From contig NZ_MCWZ01000246.1 of NCBI RefSeq assembly GCF_002877365.1, forward strand, positions 1-35,158: a stretch of DNA of 35,158 nucleotides, read 5' to 3'. Below the pieces are notes generated by a model. The model worked only from the letters and a program-made list of their open reading frames with translations, was not told where the DNA came from and ran no database searches. Both the position numbers and the translations under genes were made by a program. Positions 1-35,158 of this stretch are shown here, piece by piece (the stretch's first letter is position 1; every line of letters starts with the position of its first letter). This DNA is from Vibrio sp. 10N.261.55.A7. GTDB taxonomy: Bacteria; Pseudomonadota; Gammaproteobacteria; Enterobacterales; Vibrionaceae.

Positions 1-15
1 TGATAGTGATTATCA
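1..15. promoter_or_regulatory. Fur-box-like site
   Basis: The sequence TGATAGTGATTATCA matches the 7-1-7 Fur consensus TGATAAT-N-ATTATCA at every defined position but one, and the homology continues to about position 20. It lies some 60 bp before the start of the CHASE-GGDEF-EAL gene. It could instead serve a gene outside the left edge. It is a sequence match only. Confidence 0.5.
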
Positions 16-73
16 TTCATATTTCTTATATGTTAAGGTCATGTCAGTGGTTTACTATTAGAGTTCTTTTACA

Positions 74-2473
74 TTGAAATACTCGTTGTTTCGCAGATCC
101 TTCCTATCTATTTGGGCTGTGGGTTTGGTCATCGCGACCTCATGTTTCTATATCGTTGATTTTTATGAATCAAGAAGAGTGTACGATCAGTTAGATATTC
201 AATTTCACGGCAAATTGAAGTCACTGGATCAGTCAATGAGATCCCTTTCTGACCTTATTCACGCCACTCAAAAATTTATGGCGAATGGCAACTCGCCATC
301 GCAAGACCAATTTCAAAATTTCTTAAATGCTCGAACAGGGATAGATTCTGGGATCCATTCTGTTTTTTGGCTGCCAGTCGTCAACTTCGATCATCTATTT
401 GAATTTCAGCAACAAGCTCAAGCAAACGGTTTGCTTGGTTTTCAATTACTCCCTAGTGTTAAAGAAACACCATCCTGTGCTAACTGGTTACGTAACGCCA
501 CATTACCTGTCCTTTTTGTCTCACCACAATTTGAAGCAAGCGACTACCTAGGACAGCGCATTGACGCCGATTGTCGTGACGCGCTGGCCATGAAGCAAGC
601 AATAATATCCCAAGAGGTTGCCACAAGCCTTTTCACGCAAGATGGCCACCAAGGAATTAAATTATTTCTCCCCGTGATGAGTGACAGCAATGAGCTAGAA
701 GGGTTTGTCGTTGCAAGTGTTTTGTTTCACGAATTTTTGGGGGTCACTTGGAAGAATGATTTCAATTCAGAAGAGATGTACCTATCCGTCGTCAATATTA
801 GCGAACGACCTTTAACCGACATTTTCCAATCACACATTCATCAAACTCATCATAAGATCGCCTACTACGAAGAAGAAATTACGTACCTGAAAGACGTAAC
901 ACTTCCTGTTATCAATCAAACATGGCGGATAAGCGTTTCAACAATCGACAACCGCTTTAGTATGCTTATTTACGGCTACTCGGCTGTTATTCTTATACTT
1001 TTACTGACATCATCTGTGGCCTTCGGCGTACGCTTTTACGCTCATCGACTTGAAATATCGGACAAGTTGGTCAAAGAGAAGACGCACAGTTTAGAGATTC
1101 AGGCGACGCACGACATTCTCACTGGGCTTTTGAATCGACAAGCACTCAACGCCAAAATAGAAGAGCAACTCCAAGGCATTCAACAAGGAATGACAAAAGG
1201 ATTTTCCGTTCTTTTCATTGACCTTGACCGCTTCAAAATAATCAATGATTCAATGGGGCATATCGTCGGTGACTTAGTCTTACAACAAGTCTCTACTCGA
1301 CTAAAATTCAACACATACAAACACGATACCTGCTTTAGATTCGGTGGGGATGAATTTGTCTTGTGCTTACCGAATCAAACTGATGAACAAGCCGTTCACA
1401 ACCTTTGTGTTCGATTCACTGAAATACTGTCTAAACCCTACAGCATTAAAGGGCAAACCTGTCACTTAGGCGCCAGTATCGGCGTTTCGGTCGTCACCTC
1501 AAGTTCACAGACTCTCGCCAGTATCCTGCGAGAAGCCGATACCGCCATGTATAAAGCGAAAAAGTCGGGAACAGAGAAAGTCGTATTTTTTAACGAAAAA
1601 ATGTACACGCAGGTTAAGCAGCAATTCATCTTAGAGCAAGAACTCACTACCGCGATAGAAGAAGAGCAACTCTCACTCGCATTCCAGCCTATCTACTGTA
1701 CAGAGAACGACGAAGTAGCCGGCTTTGAGGCACTGTTGCGCTGGAATCACCCAGAGAAAGGGTATATTCCCCCAGATGAATTCATCCCATTGGCGGAAGA
1801 GATTGGGCTCATCATCAAGATTGGAGACTGGGTGGTAAGAGAGGTTTGCCAAACGTTAGAAGCGATTTATTTAAGTCAGTCTCTCACTGATTTGCCAAGA
1901 ATTAATATTAACGTGTCCGCGAAACAATTTGAGTCAAATCATATTATTCACACTCTACAAAGCGAGCTAGAGCGGTACAATTTCCCCTCACATCTACTCG
2001 GCATCGAGATAACAGAGTCTCTGCTTTTAAGTAATTCATCCTGCACCGTTGATGCACTGAATGACATAAAGAAGTTAGGGGCAATCATCTATCTTGATGA
2101 TTTCGGCACGGGGTATTCTTCACTCTCCGTTCTCAGCGAGTACCCGGTTGACATCGTTAAAATCGACCGAAGTTTCGTCAGCAATATTGATAATGAAGAG
2201 CATAAATCGGCGCAGCTATGCCGAGCTATTATTTCTATGTCTCACAGTATTTCACTGGCCGTTGTCGCTGAGGGCGTAGAAACTCAATCACAATTGACTA
2301 CGCTTCGTGAGTTTGGCTGCAACTATATTCAAGGGTACTTAAAAGCTAAGCCTGTTTGTAAGGTAGGTTTAAGAGATTTCCTCAACTACAAGCTAGGATG
2401 CTCCAAAGACCTCGATTTAGACAAATCGGCGTACTCAAGATCCAATGAAAAATCACTGAGTCAAGTGTCATAG
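74..2473 (+). CDS. CHASE-GGDEF-EAL cyclic-di-GMP turnover membrane protein
   Basis: This is a bifunctional-type cyclic-di-GMP protein of the inner membrane. An N-terminal transmembrane helix (about residues 10-29) and a second one (about 298-320) enclose a periplasmic sensor region that fits a CHASE-type domain. The cytoplasmic GGDEF domain has an intact GGDEF signature at 424-428, but the upstream inhibitory RxxD position reads YKHD, so product feedback through the I-site is not expected. The EAL domain keeps EAL at 552-554, the DDFGTGYSS loop starting at Asp675, and the late AEGVET and QGY motifs, so phosphodiesterase activity is likely. The start is TTG: an in-frame TAG at 59-61 rules out anything further upstream, and the first helix needs a start close to here. 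The 3' neighbour is convergent. Net direction of activity cannot be read from sequence. Confidence 0.9.
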   Translation: MKYSLFRRSFLSIWAVGLVIATSCFYIVDFYESRRVYDQLDIQFHGKLKSLDQSMRSLSDLIHATQKFMANGNSPSQDQFQNFLNARTGIDSGIHSVFWLPVVNFDHLFEFQQQAQANGLLGFQLLPSVKETPSCANWLRNATLPVLFVSPQFEASDYLGQRIDADCRDALAMKQAIISQEVATSLFTQDGHQGIKLFLPVMSDSNELEGFVVASVLFHEFLGVTWKNDFNSEEMYLSVVNISERPLTDIFQSHIHQTHHKIAYYEEEITYLKDVTLPVINQTWRISVSTIDNRFSMLIYGYSAVILILLLTSSVAFGVRFYAHRLEISDKLVKEKTHSLEIQATHDILTGLLNRQALNAKIEEQLQGIQQGMTKGFSVLFIDLDRFKIINDSMGHIVGDLVLQQVSTRLKFNTYKHDTCFRFGGDEFVLCLPNQTDEQAVHNLCVRFTEILSKPYSIKGQTCHLGASIGVSVVTSSSQTLASILREADTAMYKAKKSGTEKVVFFNEKMYTQVKQQFILEQELTTAIEEEQLSLAFQPIYCTENDEVAGFEALLRWNHPEKGYIPPDEFIPLAEEIGLIIKIGDWVVREVCQTLEAIYLSQSLTDLPRININVSAKQFESNHIIHTLQSELERYNFPSHLLGIEITESLLLSNSSCTVDALNDIKKLGAIIYLDDFGTGYSSLSVLSEYPVDIVKIDRSFVSNIDNEEHKSAQLCRAIISMSHSISLAVVAEGVETQSQLTTLREFGCNYIQGYLKAKPVCKVGLRDFLNYKLGCSKDLDLDKSAYSRSNEKSLSQVS

Positions 2474-2548
2474 TTCGCTAGTCATAAGTCTTTCGCCCAT
2501 GAGGTAACGCTCAACATCCGTAATGATATCGGTGATGACTCATGTTAC

Positions 2549-3274
2549 TTACAGGCTCGAATCACAGTGAAACTCGCAAGGAATGTCATAGACGAGATCG
2601 GACACCTTTTTCGGGATGGTCACAAGCGAAGGATCGATATTAAAACGTGTCACCATCATTTGGTTGAACATTTCCCAGTGCTTCAATAAACATTGCTCAT
2701 ACTCTCTCGTCTCATCACTCCAGGTTTCTTGCATGAAGGGAGTCATACTTGCTGCACCATGTGCAAACATAATCATCTGCCACTTGATTTCCCAGATCTT
2801 AATTGGGCTCTCAGGGTTTTCTTCATTGTAAGCATCGGCAATAGCAAACACGATACTCTCGATTTCGCCAGACTGATCAATAAAGTAATCAAACAGAGCA
2901 TCTTCTTGCCTAACGGCATCTGCGATAAATTGAATGGGTTGCTTACTCACTAGCATGTGCGCTAACAAACGAACAACAAAGAAATAGAGCTTTTCATTGG
3001 CTTTCGCACCATCTGGAATGTTCGCAATAATCGTGCGCATGTAAGACACCATATATTGATGAAGCTCATCACTAATGGCATACCAAATCTTATCTTTGCT
3101 GCCAAAGTGATGACGAATCAAGCTATGTGAAACGCCTGCTTTGTCGCTAATATTTCGCAGCGACACACGCTCATAACCCAATTCACAAAACAGATCCGTT
3201 GCCACACGTAAGATGTCACATTTCGTTTTTTCCGCATCCTGTGCGCTTCTACGCCCCTGTTTTCGTTCGTTCAT
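2549..3274 (-). CDS. TetR-family transcriptional regulator
   Basis: A 241-residue TetR/AcrR-type repressor. The N-terminal part (about residues 14-60) has the family helix-turn-helix, including AGVSHSLIRHHFGSKDKIW. The remainder is an all-helical ligand domain that I cannot assign to an inducer. It is divergent from the two-adaptor RND efflux operon, with a 152-bp intergenic region that contains a good promoter overlapped by an inverted repeat. Repression of that efflux operon, and probably of itself, is the natural inference. The start codon is close to the HTH, as usual for the family. Confidence 0.88.
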   Translation of the reverse strand: MNERKQGRRSAQDAEKTKCDILRVATDLFCELGYERVSLRNISDKAGVSHSLIRHHFGSKDKIWYAISDELHQYMVSYMRTIIANIPDGAKANEKLYFFVVRLLAHMLVSKQPIQFIADAVRQEDALFDYFIDQSGEIESIVFAIADAYNEENPESPIKIWEIKWQMIMFAHGAASMTPFMQETWSDETREYEQCLLKHWEMFNQMMVTRFNIDPSLVTIPKKVSDLVYDIPCEFHCDSSL

Positions 3275-3363
3275 TTTGCCAGCCTCAAATACTTTGCCTC
3301 TTTTTATCAGATCTATGCGTATATTTCATTTAAATATTTTACTGCACAGATGGAAAATATACA

Positions 3364-3404
3364 TTGATCCAATCGTAACTTCAATTATACTGCACGGGTG
3401 TATA
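3364..3404 (+). promoter_or_regulatory. Promoter and possible TetR operator of the RND operon
   Basis: A -35 element TTGATC (3364-3369) and -10 element TATACT (3386-3391) are separated by 16 bp. An inverted repeat, TATAC (3386-3390) and GTATA (3400-3404), overlaps the -10 box. The octamer TACTGCAC also occurs about 50 bp upstream. The position between the TetR gene and the efflux operon suggests a repressor site, which is inference. Confidence 0.5.
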
Positions 3405-3426
3405 GCAATTAACGAAGAGACAGAAC

Positions 3427-4500
3427 ATGAGTAATTCAACATCAATTACCTCAAAAGGAAGTCTAATTCTTGCCAGTTTATTAAGCCTGACCTTAATGGG
3501 CTGCAACCAAGCAAATTCCGAAGTGTCGAATCACGTCATTAAACCCGTCAAACTCGTTGAAGTGCCTGATCTTCACGGTCCTCAATTTGATCGTTTTATT
3601 GCTGAAATTGACGCAACGCAACGCGCCAGTTTGTCTTTTCAGGTGGGCGGAAAGGTCGAATCTGTTTCTGTTAGGATGGGGGCAACGGTGAAGCAAGGAG
3701 AGGTACTAGCCCGCATCGACTCTCGCGACTTCACTCTCTTAGTCGAGGTTAAACAAGCCGAATACGATTTGGTTAAAACCCAGTTTGAACGTGCAAAACA
3801 ACTTATTGAAAAGCGTTTGATCAGTAAAGACAGCTACGATCAGATCCAAACAGCGTATACCGCTGCTGATGCCGAGTTAAAACAAGCACAAACCGATTTA
3901 GCGCATACCGTCATTCGAGCGCCATTCGATGGTGTGGTGTCGATTATCTTCACCAAATCAAGCCAAAACATCGCGCCCAATCAGCCTGTCATGAACGTGA
4001 TAGATAACAATGTAATGGACATCTCGTTCACGATTCCAAGTAGCTACATTGAACAATTTGGTCTTGAAATGGTGAAGTCAAACCCACTCACTGCGGTTAT
4101 GGACAGCCATCAAGATAGGAGTATCCAGGCCCGTTTCAAAGAGATTTCGACACAACCAAATATGGACACCAGCAGCTACACCGCGACTGCAACCATTCAG
4201 AAGCCGTCGGATATCAATCTCCTATCAGGCATGACCGGTCAGGTACAGCTGCTCAATTCAATGAAAGCCAATACCTACCACCCAGCTGAAACAGCATGGC
4301 TTGAAAAAGATGCAGGTTCTGGTGTGTTGTTGCGTTTCGACCCATCAACAGAAATGGTTAATCAAATCTCTGTGACTCTCGATTCTAACGGCAACATCAT
4401 CCAGGGGCTTTCCGAGGGTGACTTACTGGTTGAAGCGGGTGTCAAAGAACTCAACGACGGGCAACTCGTCAAAGCATGGACTCGCGAGGCAGGCATTTAA
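3427..4500 (+). CDS. RND efflux periplasmic adaptor (MFP), lipoprotein
   Basis: A membrane-fusion protein of the HlyD/AcrA class, 357 residues. It has a lipoprotein signal with lipobox LMGC and Cys26 as the expected acylation site. Next comes a biotinyl-lipoyl half-motif (FQVGGKVESVSVRMGATVKQ region, about 64-85), a coiled-coil hairpin (about 100-155), and the second lipoyl half around IRAPFDGVVS. It is the first of three genes: a 3-bp gap separates it from a second adaptor, which overlaps the permease gene. The double-adaptor layout resembles V. cholerae VexIJK and V. parahaemolyticus VmeGHI. Substrate is not readable from sequence. No outer-membrane factor is encoded here, so a TolC-type protein from elsewhere is probably used. 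Confidence 0.88.
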   Translation: MSNSTSITSKGSLILASLLSLTLMGCNQANSEVSNHVIKPVKLVEVPDLHGPQFDRFIAEIDATQRASLSFQVGGKVESVSVRMGATVKQGEVLARIDSRDFTLLVEVKQAEYDLVKTQFERAKQLIEKRLISKDSYDQIQTAYTAADAELKQAQTDLAHTVIRAPFDGVVSIIFTKSSQNIAPNQPVMNVIDNNVMDISFTIPSSYIEQFGLEMVKSNPLTAVMDSHQDRSIQARFKEISTQPNMDTSSYTATATIQKPSDINLLSGMTGQVQLLNSMKANTYHPAETAWLEKDAGSGVLLRFDPSTEMVNQISVTLDSNGNIIQGLSEGDLLVEAGVKELNDGQLVKAWTREAGI

Positions 4501-4503
4501 GCG

Positions 4504-5577
4504 ATGAAAATTAGAGATAATTCCAGACTAGTAAAACATGCAACCATCGTTATCGTTGCACTGTTACTTCAAGCGTGTAAACCGGAAACAGAACATCGCA
4601 CTCAGCCTAGCTTGATGGTGGACACTGTGACTGTAGGCGAGCCCATCGTCAGTCAGTATCGTAATTTTAACGGGCAAACCGTCGCGGCTGAGTTAACGCC
4701 ACTTTCGTTTCAAATCGAAGGTGAAATCTCAAGCTTGCTTGTTCAGGAAGGTCAAAGTGTGCGTAAGGGGCAGACCATAGCCATTCTCGATCACACCAAG
4801 CAGAAACAGACACTATTTGATGCTCAAGCCAAAATTGAACTTGCCATCAAGCAGTTTAGTCGCGGTAAAGAACTCTTCGCGCAAGAAATGATCTCCAAGG
4901 CCGAATACGATGAATTGCTAGCAAACTTTAAACTTGCTGAGGCCAATCTCGGCCTTGCTAAATCTCAAATGGAGTACACCCGTTTGGTTGCGCCAAGGGA
5001 CGGAGTCATCGGCAGTGTGAATAAAAAGATTCACGAAAATACGGCTGCAGGCGAAACCGTGGTCACCATCTACGACAGTCATCAAGTGTACGTAAAAATC
5101 AGCCTTTCTGATTCAGTATTGGCAACGCTCGACCCTAATAGAAACGCTTCCGCCTATAAGCCTATTGCAACCTTCACTGGCCACGACGGAGAGCACTCCC
5201 TTGGGTATTTAGAGCACACCAATGAGCTTCATCCAGAAACCAAAACCTACGAGTTGTGGATGACAATGCAACAAGTCGAGCCGCCAATATTGCCCGGTAC
5301 GAGTGTCACCGTCAGCGTAGACATGGTTAGAGCGGGCCTCAACAACGTGCAAGGTTTCCATCTACCAATGACTTCAATAGACACAGGTGTGAGCAGCGGT
5401 GATTTTTATGTATGGAAGCTTTCCAATGGCGTCGCAGCTAAGACCAATATCTCAATCAATCAAATAACGAGCTCTGGCGCGGTCGTTTCGACAGGCGTTC
5501 AAACAGGTGATGTGGTGATCAATTCTAATTTAAGAAAACTGCGTGAAGGGATGAAAGTTCAAGGAGTCACACCATGA
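4504..5577 (+). CDS. Second RND periplasmic adaptor (MFP), lipoprotein
   Basis: A second HlyD/AcrA-type adaptor, also 357 residues but clearly diverged from its upstream neighbour. The signal peptide ends in lipobox LQAC with Cys25 as the acylated residue. The first lipoyl half lies near residues 67-90 (FQIEGEISSLLVQEGQSVRK), followed by a helical hairpin and the second half near VAPRDGVIGSV. Its last four bases (ATGA) contain the start codon of the permease gene, so translation of the two is probably coupled. Two adaptors with one pump may form a mixed hexamer, as proposed for other two-MFP systems. That is family knowledge, not seen here. Confidence 0.88.
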   Translation: MKIRDNSRLVKHATIVIVALLLQACKPETEHRTQPSLMVDTVTVGEPIVSQYRNFNGQTVAAELTPLSFQIEGEISSLLVQEGQSVRKGQTIAILDHTKQKQTLFDAQAKIELAIKQFSRGKELFAQEMISKAEYDELLANFKLAEANLGLAKSQMEYTRLVAPRDGVIGSVNKKIHENTAAGETVVTIYDSHQVYVKISLSDSVLATLDPNRNASAYKPIATFTGHDGEHSLGYLEHTNELHPETKTYELWMTMQQVEPPILPGTSVTVSVDMVRAGLNNVQGFHLPMTSIDTGVSSGDFYVWKLSNGVAAKTNISINQITSSGAVVSTGVQTGDVVINSNLRKLREGMKVQGVTP

Positions 5578-8500
5578 GCATCGCTGAATACTCAATTAAA
5601 AACAAAGTTATAAGCTGGATGTTTCTTGTCATTTTGGCACTTGGCGGCATCTCATCCTTTATGGATCTTGGAAGACTCGAAGATCCTGCATTTACCATCA
5701 AAGACGCCATGGTTATTTCCACCTATCCTGGCGCAAGCTCCCAAGAGGTCGAAGAAGAACTGACCTACCCACTTGAGAAAGAGATCCGGCAGCTTCCTTA
5801 CATCGACAAAATCACCTCTACGTCATCAAACGGTATGTCGCAGATCATGGTGAGCATGGACATGGCCTACGGTCCCGATGAGCTGCCACAGATTTGGGAC
5901 GAAATGAGACGCAAAATTAACGATCTCAGCCCAACCTTACCGTCTGGTGTGAACTCCGTTCAAATCATCGATGACTTTGGTGACGTGTATGGCGTCATGA
6001 TCATGCTCACGGGTAAAGGCTTTGATTACATCGAGCTGAAACGCTATGCCGACTACCTCACTCGTGAACTGGAACTTGTTGATGGTGTTGGGAAAGTTGC
6101 CATAGCAGGCGATCAGCAGGAGCAGCTTTTTGTCGAGCTTTCGCTAGAACGCCTTGCCGCTGTTAACCTCGACATGAACACCGTTGTTGGTTTACTCAAT
6201 CAACAAAACAGCGTCCAGTCTTCTGGTGAAGTGATGGTGAACGGACAGGCATTAACCATCACACCAAATGGCACACTAAACAGCGTGGACACATTGAAAG
6301 ACCTTGTCATCCACGGGCGTGATACAGGGAATCTTATCCGCTTAAAAGACGTGGCGTCTGTCTCGCGTGGAATCGTCGAAAAACCAACGAATTTAGTCAC
6401 CTTTAACGGTGAGCCTGCGATCAACCTAGCGCTATCCTTTAGTGCTGGCGTAAACGTTGTTGAAGTCGGCAAAGCCGTTGAAAAAGAACTCGACGCTCTA
6501 GAAAACATAAAGCCAGCAGGCATTGAGCTCAATTACTTTTACAACCAATCGGCTGAAGTAGATAAATCCGTCAAAGAGTTTGTCATCAGTCTCGCACAAG
6601 CGGTGGCTATTGTTATCGTCGTGCTGTTATTTGCCATGGGCTTGCGTAGTGGCATCATCATCGGTTCAGTATTGCTTCTAACAGTATTCGGTACCTTTAT
6701 CTTGATGAACTACAACGACATCGAGCTACACCGAATCTCGCTTGGCGCGCTTATCATTGCACTCGGTATGCTCGTGGATAACGCCATCGTGGTGGTTGAA
6801 GGTATTCTTGTTGGTAAAAAGCAAGGAAAGAGCACCCTACAATCTTCCATTGATATCGTGAAGCAAACGCAGTGGCCGCTGCTTGGTGCGACCATCATCG
6901 CCATCACCGCATTTGCTCCAATTGGTTTGTCGGAAGACGCAACGGGCGAGTTTATGGGCTCACTGTTTTGGGTACTTTGTTATTCTCTATTCCTAAGCTG
7001 GGTAACCGCATTAACGCTGACTCCGTTCTTAGCTAACCTGCTATTAAAAGACGACGCTGAAGTCACCGAAGAATCAGACCCATACAAAGGTTTCCTTTTC
7101 GTCGTTTTTGGCACCCTGCTTAAGGTTGCCATCCGATTTAGATGGATCACCATCGTAACCATGATCGCCCTACTCGTTTCGTCTGTTATTGGCTTTGGCA
7201 TGGTAAAGCAATCATTCTTCCCTGCATCCAATACTCCTATGTTTTACGTAGATATGTGGATGCCAGAAGGCACGGACATTAGAGAGACAGCGAAAAAGGC
7301 CAGCGCAGTTGATGGTTATATTCGAGAGCAAGAAGAGGTTGAGTTCGTTACCTCAACGACAGGGCAAGGCCTGCAGCGTTTTGCATTAACTTATCAACCT
7401 GAAAAAAGCTACGAAGCTTATACTCAATTTCAGGTCAGAGCGGTTGATCGCGAGGCCATGTTCACATTGTTAGAGCGTTTAGATAACGAACTGCCTAACC
7501 AGTTCAATCAGCCGACATTCCAGTTCAAATTGATGGAATTTGGCCCATCGCCAGCCTCTAAGATTGAAGCGAGAATTTCGGGCTCCGACCCAGAGGTGCT
7601 GCGGAATATTGCGGAGCAAGTCGAAGATGTATTGCTTGACGATCCTGGTGCTCGAAATGTACGTCATGACTGGCGCGAACGAACGAAGCAGTTAGTACCG
7701 CAGTTCAATGAATCAAAAGCGCGACGTTTAGGAACTTCTAAGCAAGATCTATCAGAAACGTTACAAATGGCTTTTGGTGGTACGCCGATTGGTCTACTCA
7801 GAGACGGTACACATAGTCTGCCAATCATTGCTCGACTGCCAGAGAACGAACGCGTTGATTTTGAATCGCTCGCAAACGTTAAGATTTGGAGCCCTTCGCT
7901 TCAAACTTATATGCCTGTGGAGCAAGTTATCGACGGTGTTGAGCTTGAATGGCAAGAGCCACTGATTCAGCGAAGAGACCGTAAACGTACGCTCAGCGTA
8001 TTGGCCGATCACGATATTCTTGGCGATGAAACACCCGCCAGTTTATTCGCTCGTGTGCAGCCTAAAATTGAAGCGCTGAATTTACCTGAAGGGTATGAAA
8101 TAACCTGGGGAGGAGAGTATGAATCTTCGCTAGAAGCGAAAGAAGCACTATTCGGCTCACTGCCGATGGGCTATCTACTGATGTTTATCATCACGATGTT
8201 CTTGTTTAACTCTCTACGAAAACCGCTCGTGATTTGGTTGACTGTACCGCTCAGCATTATCGGCGTGTCAATCGGGTTACTGGGGACGAACATGCCATTC
8301 AGCTTCACCGCATTCCTAGGTTTGTTGAGCCTAAGCGGCATGATCCTAAAGAACGGCATTGTTCTACTAGACCAGATCAACATTGAGTTAGAGTCAGGAA
8401 AAGACCCGTATTTAGCCGTGGTTGATAGTGCCATTAGCCGTGTAAGGCCTGTGAGCATGGCGGCACTAACCACCATACTGGGCATGATCCCGCTGATGTT

Positions 8501-8630
8501 TGACGCCTTCTTTGGCTCGATGGCCATCACAATAATGGCAGGTCTTGGCTTCGCAACCATACTCACGCTTATTGTTGCGCCTGTTCTGTTTACCCTATTT
8601 TATCGAATCAAACCGACCACTGCCGGTTAG
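5574..8630 (+). CDS. RND efflux permease (HAE1/AcrB-like class)
   Basis: An inner-membrane proton-driven resistance-nodulation-division pump of 1018 residues, the normal length. It shows a first transmembrane helix at the N-terminus, a large periplasmic loop, a helix bundle including the TM4 motif GMLVDNAIVVVE with Asp402 (the proton-relay position; only one Asp of the AcrB pair is present), a second periplasmic loop, and a C-terminal helix bundle with GMILKNGIVLLDQ. It overlaps the second adaptor gene by four bases. It is the last gene of the operon and is followed 22 bp later by a strong terminator. Closest known layout: VexK or VmeI. Substrates (bile salts, detergents, drugs) cannot be inferred from the sequence. 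Confidence 0.93.
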   Translation: MSIAEYSIKNKVISWMFLVILALGGISSFMDLGRLEDPAFTIKDAMVISTYPGASSQEVEEELTYPLEKEIRQLPYIDKITSTSSNGMSQIMVSMDMAYGPDELPQIWDEMRRKINDLSPTLPSGVNSVQIIDDFGDVYGVMIMLTGKGFDYIELKRYADYLTRELELVDGVGKVAIAGDQQEQLFVELSLERLAAVNLDMNTVVGLLNQQNSVQSSGEVMVNGQALTITPNGTLNSVDTLKDLVIHGRDTGNLIRLKDVASVSRGIVEKPTNLVTFNGEPAINLALSFSAGVNVVEVGKAVEKELDALENIKPAGIELNYFYNQSAEVDKSVKEFVISLAQAVAIVIVVLLFAMGLRSGIIIGSVLLLTVFGTFILMNYNDIELHRISLGALIIALGMLVDNAIVVVEGILVGKKQGKSTLQSSIDIVKQTQWPLLGATIIAITAFAPIGLSEDATGEFMGSLFWVLCYSLFLSWVTALTLTPFLANLLLKDDAEVTEESDPYKGFLFVVFGTLLKVAIRFRWITIVTMIALLVSSVIGFGMVKQSFFPASNTPMFYVDMWMPEGTDIRETAKKASAVDGYIREQEEVEFVTSTTGQGLQRFALTYQPEKSYEAYTQFQVRAVDREAMFTLLERLDNELPNQFNQPTFQFKLMEFGPSPASKIEARISGSDPEVLRNIAEQVEDVLLDDPGARNVRHDWRERTKQLVPQFNESKARRLGTSKQDLSETLQMAFGGTPIGLLRDGTHSLPIIARLPENERVDFESLANVKIWSPSLQTYMPVEQVIDGVELEWQEPLIQRRDRKRTLSVLADHDILGDETPASLFARVQPKIEALNLPEGYEITWGGEYESSLEAKEALFGSLPMGYLLMFIITMFLFNSLRKPLVIWLTVPLSIIGVSIGLLGTNMPFSFTAFLGLLSLSGMILKNGIVLLDQINIELESGKDPYLAVVDSAISRVRPVSMAALTTILGMIPLMFDAFFGSMAITIMAGLGFATILTLIVAPVLFTLFYRIKPTTAG

Positions 8631-8652
8631 TGACTGACGAGATAAACCTTTT

Positions 8653-8678
8653 GCCCTAGCTTTTGCTGGGGCTTTTTT
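8653..8678 (+). terminator. Rho-independent terminator of the RND operon
   Basis: Stem GCCCTAGC / GCTGGGGC with a TTTT loop and one G-T pair, followed by six T residues. It begins 22 bp after the permease stop codon. Confidence 0.85.
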
Positions 8679-8716
8679 AATGTGAGTACGGGTGTATGGA
8701 AAAAATCGATTGAATT

Positions 8717-8746
8717 AAAAACACGAAGAGCTGCAAGAAGCAGCTC
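8717..8746 (-). terminator. Possible terminator downstream of the PL6 gene
   Basis: A perfect 7-bp inverted repeat GAGCTGC / GCAGCTC with a 5-nt loop. On the minus strand it is followed by TTCGTGTTTTT. It lies about 190 bp beyond the PL6 stop codon, which is far, so assignment is tentative. The rest of 8680-8932 shows no credible gene. Confidence 0.45.
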
Positions 8747-8874
8747 ATTGTTATGGTGTTGATGCGCTTTACTGTCATCCTACTAACGCTGCTGCCACCC
8801 TACCAACGCTATTTTCTCGCGAAAGAAAGGTGTGCTGAACGCCAGTACGGTGACTGAAAGGGCGTCATTTCATT

Positions 8875-8899
8875 GGCCTAGAAATTCCCCCCCTAGGCC
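8875..8899. repeat. Inverted repeat beyond the PL6 stop
   Basis: Arms GGCCTAG and CTAGGCC are perfect and enclose an 11-nt spacer holding a run of C residues. No T-run follows on the minus strand, so this is not a standard terminator. It may protect the 3' end of the PL6 transcript or be a protein site. Confidence 0.35.
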
Positions 8900-8932
8900 T
8901 TTGACACCCTAACTTTACTTCACCTCATTTCA

Positions 8933-10546
8933 CTATTGAGTCGCGTTAATTAATTGATAATCAGGGCCTGCGACATCAGCGGTGATGATAGCAAGTGATG
9001 CCACATCTGCACCTTGGTTTTGATAGCGATTGAAGCCGCCTTCTACCGTCAATTTCGGTAACTCAACGCTATAACTCTCAATCTGCTCTGCAGAGGCAAC
9101 CGTACCCGCGTAAAACTCCTCATTGTACGTCGCGCCTTGTAATGGGAAATCTTCCGTCGCGCGCACACTTACAAACTCTGGAGACTGTGAGTTATCAATA
9201 ACATTTTGACTAAACGCGATATCCACGCCACCATAAATGCCTTCCACTTCAGCATTGTTGAACAAACTGACGCGGTGGCTTTGATTGCCATACACAATGC
9301 CCCATTCAGTATCAACCATCGTGTTACTCGCGATTGTGATATTTTTCGGCGTCCACTGTTTGTTCAGCTCTTTCCCTTTCACCGATTGATCCAACTGCTC
9401 GCCATTTTGAACATCAATGATGCCAGTATTAATAACGATGCCACCACGAAGATCAGCATTGCCTTCAATCTCACCATCACGACCGCGTGTGTTGGCAATG
9501 TAGTTATTACGGATGACATGGTCTTCGTCATAGATACGGATACCACCAGTTAAACGTTTTTCATTGCCTAGAATCACATTGTCAGCAACCGTATTTCCTT
9601 TACCGTGGCGTAGAGAGATTAATGATGAACTTTGGAAAATGGTGTTGCCGGCAATCGTATTGTCTCCAGACTTAATGGAGATCAACTCACGCTCTCCGTC
9701 CATATCAATCATTAAGTTGTTGATGAACTGAGAACTGGAATCCCATTGCGAAGACTTTGAGTCGCCTATGCGAATCGCCTCCCAGCTGTTTCCGTTGTAT
9801 CGAATCGCTTCTTTGATATCAAACTCATTAAATTGGTTTGGCTTTTGGTCTAAGAAGATGTTGTTCGCGATGATATGGTTGTCTGGTTGATCATCTTTTT
9901 GAACTCCAATTAGCGTTCCGCGCTTTTGCTTGCCTTCAAAACGGTTGTTGATCACCTTTCCATCTTTGCCCCATAAAGAGAGCCACAAATATTTAGGGTA
10001 CTCAGAACGTCGCTCATCAGGCTCATACGAGTAATCGTGATTGAAGTAATAAAAGGTAGAGTTCTGCAATGTATTTCGGTCACCCATCATACGAATCGCA
10101 CCAAAGCGCTCACTCGGGCCACCAGCCGTAAACACAACACCGTCAATAGTGATGTCGTTGCCTTTCAATTCAAACTGAACAATACCTGTAAACCATACTT
10201 CCCCTGCATTCTCCGACTCTATTTTTATATTATTTGCGGTCACTAATGTGTGCCCTAAATTCGGATATTTGCCGCTTTTAATGGTGATGACGTCACCATC
10301 TTTCGCTTGTTCAATCTGATCTTTTAGCGCCAATACCTCGCTTTCCGACACTTCAGCAAGCGCTGCACCATCCACATCGCTTAAGCGATCACTTTGAAGC
10401 AAGTAATCGCGACTAATTTCGCTGACAGAAGTCTGTTCTTTCACTTGATTCATTTGTGTATTTTGATCGGCTTGAGTACCGCAACCGACAAGAGAAAATA
10501 CAGAGAGTGCACTAATAACGCTGATGGATAACAAATTCTTTTTCAT
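8933..10546 (-). CDS. PL6-family alginate lyase, lipoprotein
   Basis: A polysaccharide lyase family 6 (chondroitinase-B-like) enzyme that cuts alginate by beta-elimination. The 537-residue protein begins with a lipoprotein signal (lipobox LVGC, Cys22) and a polar linker to about residue 60. A right-handed parallel beta-helix follows, visible as recurring N-x-I/V rungs (NNRF, NNIF, GNTI, DNVI, NNYI). The catalytic Lys/Arg pair of the family is recognisable as Lys292 (ISIKSG) and Arg313 (SLRHG), with the 21-residue spacing seen in characterised members. The protein is therefore membrane-anchored and faces the periplasm or cell surface. It is co-directional with the symporter gene upstream, separated by 77 bp that contain a hairpin. 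Poly-M, poly-G or poly-MG preference cannot be told from sequence. Confidence 0.9.
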   Translation of the reverse strand: MKKNLLSISVISALSVFSLVGCGTQADQNTQMNQVKEQTSVSEISRDYLLQSDRLSDVDGAALAEVSESEVLALKDQIEQAKDGDVITIKSGKYPNLGHTLVTANNIKIESENAGEVWFTGIVQFELKGNDITIDGVVFTAGGPSERFGAIRMMGDRNTLQNSTFYYFNHDYSYEPDERRSEYPKYLWLSLWGKDGKVINNRFEGKQKRGTLIGVQKDDQPDNHIIANNIFLDQKPNQFNEFDIKEAIRYNGNSWEAIRIGDSKSSQWDSSSQFINNLMIDMDGERELISIKSGDNTIAGNTIFQSSSLISLRHGKGNTVADNVILGNEKRLTGGIRIYDEDHVIRNNYIANTRGRDGEIEGNADLRGGIVINTGIIDVQNGEQLDQSVKGKELNKQWTPKNITIASNTMVDTEWGIVYGNQSHRVSLFNNAEVEGIYGGVDIAFSQNVIDNSQSPEFVSVRATEDFPLQGATYNEEFYAGTVASAEQIESYSVELPKLTVEGGFNRYQNQGADVASLAIITADVAGPDYQLINATQ

Positions 10547-10577
10547 AATTATTCTTCTTTAATGGAATATAAATGAG

Positions 10578-10603
10578 AAAGCGGCCAACTGAGTGACCGC
10601 TTT
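10578..10603 (-). terminator. Hairpin between symporter and PL6 genes
   Basis: Perfect arms AAAGCGG / CCGCTTT with a 12-nt loop, starting about 20 bp after the symporter stop. The minus-strand tail CTTTCTCATTT is only moderately T-rich. It may terminate partially, letting some transcription through to the PL6 gene. Confidence 0.5.
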
Positions 10604-10623
10604 GTTTACGTTTGCAATATAAA

Positions 10624-12399
10624 TTAGCTTTCAGTTTCTAGGGTGTTGTCTTGTCCTTCGACCTTATCATCAACCGCTTTAACAAGAAGCAAGCCAACAG
10701 AGAAAACAATCAAACCACACAGTACGAAGACCATACGTCCCCACATTGGGTTAGGCAGTACAAACATTGCCATAACACCCACACCTGCGACGGCAATCAA
10801 TGAACCAAGCATTCTGCGTTGTTTGTTATCAAGCTTCTTCTGCTCAGTACTTTCAGCAACGAGTGGTGTTGAAAGGTTGCTAAAGAATTTATCAACGTCT
10901 TTCTCACGATGCTCAGGCAATGGCTTGTAGAACAATGTTGATAGAACAAAGAAGCCAGCAGTAAAGACAACGTGACCGATAAGACCGATAGCCACTTTAA
11001 GATCTGACCACTCACGACCTGTGAGTTCGTTGTTCAAGTTGAACCAGCTTTCAATCATTTCCGCGGTGATAACAAAACCAACGAAGTAAGAAACAAAGCC
11101 ACCTACTACTAGCGTACCCCAACCTGCCCAATCTGGTGTTTTACGGATAAAGAAGCCACAGAACGCTGGAATAGTCATTGGGAAACCGATTAGCGCACCC
11201 ACATACATCATGGTGTCGAACAGGCTTAAACCTTTAAGAGAGTTGATGAACAACGCCACTAAAATGATCGCTAGGCCGAAGAATGTTGAGGTCAGTTTAG
11301 ACACGACTACCAGCTCTTTTTCAGTCGCTGCTGGACGAAGAATTGGTTCGTAGAAGTTCTTAACGAAGATACCTGAGTTACGGTTAAGACCTGAATCCAT
11401 TGAAGACATCGTTGCTGCGAACATTGCGGCAATAAGCAGACCTACCATACCTACTGGCATGTACTCTTGTACAAAGTAAAGGTATGCAAAATCAGCTGCT
11501 TTGCTGCCCGCTTCTGGGTACTGAGCGGCTAAATCGACACCTTGACCGGCAATAAACCAGCTAGGCATGAACCAAATGATAGGACCCAACGTCATTAGAA
11601 CACACGCTAGTAAAGCAGCTTTACGTGCATTGTTTGAGTCTTTTGCTGCAAGGTAGCGATAAGAGTTCAACATGTTGTTTGTGATGCTGAACTGCTTTAG
11701 GAAGATAAATACTGCCCAAATGCTAAAGATGCTAAGGTAATTAAGGTTATCACCCGTAATGAAAGAATCCGTCGGGAAGTTGTTAACGATGTTGGTTACG
11801 CCGCCGCCGTGGTAAACAGCAACAATCGCACAGGTAACCGTCACAGCCATGATGATGACCATCTGCATGAAGTCAGAAGCGATAACCGCCCATGAGCCGC
11901 CCGTAACAGACATCACTAATACAACCAGGCCTGTAAGGACAATAGTGGTTGTCATATCAAAGCCAAAGATACCAGAAGCAATGATTGCCAGACCATTTAG
12001 CCAAATACCAGCAGAGATAACGCTGTTAGGCATGCCAGACCAAGTAAACACTTGCTCGTTCACTTTACCAAACCGCATTCTAATCGCTTCGATAACCGTC
12101 ACAACACGTAGTTGGCGGAATTTAGGAGCGAAGTAGAGGTAATTCATTAAGTAACCAAATGCGTTAGCGATGAAGATAATTGCTACCGCAAAACCATCGG
12201 TAAACGCCTTACCGGCTGCACCAGTAAATGTCCATGCACTAAACTGTGTCATGAATGCTGTTGCGCCTACCATCCACCAAAGCATGCTACCTCCCCCTCG
12301 GAAATAGTCACTGGTAGTGCTTGTAAACGTTCTGAACATCCATCCTATCGCGATTAAAAATAGAAAGTAGATGCCAACAATGAGGGTATTGAGTTCCAT
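10624..12399 (-). CDS. SSS-family sodium:solute symporter (oligoalginate transporter type)
   Basis: An inner-membrane sodium:solute symporter of 591 residues with about 13-14 hydrophobic helices. It begins MELNTLIVGIYFLFLIAIGW and has the SSS signature region GGGSMLWWMVGATAFMTQFS. The frame stays open 46 codons further upstream, but the ATG at 12399 has a Shine-Dalgarno-like AAAGGT eight bases before it and starts directly at helix 1, so it is the better start. Its position next to a PL6 lyase and a KdgM porin matches the Toa oligoalginate symporters of V. splendidus. The gene probably takes up unsaturated alginate oligomers. A TTGTAGTACAA palindrome sits 60 bp upstream of the start. Confidence 0.88.
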   Translation of the reverse strand: MELNTLIVGIYFLFLIAIGWMFRTFTSTTSDYFRGGGSMLWWMVGATAFMTQFSAWTFTGAAGKAFTDGFAVAIIFIANAFGYLMNYLYFAPKFRQLRVVTVIEAIRMRFGKVNEQVFTWSGMPNSVISAGIWLNGLAIIASGIFGFDMTTTIVLTGLVVLVMSVTGGSWAVIASDFMQMVIIMAVTVTCAIVAVYHGGGVTNIVNNFPTDSFITGDNLNYLSIFSIWAVFIFLKQFSITNNMLNSYRYLAAKDSNNARKAALLACVLMTLGPIIWFMPSWFIAGQGVDLAAQYPEAGSKAADFAYLYFVQEYMPVGMVGLLIAAMFAATMSSMDSGLNRNSGIFVKNFYEPILRPAATEKELVVVSKLTSTFFGLAIILVALFINSLKGLSLFDTMMYVGALIGFPMTIPAFCGFFIRKTPDWAGWGTLVVGGFVSYFVGFVITAEMIESWFNLNNELTGREWSDLKVAIGLIGHVVFTAGFFVLSTLFYKPLPEHREKDVDKFFSNLSTPLVAESTEQKKLDNKQRRMLGSLIAVAGVGVMAMFVLPNPMWGRMVFVLCGLIVFSVGLLLVKAVDDKVEGQDNTLETES

Positions 12400-12457
12400 C
12401 TTTTGACCTTTATGTCTGTTTGTTTTGATAGGTAGACTATAATCCGGATAATCTTTA

Positions 12458-12470
12458 TTTGTAGTACAAT
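12458..12470. promoter_or_regulatory. FadR/GntR-type operator upstream of the symporter
   Basis: TTGTAGTACAA (12459-12469) is a perfect palindrome around a central base and fits the TNGTNNNACNA layout of FadR-subfamily GntR operators. It is one of nine related sites in the locus and lies about 60 bp before the symporter start codon. Confidence 0.6.
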
Positions 12471-12522
12471 AATCTAAATGCGTGATGCTTATCTCTATAT
12501 TGAAAGGAGTGGTAATCATACA

Positions 12523-12538
12523 AGTGATCAATGTCATA
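12523..12538. promoter_or_regulatory. CRP-like site upstream of the symporter
   Basis: AGTGA-TCAATG-TCATA matches TGTGA-N6-TCACA at 8 of 10 defined positions. The core TGATCAATGTCA is identical to that at 32915-32926 between the PL17 and kdgF genes. Confidence 0.45.
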
Positions 12539-12830
12539 GTTAGATTTAAAGACTGCCATCAGGGTGTAACAATCATGGGATCTCGTTACAAAACACACCA
12601 GATACACCTAACATATTGAATAAAATAATAAATAATGAAATATCACTTGTATTGATTACTCATATTCATATCAAACTTCTTTTCTCTCACACAACTTCAC
12701 TCCGCGAAGCCTAAGCGTCACCGAGAAAACACTTGTATTATTAAAGACAGTAATGAAATTAATTTCAGAAAGTAAATCAGCGTCCCTGCCCTACCGAAAG
12801 CGCCAGGTTTTAAAGGAGCGTGTTTAAAAA

Positions 12831-12883
12831 ATAGATAGATAGGTAAGTAGGTAAATAGATAAGTAGATAAGTAGATAAGTAGA
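12831..12883. repeat. Tetranucleotide (RTAR-type) simple-sequence repeat
   Basis: A period-4 tract of about 50 bp. Its clearest part is three perfect tandem copies of TAGATAAG at 12856-12879, and imperfect units extend towards 12908. It lies between the symporter gene and the small-RNA candidate. An open frame runs through it on the minus strand (12810-13019) but has no support as a gene. In the wider gap 12400-13443 I see, besides this, only operators, the CRP-like sites and the RNA candidate. Confidence 0.7.
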
Positions 12884-12908
12884 CAATAAGGCTGGCAGGT
12901 AGATAGAC

Positions 12909-12993
12909 AAAAAAAACGCCCATACTGCCTGTATCAGTATGAGCGAAAGGTAGATTCCCACTACCTGTCATTACCTCGAGGGTGCGGTAATGA
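12909..12993 (-). ncRNA. Candidate small RNA with three hairpins and terminator
   Basis: Read leftward, about 85 nt fold as three consecutive stem-loops. Hairpin 1 is TCATTACC / GGTAATGA with a 10-nt C-rich loop (12968-12993). Hairpin 2 is AGGTAG / CTACCT with loop TGGGAAT (12948-12966). Hairpin 3 is an 11-bp stem, CGCTCATACTG / CAGTATGGGCG, with one G-U pair (12917-12945), followed directly by eight T residues. The hairpins are separated by only one or two bases. The last one is a textbook intrinsic terminator, yet no gene on this strand ends here. A weak AATAAT -10 box lies at 12997-13002. It could instead be the structured leader of a longer transcript. No known RNA family was recognised. 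Confidence 0.5.
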
Positions 12994-13128
12994 TTCATTA
13001 TTAACGTAATTGTGAGCAATCAAGAAAGAGTCAGTTCATCAACTTGAACAAAAACTATTAATTCCCTATTTAGGGTATAAACCGCATCCACAAGTTCATT
13101 TACTGTCTCTCTCGACACAAATATATTA

Positions 13129-13139
13129 ATGTATTACAA
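13129..13139. promoter_or_regulatory. FadR/GntR-type operator (distal) before the porin
   Basis: ATGTATTACAA differs by one base from the locus palindrome TTGTATTACAA. It lies about 305 bp before the porin start and about 135 bp from the candidate small RNA, so which transcript it controls is open. Confidence 0.45.
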
Positions 13140-13305
13140 ATCATTTAGGCAAGTAAAAATTCAATTTATTACATGACTCACATTTTCTTTTAAACGCCCC
13201 CGCCATAAACCCTTATAAAAATAGTGATAAAAACCGTTAATACAAGAATTTAAAGGGATTCAAGCAATAAGTAACAAAATGTAAGTGACACTTTTATTGC
13301 GGCAG

Positions 13306-13321
13306 CATGATCAATTTCACA
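13306..13321. promoter_or_regulatory. CRP-like site upstream of the porin
   Basis: CATGA-TCAATT-TCACA has one perfect TCACA half and a TGA from the other half of a CRP site. It shares the TGATCAAT-TCA core seen at 12525 and 32915. Confidence 0.4.
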
Positions 13322-13348
13322 GTTCTACTCAAGTCATCAATGTATCAT

Positions 13349-13359
13349 TTGTCATACAT
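13349..13359. promoter_or_regulatory. FadR/GntR-type operator (proximal) before the porin
   Basis: TTGTCATACAT keeps GT and AC at the defining positions of TNGTNNNACNA. It also lies inside a longer inverted repeat, AATGTAT / ATACATT. It is about 85 bp before the porin start codon. Confidence 0.4.
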
Positions 13360-13362
13360 TAA

Positions 13363-13380
13363 GACATACGAGCGTATGTC
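13363..13380. promoter_or_regulatory. Perfect 8-2-8 inverted repeat upstream of the porin
   Basis: GACATACG-AG-CGTATGTC is a perfect palindrome 63 bp before the porin start codon. It differs from the TTGTATTACAA family, so a separate regulator may bind here. No T-run follows, so it is not a terminator. Confidence 0.5.
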
Positions 13381-13443
13381 AACAAATCCCTATGCTGTTT
13401 CTCATAATGAGCAGTATGTAAAAACTAAAATGGAATCAATACC

Positions 13444-14136
13444 ATGACTAAAATGAAAACTCTTGTAATCGCAATGGCCTCTATCATGACCGCTGGAGCT
13501 GCCTCTGCTGCTGCTCTAGACGTTCGCCACGAATACAAGAATAGCTCAGAGCAACACGCTACTCGTGTAAAGCTTGCTAGCAACATCGACAACTTCCTAG
13601 TAGATATTGAAGCTAAATTCAAAGGTCAAGACGGAAAATTCCTTCAAGACCTACAGAACAACGGCTGGGAACTTGGTCTAAACTACCGTCACAAATTGAA
13701 TGACAGCTGGACACTCACTTACGGTATGCCAATCGAAGGCCGTACATCTGGTATGACGTACAAACCACAACTTCGTGCAACTTATGCTGTTAAAAGTATT
13801 GATGGACTTAGCCTAAGTGCTCGTTACCGTTATGACATGCGTCAAAACAACACTTCAGACGACCAACGTCGTCACCGTCTAACGGGTAACATTAACTACA
13901 GTGTAAATGATTGGAGATTTGGTCTAGAAGCGAACTACTACAAAGCTGACGACTACATTCTTTACAAAGACAAAGACACCAACACTGAGTTCAACTCAAC
14001 TATCCGTCGCATCATGGGTCAATGGGCACCGTATGCAGAGTTTGGTTACTCTTCTTACACTAAAGATGATTCTTACAACGGCTACAACAACGACTTCGAA
14101 CTACGTAGCCGTGTTGGTCTAACATATAGCTTCTAA
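13444..14136 (+). CDS. kdgM: KdgM/KdgN-family oligouronate-specific outer-membrane porin
   Basis: A 230-residue monomeric beta-barrel porin of the oligogalacturonate-specific KdgM family, the usual size for a 12-stranded barrel. A signal peptide ends near residue 22 (TAGAASA). The mature part alternates polar and aromatic residues in short strands and ends in a C-terminal Phe (VGLTYSF), the outer-membrane sorting signal. Several Arg-rich strands (SARYRYDMR, DQRRHRL) fit an acidic-sugar channel. In alginate-using Vibrio such porins carry alginate oligomers, and the flanking SSS symporter and PL6 lyase support this here. It could equally be named kdgN. A good hairpin terminator follows, so it is probably monocistronic. 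Confidence 0.9.
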   Translation: MTKMKTLVIAMASIMTAGAASAAALDVRHEYKNSSEQHATRVKLASNIDNFLVDIEAKFKGQDGKFLQDLQNNGWELGLNYRHKLNDSWTLTYGMPIEGRTSGMTYKPQLRATYAVKSIDGLSLSARYRYDMRQNNTSDDQRRHRLTGNINYSVNDWRFGLEANYYKADDYILYKDKDTNTEFNSTIRRIMGQWAPYAEFGYSSYTKDDSYNGYNNDFELRSRVGLTYSF

Positions 14137-14170
14137 TTTGGTCGTCCAAAACGTTTAATGTCCTTAATGA

Positions 14171-14201
14171 AAGCCAGCAAATTATTGCTGGCTTTTGTTT
14201 T
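14171..14201 (+). terminator. Rho-independent terminator of the porin gene
   Basis: Perfect 10-bp stem AAGCCAGCAA / TTGCTGGCTT with a 4-nt loop and a TTTTGTTTT tail, 34 bp after the porin stop codon. Confidence 0.9.
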
Positions 14202-14334
14202 AGTCACAAAGGGCATTGCAAGAAGTTTTTAGAGCTTGAAGCTTCGCTCAACACCATTAACTGACGATTTGAGCTGAACACCTCACACACCTGCAATACT
14301 CGCTACAACACTAGATAATCGACACAAAGATTTG

Positions 14335-14811
14335 TCATTTTAAGTTGCGCTGTTTTCGACTCCTCGATAAATACTTAAATAGGTAATATAAAAGCAACCC
14401 TGTAGGGCCGTACATAAACGTTAATGGTAGACACAAAATCAATTGCCATAACCCTTTTCTACCTTGCTTTCCTTGCTGCTTTCGTTCTTGAATACTATCG
14501 TCGATTATCCAACGCCCAATAAACAGATCAAACGCCAGAAAATGTATCCAACCAGCCGCCAAATTTCCGGGAGACGTGAATAACTGATTCACACCCTCTA
14601 GGCTTGAAAAGTTGCCATTTGGCGCACTGCCCCAGAATGCAATGACGAGATACAGGTACAGTAATGCAAGCAGCAACGGTATTATTCGTCCACCCAAACA
14701 CAGCGCCCACTGGCCGATTGGTTTAATCGAGGCGATTGTGCCAAGAATAAGTGATAACCATCCTAAAACTGCGGCACTACTCCCTAGTTCAAATGCAAGA
14801 TTAGCGCTCAT
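14335..14811 (-). CDS. ABA4-like (DUF4281) integral membrane protein
   Basis: A 158-residue membrane protein with about four hydrophobic helices. The segment AAGWIHFLAFDLFIGRWIIDD and the later GPTGLLLYYL are hallmarks of the ABA4-like/DUF4281 family, whose bacterial members have no established biochemical role. The ATG at 14811 is chosen because GGAG lies seven bases upstream; an alternative start 17 codons earlier would add a polar tail and overlap the upstream frame more. It is convergent with the porin gene and shows no link to alginate use, so it is probably a bystander. Confidence 0.75.
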   Translation of the reverse strand: MSANLAFELGSSAAVLGWLSLILGTIASIKPIGQWALCLGGRIIPLLLALLYLYLVIAFWGSAPNGNFSSLEGVNQLFTSPGNLAAGWIHFLAFDLFIGRWIIDDSIQERKQQGKQGRKGLWQLILCLPLTFMYGPTGLLLYYLFKYLSRSRKQRNLK

Positions 14812-15367
14812 TTTGTTCTCCTCGAGTGCGGCTTTCGGCCATGGCCACCGTCGATAATCCAATGGTCAAGGCATCGAGAGAATATTCTGATACTTGCTGC
14901 TTAAGAAGACAGGAAAAATAATCAGTGATCACCTTTTCTTGCTGGATTAGCCAGGCCTCAAATCGGCGTAAAGGCATCGATAGTCGCGGTTTATATTCGT
15001 TACAGCAGTCATTCCCAAGATCAAGAACTGCCGGTCTCGTACACCATGTTGACCGGAACTCATGGGAACCGTGCAACAGTGAAGAGTTAGGTTTACTCGA
15101 GCTAACGTCTGCGTTCTGATGCCGTCTAAGAGACAGTAACGCAAAAGAAACGGTCACAACTTTAATTTTAAAATTCAAATACTTAGTGTTTCTGAAGATA
15201 GATTCAGGGTGATAACTTGAAGGGATAGGATTCAGATACTTTGAATCATGAGATCTTTGTCGGTTGTGCATACAAACTCCATCAAACTGGTGGCCTGTCT
15301 CGTTAAAGGCCAAGTCTAAAGAGTATGTAAGTTCTAGGTATTTCCTAGCAGGTGGAATCACTTTCAC
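14801..15367 (-). CDS. Doubtful ORF, no recognised family
   Basis: A 188-codon open frame that ends 11 bp inside the start of the ABA4-like gene. Its translation has no signal peptide, transmembrane segment or motif that I recognise and is rich in Ser, Arg, His and Cys. Smaller open frames also run through the same DNA on both strands. Coding potential is therefore uncertain. It may be a relic or a conserved non-coding element. The remaining gap 15368-15767 contains a terminator for the next gene and short hairpins, and I see no gene there. Confidence 0.25.
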   Translation of the reverse strand: MKVIPPARKYLELTYSLDLAFNETGHQFDGVCMHNRQRSHDSKYLNPIPSSYHPESIFRNTKYLNFKIKVVTVSFALLSLRRHQNADVSSSKPNSSLLHGSHEFRSTWCTRPAVLDLGNDCCNEYKPRLSMPLRRFEAWLIQQEKVITDYFSCLLKQQVSEYSLDALTIGLSTVAMAESRTRGEQNER

Positions 15368-15720
15368 GAGACGGGCGTCCTGTCAGCCCAAAGCGACCTT
15401 AGCACTCACCTAGCCCGTTTGTATACTAACAAATGAAATTCGTCTTCAGATTAGTGTTGTGACGCTATTAGCGTTTGATGTTCTTGTTTAGGTGCTCTAA
15501 CACTAGTTACTCTAACAATGGCAAAGGTGGCTGAATTGAAGACATTGACGCCATAAAAAATGACACATTCATGCACTCAAGCGGTTTTAATCGACCAAGT
15601 AAAATGCTTAAAATTTTATCAGTGAGATCGGTAGACAATACAAACGTTGGGAAAAATAGGGCGTTTTCTAGTAGGGAGTGAACAAGAAGATTATAACGAG
15701 AGGGGAGAAGTGAAATGAAA

Positions 15721-15756
15721 TTTACTGCCGCGTCAATAGGAAAACGCGACAGTAAA
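15721..15756 (-). terminator. Terminator of the hydroxyacid dehydrogenase gene
   Basis: A 13-bp stem, TTTACTGTCGCGT / ACGCGGCAGTAAA as read on the minus strand, with one G-U pair and a 10-nt loop. It starts 12 bp after the stop codon and is followed by TTTCATTTC. Confidence 0.75.
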
Positions 15757-15767
15757 AAGACCTTTAA

Positions 15768-16649
15768 TTACTTCTTAAGACCAGTGAAGTAGTCAAAGAT
15801 TACTGGTACGTCATTTTGGCCAAGACCTGCATCAACTGCAGCTTGTAGGCTAGTAGAAGTACCTTGAGCGATTAGAGACTCAGTACCTAGCTCTTCACAT
15901 AGAGCAAGGAAGTAACCCAAGTCTTTGTTTGCGTTAGCAACAGAGAAACCTAACTTCTCTTCACCATCTACAGCGTAGAACTTACAGAACTGCATGAATG
16001 GAGAATTAGAAGGACCCGCTGACATGATGTCAAACAGTTGTTGACCGTCTACGCCAGCAAGCTTAGCAACAGCGAAAGCTTGAGACATAGTTGCAACAGT
16101 TGTCATACCCATGAAGTTGTTTACAAGCTTAGTCACGTGACCTGCGCCTAGCGCACCTAGGTGGAATACGTTTTCGCCTTGCTCGTCAAGAACAGGTTTA
16201 ACTTTGTTGAATGTTTCCATGTCGCCAGCAGCCATGATGTTTAGAAGACCATCTTTAGCGTGAGCTGGAGTACGACCTAGAGGAGCGTCGATCATGCCTG
16301 CGCCAAGTTCAGCTAGTGCAGCGCCAATTTTCTTAGTAGAAGCAGGGATAGAAGTACCGAAGTCAATTAGAGTCTTGCCTTCTGACATACCCGCTAGGAT
16401 ACCAGTTTCGCCGTAAACCACTTTCTCAACAACTTCAGAAGTGGTTAGACAAAGCATAACAATGTCACTTTTCTCAGCAAGTTCTTTACCAGAAGATGCT
16501 TCAGATGCGTTACCACGACCTAGAACGGCTGCAACTGCATCTTTATTAAGATCCATTACATTAACTTCGTAGCCACGGGTTTGAAGGTTCTCAACCATGT
16601 TGCCGCCCATAAGGCCAAGGCCGATGAAACCAATTACTGGTTTAGTCAT
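15768..16649 (-). CDS. NAD(P)-dependent beta-hydroxyacid dehydrogenase, candidate DEH reductase
   Basis: A 293-residue member of the 3-hydroxyisobutyrate/tartronate-semialdehyde reductase family. The Rossmann motif GLGLMG is at residues 10-15. The substrate loop reads DAPLGRTPAHA (121-131), closer to YihU-type sulfolactaldehyde reductases than to the usual DAPVSGG form. The catalytic Lys is Lys174 within GHVTKLVNN. The ATG at 16649 has GGAG eight bases upstream, so the TTG four codons earlier is rejected. V. splendidus DehR, which reduces the alginate product DEH to KDG, belongs to this family as I recall, so the same role is proposed. An operator-like ATTGTATGATTAAT lies just upstream. Its own terminator suggests a single-gene unit. 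Confidence 0.85.
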   Translation of the reverse strand: MTKPVIGFIGLGLMGGNMVENLQTRGYEVNVMDLNKDAVAAVLGRGNASEASSGKELAEKSDIVMLCLTTSEVVEKVVYGETGILAGMSEGKTLIDFGTSIPASTKKIGAALAELGAGMIDAPLGRTPAHAKDGLLNIMAAGDMETFNKVKPVLDEQGENVFHLGALGAGHVTKLVNNFMGMTTVATMSQAFAVAKLAGVDGQQLFDIMSAGPSNSPFMQFCKFYAVDGEEKLGFSVANANKDLGYFLALCEELGTESLIAQGTSTSLQAAVDAGLGQNDVPVIFDYFTGLKK

Positions 16650-16668
16650 GTCTAACTCCAAATATACT

Positions 16669-16682
16669 ATTGTATGATTAAT
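16669..16682. promoter_or_regulatory. Operator-like site before the dehydrogenase
   Basis: ATTGTATGATTAAT shares a 13-base identical string with 20917-20929 between the two GntR genes. It has a strong left half (TTGT) and a degraded right half compared with TTGTATTACAA. It lies 20 bp before the start codon, inside the expected promoter or leader. Nothing else is apparent in 16683-17021. Confidence 0.5.
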
Positions 16683-17021
16683 TGATAAAGACTATATACC
16701 TATGATTAGATTTAATCAATGATAAAAACAGCAATTAGATCCCAATATCAAAAATAAATCGTGAATATCACCTGAAAGTTCTACAAACAACACAATACAG
16801 ACACTCATGACAGGCTATATAAACAAAGCGATAAAGCAATTTTATAGGCCCTTCCCCATTCACTGTCATCATTGTCTACTCAAACAGAAAACCAATAGGC
16901 TATGTGCCGCTAGCCACGCAAAGATAAGGTCAAGTTCAGTCACGACTAGCAGTAACAAAAATCGCAATTAGTCATACATAACGATTTGCAAGTATCAATG
17001 TGTCGTATTTAGTCGCCACTG

Positions 17022-17738
17022 TTATCGACCTAACCGATAGATCACGGCAACGGTTAATGGCTTTCTCGCAGTTAGGCGCTTTTGCTGCACAAGAAACAGC
17101 TCTGCGGTGGAAATTGCATCCGCAAGTGCGTTATGCCCATTGTATTCGGGTAATGCGTATCGCTGCCTTGTACCACTTAAAGTGAGATCCACCTCTTCAT
17201 GCTGGCTGATCGCCATTTCCATCGATTTTTCTAAGCGCAGTGTGTCTACCCATATGAGTGGTAAAGAATGAATGTGGTAGTACTGCGACAAATAATGCTG
17301 AATGAAGTTCTCTTCAACAACGCAACCGTGAGCAACAACAAGTTTGCCTTTTGCTGCCTCGAAAAACGCCATCATCGCGTCATGTATTGAGACACCTTCC
17401 GATAACATTTGAGGTGTAATGTGATTGATGACGGCTGTTTCCGGGTTGATTTGAGAGTCATCATCAATATACAAATGGCGCGCGGTTGATAGGTCGACTT
17501 TGCCGTTCGACATTTCCACCCAACCCACTGACAAAATCAGATCATTTTGGCTGTCGAGACCCGTTGTTTCGAGATCCAACACAATAAAATCGACATCCTT
17601 GGCAAGGTCATGCAAATTAGGCGTGGGAAACGCCATAAGATCGATCAATACCTCAGGCAATGGCATGGTTTCCAAACAGCGCTTTCGTGCTCGCTTCAAC
17701 CTTTCTAGCGGGTGAAAGTAGTTCAGCAGCCTTTTCAT
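17022..17738 (-). CDS. DnaQ-like DEDDh 3'-5' exonuclease family protein
   Basis: A 238-residue DEDD-superfamily nuclease similar to the epsilon-type exonuclease domain. Exo I is DLETTG with Asp55 and Glu57. Exo II, normally AHNAxFD, reads AHGCVVE, so the third acidic residue is Glu142 instead of Asp. Exo III has His202 and Asp207 in YNGHNALADA. Its ATG shares one base with the stop codon of the upstream gene (TAATG), so the two are translationally coupled. In related gammaproteobacteria this pair usually sits next to an acetate-type symporter, which is absent here. Function is probably in nucleotide or RNA turnover but is not established. Confidence 0.85.
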   Translation of the reverse strand: MKRLLNYFHPLERLKRARKRCLETMPLPEVLIDLMAFPTPNLHDLAKDVDFIVLDLETTGLDSQNDLILSVGWVEMSNGKVDLSTARHLYIDDDSQINPETAVINHITPQMLSEGVSIHDAMMAFFEAAKGKLVVAHGCVVEENFIQHYLSQYYHIHSLPLIWVDTLRLEKSMEMAISQHEEVDLTLSGTRQRYALPEYNGHNALADAISTAELFLVQQKRLTARKPLTVAVIYRLGR

Positions 17739-19603
17739 TATCGACTCCCAAATCGCACTTTTACCGCTTCTTGAACATCAGCGATGATTCTAAATGCGTC
17801 TTTTAAATGCTTACGTTCAAAGCTACCAAACTTATTCGGATTGATATTATTGTCAGGCTCTTGACCCGCTTTCAACGCTTCTAACTGATGGCTGAATCGA
17901 AATGACAAGATAAACTGATAAGCGCCAAGGATATTTTTGAATGAATCCTCGCTCAATAGCCCTTTTTCACGCGCCGCGCTAAATCGCTCATCGGTTGATG
18001 ATCGATCACACTCAACGGCAAGGCCATATATTCTAGCCAAGTCAATAATCAAGTTGATGGCGTACTTCTTAATGTTCAGTGTTTTCTTGTTTTCACCCGA
18101 CTTCTCTAGCACCAAGCTGTTAAAGATACCCAGAGGGGGCTGTGTACTAATCGCATCTTTAACAAGTGTCGATAGAAACTCTCGATTGCTGTGAATATTG
18201 CGATGCAGTTCATCACGCAAAATCGTTTCGTATTCGCTATTGCCATAAATGGTTCGAATCTCAAGAAACACGCTGATGTTAAGCAGGCGTTCATACTCTG
18301 GGTTGGCTACCCACTTTTTGTAATAGTGTTTCCAAACCTCCAAAGGCTGACACCACTTAGGTGTAGCAGCCATGTAATTACCTGGGCACAGTGGGTAATT
18401 ACAACGAGCAAGACCGTTCGTCACCAACGCGGCAAGGTGTTTAAAGTAAATGCGATCATTGTCTGTCGCGTCATCAGACAACACGATGGCACTGTCTTGA
18501 TCCGACAACATATGGACTTCATTTCGCGCATGTGAACCCGCAACAATCCATGAAAAATCACATGGCGGCGCGCCCAGTTTGTCCATCGCAATCTGAATCA
18601 ACCGACGAGTGTAGGCATCCATGATCATCGTCATGACCTTACCTATGGTTTCAGCGGCCACTTTACCTTCAACCAAGGCTTCAAAAATGGCTTGTCGCTC
18701 AGCCGTGAAACCCGCTAAAGATTTAACACTCGTCGCGTACTTTATCTTTTCAATAAGGAAGATGGCTTGAACGCGGTGATTTTGAACCAGATGAGACGTT
18801 GTCAGCAGGCCAATCACCTGATTGTCTTTAACGATCGGTAAGTTTCGGATACTGAACTGCATCATTACCGATGCGGCGTGAAGAACAAGATCGTCCGGTT
18901 TGATGGTGAGCGGAGAGTGCGTCATCACTTCCTTGATAGGTCGTTCAATACTGACGTTCTGGGCGATGACTCTTTTTGTCATGTCTCGATCGGTAATCAG
19001 CCCGACAATTTTATCGTCCTCGTAGATAACCGCACATGACGTCCGTTTTACGATTCTCATTTCATGGGCGACTTTCTGTATGGTTTGATCAGCGGTGACG
19101 ACGGCGACTCGACCACTCGCCACATCTTCTACCTTGCGAATGAAGAGCCCTTTTTCTTTGTTTGACCATACGACGTCTAACGCCGACTTAAGACGCACTT
19201 GAGCCTGTGATGCGAAGTGCTCAGCACACGCTGGAAAGGTTTTAAAGAGTTCTTGAAGTGCAGAATGAGGAATGAGGTACAGCAACGTGTTTTCAATGGC
19301 TATGGCTTTATAACTGTTATCGTTGTCCATATTGCTGTCGAGAAACGTAAAACCAAACAAGTCTTCAGAACCTAATCGCGCCCTTAACACACCATCAGAC
19401 TTCCTTTGCTCCATCGAGCCGGTTCTGACGATGTACAAAGATTTTTCTTTTCCTTCTTCATCCAGGTCAACCACCTCACCTTTACTCAGGTATGTGATCT
19501 GAACATTGAAAGCGAGCTCTCGAAGTGCCTCTTTGGGGATTTTATCAAAAGGGTCAATCTGCCCAATAAACTGAATGATATTTGGAATAAGAGATTGAGG
19601 CAT
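17738..19603 (-). CDS. cNMP-binding/CBS/DUF294 nucleotidyltransferase-like protein
   Basis: A soluble 621-residue regulatory protein. Domains in order: a Crp-like cyclic-nucleotide-binding fold (about 12-125), two CBS motifs (about 165-215 and 226-280), a DUF294 GlnD-like nucleotidyltransferase domain with GSHARNE and SDQD (Gly356 to Asp370), and a DUF294 C-terminal helical domain (about 470-615). The nucleotidyltransferase signature residues are intact. The family is thought to sense nucleotides and modify a partner, but no substrate is known. It is the first gene of a two-gene unit with the exonuclease. It appears unrelated to alginate metabolism and is separated from the GntR gene by a strong bidirectional terminator. 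Confidence 0.88.
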   Translation of the reverse strand: MPQSLIPNIIQFIGQIDPFDKIPKEALRELAFNVQITYLSKGEVVDLDEEGKEKSLYIVRTGSMEQRKSDGVLRARLGSEDLFGFTFLDSNMDNDNSYKAIAIENTLLYLIPHSALQELFKTFPACAEHFASQAQVRLKSALDVVWSNKEKGLFIRKVEDVASGRVAVVTADQTIQKVAHEMRIVKRTSCAVIYEDDKIVGLITDRDMTKRVIAQNVSIERPIKEVMTHSPLTIKPDDLVLHAASVMMQFSIRNLPIVKDNQVIGLLTTSHLVQNHRVQAIFLIEKIKYATSVKSLAGFTAERQAIFEALVEGKVAAETIGKVMTMIMDAYTRRLIQIAMDKLGAPPCDFSWIVAGSHARNEVHMLSDQDSAIVLSDDATDNDRIYFKHLAALVTNGLARCNYPLCPGNYMAATPKWCQPLEVWKHYYKKWVANPEYERLLNISVFLEIRTIYGNSEYETILRDELHRNIHSNREFLSTLVKDAISTQPPLGIFNSLVLEKSGENKKTLNIKKYAINLIIDLARIYGLAVECDRSSTDERFSAAREKGLLSEDSFKNILGAYQFILSFRFSHQLEALKAGQEPDNNINPNKFGSFERKHLKDAFRIIADVQEAVKVRFGSR

Positions 19604-19850
19604 AGACTACTCACTATGGTTGATCGTTTACCGAAGCTAATATGTCTTATTATATAATTAAATTATCTTACCGCTACCTTAAACGATCACAAGATCGAGT
19701 TATTGTTTAAATTATAAACATCTAAAGTTGCACAAGTTACCTATTTCTCTGACTGGACTAAACAGAACGATAAATGGATCGGCGCTCGACAAAACGACGT
19801 GAATACTGAGGGCGGCTTTAAACACCCTTCTTGCCTAAATCGAGACATAA

Positions 19851-19875
19851 AAAAAGCATGCGATGCATGCTTTTT
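19851..19875. terminator. Terminator of the first GntR gene, bidirectional form
   Basis: Perfect 11-bp arms AAAAAGCATGC / GCATGCTTTTT around GAT. It lies 22 bp after the stop of the first GntR gene and upstream of the DUF294 gene. The A and T runs make it functional in either direction. Confidence 0.85.
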
Positions 19876-19896
19876 AAAAAGGTTCTTGATTATTTC

Positions 19897-20616
19897 TTAA
19901 CTTGCTACAGGTAATCTATGATTGGATTCATGTAAGTGATTCGCTGAAGCTTCGCGCGCTTTATTACTGTTACCAGCCATAATCGCATCGTATATCTGAC
20001 GATGTTCGTTAATACAGGTACTGCCCTCTTCAGAAGAGTGCACAATAAAGTTAACGAACATGGTCGTCAAAATATGGCCAAACGGCAGGTAAAAGTCGTT
20101 ACCCGTTGCGTTAAAAATCAAGCTATGGAACTTCATATCAATATCAGTCCAGCGGTCTTGATCAAACTCATCCGCCTCAGCAACTTCAACCATTTTCTGA
20201 AAAATACCCGAAAGTTCTATACGTTGCTCTGCTGTTGCATGAGTTGCTGCTAACGCACAAGCTTCAGGCTCAATCGCTCGGCGTAAACCTAAAAACTGAG
20301 AGCAGAATTGGTCAGTATCAGCGAGCCCGTCCATCCATTCGATTAATTGTGGATCAAGAAAATTCCAATAAGCACGGTCGACGACACGGGTTCCAACTTT
20401 AGGCTTCGACTCTAGCAGACCTTTTGATGTAAGAAGCTTTACGGCTTCGCGAAGGGCTGTTCGACTGATACCAAACTGTTCACAAAGCACCATTTCACCA
20501 GGAATAATAGAGCCTTGAGGAAGATCGCCTGAGAGAATTCCACGCGCTATCTCGCGAGCAACCTGTACATGCAAGCTACGTTTTGAACCTGATATTGAAT
20601 TAAAAGAACCTGACAT
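19897..20616 (-). CDS. GntR-family (FadR subfamily) regulator, full metal site
   Basis: A 239-residue FadR-type GntR regulator. The winged helix-turn-helix covers about 13-80 (CEQFGISRTALREAVKLL and the wing SKPKVGTRV). The FCD ligand domain holds the metal ligands Asp160, His164, His205 and His227. FCD regulators typically respond to sugar acids or other carboxylates. It is divergent from a paralogous GntR gene of identical length, with operator-like sequence between them. It is the best candidate to bind the TTGTATTACAA sites and sense an alginate breakdown product such as DEH or KDG. That role is inferred from position and operator type. Confidence 0.88.
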   Translation of the reverse strand: MSGSFNSISGSKRSLHVQVAREIARGILSGDLPQGSIIPGEMVLCEQFGISRTALREAVKLLTSKGLLESKPKVGTRVVDRAYWNFLDPQLIEWMDGLADTDQFCSQFLGLRRAIEPEACALAATHATAEQRIELSGIFQKMVEVAEADEFDQDRWTDIDMKFHSLIFNATGNDFYLPFGHILTTMFVNFIVHSSEEGSTCINEHRQIYDAIMAGNSNKAREASANHLHESNHRLPVAS

Positions 20617-20916
20617 AAGCTCACTATTATTAGTAATGTATTATTTAAGTGAAATTATATCAGTTTTGTCTATCTTGACCAATCTATTACTACGATAACG
20701 TGACAGCAGAAGCAACAAACATTGCCAGCCCAGTGTTAGCAGCGATTAGCGCACACTACCAGCCCCAACAAAACCAAAAAGATAACAACTCATTAACTTA
20801 TATGTAACTTGTTGAGCTAAAAGTTGTTTTCAATCCCACTTCGATAAGTCGAGTTAGTGCGCGATCACACACTTTTCCACACGTTTAACAGGTTGTCCTT
20901 GACCCACAGAAGTCTT

Positions 20917-20931
20917 ATTGTATGATTAAAT
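20917..20931. promoter_or_regulatory. Operator-like site between the two GntR genes
   Basis: ATTGTATGATTAAAT is nearly identical to the site before the dehydrogenase (16669-16682). It lies 170 bp before the second GntR gene and 300 bp before the first. Apart from this site and a weak ATGTATTAT near 20636, I see no structure in 20617-21100. Confidence 0.45.
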
Positions 20932-21100
20932 ATGAAGCAAGTATTTCTACCTTTGTACAATTTTCTCTTATCGGTTTTCATTTTTTGTATTTGGGATCAG
21001 AAATAACTGAACTGTTATGTTCATTTCTCGTTTTCGTCGCGTAGAGCCTTACCTAGACAATATTTGAAATGTTCAATCCCATATCTAGTTAGGTAAACCT

Positions 21101-21820
21101 ATGACAACTTTTTCTTTAGTTGAAAACTCAAACCGTCGGATTCATGTGCAAGTTGCAAGACAAATCGCTCGAAAAATACTTTCTGGCGAGCTAAAAGAAT
21201 TTGAAAAATTGCCTAATGAGATGGATCTTTGTGACATTTTCGGCGTCAGCAGAACCGCGTTGCGCGAGTCCACAAAATTATTATCGGCTAAAGGTCTCAT
21301 CGAATCTAAACCCAAAGTCGGTACGCATGTGTGCGCACGGAACCAATGGCATTTTTTGGATCCTCAATTATTGGATTGGATTCAAGATCTTGATGACACA
21401 CAACCTTTCTTAGCTCAATTCTTGGGGCTAAGAAAAGCCATTGAACCTGAGGCGTGCGCGATAGCTGCAACAAAGGCAACCGTTGAGCAGCGTAAAACGA
21501 TTTCTGTGTTGTTCCAGAAAATGACCATTGCAGCAAATAGCTTCGACTATGATGAATGGACAGTTAACGACCAACTGTTCCATCAAGCCATCTTCGCTTC
21601 CACACAAAACCAATTTTACATTCCGTTTGCCAATATTTTATCCACTATCTTTAAGCAATTTATTGATCATTCAGCAGAAGGTGGTCGTTTTTGCCTTGCT
21701 GAACATAAAGCCATTTACGACGCGATTATGTCTGGTGAAGCAGACAAAGCACGCACGGCTTCCATTCAATTACTTAACGATGAAAACCAGAAATTGGCGC
21801 AACAAGTGGTCAACGCCTAG
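21101..21820 (+). CDS. GntR-family (FadR subfamily) regulator, degenerate metal site
   Basis: A second 239-residue FadR-type regulator, strongly similar to the divergent gene at 19897-20616 along its whole length. Shared strings include FLGLRKAIEPEACA against FLGLRRAIEPEACA and the wing SKPKVGT. The DNA-reading helix (FGVSRTALRE) is almost the same, so both probably recognise the same operator. In the FCD domain Asp157, His161 and His202 are kept, but the last His ligand is replaced by Leu224 (SIQLLN against SANHLH). Metal and effector binding may therefore differ or be lost. The MATE gene follows 105 bp later on the same strand with no terminator between. Confidence 0.88.
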   Translation: MTTFSLVENSNRRIHVQVARQIARKILSGELKEFEKLPNEMDLCDIFGVSRTALRESTKLLSAKGLIESKPKVGTHVCARNQWHFLDPQLLDWIQDLDDTQPFLAQFLGLRKAIEPEACAIAATKATVEQRKTISVLFQKMTIAANSFDYDEWTVNDQLFHQAIFASTQNQFYIPFANILSTIFKQFIDHSAEGGRFCLAEHKAIYDAIMSGEADKARTASIQLLNDENQKLAQQVVNA

Positions 21821-21925
21821 CGCCCAATTTGCTTTGGTCATCGTTTTGATTCGTCGTAACTGTTTTGAATCTACAGTTACTGTTCACCATTACACTGGTA
21901 AACCGCTCCATTAAATAGGTTGTTC

Positions 21926-23299
21926 GTGGCATCACAGTCTTACATTAGAAAAAACTTCTCGTTAGCATGGCCATTGGCAATGAACGCATTGCTAATGCAG
22001 TCCATGTTGATGATAGATACGCTGTTGGTTTCTCCGCTTGGAGAAATTCCTCTTGCGGCGATGGGCATGGCGACGGTTATCATTGCTTTTATACTGGGTA
22101 TTCAAATGGCACTCGCCAACGGTACCCAACTCGTTTTAAGCCGAGCGGTTGGTTCTGGCGTAAAACAATCGCTATCAAAAGCATTTTGGGCCGGCACCTG
22201 CATTAATTTCACGGCTGCTTTTCTATTCTGGGTACTGTTAACGCTTTTCGATACTCACTTAATCAACGCACTCACCAATGATGTAAAGCTGCATCAACAG
22301 ATCGCTGACTATTTAGATATCTCCAAATATTTAGTGCTGTACACTGCAGCGACTCAAGTCATCATTGCACTCTTTAATAGTTTGGGTCGCTCAAAAGTAC
22401 CATTTAAAGGCTACTTAATTGAATTGCCCGTAAACGCCCTGTTGTCGTACTTTCTTATTCATGGATTTACGCTAGCGAATGGATTGGGTATTGAGGGATT
22501 AGGCGTACAAGGTGCAGCACTTGGCAGTGTCATTGCCATTACCGTTCGATTGATCTTTTTGTTTGCCTGTGTTCACTACGATGACGGTATTTCTTTGCGC
22601 TTAAAATCGCGCGGTAAAGAATTCTCCAGCAATATTAAGCATCACTTCATAGAGATATTCCCAGTTGCGGCCAATATGACGATTCTATCCATTGGAGCCA
22701 CGGTTTATCAGCTACTGTATTCACAGCTGAATATTAACGCGTATGTTGCGATTACCCTTGTTAGCCCATGGATTCGTGCGGGTACACAGTTTATTACGGC
22801 CTGGGCTCACTCTTCGGCGATCTCCATCAGCCAAGCGATCGGTTCGAGAAAAATGGATGACTTGGTAAAGAACGTCAATACCAGTATTGATGTTGCGGTT
22901 GGGATCTCTTTTATCTGTGCCATGATTTTTGCGCTCTTTTCTCTCGTCATCCACAACATCTACCCTGACCTTGACCAATCAACCTACGTGGCCTTGGCGA
23001 CGATTGCACCGCTATACATATTTTTACCTCTCATACGCGGCTACAATACCGTCCATGGTCATGTGTTGCGTGCGCTTGGGAAAACCACTGCTGTATTTAA
23101 GATTAACTTTACCGGGCAGTGGGTTATCTCCATTCCATTGTGTGCAGTTCTCATCCTCGTTTTCGATTGCTCTATCTTTTTGGCATTCGCCATCCAGCCT
23201 TTTGAAGAACTCGTGAAAGCACTACCATTCCGACATTTAGCTCGAAAGTCGTTACGAGAATTCAACGCGTCGCAGGCAGAAAAATTGATGTATGACTAA
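21926..23299 (+). CDS. MATE-family efflux transporter
   Basis: A multidrug and toxic compound extrusion family transporter of 457 residues with about 12 membrane helices. The N-terminal LAWPLAMNALLMQSMLMIDTLLV is typical of the family. Two starts are possible: TTG at 21920 and GTG at 21926. The GTG is preferred because AGG lies about six bases upstream, whereas the TTG has almost no room for ribosome binding. It probably shares a transcript with the preceding GntR gene. Its substrate is unknown. Within this locus it might export a toxic keto-sugar intermediate, which is speculation. Confidence 0.85.
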   Translation: MASQSYIRKNFSLAWPLAMNALLMQSMLMIDTLLVSPLGEIPLAAMGMATVIIAFILGIQMALANGTQLVLSRAVGSGVKQSLSKAFWAGTCINFTAAFLFWVLLTLFDTHLINALTNDVKLHQQIADYLDISKYLVLYTAATQVIIALFNSLGRSKVPFKGYLIELPVNALLSYFLIHGFTLANGLGIEGLGVQGAALGSVIAITVRLIFLFACVHYDDGISLRLKSRGKEFSSNIKHHFIEIFPVAANMTILSIGATVYQLLYSQLNINAYVAITLVSPWIRAGTQFITAWAHSSAISISQAIGSRKMDDLVKNVNTSIDVAVGISFICAMIFALFSLVIHNIYPDLDQSTYVALATIAPLYIFLPLIRGYNTVHGHVLRALGKTTAVFKINFTGQWVISIPLCAVLILVFDCSIFLAFAIQPFEELVKALPFRHLARKSLREFNASQAEKLMYD

Positions 23300-23329
23300 C
23301 CTAGAAACACGACTCCTTTCATCTTTTTT

Positions 23330-23363
23330 CGCTTAGATCTCGACCTAAAACCGAGTCTAAGCG
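23330..23363. repeat. Long stem-loop after the MATE gene
   Basis: Arms CGCTTAGATCTCG and CGAGTCTAAGCG pair over 12 bp with one bulged T and a 9-nt loop. A TTTTTT run precedes the stem rather than follows it, so it is not a standard terminator on either strand. Confidence 0.45.
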
Positions 23364-23384
23364 TGAGCTTCATCACCATTCGTA

Positions 23385-23432
23385 AATAATCAATCTCAAT
23401 ATTTTTGCGTCTCACCTTAATTGTATTACAAT
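23385..23432. promoter_or_regulatory. Regulatory region of the SDR gene: shared motif plus operator
   Basis: ATTGTATTACAAT (23420-23432) is a perfect palindrome and the best copy of the locus operator. Twenty bases before it, AATAATCAATCTCAAT (23385-23400) differs in one base from 24564-24579 before the next operon. The operator is about 75 bp before the chosen SDR start codon. A small GGAG-ATAG-CTCC hairpin lies in the leader at 23455-23466. Confidence 0.6.
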
Positions 23433-23506
23433 AACACCATACGTCATTCATACGGAGATAGCTCCTTTGAATGGATCGACTCAACCAACAAATAGAGAAC
23501 ATCAAT

Positions 23507-24262
23507 ATGTCTAAAAAAATTGCATTTATCTCAGGCGCTACGGGCGGCATCGGATTTCAAGTTGCTAAACGCCTTGGTCAAGACGGCTATACTGTTGTTC
23601 TAAACGGCATTGATGCTGAGCGTGGTGTTGAGCGTATCGCAGAGTTAAAAGCAGAAGGTATTAACGCTGAGTTCCTAGGTTTTGACATTACTGACGAGCA
23701 CGCGGTGACTGAAAACATTAACGCTATCGGCGAGAAATACGGTCATATCGACGTAATCGTGAACAACGCTGGCGGTCTTGGCGGTCGTAGCTCAATCGAA
23801 GAAATGAGCACTGAATTCTTCCGTAACGTGATGGCACTAAACCTAGACAGCGTATTCTTCGTGTCTCGCGCGGCTATCCCATTCCTGAAAAAATCAGAAA
23901 ACGCATCGATCATCAACTTTACCTCTAACGCAGCTTGGAACGCGGGCGGCCCAGGCGCAGGTATCTACGGTACGTCTAAAGCAGCCGTTCATACACTCAC
24001 TCGTGCATTAGCAAAAGAACTTGCACCTGCAAACATCCGCGTTAACGCAGTATCTCCAGGTACAATCGATACGCCATTCCACGCGCAAATCAAAGAAACG
24101 AAACCAGAAGTATTCGCATCTTGGGCTGACAGCATCATGTTAGGTCGTTTAGGCCAACCTGAAGAAGTCGCGTCTGCAATCTCTTTCCTTGTGAGCAAAG
24201 ACGCATCATTCATCACGGCTGAAACACTTCAGATCGGTGGTGGTCAAGCTCTGGGTATCTAA
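23507..24262 (+). CDS. Short-chain dehydrogenase/reductase, candidate DEH reductase
   Basis: A classical SDR of 251 residues. The cofactor motif is SGATGGIG (9-16), NNAG is at 86-89, and the catalytic set is Asn112, Ser140, Tyr154 and Lys158 (YGTSK). The frame opens 12 codons earlier at 23471, but the ATG at 23507 gives the standard SDR N-terminus MSKKIAFISGATGG and has GAGA upstream. SDR enzymes that reduce DEH to KDG are known in alginate users such as Sphingomonas and Flavobacterium, so the same reaction is plausible. The locus also encodes an unrelated candidate for that step at 15768-16649. A KduD-like role on another keto-uronate is an alternative. Confidence 0.85.
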   Translation: MSKKIAFISGATGGIGFQVAKRLGQDGYTVVLNGIDAERGVERIAELKAEGINAEFLGFDITDEHAVTENINAIGEKYGHIDVIVNNAGGLGGRSSIEEMSTEFFRNVMALNLDSVFFVSRAAIPFLKKSENASIINFTSNAAWNAGGPGAGIYGTSKAAVHTLTRALAKELAPANIRVNAVSPGTIDTPFHAQIKETKPEVFASWADSIMLGRLGQPEEVASAISFLVSKDASFITAETLQIGGGQALGI

Positions 24263-24320
24263 TTCTCAGGCTCTCTACAAGGCGTATTGAACCAAACGCC
24301 GAATAGTAATACCTACCAAC

Positions 24321-24352
24321 AGCCGCAGATGATTATCTGCGGCTTTTCTTTT
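24321..24352 (+). terminator. Rho-independent terminator of the SDR gene
   Basis: Perfect 10-bp stem AGCCGCAGAT / ATCTGCGGCT with loop GATT and a T-rich tail, 58 bp after the stop codon. From here to 24563 I see no further structure. Confidence 0.9.
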
Positions 24353-24563
24353 CTAGCTACAAACCAAATTTCCTTTGATTGATCTACCGCTCATTTCTCA
24401 TTCCATTCGTTCAGATAAAATCATATTTGAAGACATGAAACCATATGCATCTGCGTTTCTACCTACGTGACCATGTTCAATTTTTGTAGCTCTAAAGTCC
24501 CATCTAGTGTGCTTTGAATCAACATTCGATGGAGTTAAGGGTGACAGGCCTAAATAACGCGTC

Positions 24564-24593
24564 AATAATCAATGTCAATTACTTGTAATACAA
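24564..24593. promoter_or_regulatory. Shared motif plus operator before the TTT transporter operon
   Basis: AATAATCAATGTCAAT (24564-24579) is followed three bases later by TTGTAATACAA (24583-24593), a perfect 5-1-5 palindrome of the locus operator family. The operator is about 41 bp before the first start codon, where it could overlap the promoter. Confidence 0.6.
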
Positions 24594-24634
24594 TATATCA
24601 AGTAAAAGTAGATTTAGTATGTTAAGGACAAGCA

Positions 24635-25108
24635 ATGAAATCACATGTCGATATCGCAAAAGACGCAGTAGAACTGGTAACCCCTGCAATTAACGAATTG
24701 TTCAAACGTACGAATCGACAAGAACTCCACGTTGTCATTATGGATCCTAGATTAAAGCCTTGGGAATCAACATTTTCTGATGCCATTCTCTATGAAACCT
24801 CCTTTGGCAACTCTGCAGAATGGACAATTCCTTTCGACCAACTTGCTAAGAAAAAAGCACAGCAAGCTTGGAGAAATTCAGGTGCAAACTTAGTAAACCA
24901 AACCCTTCACACCGCTTCACTCAAAGACGACGATTTACTTTTCTATGGCTCTTTTGTCTATGGCGATGTCGTTGTCGCGTGCAGTGGTGTTGAACAGTGG
25001 TATGACATGCTCATCAGTGGCTGGATTGCAGTGGCAATAGAACAGTTATGCATGAGTGAGTACCAAAATAATAAGATAGAAAACCCTACACAAACGTACA
25101 GAAACTAA
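24635..25108 (+). CDS. Unrecognised 157-residue protein leading the TTT operon
   Basis: I do not recognise this protein. It has no signal peptide or transmembrane helix, so it should be cytoplasmic. Its layout, an N-terminal helix, a VVIMDP strand and a C-terminal VVACSGVEQWYDMLISGWIA segment, is loosely reminiscent of the GlcG/HbpS (DUF336) fold, but the usual motifs are not clear. A good ribosome-binding site (AAGGA) precedes the ATG. The gene lies 23 bp before the TctC-type gene and behind the operator, so it is almost certainly co-expressed with the transporter. A role in handling the transported acid is possible but unsupported. Confidence 0.75.
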   Translation: MKSHVDIAKDAVELVTPAINELFKRTNRQELHVVIMDPRLKPWESTFSDAILYETSFGNSAEWTIPFDQLAKKKAQQAWRNSGANLVNQTLHTASLKDDDLLFYGSFVYGDVVVACSGVEQWYDMLISGWIAVAIEQLCMSEYQNNKIENPTQTYRN

Positions 25109-25131
25109 AGATAAAAACAAAAGGACTGATT

Positions 25132-26058
25132 ATGAACAAGCTTCTTAAATCTCTATTCATCGCTGCGGGCCTAATGGTCTCTGCAACCTCTATAGCTGCT
25201 GACTACCCAAGCAAAAACATTCGTTTAGTTGTACCTTTTGGTGCAGGTGGCGGTACTGATGCCGTTGGCCGTACTTTGGCTAACTCTGCAAAAGATATTC
25301 TAGGACAAAACATCGCCGTCATGAACAGAACAGGTGGTGCTGGCGCAGTAGGCATGAGCTTCGGCGCTCAGCAACGTGCTGATGGTTACACTCTGACGGT
25401 CGTGACTCGTGAGATTGCTTCATTACCTCAAATGGGGTTAATGCAACATGACGCGAGTGATTTCAAACTGATTAGACTCGTTAACCTTGATCCAGCGGTC
25501 GTATTGGTATCAGCAGATAGCCCTTACAACACAATCAACGACCTCATTGCAGATGCGAAGAAAGGTGAAGGAACCGTGAAGTTTGCTTCTACCGCTGCGC
25601 CTAACTTCTACCTAATGGCGCTTGAAAAAGACCAAAATATCAAACTGAACGCCATTCCTTACAACGGAGCTTCAGAAGCCATTCCTGCAGTTCTAGGTAA
25701 GCACACAGACGTGACTATGGTAACGCCTGGAGAAGCTATTGCTCAACTGCGCTCTGGTCAGCTTAAAGCGTTAGGGGTTATGTCTGAAGAGCGTATTGCT
25801 TACATCCCAGATGTACCAACTCTAAAAGAGCAAGGTGTTGATGTTATTACTGGTACATGGCGTGGTATTGGCGCGCCTAAAAACACGCCAGACGAAGTCA
25901 TTGAAACACTAGGTAAAGCATTCGACGAAGCAATGGCGAGTGCAGAATTCAAAGAGTTCATGGAAAAAGGCGCAATGACTATCCACAACATGAATGCTGA
26001 AGAGTTCACTCAGTTCGTGGCTGACGATACAAAATCACTTAGCACTTTAATCAACTAA
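25132..26058 (+). CDS. TctC-type periplasmic substrate-binding protein of a TTT transporter
   Basis: The substrate-binding component of a tripartite tricarboxylate transporter. It has 308 residues with a cleavable signal peptide ending near Ala23 (SIAADYP). The family signature follows: IRLVVPFGAGGGTDAVGR, then NRTGGAGAVG, IPYNGASEAIPAVLGKHTD and the late PDVPTLKEQG. Members bind carboxylates as diverse as citrate, glutarate and terephthalate. Here the setting suggests a monomeric uronate or DEH-like acid, which is inference. A strong terminator separates it from the membrane-component genes, so this protein is probably made in excess. Confidence 0.9.
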   Translation: MNKLLKSLFIAAGLMVSATSIAADYPSKNIRLVVPFGAGGGTDAVGRTLANSAKDILGQNIAVMNRTGGAGAVGMSFGAQQRADGYTLTVVTREIASLPQMGLMQHDASDFKLIRLVNLDPAVVLVSADSPYNTINDLIADAKKGEGTVKFASTAAPNFYLMALEKDQNIKLNAIPYNGASEAIPAVLGKHTDVTMVTPGEAIAQLRSGQLKALGVMSEERIAYIPDVPTLKEQGVDVITGTWRGIGAPKNTPDEVIETLGKAFDEAMASAEFKEFMEKGAMTIHNMNAEEFTQFVADDTKSLSTLIN

Positions 26059-26069
26059 AACATGGTTAT

Positions 26070-26100
26070 GGAGCTTTCAATTGAAAGCTCCTTTTTTTTT
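26070..26100 (+). terminator. Strong hairpin terminator inside the TTT operon
   Basis: Perfect 11-bp arms starting GGAGCTTTCAA, with no spacer, followed by nine T residues. It lies 11 bp after the binding-protein stop codon and before the TctB-type gene, so readthrough must feed the membrane genes unless they have their own promoter. Confidence 0.92.
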
Positions 26101-26141
26101 GGTAAGTCTCATTTCTAAATATCTTTATCCATGGTGAACCT

Positions 26142-26603
26142 ATGTTTAATAGACATGTATTTTTCCCATCATTGGTCATTGTCTGTAGCGCCATAATTCT
26201 GTTTTTGGTTGGTCAATTTGCAGAACCTCGTTTTCAAGACGCTAGCGTCGATGCCAAATTCTTCCCAGCGGTTGTCGCCATACTTCAAATTGTCATTTGT
26301 ATTGCCTTGATCGTTCAACACCGAATGAAGTCAGCGAAAGAGGCAACCCTATCGGAATCAGGCCAAACTCCAATGATTTCTCGCATGGCGATCTTCGGTA
26401 CTGTGTTCTTAATTGGCTACGCCATTCTCATCAGCATTGTTGGCTACCTATTCGCGAGCCTGATTGCATTTACGGCGTACTTAATTTTCTTCAAGATCAA
26501 AAAGCCGCTCTACTACGGCGTCGCATGGACGTTCGTTTTCTGTGTTTATTACCTCTTCGGTGAAGTGTTTTATATCTCTTTACCTCAAGGCATTTTTTAT
26601 TAA
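26142..26603 (+). CDS. TctB-type small membrane subunit of the TTT transporter
   Basis: A 153-residue inner-membrane protein with four predicted helices, the size and layout of the TctB family. The segment FFPAVVAILQIVICIALI, after a short periplasmic stretch, is typical of it. It follows the intra-operon terminator by about 40 bp and precedes the large permease gene by 9 bp. The small subunit has a poorly defined but required role in TTT systems. Confidence 0.85.
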   Translation: MFNRHVFFPSLVIVCSAIILFLVGQFAEPRFQDASVDAKFFPAVVAILQIVICIALIVQHRMKSAKEATLSESGQTPMISRMAIFGTVFLIGYAILISIVGYLFASLIAFTAYLIFFKIKKPLYYGVAWTFVFCVYYLFGEVFYISLPQGIFY

Positions 26604-26612
26604 GGAATTGCT

Positions 26613-28103
26613 ATGTTAGAGCATTTAATGAATGGCCTTTTTGTTGCCTTTAGTCCAGCCGTTTTACCCGTTCTAGTCTTTGGTGTCGTTGGCGGTATTG
26701 TACTTGGTGCACTGCCTGGGCTAACCGCCACAATGGGTGTTGCGATTCTTTTACCCTTCACTTTTGGTATGGAGCCAACGTCAGCATTAGTCATGCTTAT
26801 TGGTGTCTATATCGGTGGCATTTATGGGGGTTCTATTGCCGCCATACTGCTTAAAACACCGGGTACGCCCGCTTCCGCTGCTACCGTGCTTGACGGGCAT
26901 ACCCTTGCCGTTAAAGGACAAGCGGCCCGCGCGTTGAGTATTTCTGCAGTCGCGTCTTTCATAGGCGGTATTATCAGTACGATGGTACTGATTGGCATTG
27001 CGCCAATGTTGGCGAACTTTGCACTGCGTTTTAATGCGCCAGAGTATTTTGCATTAGCACTCTTTGGTTTAACGATAATCGCCAGTGTTTCGTCGCAGAA
27101 TATCTTAAAAGGGCTACTCGCCGGTACCATTGGTTTGCTTGTGTCTACTGTGGGGCTTGACCCAATCAGCAGTGTACCAAGATTCACTTTTGGTGTGATG
27201 GACCTCTACAGCGGCATTAACGTTATTCCTGTTCTTATCGGTTTGTTTGCTCTTTCAGAAGCCATCAATCAGATTGAAAAAATCATTGATGAGAAGAAGG
27301 CAAAAGTCGCCAAGTTTGATCACAAACTGCTGAGCAAAGCTGACATCAAAGAGATGATGCCAACCGCAGTGAAAAGCGGAATCATGGGTACAACCATTGG
27401 TTCAGTCCCTGGTGCAGGGGCGGATATCTCAGCATTTGTTTGTTACAACGAAGCAAAACGCGTATCGAAAAACCAAGACGAGTTTGGCAAAGGCTCGGTT
27501 AAAGGGCTGGCAGCAGCAGAAGCTGGCAACAACGGCGTAACGGGTGGTTCATTAGTTCCGTTGCTAACGCTCGGTGTTCCCGGTGATGCAACAACCGCCG
27601 TATTGCTTGGCGCACTGATTGTTCAAGGGCTAACGCCTGGGCCACTTCTGTTTACTCAAAATCCAGATATTGTTTATGGCATTTTCAGCTCAATGCTGGT
27701 CGCTAACGTTCTGATGTTGATTGTTGGATTGATTGGTATTCGATTCTTCTGCCGCATCATTGAAGTGCCTAAGATGCTGATGATTCCAATCATTATCTTC
27801 TTGTCTGTCGTTGGCGCTTACGCCATCAACAACTCAATGTTCGACGTTGGAATTGCGATTGCGTTTGGCTTATTGGCCTTTGTGTTAGGAAAACTAGACA
27901 TCCCTACCTCGCCTATTCTCCTCGCCATCATTTTGGGGCCAATGGCTGAAACCAACCTTCGTAAAGCATTACTGATGTACGACAACAGCTGGTCTTTCTT
28001 GTATGAGCGCCCGATTGCCCTTGCGTTTATCTTGCTGGCTATCTTCTCTGTTTATTCGACCATGAAAATGAAGAAGAAACAGCAACTCAAAGCAGCGAGT
28101 TGA
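26613..28103 (+). CDS. TctA-type large permease of the TTT transporter
   Basis: The main permease subunit, 496 residues with about 12 helices, the normal TctA length. Family motifs include GALPGLTATMGVAILLPFTF near residue 30 and the inverted-repeat counterpart SVPGAGADISAFVCYNEAK near residue 267, followed by GVPGDATTAVLLGAL. It is a secondary transporter driven by an ion gradient and fed by the periplasmic binding protein encoded two genes upstream. A terminator follows, closing the unit 157-residue protein, TctC, TctB, TctA. Confidence 0.92.
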   Translation: MLEHLMNGLFVAFSPAVLPVLVFGVVGGIVLGALPGLTATMGVAILLPFTFGMEPTSALVMLIGVYIGGIYGGSIAAILLKTPGTPASAATVLDGHTLAVKGQAARALSISAVASFIGGIISTMVLIGIAPMLANFALRFNAPEYFALALFGLTIIASVSSQNILKGLLAGTIGLLVSTVGLDPISSVPRFTFGVMDLYSGINVIPVLIGLFALSEAINQIEKIIDEKKAKVAKFDHKLLSKADIKEMMPTAVKSGIMGTTIGSVPGAGADISAFVCYNEAKRVSKNQDEFGKGSVKGLAAAEAGNNGVTGGSLVPLLTLGVPGDATTAVLLGALIVQGLTPGPLLFTQNPDIVYGIFSSMLVANVLMLIVGLIGIRFFCRIIEVPKMLMIPIIIFLSVVGAYAINNSMFDVGIAIAFGLLAFVLGKLDIPTSPILLAIILGPMAETNLRKALLMYDNSWSFLYERPIALAFILLAIFSVYSTMKMKKKQQLKAAS

Positions 28104-28173
28104 TACCCAAGAATTAATCTACAATAGATTATGTGGAACTAGGTGGTGTAGAAACACATTGACTAGAAACGAG

Positions 28174-28210
28174 AAAGAGGACGAATACTGAAAGGTGTCG
28201 TCCTCTTTTT
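28174..28210 (+). terminator. Rho-independent terminator of the TTT operon
   Basis: Perfect 11-bp arms AAAGAGGACGA / TCGTCCTCTTT with a 13-nt loop and a TTTTT tail, about 70 bp after the permease stop codon. Confidence 0.85.
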
Positions 28211-28286
28211 AATGCTCAACAATCAAAGCAGCGAGACACATTAACCTGCCTTCGTTTCCTCCCAATTATTGGCGTTCAAGTCACGA

Positions 28287-28433
28287 TTAACTGGCAAACT
28301 GCTCACCCTTTAATTCATGACGAGAACGATACAGATGACAACCTGCAAAGAAAATTAAGGCACCAATAACAAAGAACGTGGCCTTGTCTGCACTGCCGCT
28401 GGCAAACACGCCGATGATAAAGATAAGTGCCCT
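28287..28433 (-). pseudogene. C-terminal relic of a membrane-protein gene
   Basis: A 48-codon frame plus TAA reads as two hydrophobic helices (RALIFIIGVFASGS, then FFVIGALIFFAGCHLYRSR) and a polar tail ending KGEQFAS. An in-frame TAG at 28434-28436 precedes it. There is no Met codon in the frame and no ribosome-binding site, so it is a remnant rather than a small gene. The spacing of helices and tail resembles the C-terminus of the SSS symporter encoded at 10624-12399, so it may be what is left of a second symporter. That identity is tentative. The rest of 28104-28500 holds two terminators and a 13-bp direct repeat. Confidence 0.5.
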
Positions 28434-28444
28434 CTAAATACAAC

Positions 28445-28475
28445 AAAAACCGGATGCCTCGTAGAAGCATCCGGT
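28445..28475 (-). terminator. Rho-independent terminator of the PL17 operon
   Basis: Perfect 9-bp arms ACCGGATGC / GCATCCGGT and, on the minus strand, a TTTTT tail. It lies 25 bp after the second PL17 stop codon. Confidence 0.88.
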
Positions 28476-28500
28476 TCAATATTAATCACTTGCGATTGCG

Positions 28501-30651
28501 TTATAGCTGAGCGTAAGCCCCTTCCCAAATAAAGGTTTCACCCGCAAATTCAACCGTATGTGTTGATTTTTGCTTAGCTTCAACTTGGTTAGAGATACCG
28601 TAGTGGTATGTGTTACCCGACGTTGTCGCGATGCGAATCACAGTGCCTACGCTGTTGTGACCAACAACAGTGACAGATTCAACTAAACCACGTGCATTAG
28701 TCGATTGCTCAAACTCTTCGTTGAAGTAGCCGTGAGTTTCTAGCACTGATGCAAATACATGGTCTTTGCCAGACTGACGCATGATCATTGCTGGCTCGCT
28801 GCGCAGGTTGAAGTCTGGATCATTAGCACCTAGGCGGGCAAAAATCACTTCACTGTCAGCCGTTGCACTGGTCACCAATGAGTAGTAGCTGTTGTTCACA
28901 AGCCAGCTTACCAATGAACTGCCTTCAACTTTACCTGAACCTAGGTTCCAAAGATGTTGGTATCCATCAGAGTCACCCACAGGTTTCAGTGTAGATTCGG
29001 TTTGGTATTCAAAATCAGTACGGATGATTTGACCAGAGTAATGCACCGGAAGATCATATTGATTCTCTTGCTCAGACTCGATGCGGTAAACATCAATCAC
29101 TAGTGGCTTTTCGAATTCAGGAAGATCAGCCAGAAGAATACTGCGCTGCATCTCTGTACCTTCGTAGTAACCTGAGATACGGCCGCTCATACCTTGCAGT
29201 TTTTCATTCTCGATGTTGAAGAAATGCTTCTCACCAAACTTCGACTCTGCCAATGCAGTGTTGAAGTTGTTTTGTGTCTTCTGGTTAACTGTCACTGTGT
29301 TATGGGCAACCGTCTGCTTACAGTAAGACTTGTTCTCTGGGATGTAACGACCGCCAAATTTCGGCTCAACGTTAACCCAACGACCGTAACCATAATCGTG
29401 AAGCACTTCGTGGCCACGGTTGAACACACTCAGGTGTAAACCATCGTAGTGACCGTGATCGAGTGCTGAGTGGTACTGGTGATCAGAACCGTGCTGACCA
29501 AACCAGATAAGCGCCATCGTGTCGTCATCTTTCTCGTCACGGTGACGTAGAATACCTAGTCCACCCTTCTCGCCTTCAGGGCCATCAGTGATGTACAGGC
29601 TGCCCCAGTTAAATGGCTTGATTTCATCAGCCGCTTCAACTGCGTTAGACAGTGTTTGGCCTGATGCGTGAACCCATACGTTTTGCTGGTGATTCGCCAT
29701 CGCAAGAAGCGTTTCAGCTTGCTCGTAACGGTGGAAACACACAGATGTCGCCATCACAACGCCTTCATCGTTGATAGAGATCGTTTTCGATGAGTCGTTA
29801 CAAGCAGGCAGTGAACCGTCTGGGAAAGCTGTTTTAAATACCGCGTAAGATGTGGTCTTAATAACTGAGTCGTTGAACTCGTAGATGCCAATTTCTGGCT
29901 GACGACGTTCAATCGCTTCAGCGAACAGGTAGATTGGACGCAGAGAGAAACGATGGTAGTAAGGACCTTCCATGTAGTAGCCGTCTGGCGAGAACAGTTG
30001 GTCAAGTTGCGCTAAGAAACCGCCGCTCACTTTGTCCAACTTCAAGCCGTACATTGCTTTGTCTACAGACTCTTGATCGTTGATTGCGTAACCACAGATA
30101 CCAACCGCTGCAACAGCCCACAAACCGTGGTTGTGAACGATGTCAAAGTCATGGCCATAAGTCACGACAAACAGGTCAATCATCTGCTTAAACAGATCCG
30201 TTTCAATCAACGTTTTCTGATCGTCTGAAAGCGTATGGTAAACACAGCTGTATGCACATGACGCGTAAAGCATCCACATGTTTTCGTTTAGTGTTTGGTG
30301 GAAAATCTTACCCGGTGGGTTCGTATCTTTACTCACATTGCTTTCAAGCGTTGGGTACACTTTCGCGTACGCCGTTAGCATTTCTACAATGTAATCACGG
30401 TATTTCGCTTCTTCAGTGATCAGGAATAAGCGACCCGCTAAATCCATGTGGATGTAGTTTTGCTTGTGACGGTTATGCTCGTAACCGCCGCCTTCACCGT
30501 GTCCAGGGACTTCGATGCCGACTTGAGTCATGTAAGCATCTGTTTGAGCGATATCACGTGATAACGCTTTTCCTAATAGGCTATCCTTGCCAAGATCTTT
30601 ACGAAGTTCCGCTGCTTCTTCAAAGTTAAGTAAAAGTGGTTGATAGCTCAT
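28501..30651 (-). CDS. PL17-family oligoalginate lyase (second copy)
   Basis: A cytoplasmic exolytic alginate lyase of 716 residues with no signal peptide, releasing unsaturated monouronate from oligomers. The N-terminal alpha/alpha toroid carries the family HNHG motif with Asn174 and His175, and GYYMEGPYY with Tyr231/Tyr232. The C-terminal heparinase II/III-like beta domain has DHGHYDGLHLS and GRYIPENKSYCKQTVAHNTV, which hold the remaining His and Tyr of the active site. All family catalytic positions that I can identify are present. Its ATG overlaps the stop of the upstream PL17 gene by one base (TAATG), so the two are translationally coupled. It corresponds to one of the OalB/OalC type enzymes of V. 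splendidus. Confidence 0.92.
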   Translation of the reverse strand: MSYQPLLLNFEEAAELRKDLGKDSLLGKALSRDIAQTDAYMTQVGIEVPGHGEGGGYEHNRHKQNYIHMDLAGRLFLITEEAKYRDYIVEMLTAYAKVYPTLESNVSKDTNPPGKIFHQTLNENMWMLYASCAYSCVYHTLSDDQKTLIETDLFKQMIDLFVVTYGHDFDIVHNHGLWAVAAVGICGYAINDQESVDKAMYGLKLDKVSGGFLAQLDQLFSPDGYYMEGPYYHRFSLRPIYLFAEAIERRQPEIGIYEFNDSVIKTTSYAVFKTAFPDGSLPACNDSSKTISINDEGVVMATSVCFHRYEQAETLLAMANHQQNVWVHASGQTLSNAVEAADEIKPFNWGSLYITDGPEGEKGGLGILRHRDEKDDDTMALIWFGQHGSDHQYHSALDHGHYDGLHLSVFNRGHEVLHDYGYGRWVNVEPKFGGRYIPENKSYCKQTVAHNTVTVNQKTQNNFNTALAESKFGEKHFFNIENEKLQGMSGRISGYYEGTEMQRSILLADLPEFEKPLVIDVYRIESEQENQYDLPVHYSGQIIRTDFEYQTESTLKPVGDSDGYQHLWNLGSGKVEGSSLVSWLVNNSYYSLVTSATADSEVIFARLGANDPDFNLRSEPAMIMRQSGKDHVFASVLETHGYFNEEFEQSTNARGLVESVTVVGHNSVGTVIRIATTSGNTYHYGISNQVEAKQKSTHTVEFAGETFIWEGAYAQL

Positions 30652-32819
30652 TATTTGTTCTCCTGCTTTGACGTCGCTACTTCTGAAATAGAGATTTCTA
30701 GTGAGTAGTAGCCTGTCCAGCTGTATGTTTTATCGTTAAATTCTACTTGGTGTTTGGTTTCACCTGATGCATCAGCCTGGTTGCTGATCATCAGGGTAAT
30801 AATTGATTTCTTTGTTGTGATTTCAATGACAGAAGCGTTGTCGCTGTGCCCAATCACTTGAATGTTTTGTACTTGACCACGCGCGTTGACAGACTGTTCA
30901 AACTCTTCGTTGAAATAGCCATGTGTTTCAAGTACTGACGCAAATAAGGTGGATTCGCCTCGGCTACGCAAAATGAATGCGGGCTCACTACGCAGGTTAA
31001 AACTAGGATCGTTTGCCCCACTGCGAGTAAAAATCACTTCCGCATTATTGTTCGAGCTCGTACCAAGCCATGTGTTGTAACTGTTGTCTTGGAGCCAGCT
31101 CACTAATGCCAGTTCATTTGCTTGCCCTTGCGCCACCTTCCAAAGGTGCTGATAGCCGTTGTCGTCGCCTAAGGTCTTCAGTTCTTGGAATGCCTCATAG
31201 GCAAAGTTGGTGTGTATGATTTGACCACCGTACTGATGAGAATAATCATATTGATGCTCACCTTCACCGGCGAGTCGATATAAATCAATCAAAAGAGGTG
31301 CTTCTAATTCCTCTAGATTGAGAAGAAAAGCACTGCGTTGCTGGTCAAAACCATCATGGTGAGCGTTCGCAAATGCGCTCATGCCTTTGATGTTACTATC
31401 ATCAACGTTAAAGAAGTGCGGTGTGCCATGCACAGAGTCTGCGCGTTCAACATCAAAATTATTCTGACAAGTTTCATCGATAGTCACACTATTGTGCGCA
31501 ATGGTTTGACGGGCATACGATGGATTCTCTGGTAGGTAACGACCACCAAATTTTGGTTCAACGTTTATCCAACGAGCAAATCCATATTCACGTAGCACTT
31601 CATGGCCACGATTAAAGAGCGTAATGCCGAGCGTATCGAAGTGGCCGTGGCCCATGCCGTGTTGACCATAATTCATCACCAGCTGAGTTACATCGCCTTG
31701 TTTATCCTGCATACGGATAAAGCCCTGCGCACCGCTTTCACCGGTTGGCCCTTCATTCAGCTCTATGCTTGGCCAGAAAGGCATGCCAATCACGCGATTT
31801 TCCGACGCTTTTTCATAAGCACGAGAAACATCTAACCCACATGGGTGCATCCACACGCCGTCTTGAATTTTCGCCATTCCAAGAATGTTTTCATCCAAAG
31901 AGTAATGCGCACCGTAGATGCTAACCGCAACCTGAACGCCCATATCAGCAATACTCATGCTTTGAGACGCATCATTCATTGCTGGGAAAACGCCGTTTGG
32001 ATATGCTGATGCCAGAAGTGCTTGAACAGTGTTACCAACCAGGCCCTCTTTGTAGTTGTAGATATCTACATCTGGCAAGTGCCTATGAATGATCTCTGCA
32101 AACAATACGAGCGGACGAATCGTGAAACGAGAGTAATATGGCCCTTCTAAATAGTAGCCAGAAGGCGCAAATAGGTTCGATACTTGGTCTAGAAAGCCAC
32201 TGGTTTCGTCACGGTCTTTACCGTAAACGGCCATCTCTAGGTATTCAAGTTTACCAATAGCCACGGCGCAAGCGCCCACAGCCGCAACGGCCCACACGCC
32301 ATGGTTGTGAATATGGTCAAATCGATGTGCGTACTTATCGATGGTCATTTCAATCATTGGCATGAACAAACGATCAATGATTCTCTGACGCTGCTGCTCT
32401 GACATTGTCGACGCAACACACGAGTAAGCAATACTGGTAAAGAGTAACCAACCGTGTTCGTTGAGAATTTGGTGGAAGATGCGCCCTGTCGGATTGGTGT
32501 TTTTTTGTACCTGGAAGCCAAGATCTAAGTATTTATCGGCGTACTCTTCTAACAACGACACAACAAAGTCAGCGTATTTCTGCTGCCCAGTTATAAGGAA
32601 AAGTCGACCCGCTACATTCATGTAGGTATAGTTTTCTTTATGACGGTTGTGCTCATAACTACCACCATCCCCGTGACCCGGGACATCAAGCGGTAAACTC
32701 ATGAAGTCACCCACTTCTCTTACATTCTTGGCAATGGTTTTTCCCATCAAGGTATCACGTCCTACTTCCTGTCGAAGTTGTGTGATTTCATCTTCTGTAA
32801 GCAAAATTGGTTGAGTCAT
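30651..32819 (-). CDS. PL17-family oligoalginate lyase (first copy)
   Basis: A 722-residue paralogue of the following gene and the first of the two-gene unit. It also lacks a signal peptide. HNHG gives Asn172 and His173, GYYLEGPYY gives Tyr228/Tyr229, GHGHFDTL supplies His391/His393, and GRYLPENPSYARQT carries the second Tyr. The beta domain matches heparinase II/III. The two copies are collinear but clearly diverged, which suggests split preference for oligomer length or M/G composition rather than recent duplication. An operator of the locus family lies 50 bp upstream of the start, and the unit is divergent from kdgF-kdgK-eda. Confidence 0.92.
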   Translation of the reverse strand: MTQPILLTEDEITQLRQEVGRDTLMGKTIAKNVREVGDFMSLPLDVPGHGDGGSYEHNRHKENYTYMNVAGRLFLITGQQKYADFVVSLLEEYADKYLDLGFQVQKNTNPTGRIFHQILNEHGWLLFTSIAYSCVASTMSEQQRQRIIDRLFMPMIEMTIDKYAHRFDHIHNHGVWAVAAVGACAVAIGKLEYLEMAVYGKDRDETSGFLDQVSNLFAPSGYYLEGPYYSRFTIRPLVLFAEIIHRHLPDVDIYNYKEGLVGNTVQALLASAYPNGVFPAMNDASQSMSIADMGVQVAVSIYGAHYSLDENILGMAKIQDGVWMHPCGLDVSRAYEKASENRVIGMPFWPSIELNEGPTGESGAQGFIRMQDKQGDVTQLVMNYGQHGMGHGHFDTLGITLFNRGHEVLREYGFARWINVEPKFGGRYLPENPSYARQTIAHNSVTIDETCQNNFDVERADSVHGTPHFFNVDDSNIKGMSAFANAHHDGFDQQRSAFLLNLEELEAPLLIDLYRLAGEGEHQYDYSHQYGGQIIHTNFAYEAFQELKTLGDDNGYQHLWKVAQGQANELALVSWLQDNSYNTWLGTSSNNNAEVIFTRSGANDPSFNLRSEPAFILRSRGESTLFASVLETHGYFNEEFEQSVNARGQVQNIQVIGHSDNASVIEITTKKSIITLMISNQADASGETKHQVEFNDKTYSWTGYYSLEISISEVATSKQENK

Positions 32820-32867
32820 TTTAGTCCGCTATAACGCATTAGTAGTTAGAATAACAATCTCCATATA

Positions 32868-32878
32868 AAGTAATACAA
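32868..32878. promoter_or_regulatory. Operator before the PL17 pair
   Basis: On the minus strand this reads TTGTATTACTT: a perfect left half of the locus palindrome, with AC retained and the final AA replaced. It lies about 50 bp before the PL17 start codon. Confidence 0.45.
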
Positions 32879-32912
32879 TAAGAGCTTTCGTCCTACCTAT
32901 TCCTGACAAAAT

Positions 32913-32928
32913 GATGATCAATGTCACA
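32913..32928. promoter_or_regulatory. CRP-like site between PL17 and kdgF units
   Basis: GATGA-TCAATG-TCACA has one perfect TCACA half and TGA of the other. The core TGATCAATGTCA is identical to the one at 12525-12536. It could serve both divergent units. Confidence 0.45.
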
Positions 32929-33021
32929 CGAACCGTTGTAACCATTTGTTTTAAAGATAAATGCGTAAATAAACGTTCGACACACTACGTGCCGGAATTT
33001 TATGAAAACGGCTATTCAATT

Positions 33022-33033
33022 TGACCTAGGTCA
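33022..33033. promoter_or_regulatory. 12-bp perfect palindrome upstream of kdgF
   Basis: TGACCTAGGTCA is an exact palindrome 16 bp before the FadR-type operator. It does not resemble the other motif families in the locus, and a binder is not evident. Confidence 0.35.
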
Positions 33034-33049
33034 CACAATCTTGAACATA

Positions 33050-33081
33050 TTGTATGACAAATCAAATTTATCAACTATGAT
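33050..33081 (+). promoter_or_regulatory. Operator overlapping the kdgF promoter
   Basis: TTGTATGACAA (33050-33060) fits TNGTNNNACNA. A -35-like ATGACA (33054-33059) inside it and TATGAT (33076-33081) 16 bp later form a plausible promoter, so a bound repressor would block the polymerase. The ATG of kdgF follows 50 bp downstream. Confidence 0.55.
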
Positions 33082-33130
33082 ACGACCATAGCAGTTATCT
33101 TTATTTAATCGTTTTTCGGAGAACGACATT

Positions 33131-33466
33131 ATGAATCCTTTCTTTAATATTCAAGATACAGAGTGGGAAGAACTTGGCGGTGGTATCAAACGCAAGATTG
33201 TAGGCTACACTGATGAGTTAATGTTAGTTCACCTTTGCTTTGACAAGGGCGCTATTGGCGCACCACACGCTCACGAAATTCACGACCAAATCGGTTACGT
33301 AGTGAGCGGTAGCTTCGAAGCAGAAGTTGACGGTAAGAAACAAGTACTTAAAGCAGGCGATGCATACATTGCTCCTAAACACCAAGTGCACGGTGCTGTT
33401 GCACTAGAGCAAGACAGCATCCTGCTTGATGCGTTTTCTCCTGCTCGTGAAGACTTCCTAAAATAA
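33131..33466 (+). CDS. kdgF: KdgF, cupin enzyme opening unsaturated monouronates
   Basis: A 111-residue single-domain cupin that converts the cyclic 4,5-unsaturated monouronate released by lyases into the linear ketone form (DEH in alginate degradation, DKI in pectin degradation). The metal ligands fall at His46, His48, Gln53 and His87, as in characterised KdgF, and the conserved D-x-F-x3-R is Asp100, Phe102 and Arg106. It is cytoplasmic, with no signal peptide. It leads a three-gene unit with kdgK and eda, behind an operator that overlaps its promoter. Confidence 0.93.
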   Translation: MNPFFNIQDTEWEELGGGIKRKIVGYTDELMLVHLCFDKGAIGAPHAHEIHDQIGYVVSGSFEAEVDGKKQVLKAGDAYIAPKHQVHGAVALEQDSILLDAFSPAREDFLK

Positions 33467-33500
33467 TCATTAGCGCAACCACAGTTGCTAAGGTACGTAA

Positions 33501-34433
33501 ATGAAATCATTTAATATCGCGGTCATTGGCGAGTGCATGGTTGAGCTTCAGACTAAAGAGGAAGGGCTTAAGCAAGCGTTCGGTGGCGACACACTTAACA
33601 CGGCTCTTTACCTGTCTCGCTTAACAAAGGCACATAATATCAAAACAAGTTATGTGACCGCTTTAGGCCAAGACTCTTTCAGTTCAGATATGCTTGCAGC
33701 CTGGAATGCCGAGGGCATCGACACTAGCCTTGTTAACCGCATGGATAACAAGCAGCCTGGCCTTTACTACATCGAAACCGATAGTACTGGTGAGCGTAGC
33801 TTCTTTTACTGGAGAAACGACGCAGCGGCTCGTTACTTATTCGACCAAAGCAATGCCGAAAAGCTTGTAGGATCGTTGCTAGAGTTTGATGCTGTATACC
33901 TAAGTGGTATTACGTTGGCTATCCTAACTGACAATGGCCGTAGCGTTCTTTTCAGCATGCTTGAGCAATTTAAAGCAAAAGGTGGACAAGTATTCTTCGA
34001 CAACAACTACCGTCCTAAACTTTGGGCGAGTCAAGAAGAAGCACAAACCCAGTACACGAAAATGCTCAGCCTAACCGATACTGCACTACTTACTTTCGAC
34101 GACGAGCAAGAGCTCTATGGCGACGATGATGTTGAGCAATGTATTGATCGTACGGCTAAAGCGGGTGTAAAAGAGATCATCATTAAGCGTGGTGGTGACG
34201 ATTGTTTAGTTGTCGATGGTGAGAATGCGTCTTACGTTTCACCAAACAAAGTGACATCAATTGTCGATACAACCGCAGCGGGCGATTCGTTCAGCGCAGG
34301 GTTCTTAGCAAAACGTTTGTGTGGTGGTAATCCACGTGAAGCAGCTTTTGCGGGTCACTGTGTCGCCGGTACTGTGATTCTGTACCAAGGCGCGATTATC
34401 CCAATCGACGCAATGCCAGACCTTTCCCTATAA
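33501..34433 (+). CDS. kdgK: 2-keto-3-deoxygluconate kinase
   Basis: A PfkB-family sugar kinase of 310 residues that phosphorylates KDG to KDPG with ATP. The N-terminal substrate motif GGDTLNTALYLSRL and the C-terminal signature DTTAAGDSFSAGF are clear; Asp262 of AAGD is the catalytic base. It lies 34 bp after kdgF and 57 bp before eda with no terminator between, so it is the middle gene of one transcript. In this locus its KDG would come from reduction of DEH. Confidence 0.93.
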   Translation: MKSFNIAVIGECMVELQTKEEGLKQAFGGDTLNTALYLSRLTKAHNIKTSYVTALGQDSFSSDMLAAWNAEGIDTSLVNRMDNKQPGLYYIETDSTGERSFFYWRNDAAARYLFDQSNAEKLVGSLLEFDAVYLSGITLAILTDNGRSVLFSMLEQFKAKGGQVFFDNNYRPKLWASQEEAQTQYTKMLSLTDTALLTFDDEQELYGDDDVEQCIDRTAKAGVKEIIIKRGGDDCLVVDGENASYVSPNKVTSIVDTTAAGDSFSAGFLAKRLCGGNPREAAFAGHCVAGTVILYQGAIIPIDAMPDLSL

Positions 34434-34490
34434 ATTTTAGCTGAGCTTAGTGAAACCGCTAGGCCCATAAACAGACAAGAGAATACAGTC

Positions 34491-35114
34491 ATGACAACAC
34501 TAAATGAACAGTTAGCAAACCTGAAAGTTATTCCAGTTATCGCAATCAATAAAGTTGAAGACGCTATTCCACTAGGCCGCGCTTTAGTAGAAAACGGTAT
34601 GCCTTGTGCTGAAATCACTCTACGTACTGAGTGTGCAATTGAAGCCATTCGTGTCATGCGTAAAGAGTTTCCAGAGATGCTGATCGGTTCTGGTACGGTT
34701 TTAACTAACGAGCAAGTTGATGCGTCTATCGACGCGGGCGTTGACTTCATCGTAAGCCCAGGTTTCAACCCTCGCACAGTTCAATACTGCCTAGACAAAG
34801 GCGTCGCTATCGTTCCTGGTGTTAATAACCCTAGCCTTGTAGAGCAAGCAATGGAGATGGGTCTACGTACTCTAAAATTCTTCCCTGCTGAGCCATCAGG
34901 TGGTGTTGGCATGCTGAAAGCGCTAACCGCTGTTTACCCAGTAAACTTCATGCCGACAGGTGGTGTTAGCCTTAAGAACGTTGACGAATACCTTTCAATC
35001 CCATCGGTTCTAGCCTGTGGTGGTACTTGGATGGTTCCAACGAAGCTTATGGACGAAGGTAAGTGGGATGAGCTTGGTGCTCTAGTACGTGATGCAGTAA
35101 AACACGTTAACTAA
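34491..35114 (+). CDS. eda: KDPG/KHG aldolase (Entner-Doudoroff aldolase)
   Basis: A class I aldolase of 207 residues that splits KDPG into pyruvate and glyceraldehyde-3-phosphate. The active-site set is intact: EITLR with Glu41 and Arg45, and the Schiff-base Lys129 in LKFFPAE, all four positions earlier than in the E. coli enzyme. GSGTV and the late PTGGV phosphate-binding segment are present. It is the third gene of kdgF-kdgK-eda and closes the pathway to central metabolism. A terminator-like palindrome follows at the window edge. Confidence 0.95.
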   Translation: MTTLNEQLANLKVIPVIAINKVEDAIPLGRALVENGMPCAEITLRTECAIEAIRVMRKEFPEMLIGSGTVLTNEQVDASIDAGVDFIVSPGFNPRTVQYCLDKGVAIVPGVNNPSLVEQAMEMGLRTLKFFPAEPSGGVGMLKALTAVYPVNFMPTGGVSLKNVDEYLSIPSVLACGGTWMVPTKLMDEGKWDELGALVRDAVKHVN

Positions 35115-35140
35115 TCTTAGCTTTTCGCAAGAACACAGAA

Positions 35141-35158
35141 ACGAGCCAATTGGCTCGT
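35141..35158 (+). terminator. Terminator stem at the right edge, cut by the window
   Basis: ACGAGCC-AATT-GGCTCGT is a perfect inverted repeat starting 26 bp after the eda stop codon. Any T-run would lie beyond the window. Confidence 0.6.

What the first reader, a model, noticed from the sequence alone, without database searches (positions are those of the whole stretch)
12909..12993. Three back-to-back hairpins ending in U8: an orphan small-RNA candidate
On the minus strand three perfect or near-perfect stems follow each other with only 1-2 nt between them, and the last is a complete intrinsic terminator. No annotated gene ends here; the nearest gene on this strand starts 500 bp further on. 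The first loop is C-rich (CACCCTC), a form able to pair with Shine-Dalgarno sequences. Its location between porin and symporter genes suggests control of uptake.
Basis: partly seen in the sequence, partly recalled or inferred. Interest (0 to 1): 0.75.

Follow-up and report, generated by a model that had tools for sequence, protein, structure and literature searches.

The report
Alginate-locus small RNA aimed at glycolysis
Three hairpins in a row beside the alginate-eating genes of a Vibrio keep their shape in related species while their letters change, so they are likely a small regulatory RNA; the first loop holds an exact nine-base complement of the ribosome-binding site of the glycolysis gene pfkA, which it is predicted to switch off.

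Summary
In detail: minus strand 12993-12909 carries stems of 8, 6 and 11 bp ending in U8. It has no Rfam match. It is a family: 50 of 329 Vibrionaceae genomes match a covariance model, and the eight weakest matches all lie upstream of the same symporter gene. Eleven of 26 pairs show two-sided changes. So it is very likely a small RNA gene, although no transcript has been seen.

Porin or symporter as target is not supported. Loop 1 holds CACCCUCGA; its complement TCGAGGGTG occurs 16 times in the genome, and among the 15 places outside the RNA gene the only ribosome-binding site found is that of pfkA. A diverged relative, G023, matches its pfkA site over 10 bases, again the only ribosome-binding site among its matches. 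Another, G083, matches tpiA over 12 bases instead. Against this, 9 of 14 lineages pair with pfkA no better than shuffled seeds. Expression, induction by alginate and repression are inferred.

The parts
12995..13019 (-). promoter-like block (TTGCTCACAAT ... TTAATAAT) ahead of hairpin 1: predicted promoter or regulator site; start site not mapped
   Evidence: aligned with TTGCTCCCAACTATTCTAATTATAAC in relatives (A1); only exact match to TTGCTCMCAAY in the window; the simple sigma-70 scan finds no promoter here
12968..12993 (-). hairpin 1, 8-bp stem with C-rich loop
   Evidence: in A1 six of the nine pairs of hairpin 1 show two-sided changes
12976..12984 (-). predicted seed CACCCUCGA in loop 1, complement of the pfkA ribosome-binding site UCGAGGGUG
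12948..12966 (-). hairpin 2, 6-bp stem
12909..12945 (-). hairpin 3 (loop AUACAGG) and U8: intrinsic terminator
12909..13000 (-). whole predicted small RNA, about 85-92 nt
   Evidence: transcript not observed
10624..12537 (-). neighbour: sodium/solute symporter (SSF), downstream on the same strand; synteny marker
13444..14136 (+). neighbour: KdgM-type outer-membrane porin, divergent
8933..10546 (-). neighbour: protein of the Pfam chondroitinase B family (alginate lyase of the PL6 type by context; PL6 recalled)

Best explanation
Minus strand 13000-12909 is likely a stand-alone small RNA gene whose C-rich first loop holds an exact nine-base complement of the pfkA ribosome-binding site, and it is predicted to block PfkA synthesis, probably while the cell lives on alginate. 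Mechanism: transcription would start at the foot of hairpin 1 from the conserved upstream block and stop at hairpin 3 and U8 (inferred). The loop CACCCUCGA would pair with UCGAGGGUG, 3 nt before the pfkA start codon, and keep ribosomes off (complementarity shown by sequence; repression inferred). Alginate breakdown delivers pyruvate and glyceraldehyde phosphate, so hexose must be made by gluconeogenesis; lowering phosphofructokinase would prevent a futile cycle (pathway knowledge; here inference). The seed drifts between lineages; in one (G083) it fits tpiA instead.
For: Structure. Covariation on A1 (24 distinct sequences): 11 of 26 pairs and 31 cells with two-sided change, each reached by 0 of 500 shuffles; slid controls 5-8 pairs; 7 of these 11 pairs are in hairpins 1 and 2, which played no part in choosing the rows. 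Model-fitted A2, 38 sequences: 25 of 26 pairs (leans towards the structure). Family and place: 50 of 329 genomes, 49 of those 50 among the 105 with SSF at E<=1e-200; the 8 weakest hits all sit 271-772 nt upstream of SSF on its strand. Coding unlikely: the window's 62-aa ORF has no counterpart longer than 38 codons in the other 23 rows. Target: TCGAGGGTG 16 times in the genome, one self, of the other 15 only pfkA is an RBS by my test. In G023, AAATCGAGGG 5 times, one self, only pfkA an RBS. Seeds of 5 of 14 lineages pair with their own pfkA site at p<=0.05 against shuffled seeds; Fisher p 8e-4 without the window's lineage, 1.2e-3 when G030, G222 and G035 are left out too.
Against: No transcript data. 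No sigma-70-like promoter found at 13000-13040. One covariation measure (further pair types) was reached by 70 of 500 shuffles. In 9 of 14 lineages the seed pairs with pfkA no better than shuffles at p<=0.05: G035/G052, G139/G104, G126, G327/G016, G007/G008, G083, G222, G021 and the V. splendidus type (G017); G033 and G279, seen but not, are also weak. Without both the window and G023 the Fisher p is only 0.015. In G030 and G035 the seed lies outside the model match, and G222 is no model match. pfkA was noticed after scanning for loop complements, so the first hit is post hoc; seeds were delimited by hand. 2 of 176 control starts, from other genomes, pair as well with the window's seed. The pfkA site is much the same in 3 of 4 genomes without the RNA, so the target shows no adaptation. 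In G023 part of the seed is held in a weak stem. Induction by alginate rests on location only.
Confidence: 0.53

Rival explanations
1. A real small RNA, but pfkA is not its main target: the C-rich loop is a general anti-Shine-Dalgarno module whose targets differ from lineage to lineage.
For: 9 of 14 lineages show no pfkA pairing beyond shuffles; G083 fits tpiA over 12 bases and a second start (MSKDFTQSL..., 11 bases) instead; V. splendidus-type members lack a C-rich loop 1 and carry GCTCCCAAC further upstream.
Against: pfkA is the only ribosome-binding site met by the seed complement in two genomes whose seeds are extended differently.
Confidence: 0.3
2. A cis element: leader, attenuator or spacer terminator for the downstream symporter (SSF) operon.
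For: Same strand and upstream of SSF in the window and in the eight weak-hit loci.
Against: Where SSF is next, the gap to its match is about 210-770 nt; in V. splendidus-type loci a gene of opposite orientation stands between (L029: terminator stem to 4211, MORN-repeat gene 4266-4877 minus, SSF from 5361; L024 alike); in L066 the nearest SSF match is about 7 kb away. I did not search the whole leader for antiterminator folds.
Confidence: 0.07
3. A 3'-UTR-derived RNA, or a mere terminator, left by a lost iron-type alcohol dehydrogenase gene that once preceded it.
For: In L074 a full Fe-ADH ORF ends 109 nt before the 3' arm of the terminator, and in L090 (a similar element that the model does not match) 100 nt before it; ADH-like scraps precede the element in L030 (same locus as L070), L071 and L072 (E 6e-4 to 0.5).
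Against: It explains the origin, not why the hairpins covary and the place is kept after the gene decayed; no ADH remnant was found beside the window's element; L094 has the dehydrogenase but only a partial chance-level model match.
Confidence: 0.06
4. One reading: the RNA controls uptake by pairing with porin or symporter mRNA.
For: Location between the two genes.
Against: Pairing with KdgM and SSF starts lies within the shuffled range.
Confidence: 0.04

Closest known systems
sX13 of Xanthomonas (PMC3771888; abstract and passages seen)
   Same: Strongly structured RNA of three stable stems with C-rich apical loops; represses mRNAs with G-rich motifs near translation starts.
   Different: Different genus; no sequence comparison was made. 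sX13 has C-rich motifs in all three loops, here only loop 1 (in G023 the C-rich stretch lies in the second hairpin region); sX13 acts without Hfq, not known here.
Vsr217 of Vibrio tasmaniensis (PMC8265627; passages seen)
   Same: Vibrio RNA carried by a sugar-uptake locus and acting on the fructose-6-phosphate/fructose-1,6-bisphosphate step: it represses fbp during growth on maltose.
   Different: Lies in the malK 5' UTR, with no Rho-independent terminator predicted before malK; opposite enzyme (fbp, not pfkA); another locus.
srvg23535 of Vibrio alginolyticus (PMC6186989; passages seen)
   Same: Vibrio-restricted stem-loop RNA of 107 nt whose deletion alters carbon-source use.
   Different: Lies beside rctB, has four stem-loops, reported absent from V. 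aestuarianus.
Rfam OmrA-B and trpB motif
   Same: Two of the four weak Rfam matches in the region.
   Different: 15.5 and 22.1 bits against gathering scores of 40 and 59: not members.

Membership tests
trans-acting bacterial small RNA gene | discrete structured non-coding transcript ending in an intrinsic terminator | tested here: inconclusive
   structure and terminator met, no conserved ORF; transcript not testable
trans-acting bacterial small RNA gene | structure conserved by compensatory change | tested here: met
   11 of 26 pairs, 0 of 500 shuffles
trans-acting bacterial small RNA gene | base pairing with a distant mRNA | tested here: inconclusive
   complementarity to pfkA in some lineages, not in 9 of 14; regulation not testable
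any of 4227 Rfam 15 families | score at or above gathering threshold | tested here: not met
   window and 17 related loci; weak scores
sX13-type RNA | C-rich motif in all three loops | tested here: not met
   only loop 1 is C-rich; it may work like sX13, it is not filed under it
Hfq-dependent sRNA | binding and stabilisation by Hfq | not testable with these tools
   only the U8 tail is compatible
cis-regulatory leader of SSF | always co-directional with and adjacent to the SSF gene | tested here: not met
   opposite-strand gene in between in L029 and L024; SSF about 7 kb away in L066

The most novel reading that the evidence does not exclude
A polysaccharide-utilisation locus carries its own RNA switch for central metabolism: an sRNA family bound to the alginate locus of Vibrionaceae that turns glycolysis down when alginate is eaten, with a seed that evolution re-aims from one glycolytic mRNA (pfkA) to another (tpiA in one lineage) while the three-hairpin frame is kept.
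Probability: 0.38. Interest if true: 0.78.

Novelty: new member of a known kind. Interest (0 to 1): 0.57.

Why it matters
It would tie the alginate locus of marine vibrios to control of the glycolysis/gluconeogenesis branch point, the mirror image of Vsr217 (which represses fbp on maltose), and would give a natural series of re-aimed C-rich seeds on one frame. Rfam 15 has no matching family, and the listings of eight literature searches showed no paper on an RNA at this locus. The 2012 small-RNA survey of V. splendidus LGP32 (recalled; cited) is not held, so it may already list the transcript.

Tried and rejected
Rejected or without result: (a) Rfam membership. (b) Porin or symporter as target. 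(c) A coded peptide: the window's 62-aa ORF runs through the terminator; in the other 23 rows ORFs from that zone have 38 codons or fewer and differing frames, two rows have none. (d) tpiA as the general target: of 19 genomes with both a seed and a located tpiA start only G083 is at p<=0.05; four more starts had no seed to test, and G030 had no tpiA match at the threshold. (e) A shared G-tract target for the CCCCC-seed species: 191 TTGGGGG-N-ATG matches in five genomes, listing capped; of the 20 I fetched three looked like real starts (by my reading a 5'-deoxynucleotidase-like, a sugar-isomerase-like and a formate-channel-like protein) and none was shown to be shared. (f) The 11-mer terminator loop as a handle: in 315 of 329 genomes, useless. 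(g) Copies of the upstream block in the window: 49 matches with up to 2 mismatches, 39 expected. My recollection that E. coli DicF represses pfkA was checked and is wrong: direct targets are ftsZ, xylR and pykA. (h) No symporter beside the element of G126: dropped, because its contig ends 409 nt downstream.

Rows dropped: L022 (weak BLAST match) lacks the element and was left out of A1; duplicates were collapsed to 24 rows, and the rows were picked with a pattern that requires TGATACAGGC and purine/pyrimidine positions in hairpin 3, so conservation there is partly by construction. pfkA starts were located in 28 of 30 genomes (G161, G155 missed by my start pattern). One search used 18 seeds in 14 lineages; genomes not carried into it: G279 (-6.4 kcal/mol) and G033 (-5.9), the V. 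fortis group G009/G031 (-12.0), and G268, G024, G317 (V. splendidus type, about -10.4, represented by G017). In 20 further SSF-upstream regions, from 19 of the 56 SSF-positive genomes without a model hit, 13 gave no match at E<=0.01.

Full report
Observation. The minus strand of 13000-12900 folds into three consecutive hairpins of 8, 6 and 11 bp with spacers of 1 and 2 nt, the last followed by U8; -32.6 kcal/mol, z -3.72, 0 of 200 shuffles as stable. The terminator is recovered by an independent scan. Fifteen of 7016 windows of 85 nt fold at least as well, so stability alone is weak evidence. The element has one match in its genome, itself, and no Rfam match at gathering score; its weak Rfam scores are far below threshold.

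Surroundings. Downstream on the same strand lie a sodium/solute symporter (10624-12537) and a protein of the chondroitinase B family (8933-10546); divergently lies a KdgM-type porin (13444-14136). The contig also holds two genes resembling oligoalginate lyase (below the curated cut-off), a KDG kinase (above it) and two GntR-type regulators: an alginate-use locus by context. The 11 named contigs with the exact terminator pattern are ten Vibrio and one Vibrionales record, among them V. splendidus, V. crassostreae, V. tasmaniensis, V. lentus, V. fortis and V. aestuarianus.

Family. BLAST finds it in 20 of 147 other genomes of the genus. Twenty-four distinct sequences were aligned: 26 consensus pairs, 11 with a two-sided change; 31 such cells against 7.2 in shuffles, 0 of 500 as high; sliding the partners gives 34.6-58.7% paired cells against 96.0%. 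A further measure, extra pair types, was reached by 70 of 500 shuffles. The rows were picked by a pattern in hairpin 3, so the independent evidence is in hairpins 1 and 2, which hold 7 of the 11 pairs. A covariance model finds 50 of 329 Vibrionaceae genomes at E<=0.01, three of them in a second genus. Forty-nine of the 50 are among the 105 genomes with the symporter at E<=1e-200; the exception, G123, has an element with a broken U run. The eight weakest matches (E 5e-6 to 4e-3) are all 271-772 nt upstream of the symporter match, on its strand, which the model could not know. In 20 further symporter-upstream regions the model finds 7 more at E<0.01 and none at that level in 13. Alignment of 38 members to the model shows two-sided changes in 25 of 26 pairs, but that alignment leans towards the structure.

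Not cis, not coding. In V. splendidus-type loci a gene of opposite orientation separates the element from the symporter (L029, L024), and in L066 the nearest symporter match is about 7 kb away. The 62-aa ORF across the window's element has no counterpart above 38 codons in the other 23 rows.

Origin. In L074 a full iron-type alcohol dehydrogenase gene ends 109 nt before the 3' arm of the terminator; L090, a similar element by place, C-rich loop and terminator but not a model match, has one at 100 nt. Short dehydrogenase-like scraps precede the element in L030, L071 and L072 (E 6e-4 to 0.5). My reading, an inference: the RNA arose behind that gene and outlived it.

Loop 1. Many diverged members have a C-rich loop 1 or flank: CACCCUCGAG (window), CCCCCCGAG (L021), CACUCUCG (L072, L074), UUUCCCCCAAA (L073), AUCCCCCAA (L076), GCUCCCCCC (L075), UUCCCCCCC (L077), CACCCCCGGAG (L083), ACCCCCGGAG (L093), CACCCCCGAAG (L084), ACUCCCUUCUAA (L088) and CCCCUCGAG (L091). 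In L083 and L091 this stretch lies just 5' of the model match. Exceptions are the V. splendidus and V. fortis types, the second genus and L067. In G023 CUCCCUCGAUUU lies in the second hairpin region, partly in its stem.

Target. Pairing with the neighbouring porin and symporter starts is within the shuffled range. Scanning the genome for GAGGGTG followed by ATG gave 39 places; of the 30 fetched, six had an ORF of at least 70 codons from that ATG, four of these inside a longer open frame; the two left were an unnamed 95-aa ORF and pfkA, whose site reads TCGAGGGTGAGCATG. The full 9-mer occurs 16 times: once in the RNA gene itself and 15 times elsewhere, of which pfkA alone precedes a start codon with an ORF of 60 codons or more. 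GAGGGTGAGCATG stands before pfkA in 22 of 28 genomes where the start was located, including 3 of 4 genomes without a model match. In G023 the 10-mer AAATCGAGGG, complement of its shifted seed, occurs five times: once self, once at pfkA, three times at no start. Against seeds shuffled for composition, 5 of 14 lineages pair with their own pfkA site at p<=0.05 (window 0.0045, G023 0.003, G303 0.01, G277 0.018, G030 0.0375); 9 do not. Fisher p is 7.5e-5 for all, 8.1e-4 without the window, 1.2e-3 when G030, G222 and G035 are left out too, and 0.015 without G023 as well. Among 176 control starts pooled from held loci, 2 pair with the window's seed as well as pfkA does, both from other genomes; for G007, G008, G083 and G222 44 to 103 do. 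Seeds were delimited by hand and lineages are related, so these numbers are indicative.

A second glycolytic target. In G083, where the loop reads ACUCCCUUCUAA, it is a perfect 12-base complement of that genome's tpiA ribosome-binding site; of 19 genomes with seed and tpiA start tested only G083 is significant. The 11-mer occurs three times in G083: RNA gene, tpiA, and the start of a membrane protein that I read as a cbb3 oxidase subunit (recalled, not scanned). I met this by chance, because tpiA lies near pfkA and entered the control pool.

Mechanism. Shown: structure, covariation, place, complementarity. Inferred: transcription from the conserved upstream block (no sigma-70-like hit there), Hfq binding, repression of pfkA by covering its ribosome-binding site, and induction on alginate. 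Pathway logic (established knowledge): alginate enters as KDG and yields pyruvate and glyceraldehyde phosphate, so phosphofructokinase would oppose gluconeogenesis. The nearest mechanism is sX13 (abstract and passages); the nearest physiology is Vsr217 (passages).

Verdict. A conserved element, very likely an undescribed small-RNA family; ordinary in kind, unusual in its locus and in its predicted central-metabolism target.

Noticed in passing
window 12832-12883: A degenerate TAGATAAG tandem array (6.5 copies of 8 bp) lies behind the terminator, between the RNA and the symporter gene. I did not look for it in relatives.
   Followed up: no
L074:8100-9413 and L090:645-1874: Iron-type alcohol dehydrogenase gene ending about 100 nt before the element in some species and apparently decayed to scraps in L030, L071 and L072.
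   Followed up: partly
window 24635-28103: Four consecutive ORFs of 157, 308, 153 and 496 aa without NCBIfam hits; the sizes of the last three suggest a tripartite tricarboxylate-type transporter (recalled), a class reported for alginate use in Vibrio sp. C42 (PMC13390454, listing only).
   Followed up: no
upstream of the RNA in V. splendidus-type loci (e.g. L003, L029): A strongly conserved block TTGCTCCCAACTATTCTAATTATAAC ends about where hairpin 1 begins in most A1 rows; either promoter plus regulator site or a 5' unpaired seed.
   Followed up: partly
L029:4266-4877 and L027:6294-7883: MORN-repeat protein and chemotaxis receptor genes stand between the RNA and the symporter, or beside the RNA, in V. 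splendidus-type loci.
   Followed up: no
terminator loop, window 12934-12928: The terminator loop AUACAGG is invariant in A1, partly by construction since rows were picked with it; members found by the model vary (e.g. L064, L066) but often keep ACAGG, unusual for a mere terminator.
   Followed up: no
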